From the NCBI RefSeq assembly GCF_014648275.1, contig NZ_BMQU01000005.1, positions 186,001-250,000 on the forward strand: a DNA stretch of 64,000 nucleotides. Reading direction: 5' to 3'. Positions 1-64,000 of the stretch are shown here, one piece after another. The notes beneath the pieces were generated by a model. It made no database searches, was not told the origin of the DNA, and was given only the letters and a program-made list of their open reading frames with translations. The stretch is from Pseudomonas laurentiana. Lineage in GTDB: Bacteria; Pseudomonadota; Gammaproteobacteria; Pseudomonadales; Pseudomonadaceae. The position numbers and the translations under genes are program-made. Within the stretch, counting starts at the first letter, position 1, and each line of letters starts with the position of its first letter.

Positions 1-272
1 CAGACGATACCTTCATGGTCATGCACACGTAAATCACTGGCAACCTTACCGCACAGCCAGAAGCCAAACAGCATGGTCAGGCCCAACATCAGCCAATAAC
101 CCCAGTCTGGCAGCATTTGCCACAACGGCATGAACGGCAAGGCGACCAACGAGCCCCAGGTCCCTGGCGCCTTGGGCAAGGTACCCGAGCCGAAGCCGAA
201 TGCCATGAAATGCCAAGGGTTGCGCCAGACCGAAGGCGGAACAGGCTTCACCTGATTACGGTGATCGGTCAC
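1..272 (-). CDS. pgpA: Phosphatidylglycerophosphatase A (partial, N-terminal part)
   Basis: PgpA dephosphorylates phosphatidylglycerophosphate to phosphatidylglycerol in the inner membrane. Only the first ~90 codons are present; the C-terminus lies beyond the window edge. A GTG at 270-272 opens the frame. About 27 residues in comes the family signature FGSGTLPKAPGTWGSL, followed by hydrophobic stretches (MLPDWGYWLMLGLTMLFGF) expected of a polytopic enzyme. The start lies 9 bases after the thiL stop, so it is the next gene of the nrdR-rib-nusB-thiL run. The GTG start is chosen because no ATG precedes the signature. Confidence 0.88.
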   Translation of the reverse strand, partial: MTDHRNQVKPVPPSVWRNPWHFMAFGFGSGTLPKAPGTWGSLVALPFMPLWQMLPDWGYWLMLGLTMLFGFWLCGKVASDLRVHDHEGIV

Positions 273-281
273 GGTCTCTCC

Positions 282-1241
282 CTAATCCCTAAAATGTTGA
301 TAACCCCGTACAGCCGGGGTGATGTCGCGCCCTTCCCGATCATGCAAGCTGACACCTGAGCCAACCTCGACCCTGCCAACCACATGGATCGGCCATCCAG
401 CGGCCAGTAACCCCGGGAGCTCGGCGCCTGGAAGTGTGAACGCCAGCACATAGTCGTCGCCACCGGTCAATGCGGCGAGGCGCGCATCTTCCAGGCCCAA
501 AAAGCTTTGCAAAGCCTGGCTGACCGGCAGTGAGTCCTTCTGCAAGCGCAGCGCCACCTTCGATGCCGTGGCAATGTGCCCGCAATCAGCGAGCAAACCG
601 TCGGAGATATCCAGCGCTGAAGACGCCTTGCCACGCAACGCCTGGCCAAGTGCCAATTGCGGCGCTGGCGACCAGTAGTGCGCCAGCAGCGGCGCGGCCA
701 CCGACGGCTCAGCCTGGCGCTCTGCCAGCACCAGCGGCAAAGCACCGGCGGCATTGCCCAGCTCGCCGCCGACACACACCAGGTCACCGGGGCGTGCGCC
801 AGAACGGGTCAGCGCCTGCCCTGCCGGCACCCGACCGAACACCGTCATGGTCAGGCTCAACGGGCCACGGGTGGTGTCGCCACCGACCAGGCTCATGTTG
901 CACTGCCTGGCCATGCTATTAAGGCCTTCCGCATAGGCACGCAACCAGTCAGCCGAGGTATCCGGCAGGGTCAGGGCAAGGGTAAAGGCAAGGGGCGTGG
1001 CCCCCATCGCCGCCAAGTCGCTGGCGGCAACGGCCAGCGAACGCTGGCCAAGCAGGAACGGGTCGCTGTTGTGTGGAAAATGCACACCGACGACCAGCGT
1101 GTCGGTAGACACCGCCAACTGCTCGCCCGCAGGCAAGGCCAGCAGGGCGCAGTCGTCGCCGATGCCCAAGGCAACCCCTTCGCCACCTTGCGCACACGGC
1201 GCGGCAGCGAAGTAGTGGCGGATCAGCTCAAACTCACCCAT
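282..1241 (-). CDS. thiL: Thiamine-monophosphate kinase
   Basis: ThiL is the cytoplasmic ATP-dependent kinase that converts thiamine monophosphate to the cofactor thiamine diphosphate. The 319-residue length fits the family. It begins MGEFELI, has the Mg/ATP-binding GIGDDCALL near residue 26, STDTLV near 45, GGDTTRG near 120 and SALDISDGLLADCGH near 208, the typical acidic metal-binding motifs of the PurM/ThiL fold. It lies 18 bases downstream of nusB, so cotranscription with the riboflavin genes is likely. Confidence 0.95.
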   Translation of the reverse strand: MGEFELIRHYFAAAPCAQGGEGVALGIGDDCALLALPAGEQLAVSTDTLVVGVHFPHNSDPFLLGQRSLAVAASDLAAMGATPLAFTLALTLPDTSADWLRAYAEGLNSMARQCNMSLVGGDTTRGPLSLTMTVFGRVPAGQALTRSGARPGDLVCVGGELGNAAGALPLVLAERQAEPSVAAPLLAHYWSPAPQLALGQALRGKASSALDISDGLLADCGHIATASKVALRLQKDSLPVSQALQSFLGLEDARLAALTGGDDYVLAFTLPGAELPGLLAAGWPIHVVGRVEVGSGVSLHDREGRDITPAVRGYQHFRD

Positions 1242-1259
1242 CGGCCAGCAGCGCCGCGA

Positions 1260-1760
1260 TCAGCGCTTGTATGCCCGTACTTCGGCTTCGCGAAGCCGTG
1301 GAGCCAGCTTGTCGAGCACACCGTTGACGAACTTGTGGCCATCGGTGGCGCCAAAGACCTTGGCCAACTCGACACCTTCGTTGATCACAACGCGAAACGG
1401 CACGTCGACACGCTTGATGAACTCCCAGGTGGACAGGCGCAACACTGCCAGTTCCACTGGATCGAGCTCTTCGAGCGGCAGGTCCAGGCAGGGTGCCAGA
1501 GCCTTGTCGATTTCTTCCTTCATGACCGGAACCCCGTGCAGGATTTCACGGAAGTAGGCGCCATCGACATCGCTGAAATCGTTATCGACCCGGAATTGCG
1601 CTTCAATCTCGTTCAGCGATTGCTTGGCCATATGCCATTGGTACAGGGCCTGAGTCGCGAGCTGACGGGCTTCACGACGCTTGGCACTTTTCGATGGCTT
1701 GCCAGCATCCGCAGGTTTTGGATCGCGCGGGTTGAAACGATCGCTTTCGTCGCTAATCAC
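1260..1760 (-). CDS. nusB: Transcription antitermination factor NusB
   Basis: NusB binds boxA RNA together with ribosomal protein S10 (NusE) and supports antitermination of rRNA operons. The 166-residue protein has a charged, Pro/Lys-rich N-terminal extension of ~27 residues, then the all-helical core ([15 protein letters not shown] ... [13 protein letters not shown] ... [10 protein letters not shown]). Its ATG overlaps the ribH stop by four bases (ATGA), a sign of translational coupling. Confidence 0.95.
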
Positions 1761-2233
1761 TTGGCCTCCAACTGCGCCAGCAGGCTGACCATTTCCAGGG
1801 CGGACAGGGCTGCTTCAGCGCCCTTGTTGCCGGCCTTGGTACCGGAACGCTCGATGGCTTGTTCGATCGAGTCGACAGTCAAGACACCGAAAGACACCGG
1901 TACGCCGAACTCCATGGACACCTGGGCCAGGCCCTTGGTGCACTCGCCAGCCACGTATTCGAAATGCGGAGTACCGCCACGAATCACCGCGCCCAGGGCG
2001 ATGATGGCCGCGTATTCACTTTGCTGAGCGACTTTCTGTGCTACCAGCGGGATCTCGAATGCACCCGGGGCACGGATGATGGTGATGTCGCTTTCGCTGA
2101 CGCCGTGGCGAACCAGGGCATCAACGGCGCCGCTCACCAGGCTTTCGACGACGAAGCTGTTGAAGCGGCCAACCACCAAAGCATAGCGACCTTTGGGGGC
2201 GATGAAGGTACCTTCAATGGTCTTCAGAGTCAT
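1757..2233 (-). CDS. ribH: 6,7-dimethyl-8-ribityllumazine synthase
   Basis: RibH condenses 5-amino-6-ribitylamino-uracil with 3,4-dihydroxy-2-butanone 4-phosphate to give the lumazine precursor of riboflavin. The 158-residue sequence shows the family motifs [15 protein letters not shown] (residues ~22-36), [11 protein letters not shown] (~53-63) and [15 protein letters not shown] (~81-95, with the catalytic His). It lies 89 bases downstream of the RibB gene, and its stop overlaps the nusB start. Confidence 0.95.
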
Positions 2234-2322
2234 TCCGGGATTCTCATCTTAAAGAGCCAGGCCGCAACGACGCGGCCTGTGGGAGGTTTGGTCACGAACA
2301 CACAGGGCAGCAAACGCCTGCT

Positions 2323-3414
2323 TTATTCGGAGGGCACGTATTCTACAACTTCCAGATCGAATCCGGATATCGCATTAAATTTCATCGGCGAACTCATCAG
2401 GCGCATTTTGCGTACGCCGAGGTCCCGGAGAATCTGCGAACCCGCACCCACGGTGCTGTAAGTCGTTGGGGTTTTCACCTGAGCACTGTCGGCTGTCTCA
2501 CGGATATGTGCCAGCAGCACATCACCGTCCAGCGGGTGACCAAGCAACAACACCACACCACTGCCAGCCTCCGCCACCGCGCTCATTGCAGCACGCAGGC
2601 TCCAGCGGCCGGGCTGCTTGACCATCAGCAGGTCACGCAGCGGGTCCATGTTGTGCACCCGGACCAGGGTCGGTTCTTCCGCACAGATCTTGCCCAAGGT
2701 CAGCGCCAGGTGCACATCACCCTCGACCGAGTCACGGTAGGTGACCAGGTTGAATTGGCCCAATTCGCTGTCCAGCGGCTGCTCGGAAATCCGCTGAATG
2801 GTACGTTCGTGGATCATCCGGTAGTGAATCAGATCAGCGATGGTGCCGATCTTGATGCCGTGCTCGGCGGCAAACGCTTCCAGCTCCGGACGACGGGACA
2901 TGGTGCCGTCGTCGTTCATGACTTCGCAGATCACGCCGCTTGGTTCAAAACCGGCCATACGCGCCAGATCACATGCCGCCTCGGTATGGCCTGCACGGGC
3001 CAGCGTGCCGCCGGATTGCGCCATCAGCGGGAAAATGTGGCCTGGGCTGACGATGTCTTCGGCCTTGGCATCGCGTGCGGCAGCAGCTTGCACGGTGCGT
3101 GCACGGTCGGCAGCGGAGATACCGGTGGTGACGCCTTCGGCCGCCTCGATCGAGACAGTGAACTTGGTACCGAAGCCCGAGCCATTACGCGGCGCCATCA
3201 ACGGCAACTTGAGCAGCTCACAGCGCTCACGCGACATCGGCATGCAGATCAGGCCACGGGCGTGCTTGGCCATGAAGTTGATGTGTTCCGCCTTGCAGGC
3301 CTCGGCGGCCATGATCAGGTCGCCTTCGTTCTCGCGGTCTTCGTCATCCATGAGGATGACCATTTTGCCCTGGCGGATATCTTCAACCAGTTCTTCGATG
3401 CTGTTGAGCGCCAC
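2323..3414 (-). CDS. ribB: 3,4-dihydroxy-2-butanone-4-phosphate synthase fused to a degenerate GTP cyclohydrolase II-like domain (RibBX type)
   Basis: The N-terminal ~200 residues are a complete DHBP synthase: DDEDRENEGDL metal/substrate motif near residue 24, the S-P-G-H-I-F-P-L and GHTEAACDL segments, and the conserved E of CEVMNDDG. The C-terminal half aligns with GTP cyclohydrolase II (YRDSVEGDVHLAL, LVRVH) but lacks the Cys cluster of the zinc site and the RQEGRGIGL-type motif, so it is probably not a cyclohydrolase. This matches the RibBX variant known in proteobacteria, and a true ribA is expected elsewhere. The start is GTG at 3414 behind AGAAGGGGG; a longer in-frame ATG at 3432 would leave no ribosome site. 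It is 18 bases from the riboflavin synthase gene. Confidence 0.9.
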   Translation of the reverse strand: MALNSIEELVEDIRQGKMVILMDDEDRENEGDLIMAAEACKAEHINFMAKHARGLICMPMSRERCELLKLPLMAPRNGSGFGTKFTVSIEAAEGVTTGISAADRARTVQAAAARDAKAEDIVSPGHIFPLMAQSGGTLARAGHTEAACDLARMAGFEPSGVICEVMNDDGTMSRRPELEAFAAEHGIKIGTIADLIHYRMIHERTIQRISEQPLDSELGQFNLVTYRDSVEGDVHLALTLGKICAEEPTLVRVHNMDPLRDLLMVKQPGRWSLRAAMSAVAEAGSGVVLLLGHPLDGDVLLAHIRETADSAQVKTPTTYSTVGAGSQILRDLGVRKMRLMSSPMKFNAISGFDLEVVEYVPSE

Positions 3415-3432
3415 GCGGCACCCCCTTCTCAT

Positions 3433-4098
3433 TCAGGATTTCAGGTAGCCGTTGGCGGCCAGGAAACTTTCAGTGATACCGCTGCCCTTGGTCGACTCGG
3501 CGGCTTTGTCGCCGAGCAACAGACGCTCCAGGTAACGGGCCAACAGGTCGACCTCAAGGTTGACCCGACGACCAGCGCGGTAGTCGGCCATGATGGTTTC
3601 GGCCAGGGTGTGAGGCACGATTGTCAGCTCGAACTCGGCGCCATCGACGGCATTCACCGTCAGGCTGGTACCGTCGACGGTAATCGACCCCTTGTGCGCA
3701 ACGTACTTGGCCAGCTCCTTTGGCGCACGAACACGGAACTGGATGGCGCGAGCGTTATCGCTACGCGATATGATTTCGCCGACACCGTCGACGTGGCCGC
3801 TGACCAGATGACCACCCAATCGGGTCGTCGGCGTCAGGGCTTTTTCCAGGTTGACCCGGCTGCCGCTCTTGAGGTCGGAAAAGGCGGTGCAGTCCAGGGT
3901 TTCACGACTGACGTCGGCCCAGAAGCCATCACCTGGCAGCTCGACTGCCGTCAGGCAAACGCCATTCACCGCAATGCTGTCGCCAAGTTTCACATCACTC
4001 AGGTCAAGCTTGCCGGTCTCGACATAAACCCGTACATCGCCACCCTTTGGGGTCAACGAGCGGATGCTGCCGATAGATTCGATGATGCCTGTGAACAT
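3433..4098 (-). CDS. ribE: Riboflavin synthase alpha subunit
   Basis: This enzyme dismutates two 6,7-dimethyl-8-ribityllumazine molecules to riboflavin and the pyrimidinedione. The protein is 221 residues and consists of two homologous lumazine-binding barrels: MFTGIIESIG, VNGVCLTAVE and GGHLVSGHVDG in and at the end of the first; a second barrel with TVDGTSLTVNAV. The ATG at 4098 follows GAGGAG, whereas the frame stays open for 32 codons upstream with no family similarity. It sits between ribD (43 bases) and ribB (18 bases) in a riboflavin operon. Some species call this gene ribC. Confidence 0.95.
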   Translation of the reverse strand: MFTGIIESIGSIRSLTPKGGDVRVYVETGKLDLSDVKLGDSIAVNGVCLTAVELPGDGFWADVSRETLDCTAFSDLKSGSRVNLEKALTPTTRLGGHLVSGHVDGVGEIISRSDNARAIQFRVRAPKELAKYVAHKGSITVDGTSLTVNAVDGAEFELTIVPHTLAETIMADYRAGRRVNLEVDLLARYLERLLLGDKAAESTKGSGITESFLAANGYLKS

Positions 4099-4141
4099 GA
4101 GTCCTCCTCGAGAACGGGCCGCGCGTGGCGCAAGCCGAAAA

Positions 4142-5272
4142 TTATACGCCGGACGCCGGCACAGGGATCGCGGTGACTCGCCAGTCATCGCCAACCGCTC
4201 GCATTTCAGTGATTTTCAATGCTGGCGCCTCGCTCATGCGGGCCAGCGGCCAATCAAGCAGCGGCCTGGCGCTTGAACCAAGAAACTTGCCGGCAATGAA
4301 CAGCTGATACTCATCCACCAGCCCGGACTGCGCAAAGGCCCCGGCAAGCCCGGGCCCCGCCTCGACCAATACCTCATTGACCCCACGTGCCGCCAGCTCA
4401 AGCAGCAGTGCACGCAGATCGACACGACCGTCCTGTCCCGGCAGTTGCAGCAGCTCAACACCGGCCTGTGCATAGCGTTCATCACCTGCGGCAGCGGTCG
4501 CCACCAGCGCCGGCCCTGCCTGATAGAACGAGGCCTCCAGCGGCAGGCGCAGACGCCCATCGATCAACACACGCAGCGGCTGGCGAGCCAGCGCCAACGC
4601 CGTATTTTCTGCGTCCAGCCCCAGCTCCTCAGCGCGAACAGTCATCCGGGCATTGTCCGCGATCACGCTTTCAGCGCTGGTCAGCACAACGCTTGAACGC
4701 GCCCGCAGGCGCTGCACAGCCGAGCGCGCAGCAGGGCCGGTGATCCACTGACTCTCGCCACTGGCCATGGCGGTGCGGCCATCGAGACTCATCGCCAGTT
4801 TGACCCGCACATAAGGCAGGCCGTGCTCCATACGCTTGAGAAAGCCCGGGTTCAACGCACGCGCCTCGGCCTCAAGCACCCCGCTGGACACTTCAATACC
4901 GGCATCGGCCAAGCGCTTCAGGCCTTGACCTGCAACCTGAGGATTGGGGTCCTGCATGGCCGCCACCACCCGCGCCACTCCCGCATTGACCAGCGCCTCG
5001 GCACAAGGCGGCGTACGCCCGTGATGGCTGCAGGGTTCAAGGGTGACATAGGCGCAGGCACCACGGGCCAATTCGCCCGCCTGGCGCAAGGCATGAACCT
5101 CAGCATGCGGCTCACCGGCGCGGACATGCCAGCCTTCCCCCACCACCTGGCCATCGCGCACGATCACGCAGCCAACGCGAGGATTGGGGTGGGTTGAGTA
5201 CAGGCCCTTGCGCGCCAGCTCGAGGGCGCGGGCCATATAGTGAGCATCCAGCACAGCGCGTTCAGTGGGCAT
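4142..5272 (-). CDS. ribD: Bifunctional pyrimidine deaminase / 5-amino-6-(5-phosphoribosylamino)uracil reductase
   Basis: RibD catalyses the second and third steps of riboflavin synthesis. The N-terminal zinc deaminase domain is clear: HAEVHAL supplies His/Glu, and the PCSHHGRTPPC segment supplies the two Cys ligands. The C-terminal NADPH reductase domain begins around residue 150 (VKLAMSLDGRTA). From the ATG at 5272 it is 376 residues, a normal length. An alternative GTG two codons upstream (5278) overlaps the nrdR stop; either start gives tight coupling to nrdR. Confidence 0.94.
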   Translation of the reverse strand: MPTERAVLDAHYMARALELARKGLYSTHPNPRVGCVIVRDGQVVGEGWHVRAGEPHAEVHALRQAGELARGACAYVTLEPCSHHGRTPPCAEALVNAGVARVVAAMQDPNPQVAGQGLKRLADAGIEVSSGVLEAEARALNPGFLKRMEHGLPYVRVKLAMSLDGRTAMASGESQWITGPAARSAVQRLRARSSVVLTSAESVIADNARMTVRAEELGLDAENTALALARQPLRVLIDGRLRLPLEASFYQAGPALVATAAAGDERYAQAGVELLQLPGQDGRVDLRALLLELAARGVNEVLVEAGPGLAGAFAQSGLVDEYQLFIAGKFLGSSARPLLDWPLARMSEAPALKITEMRAVGDDWRVTAIPVPASGV

Positions 5273-5274
5273 GA

Positions 5275-5739
5275 TCACTCTTTAGCCGGCTCACGGGCCA
5301 GACGGTCAATCTCTTCACGGAATTCATCGAGGTCCTGGAAGCGTCGGTAGACCGAGGCAAAGCGGATGTAGGCGACCTCATCGAGCTTCTGCAGCTCAGC
5401 CATTACCAGTTCGCCCACAACCAGCGATTTGACTTCGCGCTCGCCGGTTGCCCGCAACTTGTGCTTGATGTGCGCCAGCGCGGCTTCCAGTCGCTCGACA
5501 CTGACCGGGCGTTTTTCCAGCGCGCGCTGCATGCCGGCCCGCAGTTTGTCCTCATCAAACGGCTGGCGACTGCCATCCTGTTTGATCAAACGTGGCAGGA
5601 CCAGTTCGGCGGTTTCAAAGGTAGTAAAGCGCTCACCGCAGGCAACGCATTCGCGCCGACGGCGCACTTGCTCACCCTCGGCGACCAGTCGCGAGTCGAT
5701 GACTTTGGTGTCGTTGGCACCGCAGAAGGGACAGTGCAT
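5275..5739 (-). CDS. nrdR: Transcriptional repressor NrdR
   Basis: NrdR represses ribonucleotide reductase genes by binding NrdR boxes, with an ATP-cone sensing (d)ATP. The 154-residue protein starts MHCPFCG, giving a zinc ribbon with CPFC and CVACG pairs (residues 3-34), followed by an ATP-cone domain ([20 protein letters not shown]). The ATG at 5739 is preferred because the zinc ribbon begins at residue 3. It heads the nrdR-ribD run and is divergent from the lipoprotein gene at 5846. Confidence 0.95.
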
Positions 5740-5845
5740 GGTGGCAGGCAACAAAAAAAGGGAGGGCCATGGTAGCGCATCTCACTGGCAAGACAAGCCA
5801 AAGGGTTTACCATCCAGTGAGGAAACCTCCTCAAGGAACCTCTCC

Positions 5846-6292
5846 ATGCGCTTTCGAGCACTCATTCTGCTCAGTTTTGCCGGCCTGCTTGCCGCCTGCA
5901 GCAGCGATGCGCCCAAACAGATGCAAACAAACACCGCACCGACCACCAGCAAGCTGCCTGCGCCCCTTGGCCCTCTGCCGGCCTATCAGCGCGAACTCAG
6001 TGGCACCCTGCTGGATATCCCGGCCAACGCCGATGTCGAACTGGCGTTACTGGTCATTGATGAACGTGGACGTCCGCAGCGCTTGCTGGCCAGCAGCTCG
6101 CTTACAGGTAACGGCCAGGCACTGCCCTTCCATTTACGCTTCAATCCCGAAGCCTTCCCGAGTGGTGCGCGTGTTGAACTACGCGGTCGCGCCAGCCAGT
6201 CGGGGCAACTGATCCTGCACTTGCCGGCGCTGCGGGTTACCCAGGCAACAACCCAGGCCACGGGGCCCCTGCGCTTCGAGAAGGCGCCATGA
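5846..6292 (+). CDS. YbaY-type envelope lipoprotein
   Basis: The gene encodes 148 residues with a lipoprotein signal ([20 protein letters not shown]; lipobox LLAAC, predicted lipid on Cys18). Asp/Ala rather than a clear retention signal follow, so the target membrane is uncertain. The mature part is a single beta-rich domain ([16 protein letters not shown]...[10 protein letters not shown]...[15 protein letters not shown]) resembling the YbaY/YscW pilotin-like family of unknown detailed role. The ATG at 5846 is preferred over the frame running back to 5429, which is antisense to nrdR. Its stop overlaps the next gene by four bases (ATGA). Confidence 0.8.
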
Positions 6293-6954
6293 CAGCAGCA
6301 CCGTCATCGCTTCAAGGGGCGTTAAGTGAACTGCTCGGCGATGCGCGCCTGGTAGCCAGTCCTCTGCCGGGCAGCGACCTGAAACTCTGGCTCATCGATG
6401 CGGACAATATGGACCGCGCCTTCAGTCCCGAAGAAACCCGACGCATCCTCCATGAGCCTCCTTACTGGAGCTTCTGTTGGGCCAGCGGCCTGGCCATGGC
6501 GCGCTACTTGTGTGAACGACCTGAATGGGTTGAAGGCAAGCGCGTACTCGACTTCGGCGCAGGTTCTGGCATTGCAGGTATTGCCGCAGCCAAGGCCGGC
6601 GCCCTTGAAGTGGTGGCGTGCGACCTTGACCCACTGGCCCTGGATGCCTGCCGGGCCAACGCTGAACTGAACGGGGTGAGCCTGAATTACTCGGCTGATT
6701 TCTTTGCCGAAGCAGACCGCTTCGACCTGATTCTGGTCGCCGACGTGCTCTATGATCGGGCCAACCTGCCGCTACTCGATGAATTCCTCAGCCGCGGCCG
6801 CGAAGCCTTGGTAGCCGACTCCAGAGTGCGTGACTTCAGCCACCCGCTGTATCAATCACTGGGCGTCCTCGAAGCCCTGACCTTGCCTGACCTGGCGGAG
6901 CCTCACGAATTCCGCCGGGTCAGCCTGTACCATGCCAGCCGCGAGCCTTTATAG
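6289..6954 (+). CDS. Class I SAM-dependent methyltransferase (nicotinamide/ETF-beta-lysine methyltransferase-like)
   Basis: The 221-residue protein has a Rossmann SAM-binding core: [20 protein letters not shown] (motif I, residues ~85-104), [18 protein letters not shown] (motif II) and [12 protein letters not shown] (motif IV, residues ~144-155). The upstream [12 protein letters not shown] segment is typical of the methyltransferase-16 / ETFBKMT-like group that methylates protein lysines. Actual substrate is unknown. It is translationally coupled to the lipoprotein gene and ends 31 bases before cnoX. Confidence 0.8.
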
Positions 6955-6985
6955 TGATGTCATTCAAGGATTTGCGAGAGTCGCG

Positions 6986-7858
6986 ATGAGTCAAGAAACG
7001 CCGTACATTTTCGACGCCAGCGCTGCCAACTTCGATCAGCTGGTGATCGCCAACTCCCATCATAAGCCGGTACTGGTGGATTTCTGGGCCGAATGGTGTG
7101 CGCCGTGCAAAGCGCTGATGCCGCTGCTTGCACAAATCACCGAGAGCTATCAGGGCGAATTGCTGCTGGCCAAGGTCAACTGTGACATCGAGCAGGACAT
7201 CGTTGCACGCTTCGGCATCCGTAGCCTGCCGACCGTAGTGCTGTTCAAGGATGGCCAGCCGGTTGATGGCTTCGCTGGTGCCCAGCCTGAGTCGGCAATC
7301 CGTGCCCTACTTGAACCCCATGTACAAATGCCGCCTCCACCAGCAGCCGACCCGCTGGAGCTGGCCCAGGCACTGTTTGCTGAAGGACGCTTTGGTGATG
7401 CCGAGGCTACGCTCAAGGCGCTGCTCACTGAAGACAACAGCAACGCAGGCGCATTGATTCTCTACGCCCGCTGCCTGGCCGAGCGCGGGGAACTGGGCGA
7501 AGCCCAGACGGTCCTCGATGCGGTGAAAAGCGATGAGCACAAGGCCGCACTGGCCGGTGCCAAAGCTCAGTTGACCTTCCTCCGGCAGGTTACAGACCTG
7601 CCCGACGCAGCCACGCTGAAGACACGTCTGGCGCAGAATGCCGGGGACGATGAAGCGCTTTACCAACTGGCCATACATCAACTGTCGCGCCAGCAGTACG
7701 AAGCGGCGCTAGAGGCATTGCTGAAACTGTTCGTGCGCAACCGTGGCTATGACGGTGGCGTGCCGCACAAGACATTGCTGCAGGTGTTCGACCTGCTGGG
7801 CAATGATCACCCGCTGGTAGGCACCTACCGACGCAAGCTGTTTGCAGCACTGTACTGA
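6986..7858 (+). CDS. cnoX: Thioredoxin-TPR co-chaperone CnoX (YbbN family)
   Basis: CnoX combines an N-terminal thioredoxin domain with C-terminal tetratricopeptide repeats and protects clients from irreversible oxidation, handing them to chaperonins. Here the 290-residue protein has WAEWCAPCK with both cysteines (Cys38/Cys41), unlike the SxxC of E. coli YbbN, so redox activity is possible. RSLPTVVLF gives the cis-Pro. Residues ~125-290 carry helical repeats (LELAQALFAEGRFGDAEATL and following). The start is ATG 6986 behind GCGAGAG; the frame upstream overlaps the methyltransferase. The gene ends at a 12-bp perfect hairpin. Confidence 0.88.
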   Translation: MSQETPYIFDASAANFDQLVIANSHHKPVLVDFWAEWCAPCKALMPLLAQITESYQGELLLAKVNCDIEQDIVARFGIRSLPTVVLFKDGQPVDGFAGAQPESAIRALLEPHVQMPPPPAADPLELAQALFAEGRFGDAEATLKALLTEDNSNAGALILYARCLAERGELGEAQTVLDAVKSDEHKAALAGAKAQLTFLRQVTDLPDAATLKTRLAQNAGDDEALYQLAIHQLSRQQYEAALEALLKLFVRNRGYDGGVPHKTLLQVFDLLGNDHPLVGTYRRKLFAALY

Positions 7859-7884
7859 GCATCGTTTCAGGTATCAGCGTATTG

Positions 7885-7913
7885 CCGGTCCCTGCACACG
7901 CTGCAGGGACCGG
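7885..7913. terminator. Hairpin between convergent cnoX and the 7918-8262 gene
   Basis: A perfect 12-bp inverted repeat (CCGGTCCCTGCA / TGCAGGGACCGG, five-base loop CACGC) lies between two convergent stop codons. There is no strong T-run on either side, so it may be a weak or factor-assisted bidirectional terminator. Confidence 0.6.
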
Positions 7914-7917
7914 ACGC

Positions 7918-8262
7918 TTATCCAAGCCAACGATACACCGGCGCATCCGCCCCGCTTTCAACCTTCACCTGCGCACTATGGCGCAAGCGCACCAACAGAC
8001 GCTTGCCCGCCGCAGCACTGCCGGCAAGCGCGGCCAGCGCCTCCAACAACTCTGGCCCATTGAGCTGCCCTGCCTGACGCAACAAGGTCAGCGCCGCTTG
8101 CCACTGCACATCATCCGGACGCGCGCCCGGCGTGCTGGTTTCAGTTGGCGAAGCGACCGGCAAAGCGCGCTCCACGTGCCCACCCAACTGCGCCCACTCG
8201 GCCGGATCAAGCTCCAGCGTCAGGTCCACCGGCCATTCACCAATATGCCCTCGAATACGCAC
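7918..8262 (-). CDS. Hypothetical protein, unrecognised, divergent from the ZrgA operon
   Basis: I do not recognise this family. The predicted protein is 114 residues, soluble, Ala/Leu/Glu-rich, with no signal peptide or membrane segment. It begins VRIRGHIGEWPVDLTLELDP and ends APVYRWLG; the middle is helical (LTLLRQAGQLNGPELLEALAALAG). The GTG at 8262 is chosen because GGAGGAGAGG precedes it by a few bases; a longer frame to 8337 lacks a ribosome site and would run nearly into the zrgA promoter. Its start faces the ZrgA-type gene across 130 bases, with a Zur-like palindrome between them, so common regulation is possible. Confidence 0.65.
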   Translation of the reverse strand: MRIRGHIGEWPVDLTLELDPAEWAQLGGHVERALPVASPTETSTPGARPDDVQWQAALTLLRQAGQLNGPELLEALAALAGSAAAGKRLLVRLRHSAQVKVESGADAPVYRWLG

Positions 8263-8346
8263 ACACCTCTCCTCCAAGCCTTCTGATAGCCCATGCTCCC
8301 ATGGCGACAGGCTGTCGCCAAGCACGCTGGCAACCACCCAATAATT

Positions 8347-8356
8347 TGTTATAACA
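8347..8356. promoter_or_regulatory. Candidate Zur operator (TGTTATAACA palindrome)
   Basis: A perfect 10-bp palindrome, TGTTATAACA, lies 36 bases before the ZrgA-type start and 84 bases from the divergent gene. TGTTATA half-sites are characteristic of proteobacterial Zur boxes. The half-sites here are joined directly rather than separated, and the flanks are only partly symmetrical. The assignment rests mainly on the zinc-associated gene that follows. Confidence 0.5.
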
Positions 8357-8392
8357 TTGCGCTTTAAGCCTCGCCTCTACGGAGACCGTTCC

Positions 8393-8947
8393 ATGCGCCG
8401 TCTGCTGCTTGCCTTGCCGTTTGCCCTGCTGCCTCTCGCGACAGCTCACGCCGAGAAAGACCATGATCATGCCCATGGCAGCCTTGATGCCCACGAGCAC
8501 GGTGTGGCCCATCTCAATGTCGTGCTTGACGACAAGACGCTTGAGTTGGAACTGGAAAGCCCGGCCATGAATCTGGTGGGCTTTGAGCATGCCGCCAGCA
8601 GCCCAGCCGACAAGGCCAAGGTCGCCGACGTCCGCAAGCAACTGGAACAACCATTGACGCTGTTTGGCTTGGCCAGTGCGGCGCAGTGCACGGAAACCGA
8701 CGAAGCCCTGGAAAGCCCCTTGTTCGATGATGCGACGTCCGACGATCACCACGCGGCTCACGAACACAGCGAGATCCACGCCCATTACCAACTGACCTGC
8801 GAGCAACCAGGCAAGCTGGCCGAGCTGGATCTCGGCCCACTGTTCAAGGCCTTCCCCGCTACTCAGAAAATCACCGTGCAATTGATTGGCCCCAATGGCC
8901 AGAAAGGCCTGGAAGCGACCCCGAACAAGGCGACGGTTGCCTTCTGA
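8393..8947 (+). CDS. zrgA: ZrgA/DUF2796-family His-rich periplasmic metal-binding protein
   Basis: The 184-residue protein has a Sec signal (MRRLLLALPFALLPLATAHA, cut after ~20) and two His-rich runs: HDHAH...HEHG at residues ~24-40, and HHAAHEHSEIHAH at ~119-131. Cys99 and Cys136 could pair or bind metal. This is the DUF2796 family, named after the zinc-uptake protein ZrgA of Vibrio. A periplasmic zinc (or related metal) capture role is inferred. It begins an operon with an ABC ATPase (no gap), an FtsX-like permease and a DUF3299 protein. The ATG at 8393 starts directly at the signal peptide. Confidence 0.85.
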   Translation: MRRLLLALPFALLPLATAHAEKDHDHAHGSLDAHEHGVAHLNVVLDDKTLELELESPAMNLVGFEHAASSPADKAKVADVRKQLEQPLTLFGLASAAQCTETDEALESPLFDDATSDDHHAAHEHSEIHAHYQLTCEQPGKLAELDLGPLFKAFPATQKITVQLIGPNGQKGLEATPNKATVAF

Positions 8948-9667
8948 ATGCGCCAGCCACTGATCGAGTTAACAGACCTGACCTTCGCCTGGCCAGGCCA
9001 TCCACCGTTGCTGGATATCCCGGCCTTCCATTTGGAAGCGGGTGAGTCGTTGTTCCTCAAAGGCCCCAGTGGTAGCGGCAAGACCACCCTGCTCGGCCTG
9101 CTCGGTGGCGTACAGCAACCTGACCGCGGCAGCATTCGCCTGCTCGGCCAGACGCTGGGCACACTCAAGCAAGGCGCCCGCGATCGCTTTCGTGTTGACC
9201 ACACGGGCTACATCTTCCAGCAGTTCAACCTGTTGCCGTTTCTCTCGGTCCGCGAAAACGTCGAGCTGCCCTGCCGCTTCTCCAAGGCTCGAGCAGCCAA
9301 GGCCTGTGAGCGTTACGGCAGTGTCGATCAGGCCGCCGCCAGCCTGCTGGCTCACTTGGGTTTGAAAGACCCTGCCTTGTTGATGCGTCGGGCCGACAGC
9401 CTGTCGATCGGCCAGCAGCAACGAGTCGCGGCAGCCCGTGCGCTGATTGGCCAGCCCGAACTGGTCATCGCCGACGAGCCAACCTCTGCCCTTGACGCGG
9501 ACAGTCGTGAGGCCTTTATCCGCCTGCTGTTCAGCGAGTGCCACACAGCGGGATCAAGCTTGCTGTTCGTCAGCCACGACCAGAGCCTGGCGCCCTTGTT
9601 CGACCGCCACCTGTCATTATCCGAACTCAACCGTGCGGCCCGTCCGGCCAATGATCTGGAGGCCTGA
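8948..9667 (+). CDS. ABC transporter ATP-binding protein
   Basis: A 239-residue nucleotide-binding subunit with all ABC motifs: Walker A GPSGSGKTT (39-47), Q-loop in FQQFNLLPF (~90), signature LSIGQQQRV (152-160), Walker B LVIADEP (172-178) and H-loop FVSHD. It belongs to the LolD/MacB-like group that pairs with FtsX-fold permeases, so it may power a mechanical or extraction process rather than classic import. It starts on the base after the ZrgA stop and its TGA shares a base with the permease ATG. Confidence 0.92.
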   Translation: MRQPLIELTDLTFAWPGHPPLLDIPAFHLEAGESLFLKGPSGSGKTTLLGLLGGVQQPDRGSIRLLGQTLGTLKQGARDRFRVDHTGYIFQQFNLLPFLSVRENVELPCRFSKARAAKACERYGSVDQAAASLLAHLGLKDPALLMRRADSLSIGQQQRVAAARALIGQPELVIADEPTSALDADSREAFIRLLFSECHTAGSSLLFVSHDQSLAPLFDRHLSLSELNRAARPANDLEA

Positions 9668-10932
9668 TGTACCTGTTACGCCTTGCACTGGCCAGCTTGG
9701 CCAATCGGCGCTTCACTGCCTTCCTGACGGCCTTCGCCATTGCTCTGTCCGTGTGCCTGCTGCTGGCAGTGGAACGCGTACGTACTGAAGCCCGGGCCAG
9801 CTTTGCCAGCACTATCAGTGGCACCGACCTGATCGTCGGCGCACGCTCCGGCTCGGTGAACCTGTTGCTGTATTCAGTGTTTCGCATCGGCAATGCCACC
9901 AACAACATTCGCTGGGACAGTTTCGAGCATTACGCCAGCGACCCGCGGGTGAAATGGGCGATTCCGATCTCCCTGGGTGACTCGCACCGTGGCTACCGCG
10001 TGATGGGCACGTCCCAGGCTTACTTTGAACACTACCAGTACGGCCACAAACAATCCTTGCAACTGGCTCAAGGGCGCGCCTTTGCCAACGACCCATTTGA
10101 AGTGGTGCTGGGTGCCGAAGTCGCGCAGGCTCTGCATTACACACTGGGCGACAAGCTGGTACTGGCTCACGGCGTGGCGGCAATAAGCCTGGTCAAACAT
10201 GACGACAAGCCGTTCACAGTGGTCGGTATCCTGCAAAGGACCGGCACACCGGTAGACCGCACACTGCACATCAGCCTCGGCGGCATGGAAGCGATCCACG
10301 TTGACTGGCACAACGGTGTTCCCGCGCGCGGGGCCGGCCGTGTAAGCGCTGACCAGGCGCGCAACATGGACCTGACGCCCAGCGCCATCACCGCGGTCAT
10401 GCTCGGCCTTAACAACAAGATCGCCACCTTTACCCTGCAGCGTGAGATCAATGACTACCGTAATGAGCCCTTGCAGGCCATTTTGCCAGGCGTTGCCCTG
10501 CAGGAGCTGTGGAGCCTGATGAGCACTGCCGAGCAGGCACTGTTCGTGGTGTCCCTGTTCGTCGTACTGACCGGCCTGATCGGCATGCTGACCGCCATTC
10601 TCACCAGTTTGAACGAACGTCGCCGGGAAATGGCCATACTGCGCTCAGTGGGTGCCCGCCCCTGGCACATCGCCGGTCTGCTGGTGCTGGAAGCCTTTGC
10701 ACTGGCGGTTGCGGGCATACTCGCAGGCCTGTCCCTGCTTTACCTCGGAATCGCACTGGCCCAAGGGTATGTGCAGGCCAATTACGGCCTCTACCTGCCA
10801 CTGGCTTGGCCCAGCAGCCACGAATGGACATTGCTGGCAATCATTCTGGGCGCCGCGCTGTTGATGGGCAGTGTGCCCGCCTGGCGTGCCTACCGACAGT
10901 CGCTGGCTGATGGCTTGTCGATCCACTTATGA
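9667..10932 (+). CDS. FtsX-like/MacB-type ABC transporter permease
   Basis: A 421-residue inner-membrane protein with the FtsX/MacB layout: one N-terminal membrane helix (~15-35), a large periplasmic domain (~40-280, including GTDLIVGARSGSVNLLLYSVF), then three C-terminal helices (~288-310, ~335-360, ~388-405) with the cytoplasmic coupling segment NERRREMAILRSVGA. It overlaps the ATPase gene by one base. In combination with a His-rich periplasmic protein it suggests metal handling in the envelope; the substrate is not known. Confidence 0.9.
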   Translation: MYLLRLALASLANRRFTAFLTAFAIALSVCLLLAVERVRTEARASFASTISGTDLIVGARSGSVNLLLYSVFRIGNATNNIRWDSFEHYASDPRVKWAIPISLGDSHRGYRVMGTSQAYFEHYQYGHKQSLQLAQGRAFANDPFEVVLGAEVAQALHYTLGDKLVLAHGVAAISLVKHDDKPFTVVGILQRTGTPVDRTLHISLGGMEAIHVDWHNGVPARGAGRVSADQARNMDLTPSAITAVMLGLNNKIATFTLQREINDYRNEPLQAILPGVALQELWSLMSTAEQALFVVSLFVVLTGLIGMLTAILTSLNERRREMAILRSVGARPWHIAGLLVLEAFALAVAGILAGLSLLYLGIALAQGYVQANYGLYLPLAWPSSHEWTLLAIILGAALLMGSVPAWRAYRQSLADGLSIHL

Positions 10933-11456
10933 GACCGATACCCATGGCACGCGCCCTGTTCCTGTTGTTGCTGATTGCCACACCGCTGTGGGCGGGCGAA
11001 CCCCGCACCCTGGAATGGCCACAACTGATCCCGCCCGGCGCACCGGTGATCGAGCCGCAGATGGCGCCCTTGCATGACCTGTCACAGCTGGGCAATGCGC
11101 TCGCAGCGGAGAGTGCCCCGGCAGCGCGCCAGCAAGGAGCAGACGCCCCGGTCGTCACGGCGCTGGATGGTCAGCAGGTCAAACTGCCGGGCTACATCGT
11201 ACCCTTGGAAGTCAACGAAGAAGGCCGTACCACCGAGTTCCTTCTGGTGCCTTACTACGGCGCATGCATTCATGTGCCTCCGCCCCCGTCCAACCAGATC
11301 GTGCATGTGGTCAGTGAGCTCGGCATCAAGGTCGAGGAGCTTTACCAGCCGTACTGGATCGAAGGCCCGATGCGTGTCCAGTCGTCGAGCAGTGAGCTGG
11401 CTGAGGCGGGTTATCAGATGGATGCCGAGAAAATCTACGCCTATGAACTACAATAG
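10929..11456 (+). CDS. DUF3299 periplasmic protein
   Basis: The 175-residue protein carries an N-terminal signal (MARALFLLLLIATPLWA within residues 6-22) and a DUF3299 domain. Its most conserved part is PYYGACIHVPPPPSNQIV (108-125), where Cys113 and His115 are plausible metal or redox ligands; LPGYIVPLE (86-94) is also typical. The start at 10929 overlaps the permease stop by four bases (ATGA); an internal ATG at 10944 would give a cleaner signal peptide and is the main alternative. It is the last gene of the ZrgA operon; function is unknown, but family members recur beside such transporters. Confidence 0.85.
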   Translation: MRPIPMARALFLLLLIATPLWAGEPRTLEWPQLIPPGAPVIEPQMAPLHDLSQLGNALAAESAPAARQQGADAPVVTALDGQQVKLPGYIVPLEVNEEGRTTEFLLVPYYGACIHVPPPPSNQIVHVVSELGIKVEELYQPYWIEGPMRVQSSSSELAEAGYQMDAEKIYAYELQ

Positions 11457-11486
11457 AAGCCGCTCAAGAACGCTATCGCGGTTTCA

Positions 11487-11500
11487 TTGAGCTGAGTCAA
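11487..11500. promoter_or_regulatory. Candidate ANR/FNR box upstream of ompW
   Basis: TTGAGCTGAGTCAA matches the core TTGA-N6-TCAA of the ANR/FNR consensus. A -10-like TACCAT at 11523-11528 would place the start of transcription near 11535, putting the box centre at about -41.5, the classic activating position. The OmpW homolog OprG of P. aeruginosa is known to be anaerobically regulated through ANR. Confidence 0.55.
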
Positions 11501-11565
11501 ATTCCCCCCTTCGCTGGCTCTTTACCATTGGCACATTACATTCTAAATGTCCTTTGGGAGCTTCC

Positions 11566-12249
11566 ATGAACAAGTCTTTGCTTGGCGCCTCGCTGATTGC
11601 CCTGGCGCTTACAGCCCCTGTTGCCCATGCCCACAAGGCGGGTGAATTTATTATGCGTGCTGGCGCTATCACCACCGCCCCTAACGAAGACAGCGGCAAC
11701 CTCAAGCTGGACGGCAACAAGATTCCCGGCACCAAAGCGACGTTGGACAGCGATACCCAACTGGGCTTGACCTTCGCCTACATGCTGACCGACCACGTGG
11801 GCCTGGAATTGCTGGCCGCGACGCCATTCCAGCACACCGTTAGTGTAAAAGGCCTTGGCCCAGGCCTGGATGGCAAGCTGGGCGACATCAAGCAACTGCC
11901 ACCGACCCTGTCGCTGCAGTACTACCCGCTTGACGCAAGCTCCAAGTTCCAGCCATATGCCGGTATCGGCCTGAACTACACCATGTTCTTCGATGAAAGC
12001 CTGAGCAGCAACCGCAAAGCTCAGGGCTTCAGCAACCTGAAGCTGAAAGACTCGGTAGGCCTGGCTGGCCAACTGGGCATGGACTACATGCTGACCGACA
12101 ACTTCCTGGTCAACGCTGCAGTCTGGTACGTCGACATCGACACCGAAGCCAGCATTGATGGCCCAAGTGCCCTGGGCGTAGGCAAAACCAAGGTCGACGT
12201 GGATGTAGACCCATGGGTCTACATGGTGGGTGTCGGCTACAAGTTCTAA
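11566..12249 (+). CDS. ompW: OmpW/OprG-family outer-membrane protein
   Basis: The 227-residue precursor has a signal peptide (MNKSLLGASLIALALTAPVAHA, ~22) and an eight-strand beta-barrel of the OmpW/AlkL family: HKAGEFIMRAGAITTAPNED at the mature N-terminus, alternating amphipathic strands, and the terminal Phe of VGVGYKF needed for barrel assembly. These porins form a small hydrophobic channel in the outer membrane. The ATG at 11566 follows TTTGGGAG; an ATG four codons earlier lacks spacing. A strong terminator follows directly. In pseudomonads the homolog is OprG. Confidence 0.92.
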   Translation: MNKSLLGASLIALALTAPVAHAHKAGEFIMRAGAITTAPNEDSGNLKLDGNKIPGTKATLDSDTQLGLTFAYMLTDHVGLELLAATPFQHTVSVKGLGPGLDGKLGDIKQLPPTLSLQYYPLDASSKFQPYAGIGLNYTMFFDESLSSNRKAQGFSNLKLKDSVGLAGQLGMDYMLTDNFLVNAAVWYVDIDTEASIDGPSALGVGKTKVDVDVDPWVYMVGVGYKF

Positions 12250-12261
12250 GGCCTGGCCTTG

Positions 12262-12292
12262 AAAAAAACGGCGACTTGATCGCCGTTTTTTT
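12262..12292. terminator. Bidirectional intrinsic terminator
   Basis: AAAAAAACGGCGA / TCGCCGTTTTTTT, 13 bp with a five-base loop and T-runs on both strands, lies between the convergent ompW and epimerase genes. Confidence 0.93.
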
Positions 12293-12295
12293 GTT

Positions 12296-13225
12296 TCAGC
12301 GCCCCAGAAGTCGGGCGAGGCCTTCGGCCATTGGCGTCGGTTCGGGAAAGCGGAAGCGCTGCAACAGGCGGGTATTGTCCGCCCGCGAATGGCGGATATC
12401 GCCGGAGCGCGCAGGCCCATGACTGATGGCAGGCAAACTGCCGACCACAGTTTTCAAGGTTGCCAACAGCTGATTCAACGAGGTGGCCTGATTCAACCCG
12501 ACGTTCACCGCGCCCTCTTCAACCTGATCCAGCTCCAGCGCCTGCAGCATCACGCTCACCAGATCACCGACATAGACGAAGTCGCGGGTCTGCTCGCCAT
12601 CACCAAATACCGTAATCGGCTGCCCGTTGAGCGCCCGTTCACTGAAGATGCTGATCACGCCCGAATACGGTGATGAAGGGTCCTGGCGCGGACCAAAAAT
12701 ATTGAAGAAGCGGAAGATCACCGGTTCCAGGCCATGCTGACGGCGATAGAAGTCCAGGTACTGTTCACTGGCCAGCTTATCCACAGCATAGGGCGTGAGT
12801 GGCGCTTTGGGCGTGTCCTCACTGATCGATTCGCCTTCACCGTTGTTGCCATACACCGCCGCGCTGGAGGCGAAAAGCACCCGTCGAATGCCGGCCAGAC
12901 GCATGGCCTCACACACATTCAGCGTGCCAATGAAATTGCTCTGGTGAGTTTTCACCGGGTCTTCGACCGACGCCTGGACCGACGCCACTGCCGCAAGATG
13001 AACCACCGCCTGGCACCCTGCTGCCGCCTGTGCGACCAGCGTCGCGTCAGCCACATCACCCTCGATCAGTTGCAGCTTGGGGTGCTGTAACTGCAGGTTG
13101 CTGCGTTTGCCGGTGGACAGGTCGTCCAATACCCGTACCGCATAGCCTTTTGCCAACAGTGCGTCGCTCAAGTGAGAGCCGATGAAGCCTGCGCCGCCGG
13201 TAATCAGAATAGGTGCATCAGCCAT
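12296..13225 (-). CDS. NAD-dependent nucleotide-sugar epimerase/dehydratase (GalE-like)
   Basis: A 309-residue extended SDR. The N-terminal TGGAGFIGSHL (9-19) binds NAD; the catalytic triad region is FASSAAVYG (Ser ~120-122) with Y146-xxx-K150 in PYAVDK. DSR-type substrate region near FFNIFGPRQDPSSPYSGVIS supports a UDP-sugar or dTDP-sugar substrate, as in UDP-glucose or UDP-GlcNAc 4-epimerases. The start at 13225 is set by the NAD motif. It overlaps the preceding SDR gene by eight bases, so the two are probably a pair in envelope sugar metabolism. Confidence 0.88.
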   Translation of the reverse strand: MADAPILITGGAGFIGSHLSDALLAKGYAVRVLDDLSTGKRSNLQLQHPKLQLIEGDVADATLVAQAAAGCQAVVHLAAVASVQASVEDPVKTHQSNFIGTLNVCEAMRLAGIRRVLFASSAAVYGNNGEGESISEDTPKAPLTPYAVDKLASEQYLDFYRRQHGLEPVIFRFFNIFGPRQDPSSPYSGVISIFSERALNGQPITVFGDGEQTRDFVYVGDLVSVMLQALELDQVEEGAVNVGLNQATSLNQLLATLKTVVGSLPAISHGPARSGDIRHSRADNTRLLQRFRFPEPTPMAEGLARLLGR

Positions 13226-14102
13226 GGCGGTAGAATCGATCCAGTAGTGTCGGCAAGCCAGCACGCCAGGCGCGCGGTTTGATACCGAAGGTGTGCAGAA
13301 TTTTCTTGCAGGCCAGTACCGCGTGCTGCGGTTCTTCAGCTGCATCCGGACGGGCTGCGTGAGCCTGTGCAGTCGGTGTTTGAACAGCCAGTGTATGGAG
13401 CTGCGAGGCCTCACTGAGGATCGCCTGACCTAACGCGAGCGGCGTAGTCGCCTCGTTACCCGCGTAATGGTAGGTGCCCCACAGTGGTGCCGCGCAATCC
13501 AGTTGCTTGAGCACGGAAAGAATGACCCGAGCGGCATCATCTACTGGCGTCGGGTTTCCACGCCGGTCATCCGCCAGCAACAGTTCCTGAGCCTGTTCGG
13601 CGCGGGTCAGGAAGCGTCCAAGGACACCGTCCAGGCTTTCGTCGAGCAGCCAGCCAAAGCGCAGCAGCACGTGCTGCGGGCAGGTAGCGCGAACGCTCTG
13701 CTCGATCCGCCAGAGCGCTTGCCCGCGCAGGCCCAACGGCACCGGCTCATCCTTCTCGCTGTAGGCCGTGGCCCGTGAGCCATCGAACACGCGGTAGCTG
13801 GAAGGCTGGACCAGAATAATCCCATGGTGCTGGCACAGTTCAGCCAGGCGCTCTACCGAGCGCTCCTGCTGGGCCAACCGCTGCTCACTGACCGACTCGG
13901 CTTGAAACCAGTCGAAGTAATAGGCCAGATTCACCAGTGCATCGGGGCGGGTGTCATCCAGCAATTGGGTCAGGCTGGCAGCATCCCAACCCTTATCCGG
14001 CGGACGAGGCGCCAAAAAGCCGATGTCTTCCTCGGCCCCAAGGCGAATCAGCGCTTGCCCAAGGGCATTTCCACCACCCAACAGCATCAGGCGCATTCGC
14101 AT
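13218..14102 (-). CDS. RmlD-like sugar nucleotide-binding / NAD(P)-dependent oxidoreductase
   Basis: A 294-residue SDR-fold protein similar to dTDP-4-dehydrorhamnose reductase (RmlD). MLLGGGNALGQALI (5-18) is a GxxxxG-type dinucleotide site, variant of the usual GxxGxxG. SSYRVFDG and LRFGWLLDE correspond to the substrate and catalytic parts, but the canonical YxxxK is not obvious (YSEKDEP at the expected place; RGQALWRIE follows), so catalytic activity is uncertain. A longer frame runs upstream through the tRNA-Sec gene and is rejected; ATG 14102 or 14096 is plausible. Confidence 0.8.
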   Translation of the reverse strand: MRMRLMLLGGGNALGQALIRLGAEEDIGFLAPRPPDKGWDAASLTQLLDDTRPDALVNLAYYFDWFQAESVSEQRLAQQERSVERLAELCQHHGIILVQPSSYRVFDGSRATAYSEKDEPVPLGLRGQALWRIEQSVRATCPQHVLLRFGWLLDESLDGVLGRFLTRAEQAQELLLADDRRGNPTPVDDAARVILSVLKQLDCAAPLWGTYHYAGNEATTPLALGQAILSEASQLHTLAVQTPTAQAHAARPDAAEEPQHAVLACKKILHTFGIKPRAWRAGLPTLLDRFYRHG

Positions 14103-14180
14103 AGAGTCAGCAGGTCCGGTCAAAAGATAGGGGAAGCGGATATTTTGCGGCTTCCTGCGGGGGAAGTCCAACCTGCGGCT

Positions 14181-14276
14181 TGGCGGAAGGCAGCGGGAGT
14201 CGAACCTGCCCGGGAACGGCTGCCGTCCCCAACCGGGTTTGAAGCCCGGCCGCGCCACCGGGCGCGATTGCCTTCC
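14181..14276 (-). tRNA. selC: tRNA-Sec (anticodon UCA)
   Basis: The minus strand folds as a 96-base tRNA with the long acceptor/variable arms typical of selenocysteine tRNA. It begins GGAAGGC, the anticodon loop is CTTCAAA (UCA), the T-arm is GGTTCGACTCC, and the 3' end GCCA is encoded. It closely resembles E. coli selC. It follows the selB stop by 6 bases. Confidence 0.97.
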
Positions 14277-14282
14277 TCGTCA

Positions 14283-16202
14283 TCAGCCGTGACTCAGTTG
14301 GGCCAACGCATTGTCCGGTCGTACGCGACGCTGGTCGCCGAGGCGGCGCGTCAGGCCGACACGGTCGAAATACTCGAGAATCTGGATACTGCGTTTACGG
14401 CCGATCCCTAACACATCACGAAAACGTGCCACCTGGACACTCAGGTCCTCGGCAGCCACTTGCATGAGCATAGCCGCCATTTGTCGCACCGTGGCATCAG
14501 GATAGAACAGGTCGCGTACCACTTGATGTACTTGCCCCAAGCGCGCCATCTTGCGTAACAGCAGCCGCACAGCAGCCTCCTCGCCGTGGGTTGCACGGGC
14601 CAGGTCACGCACCCAGGGCGGGTCAAAGCCGGACGCTTGCAACAGCGGTTGCAACTGCGCCCACAAGGCCATGTCCTCGTCGTTCAGACGTGCCTGATGC
14701 TCCGGCAAGTGCAACCATGGCCCACTACAGGCCAGCCCCCCTTCCGCCAGCAGCTCTTCGATCAAGCTGATGAACACCGGGCGCTCCAGGGGTAGCGCCA
14801 CGAAACGTCGCAAGCGGTCGCGGTCAGGGCCCAACTGGTCAGGCTCCAGCGCGTGAAACCGGGCCAGCTGTGCCAACACCTCCCGTTTGAGCGCCTGCCA
14901 CTGCGACGTCGCGAACAACCGCGAGCCCTGGCGCGTGGCAATAACACTGACATCCTCGGGCAAACGCCAACTGCTGCGCAGACGATTGAACTGACGCTCC
15001 AGTTGATGAGGGTCTAGCCCCGATGCCCCCTGTGCAAGCAGCGCTGGAAGAGCCTGCTCCAGACTCTCGGCCTCGGCCAACGCCTGCAACTGTGCCAATC
15101 GCGCCGGGCTACGACGCTGCCGGGCGGGCGCAAAAGGATCAAGCACCCGCCCACCTCCAAGCGTGCGCTGCGCACGCTGATCGCGCACCACCAGGCGATC
15201 ACCATGCACAGCGTGCAGCGGGGCATTGAGCAGCAACTGCGCAAACATATGCCCACCGGGCGCCAGGCTCTCGCCTTGCAGCAGCGCGACCTTCGCGGTG
15301 ACATCCTGAGTGCCAAGATGCACATGCACGGAACTGAAATGTTCAAACAGACGGGTTTCACTGCCCAGCAACCGCAGCTCGAAATCCAGGCGCTGAGTAG
15401 TACCGTACAACCACTCGGCCAACAGCCAATCACCACGGTGGATCTGCTCCACACTCAGGCGTTCGGCAGCGATATTCAAGGCCACCCGCTGCCCGGCCCG
15501 CGCTTCGACTGCGGCCTGGTTCTGTGCATGCAGGCCACGCACGCGCACCGGTTTACCGGTCTTGCCCAACAGCAACGTGTCGCCGACCTGCACCTGGCCA
15601 GCCAATGACGTACCCGTGACCACAATGCCTGCACCGGCAACGCTGAATGCACGGTCTATGGCCAGACGAAAGCCTCCTGCACTGCTGCGCTGGCGAATGT
15701 CATGCTGGGCGCTCAAAAGTGCCTGGCGCAATACATCGATGCCACTGCCGGACACGCTCGACACCACGAACTGAGCCGCCCCGGCATAAGGCCCCGTTGC
15801 CAGCAAGGCCTGCACCTCACTCTGCACCTCACGCACCCTTGCAGGCTCGACACGGTCACATTTGCTGATAACCACCAGCGCCTTGGGGATACCCAGTAAC
15901 TCGACAATTGCCAAGTGTTCACGGGTCTGCGGCATCACGCCGTCGTCGGCCGCTACCACCAGCAATACCAGGTCAATGCCATGTGCTCCGGCCAGCATGT
16001 TGTGAATAAAGCGCTCATGGCCGGGGACATCGACAAAACCCGTGAGCTCAGCCCCCGCCTGCAGCGGCGCGTAGCGGTAGCCAAGGTCGATAGTGATGCC
16101 CCGTTCGTGCTCTTCCCGACGACGATCTCCAGCCTGCCCGGTCAGTGCTTCCAGCAGTGCTGTCTTGCCATGATCGATATGCCCGGCCGTTCCGACAATC
16201 AC
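14283..16202 (-). CDS. selB: Selenocysteine-specific elongation factor SelB
   Basis: SelB delivers Sec-tRNA to UGA codons marked by a SECIS hairpin. The 639-residue protein has an EF-Tu-like GTPase domain ([11 protein letters not shown] at 4-14, DVPGHERF near 60, SKCD near 113), beta-barrel domains, and a long C-terminal winged-helix region (~370-639) that binds SECIS RNA. The start is the GTG at 16202, whose bases overlap the selA stop (GTGA); the upstream in-frame codons lie in selA. Its presence with selA, selC and fdoG makes a complete decoding set apart from selD. Confidence 0.95.
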
Positions 16203-17629
16203 CTTGTCATGACCCCCAGTCGTAACTGCGGTAGCTGCTCCAGCCAACCGACTTCGTCATCCAACTGACGCAGGTCCAGCCACAGCGCATCGTCATCGAT
16301 GCGCCCAAGTACCGGAATCGGCAAAGCACGCAAGGCTGCCTCCAGCGCATGCAAGTGACGCCCGCGCAAACGCTTGGACGCCCGCGCGCGCGCGCACAAG
16401 GCGGCGCTAGGCAAGCGGGCCACCGGCTGACTGCCGCTGCCAATCATGCCTAACGCGGGTTCCACGCTCACCGCCCACAACTCACCCAGCACGTGCGCAA
16501 GCGCCGGCGCCAGGCGCTGGGCTTGCGCCAGAATATCCGCCTGGGGGCGGGTCAGCAGACGCAGGCTGGGCAGACGTTCAGCCAGCCGCTCGGGATTGCG
16601 GTACAGGCCCAGCACCGCCTCCAGCGCAGCGAGGGTCAACTTATCCACACGCAGGGCGCGCTTGAGCGGGTTTTTCTTGATCCGCGCGATCAGTGCCTTA
16701 CGACCTACGATCAATCCCGCCTGAGGTCCACCCAGCAGTTTGTCACCGCTGAACGTGACAATATCAGCCCCGTCTGCCAAGGCTTGGCGAACCGTGGGTT
16801 CGGCGGGCAGCCCCCAGCGCGTCAAATCCAGAAGGCTTCCGCTGCCCAGGTCTTCCAGCAGTGGCAGCCCGTGCTGATGGGCCAGTTCCGCCAACGCTTG
16901 GGTCGGTACCTGATGGGTGAAGCCCTGAATGCTGTAATTACTGCAATGTACGCGCATCAGCAGGCCGCTGCGCGGGCCGATGGCGGCTTCATAGTCATGC
17001 GCATGCGTGCGGTTGGTCGTGCCCACCTCATGCAGTTTCACGCCCGCACGCGCCATGATGTCGGGGATACGAAAGGCGCCACCGATCTCGATCAGCTCAC
17101 CACGCGAGATGATCCCCTCCTTGCGCGCGCCCAAACTATTGAGTGCCAGCAATACCGCTGCGGCATTGTTGTTCACCACGGTAACGGCTTCGGCACCGGT
17201 CAGCTCAAGGATCAGGTCCTCGATCAAGTCATCCCGGTCGCCGCGCTTGCCGCTCTCAAGGTCAAATTCCAGGTTCAGCGGATAGCGCGCAGCCTGCTGC
17301 ACGGCATTGATGGCTTCTTCAGGCAGCAAGGCCCGACCAAGGTTGGTGTGCAAAACCGTACCGGTCAGGTTGAACACCCGACGCACTCGGCTTTGATGCT
17401 GCACTGCCAAGCGCTCACCAACCCTGCCAGCCAGCACCTCGGGTATCAGTTCAACAGCCTCCAGCTGACCCCGTCGGACAGGTTCTCGCAGATCATCGAG
17501 CACCTGCCGCAAAGCACTGAGTAGCGCCTCGCGCCCATAGCGTTCCGACAACGGCTGACAGGCAGGACTACGTAACAGGCTATCGACGGAGGGAAGGCGC
17601 GTGGGCAGCGGGGCTAAACTGGAAGGCAT
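16199..17629 (-). CDS. selA: L-seryl-tRNA(Sec) selenium transferase
   Basis: SelA is the PLP enzyme that converts seryl-tRNA(Sec) to selenocysteyl-tRNA(Sec) with selenophosphate. At 476 residues it is full length. The PLP Lys is K297 in [21 protein letters not shown] (~94-102) and [12 protein letters not shown] (~152-163) are conserved. It overlaps selB by four bases and lies 92 bases downstream of fdhE. Confidence 0.96.
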
Positions 17630-17721
17630 TTAAGACGCTCCGGTCATCGCTCTCACGACGCGCGGCAGCAGTCGACTCTGCCGACGAAGGGAGCCGGGAA
17701 TCTTGAGTGTAGCCGCTGGGC

Positions 17722-18645
17722 TCAATCGCCTCCTGGCGCCAGCAGCAGGTTCGGCGCCAAGCGCTGATAGCCCTCCTGATCCAGGCGCAGATCCAGGGCC
17801 AGGCTGGCGAGGTCGACACTCAAGGCCTCCGCTTCGGCATCATGCTCCAGATAGACCAGTTTCAAGTAGCGTTTACACCCTACGCAGCACTCGGCGCGCA
17901 ACGGCGCCAGGCCAGCAGGGTAACGGTCATCCTCGAAGCTGTAGTAACGCAGCCCCTTACTTTGTTCGCAGTAGATACATTTCACCCGTACTACATGCCA
18001 CTCACAGGCACACAAGGAGCAAACCAGATAACGCAGCCCATTGAATTTGCCTCGATGGCGAATCACCCCGGCCATCGCCGGCGAACCGCAGGCCGGGCAT
18101 TGTTGGAGCTCATCACCGGGCCTGAGCAGGTCCTCCGGCAAACCCAACAACCAGTGACTCCAGGCCACTTGCAGTGCAGCACCGAGAAAGGGCACCAAAG
18201 CCGCCGGCAGCCCAGCGTACTGCCCGCCGAGCAATGCCAATGCCCACACCTTGCGCTGCTCGCCACTGGCTGCGCGCAACTGTGCCAGCGCCGCATGCAC
18301 AGGGTCCGAAGCGGCCTGATACTGCTGTAACAACGCCTCCAGATACGGCGGCCAATCGGCTTCACGCACCAGGCTGTCCGCCGCTAGCGGGGGCAGACCG
18401 TGCTCAAGGCAAAGGCGAATGCGCTCAGGGTCTAGCGGGGAGGTGCTCGGGGGATGATCCATCAAACCTTGCTGGAACTGACAAAGGCTGGCAGCAAAAC
18501 GCAGATACTCGGCCAGAGGATGCCCTACAGCCAGGTGCTCCAGACGAGCCCTGCGCAAATCAAACAGGTTCGGTGGTGGCAAATGGATGAACGGCGGAGC
18601 GCTCGCTGCCGCTTCGATATGGCCCGGTTCAAGTATCCTGCTCAA
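17722..18645 (-). CDS. fdhE: Formate dehydrogenase accessory protein FdhE
   Basis: FdhE is a cytoplasmic iron-binding accessory protein needed for maturation of respiratory formate dehydrogenases. The C-terminal half carries the CxxC pairs of the family: CPACGSP, CSLCACEW, CIYCEQ and CCVGCKRY. I choose the TTG at 18645 (LSRILEPGHIEAAAS), giving 307 residues, the usual length, with AAGGGG upstream and a start just after the fdoI stop. The longer frame (to 18690) would overlap fdoI and adds 15 non-conserved residues. Confidence 0.85.
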   Translation of the reverse strand: MSRILEPGHIEAAASAPPFIHLPPPNLFDLRRARLEHLAVGHPLAEYLRFAASLCQFQQGLMDHPPSTSPLDPERIRLCLEHGLPPLAADSLVREADWPPYLEALLQQYQAASDPVHAALAQLRAASGEQRKVWALALLGGQYAGLPAALVPFLGAALQVAWSHWLLGLPEDLLRPGDELQQCPACGSPAMAGVIRHRGKFNGLRYLVCSLCACEWHVVRVKCIYCEQSKGLRYYSFEDDRYPAGLAPLRAECCVGCKRYLKLVYLEHDAEAEALSVDLASLALDLRLDQEGYQRLAPNLLLAPGGD

Positions 18646-18649
18646 GCCG

Positions 18650-19303
18650 TCACCCCTTCTTGCCGATGTGGCTATCCGACCGATCTTCACCGGTCACTTC
18701 CCGATACCATAGCCCATGGTGCTTTTTCGCCCAGGCGCGACTCACCCAACCATGCACCATGGCGCCGACCGAGCCCTTGATCCAGATGCCGGCGTAGATA
18801 TGCACGATGATGCTCAGCACCAGCACAAATGCGGCCAATGCGTGCAGCAGCGTCGCCAGACGAATACCGCCAATCCCAAAATACTGGCTGAAGTAGGCGC
18901 GCCAAATCACCACGCCGCTGAGCAGCAACACCAGCATGCAAAGCAGCAGCGTCCAGAAGAGCAGCTTCTGCCCGGCGTTGTACTTACCCACAGGCGGCAC
19001 ACCCTGCTCTTCATTGCGCATCACCCGGTCGACTCGACGAAGCCAAAGCCGATCATTCGCCGTGAGAATGTTCGCTCGCCAGAAACGTATTACCAGCCCC
19101 AGGAACAACACAAACATCAACACACCCATAAAAGGGTGCAGTATCCGCGTCCAGGGCCCGCCACCAAACAGGTGGCTGAGCCAGAACAACGCCGGGTGAA
19201 ACAGCGCCAGCCCGGACAACGCCGCCATGAAGAACAGAATGGCCACCGCCCAGTGGTTACTGCGCTCATTCGCGGTGTAACGCAGGATCGGTTTGTCTTT
19301 CAT
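18650..19303 (-). CDS. fdoI: Formate dehydrogenase gamma subunit, cytochrome b556
   Basis: A 217-residue diheme membrane cytochrome that passes electrons from the beta subunit to quinone. Four hydrophobic helices are visible (~18-38, ~53-72, ~112-133, ~150-172). Conserved histidines include those in [19 protein letters not shown] and the [22 protein letters not shown] segment. Its ATG overlaps the fdoH stop by four bases. The subunit is of the FdnI/FdoI type; which of the two respiratory enzymes it matches best cannot be decided by eye. Confidence 0.93.
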
Positions 19304-20250
19304 GGCCGATCTTCCCCCTGTGCACCAGGATTGCTCGGGTCAAAGACATGCACGGCCGGGTCAACCTCACGCACGCTGGGGTCCTTGCCAGCCGGATGCT
19401 CATCGTCCTCGATCCGCTGCGGACCAATACGCACATAGTGGAAGAACCCCGCCAACACCGCCGCGCCCATGGCCAGCAACGCCAACGGCTTGCTCATGCC
19501 TTTCCACAAGCCGACCAAGGGGCTGATCACCGGTTGATTCGGCAGGCCCGCATACAACTGAGGCTGATCGGCATGGTGCAGTACGTACATCACATGAGTA
19601 CCACCGACTCCGTCGGGGTCATACAAGCCAGCCTGCTCGAAGCCGCGCGACTTGAGATCGACGATTCGTTCGGCGGCATGCTCCTTCATGTCCGCCTTGC
19701 TACCAAAGACAATCGCACCGGTTGGGCAGGTTTTGACGCAAGCCGGCTCCAGCCCGACCGCGACCCGGTCCGAACACAGCGTGCACTTGTAGGCCTTGTG
19801 GTCCTTCTGTGAGATCCGGGGGATGTTGAACGGGCAGCCCGTGATGCAATAACCACAGCCGATACAATGATCCTGGTTGAAATCGACGATGCCATTGGCG
19901 TGCTGGATGATCGCCCCTGGGCTTGGGCAGGCTTTCAGGCAACCCGGATCGGCGCAGTGCATGCAGCCGTCCTTGCGAATCAACCACTCCAGATTGCCTA
20001 CGGTGTTTTCATGCTCCGTGAAGCGCATCAGGGTCCAGGTTTCGGCGCTCAAGTCCTGAGGGTTGTCGTAAGTACCGAGGCTATGCCCAACCTCGTCACG
20101 CAACTCGTTCCACTCCGAACATGCCACTTGGCAGGCCTTGCAGCCAATGCACTTGGAGGTGTCGATCAGCTTCGCCACCTCCTCTTGCTGGCGCACCGAA
20201 GGCGGCAAGGTGGTCGTGGCTGAACGGGCAATAATGTCTTGGCTGGCCAT
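19300..20250 (-). CDS. fdoH: Formate dehydrogenase beta subunit, Fe-S protein
   Basis: The 316-residue electron-transfer subunit carries four [4Fe-4S] clusters. The Cys motifs are [37 protein letters not shown] and CTLCSD...CVKTC. A single membrane anchor lies near residues 255-275 ([16 protein letters not shown]). It shares one base with the fdoG stop and overlaps fdoI by four bases, so the three structural genes are tightly coupled. Confidence 0.95.
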
Positions 20251-23200
20251 CAGATTTTCTCCAGGTTGACCAGGAACGACTTGGATTCCGGGGTCTGGGT
20301 ATTACCGTCACCGAGGTACGGCACCAAGGTATTGGTCAGGTAGCCGTGACGGGTGGCGCCGGTGAAGCCCCAGTGCAGGGGGATGCCGATTTGATGCACG
20401 GTCTGGTTGTTGACCTGCAACGGACGGATCCGCTTGGTCACCACCGCGACCGCCTCGATATGCCCTCGCTTGCACGTCACCCGAACCCGATCTCCTGCAA
20501 CAATGCCCTTCTCCTTGGCCAGCGCCTCGCCAATTTCAACGAACTGCTCTGGCTGGGTCACAGCGTTGATCGGGCAATGCTTGGTCCAGAAGTGGAAGTG
20601 CTCGGTCAATCGGTAGCTGGTGGCGGCATACGGGAAGTCCTTGGCCTGCCCCAACGAGTCCCAGACCGAATCGAACACTCGCCCGGCCGGGTTGCTGGTC
20701 GCCTGCTTGTTCCCCGGGTGCAAGGGGTTAATGCCAATGGGCGTCTCGAACGGCTCGTAGTGCTCGGGGAATGGGCCTTCGGCCATCTTGTCCAGCGCAA
20801 AGAAGCGCGCCACCCCTTCGGGGTTCATGATGAACGGGTTCATCGCCGCCTCTGGTGCGACGTCGACTTTGTAGTCGGGAACGTCAGTACCGCCCCAGGT
20901 TTTGCCATTCCACCAGACCAGACGCTTGTTCGGCGCCCACGGTTTGCCTTGAAGATCAGCCGACGCCCGGTTGTAGAGAATCCTCCGGTTCATCGGCCAG
21001 GCCCAGGCCCACCCCAGGTGCTGCTTCATGCCATAAGGATCGCTGTTGTCACGCCGCGCCATTTGGTTGCCTTGCTCGGTCCAACTACCACAGAAGATCC
21101 AGCAACCCGAGGCGGTACTGCCGTCATCCCTTAGCTGGGCGAACCCGGACAGTTGCTGCCCTGTCTTGAATGCCGCGCCACTGACATCGGTAAAGTCGGC
21201 AGTGGCATAGCCGTTGAACTCCTTGGCGATTTCTTCCGGCGATGGCTCATGCGCCACCTTGTAGGGCCAGTTGAGCTTGAGTATCGGCTCGGCCCACGCG
21301 CCACCCTCACGCTGATAGCGCTCGCGTAAACGCAGGAACAGCTCGCTCATGATCTGCACGTCGGTGCGTGCCTGGCCTGGGCCTTCGGCCCCCTTCCAGT
21401 GCCATTGCAGCCAGCGGCTGCTATTCACCAGCGAACCGTCCTCCTCGGCGAAACAGGTGGTTGGCAGACGGATGACTTCCGTCTGGATAGTGGCGGTTTC
21501 AACGTCGTTGTACGGCCCGACATTGCGCCAGAACTCAGACGTCTCGGTGGCCAGTGGATCCATCACCACCAGCCATTTGAGCTTGGCCAGCGACGCCATG
21601 ACACGGTTCTTGTCAGGCAGCGCAGCAATCGGGTTGAAGCCCTGGCAGAAGTAACCATTGACCTGCCCTTTGGCCATCATGTCGAACATCTTCAGCACGT
21701 CGTAGCCAGGAATATCCAGCTTGGGCAACCAGTCATAGCCCCAATGGTTTTCCGCCGTTGCGTTGGCCCCATACCAAGCCTTCATCAGACTGACGTGGAA
21801 CTTGCCGTAGTTCTGCCAATAGGACATCTGCCCTGGGCGTAACGGCTTGAGCGCGCGCTTGGCGATATAGGCGTCGTAGTCCTGCTCGGCATCGGACGCC
21901 AGGGTCAGGTAACCGGGCAACAGATTGGACAGCAGACCCAGGTCCGTCAGCCCCTGGATGTTGGAATGCCCGCGCAAGGCGTTGACACCACCGCCAGGCA
22001 TGCCGACGTTACCCAACAGCAACTGCACCATGGCCGCACTGCGAATGATCTGCGAGCCAATCGAGTGCTGTGTCCAGCCCAAGGCATAGAGGATCGTCAT
22101 GGTCTTGCCTGGCTGCGAGCAGGTGGCGATCTCTTCCCAGATCTTGCGCATGCTGTCTTCCGGCATGCCGCAAATCTGGCTAGCCAAGGCTGGGGTGTAA
22201 CGGCTGTAGTGCTGCTTCATCAATTGGTAGACGCAACGTGGGTCCTGCAGCGTTGGGTCGACCTTGGCAAAGCCATCCTCACCGATCTCATAGCCCCAAC
22301 CGGACTTGTCGGTATAACTGCGCTTGGCGGCGTCATAACCTGAAAACAGGCCGTCCTCAAAACTGAAGCCGGCTTTTACAATGAACGAGACATCGGTGTA
22401 GCTGCGCACATATTCGTGCTGGATCTTGTCCTCGCTCAGCAGGTAGTTGATCAAGCCACCCATGAAGGCGATATCACTACCGGTACGAATCGGAGCGTAG
22501 TAATCCGCTACCGAGGCGGTACGGGTGAACCGTGGATCGACCACGATCAAACGGGCCTGATTGTGCGCCTTGGCTTCGGTCACCCACTTGAAGCCACAGG
22601 GGTGGGCTTCGGCGGCATTACCACCCATCACCAGGACCAGATTCGCGTTGGCGATATCCGTCCAGTGGTTGGTCATGGCTCCACGGCCATACGTCGGGGC
22701 AAGACTTGCCACCGTCGGGCCATGTCAGACACGTGCCTGGTTATCGAACCCCAGCATGCCAAAACTGCGAACGACCTTGTGGGTCATGTAGCCGGCTTCA
22801 TTGGACGAGGCGGACGCGGCAAGGAAACCCACCGTCAGCCAGCGGTTGACCGTCTGCCCCTGCGCATTCTTCTGCACAAAGTTGGCATCGCGGTCCGCCT
22901 TCATCAGGTCGGTAATGCGATCCAGTGCATCATCCCAGGACACTCGCGTCCACTCACTGCTACCTGGCTTGCGTACCTGCGGGTACTGCAGCCGGCTGGG
23001 GCTGTGGATAAAATCGAGCAAGCCCGCACCTTTCGGGCACAACGTGCCGCGATTGACCGGGTGATCGGCGTCGCCTTCGATATGGATGATGTTCTGCGCG
23101 ACATTCTTGGCCGCATCACCTTGGCTGTACATGATCAGGCCACAGCCGACAGAACAGTAAGGGCAGGTGTTGCGGGTCTCGTGGGCGTGGGCCAGCTTGA

Positions 23201-23315
23201 AGTGGCGCACCTGCTCGGCGAAGGCCGGGGCCGGAGCCATTCCCAGCGCAGCCAGGCTCGAGCCTCCAAGGCCGATAGCGGCGACCTTGAAGAACTGACG
23301 ACGGTTGAGGTCCAT
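20250..23315 (-). CDS. fdoG: Formate dehydrogenase alpha subunit, selenocysteine- and molybdopterin-containing (UGA read as Sec)
   Basis: The catalytic subunit of the periplasm-facing respiratory formate dehydrogenase. The N-terminus [15 protein letters not shown] is a twin-arginine signal, followed by a [4Fe-4S] motif (CPYCSVGCG). An in-frame TGA at 22725-22727 corresponds to residue 197, within [19 protein letters not shown], exactly where FdnG/FdoG carry selenocysteine. The frame continues on both sides for a full 1021 residues. The C-terminal part contains the molybdopterin-binding segments ([16 protein letters not shown]). The gene is therefore intact, not two fragments; selA, selB and selC downstream provide decoding. 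Confidence 0.95.
22687..22727 (-). promoter_or_regulatory. SECIS-like hairpin at the fdoG Sec codon
   Basis: Immediately after the UGA the mRNA can form GGUGGCA-AGUCU-UGCCCC: a short stem with an unpaired U near the loop and GU in the loop, as in the E. coli fdnG/fdhF SECIS. The spacing from the UGA is also similar. It should bind the C-terminal domain of SelB. Confidence 0.75.
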
Positions 23316-23338
23316 CGTGCACTCCTGATCAGGTTTGG

Positions 23339-23368
23339 GATGCCTGGAGCAGGTCCAGGCATCTTTTT
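23339..23368 (+). terminator. Terminator-like hairpin oriented against fdoG
   Basis: GATGCCTGGA / TCCAGGCATC, 10 bp with loop GCAGG, is followed by TTTTT on the plus strand, that is antisense to fdoG. It lies 24 bases upstream of the fdoG start, so it is also a leader hairpin of the fdoG mRNA. Confidence 0.6.
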
Positions 23369-23564
23369 AACGATCACGGTGGCGGCGTTATGGCTGTCGC
23401 CAGTTGATACTTTAGTCAAGATCGTACCGAACGGAGCGAAACCGGATCGTCGGTGCTAGGCGCTATGCGGGTGAACGCCTGAATGCACATGTCTCCACTT
23501 TCTAGTGAAAAACTGCCCCCCCGTTTCCTTCGTATGAAGCGCGTGGCTTGCCTCCACACACAAA

Positions 23565-23598
23565 AAAACCCTGACCGCCTCATGGAGATCAGGGTTTT
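23565..23598 (-). terminator. Intrinsic terminator of ssb
   Basis: AAAACCCTGA / TCAGGGTTTT, with a 14-base loop and extra T residues in the direction of ssb transcription. Confidence 0.85.
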
Positions 23599-23679
23599 CT
23601 ATTCTAGAACTGACTGCTTGGCCTATAAGGCGTCAGACCATGACGCACCCTGTAAACCAATACATTCAACGTCTATTCG

Positions 23680-24189
23680 TTAGAACGGAATGTCGTCATC
23701 AAAGCTGTCGAAGTCCGGAGCCGGCTGTGGTGCTGGCTGCTGCGGAGCTGGACGCTGTGGCGCCTGCTGTGGGCGCGGGGCCTGCTGACGCGGGGCCTGG
23801 TTGTAGTTGTTGCCACCACCCTGTGGAGCACCGTCCTGGTTCTGTGGACGACCGCCCAGCAGCTGCATGGTGCCCTGCATGTCGACGATGATCTCGGTGG
23901 TGTAGCGCTTGATGCCGTCTTTTTCCCACTCGCGGGTTTGCAGCTTGCCCTCGATGTAGACCTGGGAACCTTTACGCAGGTATTCGCCAGCGATCTCGGC
24001 AACCTTGCCGAACATCGACACGCGGTGCCACTCGGTGCGCTCGACCTTCTGGCCGGTTTGCTTGTCGGTCCACTGCTCGCTGGTCGCCAGGCTCAGGTTG
24101 GTCACGGCGTTACCGTTGGGCAGGTAGCGGACTTCGGGATCCTGGCCGCAAGTACCGACCAATATGACTTTGTTAACCCCACGGGCCAT
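23680..24189 (-). CDS. ssb: Single-stranded DNA-binding protein
   Basis: SSB coats single-stranded DNA in replication, repair and recombination. The 169-residue protein has an OB fold ([21 protein letters not shown]... to ~110), a Gln/Pro/Ala-rich flexible linker ([15 protein letters not shown]), and the acidic protein-docking tail [11 protein letters not shown]. It starts 9 bases after the MFS gene stop, so it may be cotranscribed with it, and ends at a strong terminator. Confidence 0.97.
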
Positions 24190-24198
24190 AACGTTCTC

Positions 24199-25593
24199 CT
24201 AGGCTTCGCACGCCGCGGATGCCGGATTGACCAGGCGCTCCAGGGTCGAACGATCCAAAATTTTCGTATCCAGTTTGATATAGATGGCGGCTTCATCTGC
24301 CACCACCACTGCGTCGGTCACACCCGGGACGGCCATAAGCCGCTCGGTCAGCCCCGCTTCACGGACGGCCTCGGCCGACAGCGGCATGCGCAGGCTGGTC
24401 ACGTACGGCGGCTCACGCATGCCTACCGCAACCACCCACCACAGGGCGCAGAGCAGCGCACATCCGAGGAAGACCATGCTCAAGCCACCGTGCTGGAACA
24501 ACCAGCCGCCGATAATTCCACCCAGCGCGGCACCCAGGAACTGACTGGTGGAGTAAACCCCCATTGCAGTCCCCTTGCCACCGGCAGGCGACACCTTGCT
24601 TACCAGCGAAGGCAACGACGCCTCCAACAGGTTGAAGGCGGTGAAGAATATCACGGTGCCGATCACCAGTTCTTGCAAGTTGTCTGCCGATACCCAGAAG
24701 AATAGTTCAGTGAGCATCAATACACTCACCGCCCCGAGCAACACACGCTTCATCTTGCGCTTTTTTTCGCCGTAGATGATGAACGGAATCATTGCGAAGA
24801 ATGAAATGAGCAGGGCCGTCAGGTACACCCACCAATGCTCCTCCTTCGGCAAGCCGCCACGCTCGACGAAGGCCAGTGGCAAGGCGACGAAACTGGCCAT
24901 CAGGATGGCATGCAGGACAAAGATACCCACATCCAGACGCAACAGATCAGGGTGCCGCAAGGTCGGGCCAAGGGCCTGTTTTGCCACGCCGGACTCGCGG
25001 TGTTGCAAGGCACCGTGCGAAGCCGGAACGACGAACGCAATCAGGGCAATGCCGACAAGCGCCATCGCTGCCGTGGCCAGAAACAACCCCGACAAGCCAA
25101 AGGCCCGCGTCAGCAAAGGCCCTACCACCATGGCCACCGCAAAGGACAAACCGATACTCATGCCAATCATGGCCATGGCCTTGGTGCGATGTTGCTCGCG
25201 GGTCAAATCAGACAACAGCGCCATGACTGCAGCCGAAATAGCACCAGCGCCTTGCAGGACGCGCCCGGCAATCACGCCCCAAATGCTGTCGGCATTGGCC
25301 GCCAGCACACTCCCCAGGGCAAAGATGACCAGGCCCAGGTAAATAACCGGACGCCGACCAATCCGGTCGGAAATGATCCCGAACGGGATCTGCAGGAATG
25401 CCTGAGTCAGGCCATAGGCACCAATGGCCAGACCAATCAGTGCGGGTGTAGCACCGGCCAGGTCCATGCCATAGGTCGCCAGAACCGGCAATACCATGAA
25501 CATGCCTAGCATACGGAATGCGAACACCAGTGCCAGGCCGCTTGCGGCGCGAGTCTCGCTACCACTCATGCGTTCGCTGTGGGGATCGTGCAT
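24199..25593 (-). CDS. MFS transporter with C-terminal HMA-like tail
   Basis: The 464-residue protein has about 12 membrane helices and MFS motif A-like [15 protein letters not shown] (~72-86), plus [16 protein letters not shown] near helix 4, as in drug/proton antiporters. After the last helix (~residue 395) comes a ~60-residue soluble tail ([25 protein letters not shown]) that looks like a ferredoxin-like heavy-metal-associated fold but lacks the metal CxxC. The substrate is unknown. It is divergent from uvrA and directly upstream of ssb, an arrangement found in many pseudomonads. Confidence 0.85.
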
Positions 25594-25620
25594 GGATAAA
25601 CCTCGTGTGAACCGGCGGCG

Positions 25621-25649
25621 ATTCTACCAGCCTGATCGATTGTCGGCAT
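25621..25649 (-). promoter_or_regulatory. Candidate promoter of the MFS-ssb unit
   Basis: Minus-strand ATGCCG, 17-base spacer, TAGAAT. The -10 is good and the -35 is weak. Confidence 0.4.
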
Positions 25650-25661
25650 ATACGTGACGCT

Positions 25662-25691
25662 TTGCCGCGTGCTGGCAAGCAGCCTTATACT
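25662..25691 (+). promoter_or_regulatory. Candidate uvrA promoter
   Basis: TTGCCG, 18-base spacer, TATACT, with the uvrA GTG 32 bases beyond the -10. No clear LexA box (CTG-N10-CAG) overlaps it. Confidence 0.5.
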
Positions 25692-25722
25692 CACCGGTTT
25701 ATGCCCGCCAAGCGAGGCCGCA

Positions 25723-28557
25723 GTGGACAAGATTCTGATTCGTGGGGCACGAACCCACAACCTTAAGAACATCGACCTGACCCTGCCCCGGGACAAGCTG
25801 ATCGTTATCACCGGTCTGTCCGGTTCTGGAAAGTCATCGCTGGCGTTCGACACCCTGTATGCCGAAGGCCAGCGTCGCTATGTCGAATCGCTGTCGGCCT
25901 ACGCCCGGCAATTTCTTTCGATGATGGAAAAGCCCGACGTCGATACGATTGAAGGGCTGTCACCCGCGATCTCCATCGAGCAGAAATCGACTTCACACAA
26001 CCCACGTTCGACCGTCGGTACCATCACCGAAATCTACGATTACCTGCGCCTGCTCTATGCGCGCGTCGGCACACCACGCTGCCCGGACCATGACATCCCG
26101 CTGGAGGCACAGACCGTCAGCCAGATGGTCGATCTGGTACTGGCGCAACCTGAAGGCAGCAAACTGATGCTACTGGCCCCCGTGATTCGCGAACGCAAGG
26201 GCGAACACCTGGCAATCTTCGAGGAGTTGCGCGCTCAGGGCTTCGTGCGTGCCCGGGTCAACGGCAAGCTGTTCGAGCTCGACGAACTGCCCAAACTGGA
26301 TAAACAGAAGAAACACACCATCGAAGTCGTGGTCGACCGCTTCAAGGTTCGCGAAGACCTGCAGCAACGTCTGGCGGAGTCCTTCGAGACGGCACTGAAA
26401 CTGGCCGATGGTATCGCTCTGGTTGCATCAATGGATGAAGAGCCCGGCGAAGAGTTGATCTTCTCTGCGCGCTTCGCCTGCCCGATCTGTGGCCACGCCA
26501 TCAGCGAGCTGGAACCGAAGCTGTTTTCCTTCAACAACCCCGCCGGCGCTTGCCCGACCTGTGACGGCCTCGGGGTGAAACAGTTCTTCGACGTCAAACG
26601 CCTGGTCAACAATGAACTGACCTTGGCAGAAGGCGCGATACGCGGCTGGGACCGACGTAACGTCTATTACTTCCAGATGCTTGGCTCCTTGGCCGCGCAT
26701 TACGGATTTAGTCTCGAAGTGCCCTTCGGTGAGCTGCCAGCCGACCAACAGAAAGTCATTCTGCACGGCAGCGGCAACCAGAATGTCGACTTCAAGTACC
26801 TCAACGACCGCGGCGATATCGTCAAGCGATCACACCCTTTCGAAGGCATCGTACCGAACCTGGAGCGCCGCTACCGGGAAACCGAATCGGCTACCGTCCG
26901 CGAAGAGCTGGCCAAGTTCCTCAGCACTCAGCCCTGCCCTGACTGCCGTGGCACACGGTTGCGACGCGAAGCGCGGCACGTATGGGTGGGCGAGAAAACC
27001 CTGCCGGCTGTAACCAACTTGCCTATCGGCGATGCCAGCGAATACTTCGGTGGCCTGAAGTTGACCGGGCGACGCGGTGAAATCGCCGACAAGATCCTCA
27101 AGGAAATTTGTGAACGCCTGCAGTTCCTGGTGAACGTCGGCCTGGATTACCTGACGCTAGACCGCAGCGCCGACACCTTGTCGGGTGGCGAAGCACAGCG
27201 TATTCGGCTAGCCAGCCAGATTGGCGCGGGGCTGGTCGGGGTGATGTACATCCTCGACGAACCATCCATCGGCCTGCACCAACGGGACAACGACCGCCTC
27301 CTGGCGACGCTCAACCACCTGCGCGATATCGGCAACACGGTGATCGTGGTGGAGCATGACGAGGACGCTATTCGTCTGGCGGACTATGTGGTGGATATTG
27401 GTCCTGGCGCGGGCGTACATGGTGGACAAATCGTCGCCGAAGGCACCCCCGCCGAGGTAATGGCGCACCCTGACTCACTGACCGGCAAGTACCTCTCGGG
27501 TCGGGTCAAGATCGCCGTACCAACCACCCGTACACCGCGCGACAAGAAGCACTTACTGAAGCTCAAGGGCGCACGCGGCAACAACCTGCAAAACGTCGAC
27601 CTGGAGATTCCGATTGGCCTGCTGACCTGCGTAACCGGTGTATCGGGCTCAGGCAAGTCAACGCTGATCAACAACACGCTGTTCCCGCTGGCCGCGACCG
27701 CGCTGAATGGTGCGACCAGCCTTGAGGCGGCACCTCATGCCAGTTGTGATGGCCTGCAGCACCTGGACAAGGTCGTCGACATCGACCAGAGCCCGATCGG
27801 CCGTACGCCGCGTTCCAACCCGGCCACCTATACCGGCCTGTTCACACCCATTCGTGAACTGTTCTCCGGCGTACCGGAGTCGCGCTCACGCGGCTATGGC
27901 CCGGGACGCTTCTCCTTCAACGTCAAGGGCGGGCGCTGCGAAGCGTGTCAGGGCGATGGCCTGATCAAGGTCGAAATGCACTTCCTGCCTGACATCTATG
28001 TCCCCTGCGATGTCTGCAAGAGCAAACGCTACAACCGCGAAACCCTGGAGATCAAATACAAGGGCAAGAACATCCACGAAGTCCTCGAGATGACCATCGA
28101 GGAAGCCCGGGAGTTCTTCGATGCGGTACCGGCGCTGGCGCGCAAGCTGCAGACCCTGATGGACGTGGGGCTCTCCTACATCAAGCTGGGACAATCTGCG
28201 ACCACCTTGTCCGGTGGCGAAGCACAACGGGTGAAGCTGTCGCGCGAACTGTCCAAGCGCGATACGGGCAAGACCCTGTACATCCTCGATGAGCCGACCA
28301 CCGGCCTGCACTTCGCCGACATTCAGCAGTTGCTCGATGTGCTGCACAGGCTTCGTGACCACGGCAACACGGTGGTGGTAATCGAGCACAACCTGGACGT
28401 GATCAAGACCGCAGACTGGCTGGTCGATCTCGGCCCTGAGGGTGGCTCCCGAGGAGGCCAGATCATCGCTTGCGGGACGCCTGAGGAGGTCTCGGAGATG
28501 AAACAGTCACACACGGGCCATTACCTTAAACCGTTGTTACTGCGCGACCGGGCCTGA
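25723..28557 (+). CDS. uvrA: Excinuclease ABC subunit A
   Basis: UvrA recognises bulky DNA lesions with UvrB in nucleotide excision repair. The 944-residue protein has two ABC ATPase modules (Walker [10 protein letters not shown] at 31-39; GVSGSGKST near 640; two LSGGEAQR signatures) and zinc-finger cysteines (CPICG...[14 protein letters not shown]...CDVCK). The GTG at 25723 begins [17 protein letters not shown], where family members begin; an ATG further upstream (25654) would add unrelated residues. The gene ends at a bidirectional terminator. Confidence 0.97.
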
Positions 28558-28565
28558 CGCCCATG

Positions 28566-28602
28566 AAAAAGCCCCTGCCGCGCAAACGGCAGGGGCTTTT
28601 TT
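28566..28602. terminator. Bidirectional terminator between uvrA and the ferritin gene
   Basis: AAAAAGCCCCTGCCG, loop CGCAAA, CGGCAGGGGCTTTTTT: a GC-rich stem with A/T tails on both sides. Confidence 0.95.
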
Positions 28603-28615
28603 GTATCGCGGCAAA

Positions 28616-29080
28616 CTACATCTGCGATTGCAGGTAGTTCTCCAGACCAATGGACTTGATCAGGCCCAACTGCTTCTCCAGCCAGTAGGTGTGATCTTCC
28701 TCGGTGTCAGCCAGTTGCATGCGCAAGATATCGCGACTGACGTAATCCTTGTGCAGCTCGCACAACTCAATGCCTTTGCACAGCGCTGCACGGACTTTGT
28801 ACTCAAGACGCAAATCAGCGGCGAACATGTCCGGCACAGTAGTACCGATGTCCAGGTCGTCAGGACGCATACGCGGCGTACCTTCGAGCATGAGAATACG
28901 ACGGATCAGGGCATCGGCGTGCTGTGCCTCTTCTTCCATCTCATGATTGATACGCTCGTAGAGCTTGCTCAAGCCCCAGTCTTCGTACATGCGCGAATGG
29001 ATGAAATACTGATCACGTGCCGCCAGTTCCCCCGTCAGCAACGTGTTGAGGTAGTCGATTACGTCCGGGTGACCTTGCAT
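28616..29080 (-). CDS. ftnA: Bacterial ferritin (bacterioferritin-like, without the heme-ligand Met)
   Basis: A 154-residue four-helix ferritin that stores iron. The ferroxidase residues are visible (E18 in [10 protein letters not shown]51 and H54 in EEEAQHAD, E94 in LRLEYK, E127 and H130 in TEEDHTY). At position 52, where heme-binding bacterioferritins carry Met, this protein has Ala. This agrees with the FtnA-type protein encoded beside katA in P. aeruginosa, historically named bfrA. It sits downstream of katA; iron storage beside a heme catalase is a known partnership. Confidence 0.9.
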
Positions 29081-29196
29081 CGCCCTGCTTCTCCCTAAGT
29101 GAAAGTAACAGTGTGAACCAGGATGGCGGATAGGTCACTGCGATTAACGTAAAAGCAAGTAAAAAAGCACGCGAACAGTAGTCAATTGCATTGAAA

Positions 29197-29218
29197 AACC
29201 GCCCTAATGCGGGCGGTT
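29197..29218 (-). terminator. katA terminator
   Basis: AACCGCCC / GGGCGGTT stem with loop TAATGC, followed by a T-run in the katA direction. Confidence 0.85.
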
Positions 29219-29235
29219 CTGCTTATCACTTCGAC

Positions 29236-30684
29236 TTAAGCCAGTTTGACACCCAGGGCCTTGGCAACACCTTCACCGTACGCCTCATCAGCCTTGAGGA
29301 AGTGTTGCAACTGACGCTGAACAACCTCCAGCGAGACGCCCTTCATAGCACCCGTGATATTACTGATCAGCAACGCTTTTTGTTCACTGCCCATCAAACG
29401 GAACAGGTCACCGGCATAGCTGTAGTAGTCACTGTCTTCACGATGATCGTAACGGTCCGCAGCACCATTGAGTGCAAGCACTGGTTCGGCATACTGAGGC
29501 GCCTGCTTGGGTGCATTGCTGTAGCTGTTTGGCTCGTAGTTCGGCGCCGCTCCGCCATTGCTGCCGAACGCCATGGCGCCGTCACGCTGGTAACTGTTCA
29601 CCGGACTCTTCGGCGCGTTGACTGGCAGCTGTTGATGATTGGTCCCCACACGGTAGCGGTGCGCGTCAGCATAGGCAAATACACGCCCCTGGAGCATGCG
29701 GTCCGGCGACAGGCCCACACCTGGCACCTGATTGCTCGGTGCAAAAGCCGCCTGCTCAACCTCGGCAAAATAGTTAAGCGGGTTGCGATTGAGTTCGAGC
29801 TCGCCCACTTCAATCAAGGGAAACGTCTTCTGCGACCAGGTTTTGGTGACATCGAACGGATTATCACGGTGCGCAGCAGCCTGATCCTCCGTCATGACCT
29901 GAATACAGACGCTCCATTTAGGGAAGTCTCCACGCTCGATGGCTTCGAACAAGTCCCGCTGTGCATAGTCCGGGTCGGTGCCCGCCAGGCGAGCAGCCTC
30001 AGCCGGTGACAGGTTTTTGATGCCTTGCTTGGTCTTGAAGTGCCACTTGACCCAATGACGCACACCTGCGGCGTTGATCAGGCTGAAGGTATGGCTACCA
30101 AAGCCGTGCATATGACGGTAGCCATCCGGGATGCCACGATCGGAGAACAGGATGGTGACCTGATGCAGCGCCTCAGGCGAATGCGACCAGAAATCCCACA
30201 TCGCCTGAGGACTCTTCAAGTTGCTCTGGGGCAAGCGCTTCTGGGTATGGATAAAGTCTGGGAATTTGAGTGGGTCCCGAATAAAGAAGACCGGTGTGTT
30301 GTTACCCACAATGTCCCAGTTGCCTTGCTCGGTGTAGAACTTCAGGGCGAAGCCTCGCGGATCGCGTTCAGTATCGGCCGAACCACGCTCGCCACCCACA
30401 GTGGAGAATCGCAGGAACGTCGGTGTCTGCTTGCCTACTGTGTCGAACAGTTTGGCGCTGGTGTATTGGCTGATATCCCGCGTGACGGTAAAGGTGCCAT
30501 AAGCGCCCGAACCTTTGGCGTGCACACGACGCTCCGGAATGTTCTCGCGGTTGAAGTGCGCGAGCTTTTCAATCAGGTGGAAATCTTCCAGCAGCAGCGG
30601 ACCACGTGGGCCTGCAGAACGCGAGTTCTGGTTGTCGGCAACTGGAGCACCGCTCGCGGTGGTCAGTGTCTTGTTCTCGCTCAT
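29236..30684 (-). CDS. katA: Monofunctional heme catalase
   Basis: KatA dismutates hydrogen peroxide. The 482-residue small-subunit catalase has the distal His55 in [12 protein letters not shown], the distal Asn in [13 protein letters not shown], and the proximal heme Tyr in [14 protein letters not shown]. The ATG at 30684 follows GAAGGGAG; the frame is open further upstream but without a ribosome site. It has its own terminator, so it need not be cotranscribed with the ferritin gene. No convincing OxyR site was identified. Confidence 0.96.
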
Positions 30685-30814
30685 GCTCACTCCCTTCTCA
30701 GAATATTGCTGCCGGTTAATCGGCTGAGAGGGAGTATTGATCATGAACACGACACGATCAAATTCATTAAACAACAGTTATCAATAGTTTATTTCAATGA
30801 CTGTAGAAACAAAA

Positions 30815-30835
30815 AACCGGGCACTAGGCCCGGTT
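30815..30835 (-). terminator. Alpha-operon terminator (after rplQ)
   Basis: AACCGGGC / GCCCGGTT hairpin followed by TTTTT in the minus direction, 22 bases after the rplQ stop. Confidence 0.9.
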
Positions 30836-30856
30836 CCTTGTTTCAGACTGTTCGTC

Positions 30857-31243
30857 TTACTCAGCAGCTTCTACTACGCCACCGACAGGACGATCAACCA
30901 GCTCGACGTACGCCATAGGTGCGTTATCGCCAGCGCGGAAACCGCACTTGAGGATACGCAGGTAGCCGCCCTGACGGGTGGCATAGCGCTTGCCCAGATC
31001 GTTGAACAGCTTACCAACGATGGCTTTCGAACGAGTACGGTCGAAGGCCAGACGACGGTTAGCTACGCTGTCTTCCTTGGCCAGGGTGATCAGCGGCTCG
31101 GCAACGCGGCGCAGTTCCTTGGCTTTAGGCAGGGTAGTTTTGATCAGCTCGTGCTCGAACAGCGACACCGCCATGTTTTGGAACATGGCTTTGCGGTGCG
31201 CGCTGGTGCGGCTCAGGTGACGACCACTTTTACGATGACGCAT
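30857..31243 (-). CDS. rplQ: 50S ribosomal protein L17
   Basis: The 128-residue L17 begins [20 protein letters not shown], the conserved rRNA-binding start. It lies near the exit tunnel of the large subunit. It is last in the alpha operon, 41 bases after rpoA, and ends at a terminator. Confidence 0.98.
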
Positions 31244-31284
31244 GGTTCATTCCTTACCAAACTTACGTTCGGTGATTACGACGA

Positions 31285-32286
31285 TCAGGCAGTCGCCTTG
31301 TCGTCTTTCTTAAGACTTGCAGGCGGCCAGTTGTCGAGGCGCATGCCGAGGGACAGACCACGGGAAGCCAGAACGTCCTTGATTTCAGTCAGGGACTTCT
31401 TACCCAGGTTCGGAGTTTTCAACAGCTCTACTTCGGTGCGCTGAATCAGATCGCCGATGTAGTAGATGTTCTCCGCCTTCAGGCAGTTGGCCGAACGTAC
31501 GGTCAATTCCAGATCGTCAACCGGGCGGAGCAGGATCGGATCGATCTCGTCTTCCTGCTCCACTACCACTGGCTCACTGTCACCTTTGAGGTCGACGAAC
31601 GCAGCCAACTGCTGTTGCAGAATGGTTGCTGCACGACGGATTGCCTCTTCAGGATCCAGAGTACCGTTGGTTTCCAGATCGATAACCAGCTTATCCAGGT
31701 TGGTACGCTGCTCGACACGGGCGTTTTCCACCACGTAGGCGATACGGCGAACCGGGCTGAACGAAGCGTCAAGCTGCAAGCGACCAATGCTGCGGCTTTC
31801 GTCTTCATCGCTCTGACGCGAATCGGCCGGCTCATAACCACGACCACGAGCTACAGTGAGCTTCATGTTCAAAGCGCCGTTAGACGCCAGGTTAGCGATT
31901 ACGTGATCGGGGTTAACGATCTCGACATCATGATCCAGCTGAATATCGGCAGCGGTAACCACCCCCGAACCCTTTTTCGACAAGGTCAGCGTAACTTCGT
32001 CACGACCATGCAGTTTGATAGCCAGGCCTTTCAGGTTCAACAGGATTTCAATGACATCTTCCTGAACACCTTCAATTGCCGAGTACTCATGGAGTACGCC
32101 GTCAATTTCGGCCTCGACTACTGCACAGCCAGGCATAGAGGACAACAGGATGCGACGCAGCGCGTTGCCCAGGGTATGGCCGAAGCCACGCTCGAGAGGC
32201 TCGAGCGTGATCTTGGCGCGGGTTGGACTGACGACCTGCACATCAATGTGGCGGGGCGTCAGAAACTCATTTACCGAAATCTGCAT
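31285..32286 (-). CDS. rpoA: RNA polymerase alpha subunit
   Basis: The 333-residue alpha subunit dimerises to nucleate RNA polymerase assembly. The N-terminal domain includes [20 protein letters not shown]; the C-terminal domain, which contacts UP elements and activators, includes [23 protein letters not shown] and [17 protein letters not shown]. It lies 22 bases after rpsD in the alpha operon. Confidence 0.99.
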
Positions 32287-32308
32287 GGATGCACCTATTT
32301 TCTAGCCC

Positions 32309-32929
32309 TTACTTGGAGTAGAGCTCGACAATCAGGTTTTCGTTGATGTCGGCAGACAGGTCGCTGCGAGCCGGGACGTTCTTGAAAACACCGGATTTCT
32401 TAGCAGCATCTACTTCTACCCACTCAACGCGGCCACGCTGGGCACACAGTTCAAGGGCTTGAACAATGCGCAGCTGGTTCAACGATTTCTCGCGAACTGC
32501 GACCACGTCACCCGGACGAACTTGGTAGGACGGAACGTTTACAGTCTTGCCGTTGATGCTGATCGCTTTGTGCGAAACCAGCTGACGGGATTCGGCACGA
32601 GTAGCGCCAAAGCCCATACGATAAACGACGTTGTCCAGACGGCACTCGAGCAGTTGCAGCAGGTTCTCGCCGGTAGCACCCTTCTTGGAGGCTGCTTCCT
32701 TGTAGTAACCGCTGAACTGACGCTCAAGAACACCGTAGATACGACGGACTTTTTGCTTCTCACGCAGCTGGGTGCCGTAGTCGGACTGACGACCACGACG
32801 CTGACCGTGAATACCTGGGGCTGCTTCGATGTTGCACTTCGATTCCAGAGCGCGAACGCCGCTCTTCAGGAACAGATCAGTGCCTTCACGACGAGACAGT
32901 TTGCATTTTGGACCAATGTAACGTGCCAT
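32309..32929 (-). CDS. rpsD: 30S ribosomal protein S4
   Basis: The 206-residue S4 nucleates 16S rRNA folding and in enterobacteria represses the alpha operon by binding its leader. It has the [20 protein letters not shown] start and an S4 RNA-binding domain ([23 protein letters not shown]). It lies 15 bases after rpsK. Confidence 0.99.
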
Positions 32930-32944
32930 TTATCTGTCTCCTGA

Positions 32945-33334
32945 TTACACGCGGCGCTTCTTCGGCGGACGGCACCCGTTGTGCGGGATTGGCGTCACGT
33001 CGGTGATGCTGGCGATCTTATAGCCACAGCTGTTCAAAGCACGAACAGCGGACTCACGACCTGGACCTGGACCCTTGACGTTAACGTCGAGGTTTTTCAG
33101 ACCGTACTCCAGCGCAGCTTGACCAGCACGCTCTGCAGCAACTTGGGCCGCGAACGGGGTGGATTTGCGCGAACCACGGAAACCCGAACCGCCGGAGGTA
33201 GCCCACGACAGTGCGTTACCTTGACGATCGGTGATGGTCACGATGGTGTTGTTGAAAGACGCGTGGATGTGGGCGATCCCATCAACCACTGTCTTTTTGA
33301 CTTTTTTACGAGGACGAGCAGCAGGTTTTGCCAT
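32945..33334 (-). CDS. rpsK: 30S ribosomal protein S11
   Basis: The 129-residue S11 forms part of the platform of the small subunit. It has a basic N-terminus ([14 protein letters not shown]) and the conserved [13 protein letters not shown] end. It lies 30 bases after rpsM. Confidence 0.99.
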
Positions 33335-33364
33335 GTCTATTTTCCTGTCGATTCGCTGGTGCGA

Positions 33365-33721
33365 TTACTTGCGGATCGGCTTACGCGGACCTTTACGGGT
33401 ACGCGCGTTGGTCTTGGTACGCTGACCGCGTACTGGCAGACCCCGACGATGACGCAGACCGCGGTAGCAGCCCAGGTCCATCAACCGCTTGATTTTCATG
33501 TTGATGTCGCGACGCAGATCACCTTCAGTGGTGAACTTCGCAACTTCGCTACGCAGCTGTTCAATCTGCTCGTCGCTCAGATCTTTGATCTTTGCGGCTG
33601 GGTTGACCCCAGTCTCTGCACAGATTTTCTGTGCAGTAGTGCGACCAACACCATAGATGTAGGTCAGCGAGATAACAGTGTGCTTGTTATCTGGAATGTT
33701 GACGCCTGCAATACGGGCCAT
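33365..33721 (-). CDS. rpsM: 30S ribosomal protein S13
   Basis: The 118-residue S13, in the head of the small subunit, contacts the P-site tRNA and the central bridge. It begins [22 protein letters not shown] and has the C-terminal basic tail [18 protein letters not shown]. As first gene of the alpha operon it is separated from rpmJ by 131 bases with a terminator-like hairpin. Confidence 0.99.
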
Positions 33722-33809
33722 TCAGTGGGACTCCAATTGACAGCTACCTACGCCCCGGAAGCCAAGAAATAGGGCGCGAGATAATATCGCTGTAGAAACA
33801 AATAATCAA

Positions 33810-33833
33810 CCCAGCAGCGCACTAGCTGCTGGG
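33810..33833 (-). terminator. Hairpin between the spc (rpmJ) and alpha (rpsM) operons
   Basis: CCCAGCAGC / GCTGCTGGG, 9-bp stem with a six-base loop, followed by a T-rich stretch (TTGATTATTTG) in the minus direction. It lies 20 bases after the rpmJ stop. It may end part of the spc transcripts or belong to the alpha leader. Confidence 0.65.
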
Positions 33834-33852
33834 CTTGAAGCACAGATCACAC

Positions 33853-33969
33853 TCAGCCTTGGCGCTGTTTGTGACGTGGTTCCGCGCTGCAAATTACTCG
33901 AACGACACCTTCGCGGCGAATAATTTTGCAGTTACGGCACAGCTTTTTCACCGATGCACGAACTTTCAT
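33853..33969 (-). CDS. rpmJ: 50S ribosomal protein L36
   Basis: A 38-residue protein of the large subunit, too short for many gene finders. It begins [15 protein letters not shown] and ends PRHKQRQG, with the zinc-ligand set Cys11, Cys14, Cys27, His33 of the zinc-containing (C+) form. The ATG follows GAGG. It is 28 bases after secY, the normal end of the spc operon. Confidence 0.98.
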
Positions 33970-33997
33970 CACCAACTCCTCGAACCTTAAGGGACTA

Positions 33998-35329
33998 TCA
34001 ACGCAGCAGACCGCTGCCACCGTAGCCTTTCAGGTTGGCTTTCTTCATCAGGGATTCGTACTGGTGCGAAACGAGGTGCGATTGTACTTGGGACATGAAG
34101 TCCATCACAACCACTACCACAATCAGCAACGAGGTCCCGCCAAGGTAGAACGGAACGTTTGCCGCCACCACCAGGAACTGGGGCAGAAGACAGACGGCCG
34201 TCATATAAAGAGCACCGAACATGGTCAAACGGGTCAGAACGCCATCAATGTAGCGCGCCGACTGCTCGCCTGGACGGATACCCGGAATAAAGGCACCGGA
34301 CTTCTTCAGGTTTTCCGCTACGTCTTTCGGATTGAACATCAACGCCGTATAGAAGAAGCAGAAGAAAATGATCCCTGCACTAAACAGCAGAATATTCAAT
34401 GGATGACCAGGAGCGATCGACTCCGAGATGTCCTGCAGCCAGCCCATACCTTCGGACTGACCGAACCAGGCACCCAGCGAAGCCGGGAACAGCAAGATGC
34501 TGCTCGCGAAAATGGCAGGGATAACCCCGGCCATGTTCACCTTCAGCGGCAGGTGGCTGGTCTGCGCAGCGAAGACCTTGCGGCCCTGCTGACGCTTGGC
34601 GTAATGAACGGCAATGCGCCGCTGACCACGCTCAATGAACACCACGAAACCGATGATCGCTACTGCCAGAAGACCGATAACGATCAGGGCGATAATGTTG
34701 ATATCACCCGTCCGCGCAGACTCGAAAGACTGCCCGATTGCTCTCGGAAGACCGGCAACGATACCCGCGAAGATCAACATCGAGATACCGTTACCGACAC
34801 CGCGCTCCGTGATCTGCTCGCCCAGCCACATCATGAACATTGCGCCTGCCACAAACGTGGAAACCGCAACGAAATGGAAGCCGAAGCCAGCAGAAAACGC
34901 TACGCCCTGACCGGCCAAGCCAATGGACATGCCAATTGCTTGAACCAGCGCCAGGACGACGGTGCCGTAGCGGGTGTACTGGCTAATCTTACGACGGCCA
35001 GATTCACCTTCCTTCTTCAACTGCTCCAGCTGCGGGCTGACGGTGGTCATCAGTTGCATGATGATCGATGCCGAGATGTACGGCATGATCCCCAATGCAA
35101 AGATGCTCATCCGTTCCAGCGCGCCGCCGGAAAACATGTTGAACAAGCTAAGAATGGTCCCCTCATTCTGTCGAAACAGTTCCGCCAGCCGGTCCGGATT
35201 GATACCTGGAACAGGGATGTGTGCGCCGATCCGGTAGACGATAATCGCCAGGAACAGAAAACGCAGACGAGCCCAGAGTTCAGACATCCCGCCCTTGCCG
35301 AGCGAAGAGAGAGCACCTTGCTTAGCCAT
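33998..35329 (-). CDS. secY: Protein translocase subunit SecY
   Basis: The 443-residue channel of the Sec translocon with ten membrane helices. It includes the conserved [15 protein letters not shown] (plug/TM2 region) and cytoplasmic basic loops ([20 protein letters not shown]). It abuts rplO. secE lies in the same window at 60538. Confidence 0.99.
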
Positions 35330-35764
35330 TTATTCCTCGAACTTGCCGCCAGCTGCTTCGATAGCCGCACGCGCACCTTTGGTGGCAGCGACGCCCTTGA
35401 TGGTGACTGCGCGAGTAACTTCACCGGACAGCATGATTTTCACGCGCTGTACGTTTTGGTTAATCACGTTGGCATCCTTCAGGGATTGCACGGTGACGAC
35501 GTCGCCTTCCACTTTAGCCAGCTCGGACAGACGCACTTCTGCGCGGTCCATGGCTTTCAGCGAAACGAAGCCGAACTTCGGCAGACGACGATGCAGCGGC
35601 TGTTGACCGCCTTCAAAGCCTGGAGCGATGGTGCCACCGGAACGGGAGGTCTGACCTTTGTGGCCGCGGCCACCAGTCTTACCCAAACCGCTACCGATAC
35701 CACGACCCGGACGATGCTTCTCGCGACGGGAACCCGGCGCTGGACTCAGATCATTGAGTTTCAT
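35330..35764 (-). CDS. rplO: 50S ribosomal protein L15
   Basis: The 144-residue L15 has the extended Gly/Arg-rich N-terminus ([19 protein letters not shown]) threading into 23S rRNA and a globular C-terminus. It is three bases after rpmD and directly next to secY. Confidence 0.99.
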
Positions 35765-35767
35765 CGA

Positions 35768-35944
35768 TTAACCCTCGACGCGCAGCATGTAGTAAGCCTT
35801 GTTGATCATCCCGCGATTCTCGGGAGTATCCAGGACTTCTACAGTGTGACCGATGCGACGCAGACCCAGGCCTTTAACACACAGTTTGTGGTTAGGCAGA
35901 CGGCCAGCGGTACTTTTGATCAGCGTTACTTTAACGGTAGCCAT
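35768..35944 (-). CDS. rpmD: 50S ribosomal protein L30
   Basis: A 58-residue large-subunit protein ([20 protein letters not shown] ... [17 protein letters not shown]). ATG at 35944, stop at 35768; two bases after rpsE and three before rplO, the standard spc order. Confidence 0.98.
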
Positions 35945-35946
35945 GA

Positions 35947-36447
35947 TCAGATGATCTCCTCAACACTCTTGCCACGCTTGGCGGCAATGGACTCAGGAGA
36001 TTGCATGGCTTTCAGACCCTTGAAAGTGGCATGAACCACGTTCACTGGGTTGGTCGAACCGTAGCACTTGGCCAGAACGTTCTGAACACCAGCAACTTCC
36101 AGGACAGCACGCATTGCGCCGCCAGCGATGATACCGGTACCGTTAGAGGCAGGCTGCATGTAAACCTTCGAGGCGCCGTGGGCAGCCTTGGTAGCGTACT
36201 GCAGAGTGGTGCCATTCAGGTCCACTTGAATCATGTTGCGACGAGCAGCTTCCATTGCCTTCTGGATCGCAGCAGGCACTTCACGCGACTTGCCACGGCC
36301 GAAGCCAACACGACCTTTACCATCACCAACCACGGTCAACGCGGTGAAAGTGAAGATACGGCCGCCTTTTACGGTTTTAGCTACGCGGTTAACTTGAACC
36401 AGCTTCTCGATGTAGCCTTCGTCGCGCTTTTGGTCGTTATTTGACAT
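35947..36447 (-). CDS. rpsE: 30S ribosomal protein S5
   Basis: The 166-residue S5 affects decoding accuracy and mRNA helicase activity. It has a double-stranded RNA-binding fold ([19 protein letters not shown]) and the [15 protein letters not shown] loop. The start is the ATG at 36447. It is three bases after rplR. Confidence 0.99.
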
Positions 36448-36450
36448 AAC

Positions 36451-36801
36451 TTAGAACTCCAGCCCGCCTTCACGAGCAGCATCAGCCAGTGCCTTGACAC
36501 GGCCGTGGTACTTGAAGCCAGAACGGTCGAAAGCAACTTGAGAAACGCCAGCGGCTTTCGCGCGCTCGGCAACCAGCTTGCCAACCTTAGTGGCCGCGTC
36601 GATGTTGCCAGTGGCGCCATCACGCAGTTCTTTGTCCAAAGTCGAGGCGCTGGCCAGGACTTTGCTGCCGTCGGCCGAAATGACCTGGGCGTAGATGTGC
36701 TGCGAAGAGCGGAACACGCAGAGACGCACGGCTTCGAGCTCGTGCATTTTCAGACGTGCTTTGCGAGCGCGACGCAGTCGAGTAACTTTTTTGTCGGTCA
36801 T
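36451..36801 (-). CDS. rplR: 50S ribosomal protein L18
   Basis: The 116-residue L18 binds 5S rRNA with L5 and attaches it to the central protuberance. It has the basic N-terminus ([18 protein letters not shown]) and the family end [14 protein letters not shown]. It is 10 bases after rplF. Confidence 0.99.
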
Positions 36802-36811
36802 TTGCTAGGCC

Positions 36812-37345
36812 CTACTTCTTCTTGGCTTCTTTACGACGGACGACTTCATCCGCGTAACGCACACCCTTACCTTTGTAAGGCTCTGGCGGACGGAAATCGC
36901 GAATTTCAGCGGCCACTTGACCTACCAGCTGCTTATCGATGCCCTTGATCAGGATATCGGTCTGGCTTGGGGTCTCAGCAGTGATGCCTTGCGGCAGCTG
37001 ATAATCAACCGGGTGGGAGAAACCGAGAGCCAGGGACAGCACTTCGCCTTTGGCCTGAGCCTTGTAACCAACACCGACCAGCTGGAGCTTGCGCTCGAAG
37101 CCTTGGCTTACGCCCTGGACCATGTTGTTAACCAGAGCACGGGTAGTACCGGCCATGGCGCGAGTCTGTTGATCGCCATTGCGAGCAGCGAAACGCAGCT
37201 CACCGGCTTCTTCGACGACTTCTACGGACGAGTGAACATTCAGTTCAAGAGTGCCCTTGGCACCCTTCACCGAAAGCTGTTGGCCGGCGAACTTAACTTC
37301 GACGCCTGCTGGCAGCTTTACGGGGTTCTTAGCGACGCGAGACAT
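36812..37345 (-). CDS. rplF: 50S ribosomal protein L6
   Basis: The 177-residue L6 consists of two similar domains and sits near the factor-binding site. It begins [20 protein letters not shown] and has the conserved [15 protein letters not shown] near the end. It is 12 bases after rpsH. Confidence 0.99.
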
Positions 37346-37357
37346 GCTTATCCCCCC

Positions 37358-37750
37358 TTAGAACACAGTGCAGAGAACTTCGCCGCCGACACCGGCAGCG
37401 CGCGCAGCACGATCAGTCATCACACCTTTGTTGGTGGAGACGATAGACACGCCCAGACCGCCACGTACTTTCGGCAGTTCTTCGACGGACTTGTACTGAC
37501 GCAGGCCTGGACGACTTACGCGCTTGACTTCTTCGATGACTGGACGGCCTTCGAAGTATTTCAGCTCGATGGACAGCGACGGTTTTACTTCGCTGCTGAC
37601 CTGGTAACCCGCGATGTAACCTTCGTCTTTCAGAACTTTGGCTACAGCCACCTTCAGGGTAGAAGAAGGCATGCTTACGACGGACTTTTCAGCCATCTGG
37701 GCATTACGGATTCGAGTTAGCATGTCCGCTAACGGGTCCTGCATACTCAT
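37358..37750 (-). CDS. rpsH: 30S ribosomal protein S8
   Basis: The 130-residue S8 binds the central domain of 16S rRNA and in E. coli represses the spc operon. It begins [18 protein letters not shown] and ends with [26 protein letters not shown]. Unusually for this operon, it is separated from rpsN by 207 bases with a strong hairpin. Confidence 0.99.
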
Positions 37751-37800
37751 GGGCTAGACGCTCCTGATACAAGAATAATTAGCCTTTCGGCTACTACAGA

Positions 37801-37837
37801 CACCTGAATCACCCAGGGAAAAACCCGGGCTCAGGTG
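37801..37837. repeat. Inverted repeat upstream of rpsH
   Basis: CACCTGA and TCAGGTG form the ends of a 37-base imperfect hairpin with CCC/GGG pairs inside (CCCAGGG, AAAAA, CCCGGG). It lies in the rpsN-rpsH gap, in what would be the rpsH leader RNA. Confidence 0.55.
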
Positions 37838-37866
37838 AGCCGGTCATTCTAGACACATCCCAGAAA

Positions 37867-37896
37867 CGAAACAAGCCCCATAAGGGGCTTGTTTCG
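37867..37896 (-). terminator. Strong hairpin within the spc operon (rpsN-rpsH gap)
   Basis: CGAAACAAGCCCC / GGGGCTTGTTTCG, 13 perfect base pairs with loop ATAA. In the minus direction it is followed by TTTCT, a weak T-tract. It could be a partial terminator or an RNA-processing site. Confidence 0.7.
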
Positions 37897-37957
37897 TTGC
37901 CAGGTCACCGGCGGTCGGAAGATTACTCCTCCGCCGCCGAGACACTGTCGGCACGTC

Positions 37958-38263
37958 TTACCAGCTGGCTTTAACCAGACCTGGAACGTCACCGCGCATT
38001 GCTGCTTCACGCAGCTTGTTACGGCCCAGGCCGAACTTGCGGTAGACGCCGTGTGGACGGCCGGTGATGCGGCAGCGGTTACGCATGCGCGAGGCGCTTG
38101 CATCACGTGGCTGCTTTTGCAGAGCAACAGCTGCTGCCCAACGCTCTTCTGGAGTTGCATTCAGATTAACGATGGTAGCTTTGAGCTCAGCACGCTTCTT
38201 GGCGTATTTAGCAACCGTGAGCTGACGCTTCAGCTCGCGGTTTTTCATGCTCTTCTTGGCCAT
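37958..38263 (-). CDS. rpsN: 30S ribosomal protein S14
   Basis: The 101-residue S14 is the long form without the zinc CxxC pairs, starting [17 protein letters not shown] and ending PGLVKASW. It assembles in the head of the small subunit. The ATG at 38263 is preferred; the frame stays open upstream into rplE. It is 13 bases after rplE. Confidence 0.99.
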
Positions 38264-38276
38264 TTTCCTACTCCAA

Positions 38277-38816
38277 TCAGTTGCGGAACGGGAATTTGAA
38301 AGCGCGCAGCAGAGCGCGGCCTTCGTCATCCGTACGAGCAGTGGTGGTCAGGGTAATGTCCAGACCGCGGAGAGCATCGATCTTGTCGTAATCGATTTCC
38401 GGGAAGATGATCTGCTCTTTCACGCCCATGCTGTAGTTGCCACGACCATCGAAGGACTTGGCATTCAGGCCGCGGAAGTCGCGAACCCGAGGCAGGGAGA
38501 TCGCCAGCAGGCGGTCCAGGAACTCGTACATACGATCGCGGCGCAGAGTAACTTTAACGCCGATCGGCCAACCTTCACGGACTTTGAAGCCCGCGATGGA
38601 TTTCCGAGCGAAAGTCACAACGGCTTTTTGACCGGTGATCTTTTCCAGGTCAGCAACAGCGTGCTCGATGACTTTCTTGTCGCCGATCGCTTCGCCCAGA
38701 CCCATGTTCAGGGTGATTTTGGTAACGCGCGGAACTTCCATCACGTTCGCCAGCTTAAGTTCTTCCTTAAGCTTGGGAGCGATTTCCTTCCGATAAATCT
38801 CTTTCAGTCGTGCCAT
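38277..38816 (-). CDS. rplE: 50S ribosomal protein L5
   Basis: The 179-residue L5 binds 5S rRNA and touches P-site tRNA. It begins [16 protein letters not shown] and shows [13 protein letters not shown] and [20 protein letters not shown]-like conserved segments. It is 20 bases after rplX. Confidence 0.99.
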
Positions 38817-38836
38817 GGTCTTCTACCTAGCAGTGT

Positions 38837-39151
38837 TCAAGCATCAACCGCTTTTTGGGTCGACTTGAAGACACGAATTTTTTTGCCGTCTTCTACTTTG
38901 AAACCAACGCGGTCAGCCTTGTTGGTTTCGCCGTTGAAAATGGCGACGTTGGAAGCGTGCAGTGGCGCTTCTTTCTCGACGATACCGCCCTGTACGCCCG
39001 ACATAGGGTTAGGCTTGGTATGACGCTTCACCAGGTTGATCCCACCAACGACCAGACGGTCGTCAGCGAGTACCTTCAGCACCTTACCGCGCTTACCTTT
39101 GTCTTTGCCGGCGATCACGATGATCTCGTCGTCACGACGAATCTTTTGCAT
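38837..39151 (-). CDS. rplX: 50S ribosomal protein L24
   Basis: The 104-residue L24 initiates assembly of the large subunit. It has a KOW motif ([21 protein letters not shown]) and the [14 protein letters not shown] segment. It is 11 bases after rplN. Confidence 0.99.
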
Positions 39152-39162
39152 GTCGGATCTCC

Positions 39163-39531
39163 TTACAGCACTTCTGGGGCGAGCGAGACGATCTTCATGA
39201 ACTTCTCAGTACGAAGTTCACGGGTCACTGGCCCAAAGATACGGGTGCCGATTGGCTCTTGCTTGTTGTTCAACAGAACAGCAGCGTTGCCATCAAAGCG
39301 GATAATCGAACCATCGGCACGGCGAACGCCGTGACGGGTGCGGACTACAACAGCAGTCATCACCTGGCCTTTTTTCACTTTACCGCGAGGAATTGCTTCC
39401 TTGACGGTTACTTTGATGATGTCACCGATACCGGCGTAACGACGGTGGGAACCGCCGAGCACCTTGATGCACATGACGCGACGAGCGCCGCTGTTATCGG
39501 CCACATCGAGCATGGATTGAGTCTGAATCAT
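39163..39531 (-). CDS. rplN: 50S ribosomal protein L14
   Basis: The 122-residue L14, a barrel at the subunit interface, begins [21 protein letters not shown] and ends [12 protein letters not shown]. It is the first gene of the spc operon in the classic E. coli order, here just 23 bases after rpsQ and apparently without its own terminator/promoter boundary. Confidence 0.99.
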
Positions 39532-39554
39532 AAAATTTCTCCGACCCTTAGCCC

Positions 39555-39821
39555 TTAGACTTCAACAGCGCGTTCGAGAACTTCAACCAGCGCCCAGGAC
39601 TTGGTCTTGGCCAGCGGACGGGTCTCGCGGATGGAGACCTTGTCGCCGATGTGGCACTGGTTGGTTTCGTCGTGCGCGTGCAGCTTAGTCGAACGCTTAA
39701 CGTATTTACCGTAGATCGGGTGCTTTACGCGACGCTCGATCAGTACGGTGATGGTCTTGTCCATTTTGTCGCTGACGACACGGCCAGTCAGCGTACGGAC
39801 GGTTTTTTCAGCTTCAGCCAT
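39555..39821 (-). CDS. rpsQ: 30S ribosomal protein S17
   Basis: An 88-residue OB-fold protein ([22 protein letters not shown]...). The ATG at 39821 lies two bases after the rpmC stop; a GTG two codons upstream overlaps the stop and is less likely. Confidence 0.98.
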
Positions 39822-39823
39822 GA

Positions 39824-40015
39824 TCACTTACCTGCCTGCTGGTTGAGCACAGTTTTCACGCGAGCGATGTCACGCTTAACTTGCGAGAGCAGGTGCGACT
39901 GCCCCAACTGGCCAGTTGCTTTCTGCATGCGCAGATTGAACTGGTCGCGCAGCAAGCCGAGCAGTTGCTCGTTCAGTTGCTGTGCTGATTTGTCACGAAG
40001 TTCATTCGCTTTCAT
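39824..40015 (-). CDS. rpmC: 50S ribosomal protein L29
   Basis: A 63-residue helical protein at the tunnel exit ([20 protein letters not shown]... ). Its ATG shares a base with the rplP stop (TGATG). Confidence 0.98.
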
Positions 40016-40428
40016 CACATCACCGTCCGCTTAACAAAGGAGGTGGCGAGAGGCAGCTTTGCAGCCGCCAAGGCGAAAGCCTCACGCGCCAGCTCTTCAG
40101 AAACACCCTCGATCTCGTACAGGACTTTGCCTGGCTGGATCTGGGCAACCCAGTACTCCACGGAACCTTTACCTTTACCCATCCGCACTTCGAGAGGCTT
40201 CTTGGAGATCGGCTTGTCCGGGAACACACGGATCCAGATCTTGCCGCCACGTTTTACGTGACGGGTCAGGGCACGACGTGCCGACTCGATCTGGCGAGCG
40301 GTGAGACGACCGCGAGCAACAGCTTTCAGAGCAAACTCGCCGAAGCTGACTTTGCTACCGCGCAGCGCCAGACCACGGTTGTGGCCAGTCATCTGCTTGC
40401 GGAATTTTGTACGCTTTGGTTGCAACAT
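40015..40428 (-). CDS. rplP: 50S ribosomal protein L16
   Basis: The 137-residue L16 helps organise the A site and is near the peptidyl transferase centre. It begins [19 protein letters not shown] and carries the [17 protein letters not shown] segment with the conserved arginine-rich surroundings. It is 12 bases after rpsC. Confidence 0.99.
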
Positions 40429-40440
40429 TTGGCGTACCCC

Positions 40441-41127
40441 TTACTTAGCAGCTTTTTTACGAGGCGCTGGTGCTTGTGGTTTCAGTTCTTCTTGGCGACC
40501 ACCGATAACTTCGCCTTTGAAGATCCAAACCTTGACACCGATCACACCGTAAGTGGTGTGAGCTTCGTAGGTGGCATAGTCGATATCGGCACGCAGGGTG
40601 TGCAGTGGCACACGACCTTCGCGATACCATTCAGTACGTGCGATTTCAGCACCGCCGAGACGACCGCTCACTTGGATTTTGATGCCTTTGGCACCAATAC
40701 GCATGGCGTTCTGTACAGCGCGCTTCATGGCGCGACGGAACATCACACGACGCTCCAGCTGCTGAGCTACGCTCTGAGCAACCAGCATACCGTCGAGTTC
40801 CGGCTTGCGGATCTCTTCGATATTGATGTGCACAGGCACACCCATTTGCTTGGTCAGGTCCTGACGCAGTTTCTCAACATCCTCACCTTTCTTCCCGATA
40901 ACGATACCTGGACGAGCGGTGTGGATGGTGATGCGTGCAGTTTGTGCCGGACGATGGATATCGATACGGCTAACGGACGCGCTTTTTAGTTTGTCTTGGA
41001 GATACTCACGCACGTTCAGATCTGCGAGCAAATAGTCCGCATAAGTCCGACCGTCTGCATACCAGACGGAGGTGTGCTCCTTGACGATTCCCAGGCGAAT
41101 GCCAGTGGGATGTACTTTCTGACCCAT
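40441..41127 (-). CDS. rpsC: 30S ribosomal protein S3
   Basis: The 228-residue S3 lines the mRNA entry channel. It has an N-terminal KH domain ([18 protein letters not shown] with GKKG loop) and a C-terminal domain with [22 protein letters not shown]. The ATG at 41127 ([13 protein letters not shown]) is the universal start; the longer frame overlaps rplV. Confidence 0.99.
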
Positions 41128-41140
41128 CTGATCGACTCCG

Positions 41141-41473
41141 TTACTTGTCCGCAACCTTGACAGTGATATGGCAAGACCGCTTGACGATGCGATCAGCGCG
41201 GCCTTTGGCACGCGGCATGATACGCTTCAGCGAACGCCCTTCGTTGACGAAAACGGTGGAGACCTTCAGGTCATCAACGTCTGCGCCTTCGTTATGCTCG
41301 GCGTTGGCTACGGCCGACTCGAGGACTTTCTTCATGATTTCAGCAGCTTTTTTGCTGCTGAAGGCCAACAGGTTGAGCGCTTCGCCCACCTTCTTCCCGC
41401 GGATCTGGTCGGCGACCAAGCGGGCTTTCTGGGCGGAGATGCGAGCGCCCGACAACTTAGCGGCTACTTCCAT
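41141..41473 (-). CDS. rplV: 50S ribosomal protein L22
   Basis: The 110-residue L22 has a beta hairpin ([12 protein letters not shown]) that reaches into the exit tunnel and contributes to macrolide sensitivity. It has [15 protein letters not shown] near the start. It is 11 bases after rpsS. Confidence 0.99.
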
Positions 41474-41484
41474 TTCCTTACCCC

Positions 41485-41760
41485 TTAACGCTTGGCTTTC
41501 TTGTCAGCCACGTGCCCGCGGTAGGTGCGGGTACCGGCGAACTCGCCCAGTTTATGGCCGACCATGTCTTCGTTCACGAGAACTGGGACGTGTTGGCGAC
41601 CGTTGTGTACCGCGATGGTCAAACCGACCATTTGTGGCAGGATCATGGAACGGCGCGACCAGGTCTTAACTGGTTTGCGATCGTTCTTTTCCGCCGCCAC
41701 TTCGATCTTCTTCAGTAGGTGAAGATCAATAAAAGGACCTTTTTTCAGAGAACGTGGCAC
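41485..41760 (-). CDS. rpsS: 30S ribosomal protein S19
   Basis: The 91-residue S19 pairs with S13 in the head. It begins [18 protein letters not shown] and has [20 protein letters not shown]. It is 16 bases after rplB. Confidence 0.99.
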
Positions 41761-41776
41761 TGTCGTATCCCTCTAT

Positions 41777-42601
41777 TTACTTGCGACGACGGACGATCAT
41801 ATTGTCGGTACGCTTATTACCACGAGTCTTAGCACCCTTAGTCGGGAAGCCCCATGGCGATACCGGATGACGACCACCGGAGGTACGACCTTCACCACCA
41901 CCGTGCGGGTGGTCAACCGGGTTCATGGCAACACCACGAACGGTTGGGCGAACGCCACGCCAGCGTTTAGCACCAGCTTTACCCAGCGAACGCAGGCTGT
42001 GCTCGGAGTTCGAGACTTCACCCAGGGTCGCACGGCATTCAGCCAGGACTTTACGCATTTCACCAGAGCGCAGACGCAGGGTCACGTAGACACCTTCGCG
42101 AGCGATCAGCTGAGCCGAAGCACCAGCGGAACGAGCGATTTGTGCACCCTTGCCCGGCTTCAGTTCGATGCCGTGAATGGTGCTACCCACTGGAATGTTG
42201 CGCAGTTGCAGGGAGTTGCCTGGCTTGATTGGAGCCAGAGCACCTGCGATCAGCTGGTCGCCAGCACTCACGCCTTTAGGGGCGATGATGTAGCGGCGCT
42301 CGCCGTCTGCGTAGCACAGCAGTGCGATGTGAGCAGTACGGTTCGGATCGTATTCAATACGCTCGACAGTGGCGGCGATGCCGTCCTTGTCGTTGCGACG
42401 GAAGTCGACCATACGGTAATGCTGCTTATGACCACCACCTACGTGACGAGTAGTGATGCGGCCATTGTTGTTACGACCACCAGACTTCGATTTCTTCTCG
42501 AGCAGCGGTGCGTGAGGAGCGCCTTTATGCAGCTCCTGGTTGACCACCTTGACCACGAAACGGCGGCCAGGGGAAGTCGGTTTGCATTTAACGATTGCCA
42601 T
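41777..42601 (-). CDS. rplB: 50S ribosomal protein L2
   Basis: The 274-residue L2 is a primary rRNA-binding protein close to the peptidyl transferase centre. It contains [18 protein letters not shown] and the universal [14 protein letters not shown] with the functional His. It is 14 bases after rplW. Confidence 0.99.
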
Positions 42602-42615
42602 GATGCACCCCTTCC

Positions 42616-42915
42616 TTACTCAGCACTGCTGCTGAAATCGAGATCTTGGCCTGGCTGAAGGGATACGATCGCCTTCTTCCAGTCATTGCGCTTGCCCAGA
42701 CCACGAGCGGTGCGCTTGGTCTTACCCAGAACGTTCACGGTAGTGACGTTCTCGACCTTGACACCGAACAGACCTTCGACAGCCTTCTTGATTTCCAGCT
42801 TGGTTGCATCAGTAGCAACCTTGAATACGAACTGGCCTTTCTTCTCAGCCAGAACCGTGGCCTTCTCGGAAACGTGCGGGCCAAGTAGAACTTTAAATAC
42901 GCGTTCCTGGTTCAT
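42616..42915 (-). CDS. rplW: 50S ribosomal protein L23
   Basis: The 99-residue L23 sits at the tunnel exit and docks trigger factor and SRP. It begins [18 protein letters not shown] and includes [16 protein letters not shown]. Its start overlaps the rplD stop by four bases (ATGA). Confidence 0.99.
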
Positions 42916-43514
42916 CCCAGCAGCTCCTCGAATTTCTTCACGGCCGACACAGTGATCAACACCTTGTCGTATGCGATCAGACTGACCGGATCGGAACCTT
43001 GTACGTCGCGTACATCGACGTGCGGCAGGTTGCGAGCAGCCAGGTACAGATTCTGATCAACAGCCTCAGAAACGATCAGTACGTCGGTCAGACCCATACC
43101 GTTCAGCTTGTTCAGCAGGTCTTTGGTTTTCGGTGCTTCAACAGCGAAGTCCTGAACCACGACCAGACGGTCGGTACGCACCAGCTCAGCGAGGATGGAG
43201 CGCAGTGCTGCGCGGTACATCTTCTTGTTGAGCTTCTGCGAGTGATCCTGAGGACGAGCTGCAAAAGTGGTACCGCCGCCACGCCAGATTGGGCTACGGA
43301 TAGTACCGGCACGAGCACGGCCAGTACCTTTCTGACGCCATGGGCGCTTACCGCCACCAGAAACGTCGGAACGGGTTTTCTGCTGCTTGGTACCCTGACG
43401 GCCGCCAGCCATGTAGGCCACGACTGCTTGGTGAACCAGCGTCTCGTTGAATTCGCCGCCGAAAGTCAGTTCGGAAACTTCGATCGCTTGAGCGTCATTT
43501 ACATTTAGTTGCAT
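42912..43514 (-). CDS. rplD: 50S ribosomal protein L4
   Basis: The 200-residue L4 has an extended loop ([14 protein letters not shown]) reaching into the tunnel. In E. coli it also represses the S10 operon. It is 12 bases after rplC. Confidence 0.99.
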
Positions 43515-43526
43515 GTCAGCTTCCCC

Positions 43527-44162
43527 TTAACCGCGAGCCTTGGCAGCCGGACGCACAACCAGATCGCCGCCAGTAGCGCCAGGAACGGCACCCTTGACCA
43601 GCAACAGATTGCGTTCAGCGTCGACGCGCACTACTTCCAGGGACTGAACGGTCACGCGCTCGGCGCCCATATGACCGGACATTTTTTTGCCCTTGAATAC
43701 ACGACCAGGAGTCTGGCACTGGCCGATAGAGCCCGGGACGCGGTGGGAAACGGAGTTACCGTGGGTGTTATCTTGACCGCGGAAATTCCAACGCTTGATG
43801 GTACCGGCAAAGCCTTTACCTTTGGACTGACCGGTAACATCTACCAGTTGGCCTGCAGCGAAGAGTTCAGCATTGATCAAGTCGCCAGCCTGGTACTCGC
43901 CTTCTTCAAGACGGAATTCCCAGACACCGCGACCAGCGGCAACGTTCGCTTTAGCGAAGTGACCTGCTTGAGCAGCAGTCACGCGCGAAGCACGACGCTC
44001 ACCTACAGTGACTTGCACTGCACGATAGCCATCGGTTTCTTCAGTTTTGAACTGGGTGACGCGATTCGGCTCGATCTCAATGACCGTGACCGGAATGGAG
44101 ACACCTTCTTCGGTGAAAATACGGGTCATACCGCATTTACGACCGACTACACCAATAGTCAT
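43527..44162 (-). CDS. rplC: 50S ribosomal protein L3
   Basis: The 211-residue L3 is an early assembly protein near the peptidyl transferase centre. It starts [16 protein letters not shown] at the ATG at 44162; an upstream in-frame start (44195) would add eleven residues foreign to the family. [17 protein letters not shown] is its conserved core, including the methylated Gln. It is 81 bases after rpsJ. Confidence 0.99.
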
Positions 44163-44243
44163 GTTGTAAACCTCATGAGTGTACGGGGCTTTCACCCGCT
44201 ATGGCCGCCCATTTCAGAGCGTTACACGACTAAGACCCAAGTC

Positions 44244-44555
44244 TTAGCCGAGGCTGATCTGCACTTCCACACCTGCCGCAAGATCAAGCTTCATAAGTGC
44301 ATCAACGGTTTTATCCGTTGGCTGGACGATGTCCAGTACGCGCTTATGAGTACGGATCTCGTACTGGTCACGCGCGTCTTTGTTGACGTGCGGGGAGACC
44401 AGAACGGTGAACCGCTCTTTACGGGTAGGCAGTGGAATTGGACCACGCACTTGAGCACCAGTACGTTTCGCGGTTTCCACGATTTCCTGGGTGGATTGGT
44501 CGATCAGGCGATGGTCAAAAGCCTTCAACCTGATACGGATTTGCTGATTTTGCAT
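44244..44555 (-). CDS. rpsJ: 30S ribosomal protein S10 (NusE)
   Basis: The 103-residue S10 is part of the small-subunit head and also partners NusB in antitermination. It begins [19 protein letters not shown] and has [17 protein letters not shown]. It is first in the S10 operon, 63 bases downstream of a consensus promoter -10. Confidence 0.99.
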
Positions 44556-44618
44556 TGGATTTCAGACTCCAGGCTGCTATTCCCACCGGGCGCACTACGC
44601 CCGTTAAAAGGAGGCGTG

Positions 44619-44647
44619 ATTCTATAGACGCCCCAGTTGGGTGTCAA
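44619..44647 (-). promoter_or_regulatory. S10-operon promoter
   Basis: Minus-strand TTGACA, 17-base spacer, TAGAAT, near-consensus sigma70. The leader to rpsJ (~57 bases) contains a CGGGCG/CGCCCG hairpin at 44587-44603. It lies just after the tuf terminator, so S10 can be transcribed independently of the str operon. Confidence 0.88.
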
Positions 44648-44650
44648 CCC

Positions 44651-44683
44651 AATAAAAAAAGCCCCCGCTAAGCGGGGGCTTTT
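44651..44683 (-). terminator. tufA / str-operon terminator
   Basis: AAAAGCCCCCGC with a 3-base loop and GCGGGGGCTTTT, T-run of seven in the minus direction, 15 bases after the tuf stop. Confidence 0.95.
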
Positions 44684-44697
44684 CAAAGCATCGAAAA

Positions 44698-45891
44698 TTA
44701 CTCGATGATTTTGGCTACGACGCCAGCGCCGACGGTACGACCGCCTTCACGGATAGCGAAACGCAGACCATCTTCCATTGCAATGGTTTTGATCAGAGTG
44801 ACAGTCATCTGGATGTTGTCACCTGGCATTACCATTTCAACGCCTTCTGGCAGCTCGCAGTTACCAGTCACGTCAGTAGTACGGAAGTAGAACTGTGGAC
44901 GGTAGCCTTTGAAGAACGGAGTATGACGGCCGCCTTCTTCCTTGCTCAGAACGTAAACTTCTGCGGTGAACTTGGTGTGCGGCTTAACCGAACCTGGCTT
45001 AACCAGAACCTGACCACGCTCAACGTCGTCACGCTTGGTACCACGCAGCAGAACGCCGCAGTTCTCGCCAGCACGACCTTCGTCCAGCAGCTTGCGGAAC
45101 ATCTCAACACCGGTGCAGGTGGTGGTGGTGGTGTCACGCAGACCAACGATTTCCAGAGCGTCCTGAACGCGGACGATACCACGCTCGATACGACCGGTAA
45201 CAACAGTACCACGACCCGAGATCGAGAATACGTCTTCGATTGGCATCAGGAACGGCTTGTCGATAGCGCGCTCTGGCTCTGGGATGTAGGTATCCAGAGT
45301 TTCGACCAGCTTCTTGACAGCAGTGGTACCCATGCCGTTGTCGTCTTTGCCTTCCAGCGCCATACGAGCCGAACCGATGATGATCGGAGTGTCGTCGCCT
45401 GGGAAGTCATAGGTGGACAGCAGGTCGCGAACTTCCATCTCGACCAGTTCCAGCAGCTCTGCGTCATCTACCAGGTCAGCCTTGTTCAGGAAGACCACGA
45501 TGTACGGAACGCCTACCTGACGGGACAGCAGGATGTGCTCACGGGTTTGTGGCATCGGACCATCGGCGGCCGAGCAAACCAGGATAGCGCCGTCCATCTG
45601 CGCAGCACCGGTGATCATGTTCTTCACGTAGTCAGCGTGACCTGGGCAGTCAACGTGAGCGTAGTGACGAATGTTCGAGTTGTACTCGACGTGCGCGGTG
45701 TTGATGGTGATACCGCGAGCTTTCTCTTCTGGAGCGCTGTCGATCTTGTCGAATTCGACGACGGCCGAACCGAAAACTTCGGAGCAGACGCGAGTCAGAG
45801 CTGCGGTCAGAGTGGTTTTACCGTGGTCAACGTGACCGATGGTGCCAACGTTGACGTGCGGAAGGGAACGATCAAATTTTTCTTTAGCCAC
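44698..45891 (-). CDS. tufA: Elongation factor Tu (copy next to fusA)
   Basis: EF-Tu, a 397-residue GTPase that brings aminoacyl-tRNA to the ribosome. [10 protein letters not shown] at 19-28, DCPGHADY and NKADLVDD are the GTP-binding motifs. It differs from the second copy (61082-62275) by about ten residues, but a 269-base part of the two genes is identical at the DNA level (44846-45114 here). It is 30 bases after fusA and closes the str operon. Confidence 0.98.
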
Positions 45892-45921
45892 GACAATTAA
45901 CTCCTAGCCTAAAGGACTGAA

Positions 45922-48054
45922 TCAGCCTTGTTTTTTAACGAGCGCTTCGACGATGTTCGACGGAGCCTCAGCGTATTTGGAGAATTCCATGGAGTAGCTC
46001 GCGCGACCCTGAGACATGGAACGAACGTCGGTCGCATAACCGAACATCTCTCCGAGCGGAACTTCAGCACGGACAACCTTGCCGGACACCGAATCTTCCA
46101 TACCCTGGATCAGACCGCGACGACGGTTCAGGTCACCCATCACGTCACCCATGTAGTCCTCAGGGGTCACAACTTCCACCTTCATGATCGGCTCAAGCAC
46201 TTTACCGCCGCCTTTCGCAGCCAGTTGCTTGGTCGCCATGGAGGCCGCCACCTTGAACGCCATCTCGTTGGAGTCGACGTCGTGGTAGGAACCATCAAAC
46301 ACGGTTGCCTTCAGGCCGATCAGCGGATAGCCGGCAACAATGCCGTTCTTCATCTGCTCTTCGATACCCTTCTGGATCGCCGGGATGTATTCCTTCGGAA
46401 CCACACCACCCACAACCTCGTTAGTGAAAACCAGGCCTTCAGTGATGTTGCCCTTATCGTCCACGTCTGGCTGCGAGAAGCGAATCCAGCAGTGACCGAA
46501 CTGACCGCGACCACCGGACTGACGAACGAACTTACCTTCGATCTCGACGTTGTCCTTGGTGATCTGCTCGCGGTAGGAAACCTGCGGCTTACCGATGTTG
46601 GCTTCGACGTTGAACTCGCGCTTCATGCGGTCAACGAGGATGTCCAGGTGAAGCTCGCCCATACCCGAGATAATGGTCTGACCGGTTTCTTCATCAGTCT
46701 TGACGCGGAACGACGGGTCTTCCTGAGCCAGCTTGCCCAGAGCAATACCCATCTTCTCCTGATCCTGCTTGGTTTTCGGCTCAACAGCTACCGAAATTAC
46801 AGGCTCAGGGAAATCCATACGCTCAAGAATTACTGGCTTGTCGGCGTCACAGAGGGTATCACCAGTGGTGACGTCCTTCATGCCGATCAGCGCAGCGATG
46901 TCACCTGCACGTACTTCCTTGATCTCTTCACGCTGGTTGGCGTGCATCTGCACCATACGACCAACGCGCTCTTTCTTGCCCTTGACCGAGTTGATCACGG
47001 AGTCACCAGAGCTCAGGAAGCCCGAGTAGACGCGCACGAAAGTCAGAGTACCAACGAACGGGTCGGTAGCAATCTTGAACGCCAAAGCCGAGAACGGCTC
47101 TTCGTCGCTAGCGTGACGCTCGATCTTCGGAGCGTTCTCGTCATCGATGTTGTCCGGGTGGATACCCTGAATCGCAGGGATCTCGGTCGGAGCAGGCAGG
47201 AAGTCGATAACAGCATCGAGAACCAGAGGAACACCCTTGTTCTTGAAGGACGAGCCACAGACAGCCGGAACGATCTCGCTGGCCAGGGTGCGCGCACGCA
47301 GACCGGCTTTGATCTCTTCGACGGACAGCTCACCTTCTTCAAGGTACTTGTTCATCAGCTCTTCGTTAGCTTCAGCAGCAGCTTCGACCATATTGGCGCG
47401 CCACTCTTCAGCCAGCTCCAGCATATCAGCAGGAATTTCTTCCTCGCGATAGGTGGTGCCCTTGTCGTCTTCGTTCCAGTAGATAGCCTTCATCTTGATC
47501 AGATCAACCTGACCTTCGAAGTTCTCTTCCGAACCGATAGCCAGCTGAACAGGAACCGGGGTGTGACCCAGACGGTTCTTGATCTGACCGACTACGCGCA
47601 GGAAGTTAGCACCTGCACGGTCCATCTTGTTCACGTAAACAACACGTGGAACACCGTACTTGTTGGCCTGACGCCATACGGTCTCGGACTGAGGCTCGAC
47701 ACCGGAGGTGCCGCAGAACACAACGACAGCGCCGTCGAGTACACGCAGCGAACGCTCTACTTCAATGGTGAAGTCAACGTGGCCAGGTGTATCGATGACG
47801 TTTACGCGGTAGTTGTCGTACTGACCACGGGAACCCTTCCAGAAGGTAGTAACAGCAGCGGAGGTAATGGTAATACCCCGCTCCTGCTCCTGAACCATCC
47901 AGTCGGTGGTCGCGGCGCCATCATGCACCTCGCCCATTTTGTGGCTCAGGCCTGTGTAGAACAGGATCCGCTCGGTAGTGGTAGTCTTGCCCGCATCAAC
48001 GTGCGCGCAGATACCGATGTTACGGTAGCGGTTAATTGCTGTAGTACGAGCCAT
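45922..48054 (-). CDS. fusA: Elongation factor G
   Basis: EF-G, 710 residues, drives translocation and, with RRF, ribosome recycling. It has the G domain ([36 protein letters not shown]) and domains II-V to the end ([19 protein letters not shown]). It lies between rpsG and tuf with 30-base gaps on both sides. Confidence 0.99.
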
Positions 48055-48084
48055 AAAGCCCTCGCAAAAAAATTGATGCCGTGA

Positions 48085-48555
48085 TTAGAAGCGGTAGTGC
48101 GAGAAAGCCTTGTTGGCTTCAGCCATACGGTGTACGTCTTCACGCTTCTTGACTGCAGCACCTTTACCTTCAGCGGCATCCAGCAGTTCGCCAGCCAGGC
48201 GCAGCGCCATGGACTTCTCGCCGCGCTTGCGGGCGTAGTCTACCAGCCAGCGCATTGCCAGCGCGTTACGACGGGATGGACGAACTTCAACAGGAACCTG
48301 GTAAGTGGCACCGCCAACACGGCGCGACTTTACTTCGACCAGCGGAGCGATGGCGTCGAGAGCTTTCTCGAAGATTTCCAGGGGATCGCTGTTCTTGCGT
48401 GCTTTGACGGTATCCAGAGCACCGTAAACGATGCGCTCGGCTACGGCCTTCTTGCCGCTTTCCATCACGTGGTTCATGAACTTGGCGAGGATCTGGCTTC
48501 CGTATTTCGGATCGTCCAGGATCTCACGCTTGGCTGCTACACGACGTCTTGGCAT
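48085..48555 (-). CDS. rpsG: 30S ribosomal protein S7
   Basis: The 156-residue S7 nucleates assembly of the small-subunit head and in E. coli represses the str operon. It begins [20 protein letters not shown] and ends [10 protein letters not shown]. It is intact, in contrast to the rpsL gene 120 bases upstream. Confidence 0.99.
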
Positions 48556-48675
48556 TGATAAGCCCTCAAACGGTCTTCAGGTTAGCCCGGGACAGCTGAC
48601 CCATTGGGTGCGTGCCCGACCTTACTCTTATCGACTCAATAAAATGAATAACTGCATACTGCTGCAAACGGCCGA

Positions 48676-48844
48676 TTACTTCGGACGCTTGGTACCGTAC
48701 TTCGAACGGCCTTGGTTACGACCTTTAACGCCGGAGGTATCCAGGGAACCGCGAACGCTGCGGGCAGTTCTGCAGCGCAGGAACGTCGGATTTCTCGACG
48801 ATACGCTTACGCGGCTGACGTACCAGCTGGTTGATAGTTGCCAT
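48676..48844 (-). pseudogene. rpsL: 30S ribosomal protein S12, internally deleted and frameshifted
   Basis: The ATG at 48844 opens a normal S12 N-terminus ([18 protein letters not shown]... to LQNCPQR, about residue 30). The sequence then runs directly into the DNA for the C-terminal end ([22 protein letters not shown]...), but in another frame. Translation from the ATG therefore ends after 39 codons at 48725. S12 is normally 123 residues; 169 bases remain of the expected 372, so 203 bases (codons ~31-98, with the streptomycin-region lysines) are missing. Promoter, position before rpsG and both ends are normal. The gene is essential, so sequence error is the first suspect. See findings. Confidence 0.93.
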
Positions 48845-48924
48845 CTACTAGCTCCACTGTTGTCTTGCGACGCTATTGTCTTGCAAGAAAAGCAAAATGG
48901 CAGGACGAAGTCCCACCAAATTTA

Positions 48925-48957
48925 GGGGTACAAGAGTCTAAAGAGGATCTTGTCCCC
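48925..48957 (-). terminator. Inverted repeat overlapping the str promoter; possible rpoC terminator
   Basis: GGGG-T-ACAAGA and TCTTGTCCCC pair with one bulge around a 12-base loop, followed by TAAATTT in the minus direction. It lies ~90 bases after the rpoC stop. It could terminate rpoBC transcripts or act as an operator for str. Confidence 0.5.
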
Positions 48958-48963
48958 AGTCAA
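48935..48963 (-). promoter_or_regulatory. str-operon promoter
   Basis: Minus-strand TTGACT, 17-base spacer, TAGACT, about 90 bases upstream of rpsL. An inverted repeat (48925-48957) overlaps it. Confidence 0.78.
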
Positions 48964-49047
48964 GGCAAGGCCCCAGCCTCCCCTCCCCGATCGTCGGTGA
49001 CATCAGTAGTCACCAACGACCCGAGTGGGGCCACCAGGGCCTTACAC

Positions 49048-53247
<4,200 letters not shown>

Positions 53248-53312
53248 GGCCTTTCCTCCTGGCGGAGCAGGGAGCGGGCTTGTTCAGCCTCGCTCCCGAT
53301 TCGCGTCACGTG

Positions 53313-56300
53313 TTATTCGGTTTCCAGATCGATATCGATACCGAGCGAACGAATCTCTTTGATCAACACGTTGAAGGACTCGGGCATGCCCGGCTCCATA
53401 CGGTGATCGCCGTCCACGATGTTTTTGTACATCTTGGTCCGACCGTTCACATCGTCCGACTTCACTGTGAGCATTTCTTGCAGGGTGTATGCCGCGCCGT
53501 ATGCTTCCAGCGCCCACACTTCCATCTCCCCGAAACGCTGACCACCGAACTGCGCCTTACCACCCAGCGGCTGCTGGGTAACCAGGCTGTAAGAACCAGT
53601 GGAACGCGCGTGCATCTTGTCGTCCACCAAGTGGTTCAGCTTGAGCATGTACATGTAACCAACGGTCACAGGACGCTCGAACTTGTTGCCGGTGCGACCG
53701 TCGAACAGCTGCATCTGGCCGCTTTCTGGCATGTCTGCCAGTTTCAGCATGGCCTTGATTTCTTGCTCCTTGGCACCATCAAAGACCGGCGTTGCCATTG
53801 GCACGCCACCTTTCAGGTTTTTCGCCAGGTCCAGGATTTCCTGGTCGGTGAACGACTCCAGGTTCTCCTGACGGCCACCGATCTCGTTGTAGATCTCGGT
53901 GAGGAACTTGCGCAGCTCAGCGACTTTACGCTGCTCTTCGAGCATGCGGTTGATCTTCTCGCCCAAGCCCTTGGCCGCGAGGCCCAGGTGGGTTTCAAGG
54001 ATCTGACCGACGTTCATACGCGACGGTACACCCAACGGGTTGAGTACCACGTCTACCGGCGTACCGTTGGCGTCGTGCGGCATGTCTTCGACAGGCATGA
54101 TCACAGAGACCACACCTTTGTTACCGTGACGACCGGCCATCTTGTCGCCCGGCTGGATGCGACGACGGATTGCCAGGTAGACCTTGACGATTTTCAGCAC
54201 GCCTGGAGCCAGGTCATCGCCCTGCTGCAGTTTACGCTTCTTGTCTTCGAACTTGTCGTCCAGCAGACGGCGACGATCAACGATGTAGGCCTGAGCCTTT
54301 TCCAGTTGTTCGTTCAGCGCGTCTTCGGCCATGCGCAGCTTGAACCACTGGCCGTGCTCCAGACCGTCCAGAACCTCGTTGGTGATCTCGGTGCCTTTCT
54401 TCAGGCCCGCACCACCTTCGACGATCTGACCATTCAGGGCTGCACGCAGACGCTCGAAGGTTGCACCTTCGACGATGCGGAACTCTTCGTTGAGGTCTTT
54501 ACGGATCTCGTCCAGCTGCATCTTCTCGATGGAAAGCGCACGGCTGTCGCGCTCGACGCCATCACGGGTGAAGACCTGAACGTCGATGACAGTACCTTTG
54601 GTGCCAGTCGGCACGCGCAGGGAAGTATCTTTAACGTCGCTAGCCTTCTCACCGAAGATCGCGCGCAGCAGTTTCTCTTCTGGCGTCAGTTGGGTTTCGC
54701 CTTTTGGCGTGACCTTGCCGACCAGAATATCGCCAGCGCCAACCTCAGCACCGACATAGACAATACCGGCTTCGTCCAGTTTATTCAGTGCAGCTTCACC
54801 CACGTTCGGGATGTCTGCAGTGATTTCCTCTGGGCCAAGCTTGGTGTCACGCGCCACACAGGTCAGTTCCTGAATGTGGATCGTGGTGAAGCGGTCTTCC
54901 TGAACTACACGTTCGGACAGGCAGATGGAGTCTTCGAAGTTGAAGCCGTTCCATGCCATGAACGCGATACGCATGTTCTGACCCAGCGCCAGCTCACCCA
55001 TATCGGTGGACGGGCCGTCAGCCATGATGTCGCCACGCTCAACGCGATCACCTTTGCTTACCAGCGGACGCTGGTTGATGCAGGTGTTCTGGTTGGAGCG
55101 GGTGTACTTGGTCAGGTTGTAGATGTCGACACCCGCTTCGCCGGTTTCGACTTCATCATCGGCAACACGGACCACGACACGGCTGGCATCGACGGAGTCG
55201 ATCACGCCGCCACGACGAGCTACAACGCAAACGCCGGAGTCGCGTGCTACGTTGCGCTCCATACCGGTACCGACCAGCGGCTTGTCAGCACGCAGGGTTG
55301 GTACTGCCTGACGCTGCATGTTCGAACCCATCAACGCACGGTTGGCGTCGTCGTGCTCGAGGAACGGAATCAGCGATGCCGCAACCGAAACTACCTGCTT
55401 AGGCGAAACGTCCATCAGGGTGACGTCTTCCGGCGCCTTGACGGTGAATTCGTTCAGGTGACGAACTGCTACCAGCTCATCGATCAGTTGCTTCTTCTCG
55501 TTCATCGCAGCCGAAGCCTGAGCGATGACGTGATCTGCTTCTTCGATCGCCGACAGGAACACGATATCGTCGGTAACAACACCCTCTTTCACCACGCGGT
55601 ACGGGCTTTCCAGGAAACCGTACTGGTTGGTGCGCGCATACGCAGCCAAGGAGTTGATCAGACCGATGTTCGGACCTTCAGGGGTCTCGATCGGGCAAAC
55701 ACGACCGTAGTGAGTCGGGTGTACGTCACGAACTTCAAAGCCCGCGCGCTCACGAGTCAGACCACCAGGGCCGAGTGCAGAGACACGACGCTTGTGGGTA
55801 ATTTCGGAGAGCGGGTTGTTCTGGTCCATGAACTGGGACAGCTGGCTCGAACCGAAGAACTCCTTCACCGCCGCCGCAACCGGCTTGGCGTTGATCAGGT
55901 CTTGCGGCATCAGGCCTTCGCTTTCTGCCATCGACAGACGTTCCTTGACCGCACGCTCGACGCGCACAAGGCCAACACGGAACTGGTTCTCGGCCATCTC
56001 GCCAACACAACGTACACGGCGGTTACCCAGGTGGTCGATGTCATCGACGATACCTTTGCCGTTACGGATGTCGACCAGGGTCTTCAGAACCTCGACGATG
56101 TCTTCCTTGCTCAGGACGCCCGAACCTTCGATCTCGGTACGACCGATACGACGGTTGAACTTCATGCGACCCACAGCGGACAGATCGTAACGCTCGGCGC
56201 TGAAGAACAGGTTATTGAACAGGGTCTCGGCAGCGTCCTTGGTTGGCGGCTCGCCTGGACGCATCATGCGGTAGATCTCGACCAATGCTTCCAGCTGGTT

Positions 56301-57386
56301 GCCGGTAGAGTCGATTTTCAGGGTGTCCGAAATGAACGGACCGCAGTCGATATCGTTGGTGTAGAGAGTCTCGATACGGACAACCTGAGCCTTGGCGATC
56401 TTGATCAGCAGCTCGGTGGTCAGCTCGGTGTTGCACTCACACAGGATTTCGCCGGTAGCCGGGTGCACGATAGCCTTGGCGGTAGTGCGACCCAAGACGT
56501 ATTCCATAGGAACGTCCAGGTGCTTAACGCCAGCCTTTTCGAGCTGGTTGATGTGGCGGGCAGTAATACGACGGCCCTGCTCCACGATCACCTTGCCGTT
56601 TTCGTCATGGATGTCCATGACTGCGATTTCACCACGCAGACGCTGAGGAACCAGTTCCAGGCTGAGTTTTTCACCCGAAACATGGAAAACGTTAGTGGTG
56701 TAGAAAGCGTTCAACACTTCTTCAGTGCTGTAGCCCAGCGCGCGCAGCAGCACCGAAGCCGGCAGTTTGCGGCGACGGTCGATACGAACGAATACGCAGT
56801 CTTTCGGATCGAACTCGAAGTCCAACCACGAGCCACGGTAAGGAATGATCCGAGCCGAATACAACAGTTTGCCAGAGCTGTGAGTCTTGCCACGGTCGTG
56901 GTCGAAGAACACACCAGGCGAACGGTGCAGCTGGGAAACGATAACACGCTCGGTACCGTTGATAACGAAGGTACCGTTTTCAGTCATCAGGGGGATTTCA
57001 CCCATGTAGACTTCTTGCTCTTTGATGTCCTTGATCGCTTTGTTCGACGACTCTTTGTCGAAAATGATCAGGCGCACTTTCACCCGCAGCGGTACGGCGA
57101 AGGTAACGCCGCGCAGTACGCATTCTTTGACATCAAAAGCCGGTTCGCCCAGACGATAGCCAACGTACTCCAGGGCAGCATTGCCGGAGTAGCTGATGAT
57201 CGGGAAAACCGATTTGAAGGCCGCATGCAGGCCCACGTCGCGGAACTGATCTTTGGTCGCTCCCGCTTGCAAGAATTCACGATACGAATCCAGCTGGATG
57301 GCCAGGAGGTAAGGCACATCCATGACGTCCGGCAACTTGCTAAAGTCCTTGCGGATACGTTTTTTCTCAGTGTATGAGTAAGCCAT
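53313..57386 (-). CDS. rpoB: RNA polymerase beta subunit
   Basis: The 1357-residue catalytic subunit. The rifampicin-binding cluster is present in wild-type form ([25 protein letters not shown] is the region; no known resistance substitutions seen). [12 protein letters not shown] and the C-terminal [19 protein letters not shown] contact beta-prime. It is separated from rplL by 219 bases with attenuator/processing hairpins. Confidence 0.99.
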
Positions 57387-57492
57387 CAGCGTTCCCCAGC
57401 TTGGTCACCTGCTTGTTTGGCTCCTCCCGACGGAAGCAGCCAGAAAATCGTGCAAACCCCTTGGTTTGCGCCACCGTCTTCGGTGGTTGCAG

Positions 57493-57560
57493 CTCGTTAT
57501 CGGGGCCGACCTGGTCGGCCGCCAATAACGGAAAAAGGCCGGTGGCAAGAGCCACCAGCC
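57493..57560 (-). terminator. rplL-rpoB attenuator and processing hairpin
   Basis: Transcribed first is GCTGGTGGC / GCCACCGGC (57538-57559) followed by CTTTTT, an attenuator. Next is a long imperfect hairpin (57493-57530; CGTTAT...GGCCGACC pairing GGTCGGCC...AATAACG) that resembles a double-strand RNA cleavage site. A partial attenuator with RNase III processing is known at this place in E. coli. Confidence 0.75.
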
Positions 57561-57605
57561 ATCAGCCGTTCGCTTAACGCTTGGGCTGGATACGCAAAGT
57601 CGGAG

Positions 57606-57968
57606 TTACTTAACTTCGACTTTAGCGCCTGCTTCTTCCAGAGCTTTCTTCAGAGCTTCAGCTTCTTCTTTCGAAGCGTTCTCTTTCACGACGCCCAGGT
57701 CATCAACAACAGCCTTGGCTTCTTTCAGGCCCAGACCGGTGGCTTCACGTACAGCCTTGATGACGTTTACTTTCTTGTCGCCGGCTTCAACCAGTTTCAC
57801 GGTGAATTCGGTTTGCTCTTCAACAACGGCAGCGGCAGCAGCTGGGCCAGCAGCGGCAACAGCAGCGGTAACACCGAAGGTTTCTTCCATTGCTTTGATC
57901 AGCTCAACAACTTCCAGAACGGTTTTCTGGCCGATTGCTTCGATGATTTGTTCGTTAGTCAGAGACAT
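57606..57968 (-). CDS. rplL: 50S ribosomal protein L7/L12
   Basis: The 120-residue stalk protein that recruits translation factors. It has an N-terminal dimerisation helix ([22 protein letters not shown]), an Ala/Val hinge ([15 protein letters not shown]), and the C-terminal factor-binding domain ending GAKVEVK. It is 80 bases after rplJ. Confidence 0.99.
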
Positions 57969-58048
57969 GACTATAAATTCCTGTATTGGGGTGACAGCCT
58001 ACGCAGCCATCAAATTAAACATATGATTTCGAAAGCGCTTGCGATGCC

Positions 58049-58549
58049 TTAGGCAGCAGCAGCTTCTTTCTGGTCGCGAACGGCCGCCAAAGTACGAGCC
58101 AGCTTGCTGGTAGCGCCTTGAATCACGCTCATCAGCCTTGCAATAGCTTCGTCGCGAGTTGGCAGCGAAGCCAACACGTCGATCTCGTTTGCTGCGAGGA
58201 ACTTGCCCTCGAACGCAGCTGCCTTGATCTCGAACTTGTCCTGACCTTTAGCGAATTCCTTGAACAAACGGGCAGCAGCGCCTGGATGTTCGTTGGAGAA
58301 CGCGATCAAGGTCGGGCCGGTGAAGGCGTCGTTGAGGACACTGTACTCAGTGTCAGCAACTGCACGCTTGAGCAGGGTGTTACGTACGACACGTACGTAT
58401 ACGCCAGCTTCACGAGCCTCTTTACGGAGTCCGGTCATAGCGCCTACAGTCACGCCACGGGCATCAGCCACGACAGCGGACAGAGCAGCTTTGGCAGCCT
58501 CGTTGACTTCAGCGACGATGGCCTTCTTGTCTTCGAGTTTAATTGCCAC
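58049..58549 (-). CDS. rplJ: 50S ribosomal protein L10
   Basis: The 166-residue L10 anchors L7/L12 dimers in the stalk and represses its own operon by binding the leader. It begins [21 protein letters not shown]-terminal helices bind L12. The ATG (CGTGGCAATT; GTG at 58549) is initiated by GTG or annotated as such: the first codon is GTG preceded by GGAG. Confidence 0.97.
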
Positions 58550-58750
58550 GGGTTTAACTCCTGCTTGTTACCGTTTCATTCGACCGAGGCCGAATGTCGT
58601 TTTGGTGTCTGATTCGGTAAGGAATCGGGAGCACCATCTGCGTAGGCTTGAGGTTTAAGACTTGCGTCGCCTACGGTCTTGGATAGCCCCCGCCAGGCAG
58701 GGACCCCAATTTTGCACAGCGGGCGCGATCACTCGCACCCGCCTAATGTC
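58550..58750 (-). ncRNA. rplJ leader (L10-binding mRNA element)
   Basis: The 201 bases between rplA and rplJ form several stems (for example GGTGCTCCCGATTC...GAATCAGACACC), compatible with the L10 leader that L10(L12)4 binds to repress translation of rplJL. This assignment is by position and partial pairing; not a covariance search. Confidence 0.6.
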
Positions 58751-59446
58751 TTACGCGCTCAGCGAGCTCTGGTCGATGACCAGACCTGGGCCCATAGTGG
58801 TGCTCAGGGTAACGCGCTTAACGTAGATACCTTTCGAAGAAGCTGGCTTGATACGCTTCAGATCAGCGATCAGGGCTTCAACGTTTTCCTTCAGCTTGAC
58901 AGCATCAAAGCCGACTTTGCCAACGGAGGTGTGGATAATGCCGTTTTTGTCGGTGCGATAACGAACCTGACCAGCCTTGGCGTTTTTAACCGCGGTGGCT
59001 ACGTCTGGGGTTACAGTACCGACTTTCGGGTTTGGCATCAGGCCGCGAGGACCCAGAACCTGACCCAACTGACCTACAACACGCATTGCGTCCGGGGAAG
59101 CAATAACGACGTCATAGTTCAGGTCGCCGCCTTTCATTTCGGCAGCCAGATCGTCCATACCTACACGGTCAGCGCCGGCAGCCAGAGCGGCCTCAGCAGC
59201 TGGACCCTGGGTGAAGACAGCTACACGTACAGTCTTGCCAGTGCCGTGCGGCAGCACAGTAGCGCTGCGAACAACCTGGTCAGATTTACGCGGGTCAACA
59301 CCAAGGTTGACTGCAACGTCGAAGGACTCGCTGAACTTCACGGTGGACAGTTCGGCCAGCAGAGCTGCTGCGTCTTCAAAGTTGTAAACTTTGCCAGCTT
59401 CAACTTTCGAAGCGATGGCCTTTTGGCGCTTGGTCAGCTTAGCCAT
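58751..59446 (-). CDS. rplA: 50S ribosomal protein L1
   Basis: The 231-residue L1 forms the mobile stalk that moves E-site tRNA and in E. coli represses the rplKA mRNA. It begins [19 protein letters not shown] and has the TKGIYVKRV-like end. Its ATG shares a base with the rplK stop. Confidence 0.99.
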
Positions 59447-59877
59447 TACACACCCTCCACGTTGAGGCCCATGCTGCGAGCAGAACCGGCGATGGTACGC
59501 ACGGCTGCTTCCAGGTCAGCGGCAGTCAGATCAGCCTTCTTAGCTTTTGCGATCTCTTCCAGCTGAGCACGGTTCACAGTACCAACCTTGACAGTGTTCG
59601 GACGAGCCGAACCGCTGGTCAGGCCAGCTGCTTTCTTCAGCAGAACCGAAGCAGGGGTGCTCTTGGTTTCGAAGGTGAAGCTGCGGTCACTGTAAACAGT
59701 GATGATCACTGGAGTCGGCAGACCTGGCTCTTGACCCTGAGTACGGGCGTTGAAGGCCTTGCAGAATTCCATGATGTTCACACCGTGTTGACCCAGTGCT
59801 GGACCAACGGGTGGGCTTGGGTTGGCCTGGCCGGCCTTTACTTGCAGCTTGATGTAAGCCTGAATCTTCTTAGCCAT
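59446..59877 (-). CDS. rplK: 50S ribosomal protein L11
   Basis: The 143-residue L11 binds the GTPase-associated centre and is required for RelA activation. It begins [23 protein letters not shown]-type N-terminus with the conserved prolines and ends SMGLNVEGV. It is 117 bases after nusG, separated by a terminator-like hairpin. Confidence 0.99.
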
Positions 59878-59948
59878 GAGCTACTCCAATATCGGGTACG
59901 AACGCCTGATGGCTCCCCGGATTACTTACGTTTTATCCCAGTGACGAC

Positions 59949-59976
59949 AAAACCCCGCAGCACAAGGCTGCGGGGT
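59949..59976 (-). terminator. secE-nusG operon terminator
   Basis: ACCCCGCAGC / GCTGCGGGGT hairpin with a five-base loop followed by TTTTG, 18 bases after the nusG stop. Confidence 0.85.
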
Positions 59977-59994
59977 ATGGGATGCTGGGTTCAG

Positions 59995-60528
59995 TTAGAC
60001 CTTCTCGACCTGACTGAACTCGAGCTCCACCGGAGTAGAGCGTCCGAAAATGAGCACTGCAACCTGCAGCCTGCTCTTCTCGTAGTTAACCTCTTCGACA
60101 GTGCCGTTGAAATCAGCAAACGGACCATCGATAACACGAACAACCTCGCCCGGCTCGAACAAAGTCTTCGGCTTAGGCTTGTCGCTACCATCAGCAACGC
60201 GACGGAGAATCGCTTCTGCCTCTTTATCTGTGATAGGAGCAGGCTTATCTGCAGTACCACCGATGAAGCCCATGACGCGAGGGGTGTCCTTGACCAAGTG
60301 CCAAGTCCCTTCGTTCATGTCCATCTGAACCAACACATAGCCTGGGAAGAACTTACGCTCGCTCTTGCGCTTCTGGCCATTACGCATCTCGACCACTTCT
60401 TCGGTCGGGACCAGAATTTCGCCGAAACCGTCTTCCATGCCAGCCAGTTTTACGCGCTCGATCAACGAACGCATGACATGCTTCTCGTAACCCGAGTAAG
60501 CATGCACGACGTACCAACGCTTAGCCAC
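59995..60528 (-). CDS. nusG: Transcription termination/antitermination protein NusG
   Basis: The 177-residue NusG has an NGN domain ([17 protein letters not shown]) that binds RNA polymerase and a C-terminal KOW domain ([19 protein letters not shown]) that contacts Rho or S10. It is nine bases after secE. Confidence 0.99.
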
Positions 60529-60537
60529 GGGACACCT

Positions 60538-60906
60538 TTAGCCGACAATCAACGAAATCAACCAACCGAGCAGGGAATCAAGCCCCCACAACAGCAGCGC
60601 CATAACCAACACAACCGCCACTACGATAAGCGTGGTCTGAGTGGTTTCTTGACGGGTTGGCCATACAACTTTACGAATCTCGGTACGAGCTTCCTTAGCC
60701 AGCGCAAAAAACGACTTACCCTTCGCCGTCTGCAGCGCAACGAAAGCAGCAGCAGCAGCAAGAGCAAGAAGCGCAATTACGCGGTACAGAATCGGGGACG
60801 CACTGTAGTATTGATTACCAACAACGCCTACGACCACCAAAGCGACAACAGCAAGCCACTTGAGCAGATCAAAACGAGAGTCTTGGGCTTCAGACTTGGA
60901 AGTCAT
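60538..60906 (-). CDS. secE: Protein translocase subunit SecE
   Basis: The 122-residue SecE has three membrane helices like the enterobacterial form (~18-34, ~38-56, ~92-115) and the conserved amphipathic ARTEIRKVVWPTRQET (~74-89) that clamps SecY. It starts 45 bases after the tRNA-Trp gene, so tRNA processing must release its mRNA. Confidence 0.97.
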   Translation of the reverse strand: MTSKSEAQDSRFDLLKWLAVVALVVVGVVGNQYYSASPILYRVIALLALAAAAAFVALQTAKGKSFFALAKEARTEIRKVVWPTRQETTQTTLIVVAVVLVMALLLWGLDSLLGWLISLIVG

Positions 60907-60951
60907 CTAGGAGGATCCTGTGAAAAGAAAGCCAGACACACGAGGTGAATC

Positions 60952-61027
60952 TGGCAGGTCAGGAGGGAATCGAACCCCCAACCTACGGTTTTGGAGACCG
61001 TCGCTCTGCCAATTGAGCTACTGACCT
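60952..61027 (-). tRNA. tRNA-Trp (anticodon CCA)
   Basis: A 76-base cloverleaf on the minus strand: acceptor AGGTCAG/CTGACCT, anticodon loop CTCCAAA, T-loop TTCGATT, discriminator G and encoded CCA. It lies between tuf and secE. Confidence 0.98.
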
Positions 61028-61081
61028 AAAAGCTTAATCAGGCCGACCATTATGCCGGCCCGATAGAAATAAATCAACTAC

Positions 61082-62275
61082 TTATTCAAGAACCTTTGCA
61101 ACTACGCCCGCACCCACGGTGCGACCGCCTTCACGGATAGCGAAACGCAAGCCATCCTCCATCGCAATGGTCTTGATCAGAGTGACAGTCATCTGGATGT
61201 TGTCACCCGGCATTACCATTTCAACGCCCTCTGGCAGCTCGCAGTTACCAGTCACGTCAGTAGTACGGAAGTAGAACTGTGGACGGTAGCCTTTGAAGAA
61301 CGGAGTATGACGGCCGCCTTCTTCCTTGCTCAGAACGTAAACTTCTGCGGTGAACTTGGTGTGCGGCTTAACCGAACCTGGCTTAACCAGAACCTGACCA
61401 CGCTCAACGTCGTCACGCTTGGTACCACGCAGCAGAACGCCGCAGTTCTCGCCAGCACGACCTTCGTCCAGCAGCTTGCGGAACATCTCAACACCGGTAC
61501 AGGTGGTGGTAGCTGTATCGCGCAAACCAACGATCTCCAGAGCATCCTGAACGCGAACAATGCCACGCTCAATACGACCGGTAACAACAGTACCGCGACC
61601 CGAGATCGAGAATACGTCTTCGATCGGCATCAGGAACGGCTTATCAATAGCGCGCTCCGGCTCTGGAATGTAACTGTCCAGGGTTTCAACCAGCTTCTTG
61701 ACAGCAGTTGTACCCATCTCGTTGTCGTCTTTACCTTCCAACGCCATACGAGCAGAACCGATGATGATCGGAGTGTCATCACCAGGGAAATCATAAGTGC
61801 TGAGCAGGTCGCGAACTTCCATCTCAACCAGCTCCAGCAGCTCAGCGTCATCCACCAGGTCAGCCTTGTTCAGGAAGACCACAATGTAAGGAACGCCTAC
61901 CTGACGGGACAGGAGAATGTGCTCACGGGTTTGAGGCATCGGACCATCAGCGGCCGAGCAAACCAGGATAGCGCCGTCCATCTGAGCAGCACCAGTGATC
62001 ATGTTCTTCACATAATCAGCGTGACCCGGGCAGTCGACATGAGCATAGTGACGAATGTTCGAGTCATACTCGACGTGCGCGGTATTGATAGTAATACCGC
62101 GAGCTTTTTCTTCTGGGGCGCTGTCGATTTTATCAAAATCAACTTTGGCCGAACCGAAAACCTCGGAGCAAACGCGAGTAAGCGCTGCAGTCAACGTAGT
62201 CTTACCATGGTCAACATGACCAATAGTGCCGACGTTTACGTGCGGCTTGTTACGTTCGAACTTTTCCTTAGCCAT
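61082..62275 (-). CDS. tufB: Elongation factor Tu (copy in the tRNA cluster)
   Basis: 397 residues, with the same motifs as the fusA-linked copy. It differs mainly near both ends and at scattered positions (RNKPHVNV vs [18 protein letters not shown] vs [10 protein letters not shown]; end VAKVLE vs VAKIIE). A 269-base stretch (61230-61498) is identical to the other copy. It lies between tRNA-Thr (85-base leader with a hairpin) and tRNA-Trp, as in E. coli tufB. Confidence 0.98.
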
Positions 62276-62320
62276 CGAGACTGTCCCCCGCAGAAGAATT
62301 TAACTAGTCACGCCAACCAT

Positions 62321-62353
62321 TAAAACAAAGGCAGATATTTTCATATCTGCCTT
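62321..62353 (-). terminator. Hairpin between tRNA-Thr and tufB
   Basis: AAGGCAGATAT / ATATCTGCCTT, 11 bp with loop GAAAA, followed by TGTTTT in the minus direction. It is terminator-like but lies inside a unit that should continue into tuf, so it may act as a partial terminator or processing site. Confidence 0.65.
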
Positions 62354-62360
62354 GTTAATA

Positions 62361-62436
62361 TGGAGCTCTTGAGCGGATTTGAACCGCTGACCTCACCCTT
62401 ACCAAGGGTGTGCTCTACCAACTGAGCTACAAGAGC
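62361..62436 (-). tRNA. tRNA-Thr (anticodon GGU)
   Basis: A 76-base cloverleaf: acceptor GCTCTTG/CAAGAGC, anticodon loop TTGGTAA, T-loop TTCAAAT, encoded CCA. Confidence 0.98.
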
Positions 62437-62462
62437 CTTACACTTTGCAAAAACAGCAAACC

Positions 62463-62536
<74 letters not shown>

Positions 62537-62576
62537 GGAGCTTGCAGCTCTCGCTAAACTCCTGAACGTGGGCAGC

Positions 62577-62605
62577 ATTTTCAACTCTTGCTGCCTTCCT
62601 GTCAA
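62577..62605 (-). promoter_or_regulatory. Proximal tRNA/tufB promoter (P2)
   Basis: Minus-strand TTGACA, 17-base spacer, GAAAAT, 40 bases before tRNA-Gly. It has a perfect -35 and a fair -10. Confidence 0.6.
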
Positions 62606-62695
62606 GCTTTTTCTCATTAAAATCTTGAGGTTAGCTAATTTGACAGTTGCTTCCCAGGCTTTCCAACGAGTGGTGTTCCCTGTGAAGCGGGCGCC

Positions 62696-62723
62696 ATTCT
62701 ATCAAGCTATTCAGCAGTTGCAA
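62696..62723 (-). promoter_or_regulatory. Distal tRNA/tufB promoter (P1) with GC-rich discriminator
   Basis: Minus-strand TTGCAA, 16-base spacer, TAGAAT, followed by GGCGCCCGC. A GC-rich discriminator after the -10 is typical of stringently controlled stable-RNA promoters. The SPOR gene stop lies between the -35 and the -10. Confidence 0.7.
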
Positions 62724-63135
62724 TACCCTCGCACAACATTATTTTATGTTTTAAGTCTTTGAAATCATGGGAAAGTGTCGCCAGCACCGTTTCGTCCAAC
62801 AAACGCCGGCTTTGAGGGGCTACCTGCAGCCAAAAACCCGGGTTATCGCCCAGCGCCCCAACCACCCGTGCCGTCACAACGTCTAGCGACATCAAGCGTT
62901 GGCGTAGTGCATTGAGCTGCTCCAACTTGGCAATGCCACCGACGTAGAGACACTCCTCACCCCGCTGCGGACTGGCCCGATCCGTACCCGATTCGCTCAA
63001 CAGTCGAATATCCTGCTGACTACCTTTATACAATGACAGCGGGGCCACTTCCTTGGCTTTCAATGGTGCTTCTTGCTGATGCCAAACGTAATAGACAGCA
63101 TTGAGTACCACCAAGAGAAGAAACAACCAGCGCAT
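62707..63135 (-). CDS. SPOR-like domain protein with N-terminal membrane anchor
   Basis: A 142-residue protein: membrane segment (MRWLFLLLVVLNAVYYVW, residues 1-18), a linker, and a ~75-residue domain (CLYVGGIAKLEQLNALRQRL...GFWLQVAPQSRRLLDETVL) resembling SPOR-like peptidoglycan-binding folds. The ATG at 63135 has GAGG five bases upstream; an earlier GTG (63141) is possible. It follows coaX by 7 bases. The role is unknown; a cell-envelope function is inferred from the anchor. Confidence 0.75.
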   Translation of the reverse strand: MRWLFLLLVVLNAVYYVWHQQEAPLKAKEVAPLSLYKGSQQDIRLLSESGTDRASPQRGEECLYVGGIAKLEQLNALRQRLMSLDVVTARVVGALGDNPGFWLQVAPQSRRLLDETVLATLSHDFKDLKHKIMLCEGIATAE

Positions 63136-63142
63136 AGACACC

Positions 63143-63892
63143 TCAATCCAGGGGGCAAGCTATCGCCAGACCTACAAACACCAGATCCGGCACCATACGT
63201 GCGCTCGGAGCCACCTGGTGAACCAGGGGCGCATCACCGCCAGTAAGGAATAATGTAAAAGCATCCCCAAACAGCGAGCGAGCCTGCTCTAGCTGTGTCA
63301 GCACAAACCCTTGGAGCATTAGCAGACAACCACGCTCAACTGCTTCAACGGTCGAGCGCCCAGGCTCGAGACTAGATAGCGCTCGCTCCGCAGCAGCATC
63401 ATCATAGCGAATACGACGAGTATGGGTGCGCAGCTGATTTCGCATCAAGGGCAACCCAGGGCAAATGAAACCACCGAGATGAGCCCCATCAGCCGCGACG
63501 AAATCGGCCGTTACCGCAGTACCGAAGTCGACAACCACACAGGCTCCACCAGCCAGATGGTAACCACCCAGCAGCGCCAACCAACGATCCAGTCCCAACC
63601 GCTGGAAGTCATCATAGCCATTGCGCACCCCCGCCAGCTCTCTCGCAGGCTCTGCACTAACGACTAGCAAGCCGAACCGCTCAACCAGGGCGGCACAAAG
63701 CACCGCAGTCTCGTCCTCCCCTCTCACACTGACCAAGCGGCAGCGTCGTGGCGCCTCACTTGATGCAGCGTGAACTGAGGCAACCAGCGCCTCATTAGAG
63801 TCAGCAACGCCACCTGCGACGATCGATGCATCTTCAGAGCGAATGATTCGCCATTTAATAAAGCTGTTACCGCAATCGAGCTCAAGAATCAT
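63143..63892 (-). CDS. coaX: Type III pantothenate kinase
   Basis: CoaX phosphorylates pantothenate in the first step of coenzyme A synthesis. The 249-residue ASKHA-fold protein has the phosphate-1 motif [10 protein letters not shown] (6-15) and [12 protein letters not shown] (~118-129), with GGFICPGL after. Type III enzymes are the pseudomonad form. It overlaps the birA stop by 11 bases. Confidence 0.95.
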
Positions 63893-64000
63893 CGCGCAAC
63901 CTCAAACTGAGCTCTCCACCACTAAAGCTCTTTTCAACACCATTAACCTCAAGGCGCAACGCCCCCTGGCGATCAATCCCCCGCACCACTCCATCGACTT
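63882..64000 (-). CDS. birA: Biotin-protein ligase / biotin operon repressor (partial, C-terminus)
   Basis: Only the last 39 codons lie in the window; the gene starts beyond its edge. The C-terminal domain is recognisable ([18 protein letters not shown]...[14 protein letters not shown]), similar to the SH3-like end of E. coli BirA (GIDKQGALLLE, GGEISLR). Its stop overlaps coaX, a common pseudomonad pairing. Confidence 0.85.

Follow-up and report, generated by a model that had tools for sequence, protein, structure and literature searches.

Does Pseudomonas laurentiana live with a broken gene for ribosomal protein S12, or does the break exist only in its draft sequence? The question is raised by a window of 64,000 nucleotides, the whole stretch of DNA analysed here, which forms part of contig 5 of a draft of 5.21 Mb, divided into 223 contigs, whose completeness is rated at 99.99% and contamination at 0.37%. 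Features of the locus are collected in Table 1. It is very probable that the loss of 203 bases within rpsL is an error of the draft, absent from the living organism.

Table 1. Features in and around the interrupted rpsL, by position in the window; G032 and G020 are two complete relatives.
Feature	Position	Strand	Observation
rpsL (ribosomal protein S12)	48844-48676	minus	169 bases vs 372; 203 internal bases gone, out of frame
S12 N-terminal remnant, codons 1-30	48755..48844	minus	protein 100% identical to G032 and G020
S12 C-terminal remnant, ~codons 97-123, other frame	48679..48759	minus	93% identical to G032 and G020
Junction, CGT common to both breakpoints	48755..48757	minus	from alignments with relatives
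rpsG (S7, 156 aa), downstream neighbour	48085..48555	minus	open frame, not among the interrupted frames of the 30-kb block
rpoC (1399 aa), upstream neighbour	49048..53247	minus	intact; 97% protein identity to G020, full length
L7/L12	57606-57968		named from position

An earlier, sequence-only reading had described rpsL as 169 of 372 bases, stopping after 39 codons, and both translation and alignment with same-genus loci agree. The frame departs from the S12 sequence past codon 30, continues as SRFPGYLRR and stops at 39 codons, short of the ~123 codons of a full-length S12 frame, and C-terminal S12 coding DNA continues downstream of the stop in a different frame. Neither remnant matched the PF00164 profile. 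Compared with 13/13 same-genus loci (of 30 loci fetched), each with an intact rpsL of 372 bases and 123 codons, the window showed a single internal gap. Alignment with the locus of P. defluvii set this gap, put at about 203 bases in that reading, at exactly 203, with 2 mismatches in the residual 169 bases, and bore out the claim that both breakpoints share the bases CGT. The lost segment comprises codons ~31-98, none of which could be restored by a change of frame, and includes lysines 43 and 88, which presumably lie at the decoding centre and which were kept in all 50 intact named relatives.

The remnants lie in the interval between open frames taken, from position and operon order, to be rpoC and rpsG, and the locus is colinear with those of G032, G020 and P. 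defluvii. In a 30-kb block around rpsL, 37/42 minus-strand frames of G032 and 35/42 of G020 were full-length and uninterrupted in the window. The remaining frames (five and seven, respectively) comprised rpsL, L7/L12, one frame of 147 codons, one of 199 codons and frames of 40-82 codons, the last of which may be non-genes. The 147-codon frame of the relatives, at 93-94% identity, meets one stop in the window, which has its own frame of 143 codons there, and the 199-codon frame, from G020, differs in frame over its first ~18 codons. Only rpsL, among these exceptions, was split at high identity with its middle piece gone. Its remnants showed neither the extra substitutions nor the frame breaks of a decaying pseudogene and, because they are undecayed and their neighbours intact, an old loss of the gene is strongly argued against. 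L7/L12 was 64-67% identical to G032 and G020, unlike most proteins of the block, which exceeded 90%; a second sequence error was considered there and rejected in favour of ordinary variation, protein identity ranging from 65 to 87% across 21 searched relatives of the genus, with no stop inside the frame. Elsewhere in the window, over ~9.5 kb (14121-23682), no DNA alignment scored more than 150 bits against the corresponding regions of the same two complete relatives, and this stretch is probably strain- or species-specific content.

A second rpsL elsewhere, one of the alternatives put forward in the sequence-only reading, was sought in the readable part of the draft (certain short contigs appear as N), and none was found in this searchable genome by profile, DNA or protein. 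The PF00164 profile gave no match there (detected in 13/14 control genomes), and DNA of the middle segment, taken from a relative, gave 21 short matches only in the searchable assembly (best E 0.08). A full-length S12 protein query returned just two fragments with E <0.05, both at the broken locus itself; the next match stood at E 0.058 and 35% identity. A 16S search of the searchable draft, bearing on whether it comes from an isolate or is a MAG, also gave no match; with its control detected in 9/14 only, it carries little weight on that point.

Across the genus, S12 was matched in 393/399 genomes (the source genome itself being counted among the 399), exactly once in each. All but one of these matches (392 of 393) reached E <= 9.4e-39, the 393rd being an interrupted gene in G340. 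The six genomes with no match were the source genome, four that are <90% complete, and G252, which is rated 100% complete and in which the DNA around rpsL is not well matched either. Four genomes had no S12 match in a set of 57 from the genus and order: the source genome, G037 (75% complete), G052 (94%) and G043 (100%), the last also being without a match to L7/L12. For G252 and G043, where absence was called at E 0.001, contigs are probably missing from the assembly; since rpsL goes unmatched in genomes so highly rated, high completeness scores are no guarantee of it. Two lesions within rpsL among 399 genomes are no sign that the gene is specially prone to error.

Named loci, picked by an exact 20-base 3′ flank, numbered 53 (51 titled Pseudomonas and two Pantoea), many of them presumably belonging to the P. 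putida group. An intact 123-codon rpsL was present in 50/53; in two the gene runs past the limit of the fetched DNA, and in one, from P. japonica, it is gapped. P. defluvii was the closest named locus found over both flanks (95.3% and 98.4% in two flank queries), and in longer flank alignments, which contain a single 5-base gap, identity to it was 96.1% and 97.6%. The exact 27-base junction was not found in the contig collection searched, where the window's own record was absent or left out too, and the genus S12 tally stands in for a junction search of the genus genomes. With the junction not found there and the closest named locus intact, a deletion common to the lineage is rejected. A blastn search of the locus against E. 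coli genomes gave no match and has no bearing on the question.

The junction and the contig ends bear on how the two halves came together. The three-base microhomology is weakly unusual, at least three shared bases being present in 5.0% of the 7,697 possible 203-base deletions in the locus. A comparison of 32 contig ends gave 17 pairs, in six groups, with an end in common; the common stretch measures 63-66 bases in 16 pairs and 85 in one, which suggests a k-mer assembler with a word or overlap of 63 bases. A plain repeat collapse would need a repeat of about this length, whereas the breakpoints share three bases, and is therefore unlikely. Of the microhomology or assembly collapse proposed earlier, the shared bases stand and a collapse upon them, set against the at least 63 bases at matching contig ends, does not; the junction is better accounted for by a false join across a gap or by chimerism in a read or molecule. 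A deletion driven by a hairpin was also rejected, as the region of one relative (L024) folds not notably better than its shuffles (z -1.33; 22/200 as good). Long-read assembly, suggested by the locus lying in many relatives on contigs of ~15-17 kb, was dropped because the two tuf copies of the window, at 90.8% identity, would be passable by short reads. These open genes (44698-45891 and 61082-62275), which we take from position and operon order to encode EF-Tu, reach that DNA identity over 1180 bases and differ at 12 residues, the start codon being one. Copies of tuf within one genome are often nearly identical; recent gene conversion between these two is not evident.

The bacterium, then, most likely has a normal rpsL of 372 bases between rpoC and rpsG, the halves of which a k-mer assembly of short reads would have joined without the middle, most probably during gap closing or scaffolding or by way of chimeric reads. 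We infer both the intactness of the real DNA and the step behind the error. The proposal that an assembly or sequence error is likeliest gains support from the genus-wide presence of S12, the intact neighbours, the undecayed remnants, the essential nature of the product in related bacteria and the failure to find another copy among the searchable contigs. Some observations point the other way. A three-base microhomology, expected by chance about 5% of the time, also fits a real deletion; no stray piece with the lost segment turned up in the searchable assembly; and a draft with completeness of 99.99% and contamination of 0.37% does not look like a poor one. No N was present in the 23 readable stretches of the draft checked, nor in the window, and this want of leftover N-filled scaffold gaps counts against gap closing, while neither showing nor excluding it.

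Were the deletion real, the organism would need S12 from some other source or would have to do without. Passages of a study of P. aeruginosa (PMC12977507) describe S12 as essential, and those on an E. coli screen (PMC6242692) place rpsL among the essential genes, in keeping with what the sequence-only reading had claimed; with S12 essential in related bacteria, the best explanation becomes an error in a short-read draft. Life without full S12 has the given sequence alone to commend it and is scarcely credible beside that essentiality, the undecayed remnants and an otherwise intact ribosomal block. A true deletion at this locus, made good by a full-length rpsL on another, unsearchable contig, is somewhat easier to entertain, in that the short contigs reading as N could hold the gene; a second rpsL would nevertheless be exceptional, given one S12 match per matching genome of the genus, and this too is highly improbable. 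Even taken together, as a deletion both real and fixed, with S12 supplied from a contig closed to the search or present in no complete form, they attain only a slight probability.

A mixed sample, the other alternative of the sequence-only reading, is marginally more plausible than this, though still very unlikely: a true deletion would be confined to part of the culture or to one local duplicate, other molecules would hold the intact copy, and the assembler would have kept the broken path. The microhomology at the join is consistent with such an origin, as is the need of a k-mer assembler, judging from the contig ends, for reads that carry the junction or for a paired-end join. Against it, neither a second copy nor the leftover middle was present in the searchable assembly, an assembler would normally prefer the intact path to a minority one, and contamination is estimated at 0.37%. 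Among the matches listed in a weak search of the literature, none had a title concerned with such an rpsL deletion.

The preferred reading, an error in the draft, makes the broken rpsL in all likelihood a problem of data quality and no biological feature. An essential gene silently broken in a genome rated 99.99% complete implies that such scores can miss short internal losses, and rpsL taken from this draft would mislead a phylogeny or a comparison of drug-target genes. If the loss were true, it would be very surprising to find a bacterium living with its main rpsL broken.

Two known loci place the lesion in context. In P. defluvii WCHP16 (L101), at the same locus and with flanks colinear over an 8-kb stretch, rpsL is complete, with 372 bases and 123 codons, whereas that of the window is broken. 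In the draft of P. japonica DSM 22348 (L100) an internal stretch of rpsL is also absent, with a 10-N gap in a locus of 340 bases; G340, whose 340-base rpsL is interrupted by the same 10-N gap and for that reason matches S12 weakly, is apparently the same genome. Drafts can thus break inside rpsL, as the P. japonica gap demonstrates, but where that gap is marked by N, the halves of rpsL in the window are joined silently, with no N between them.
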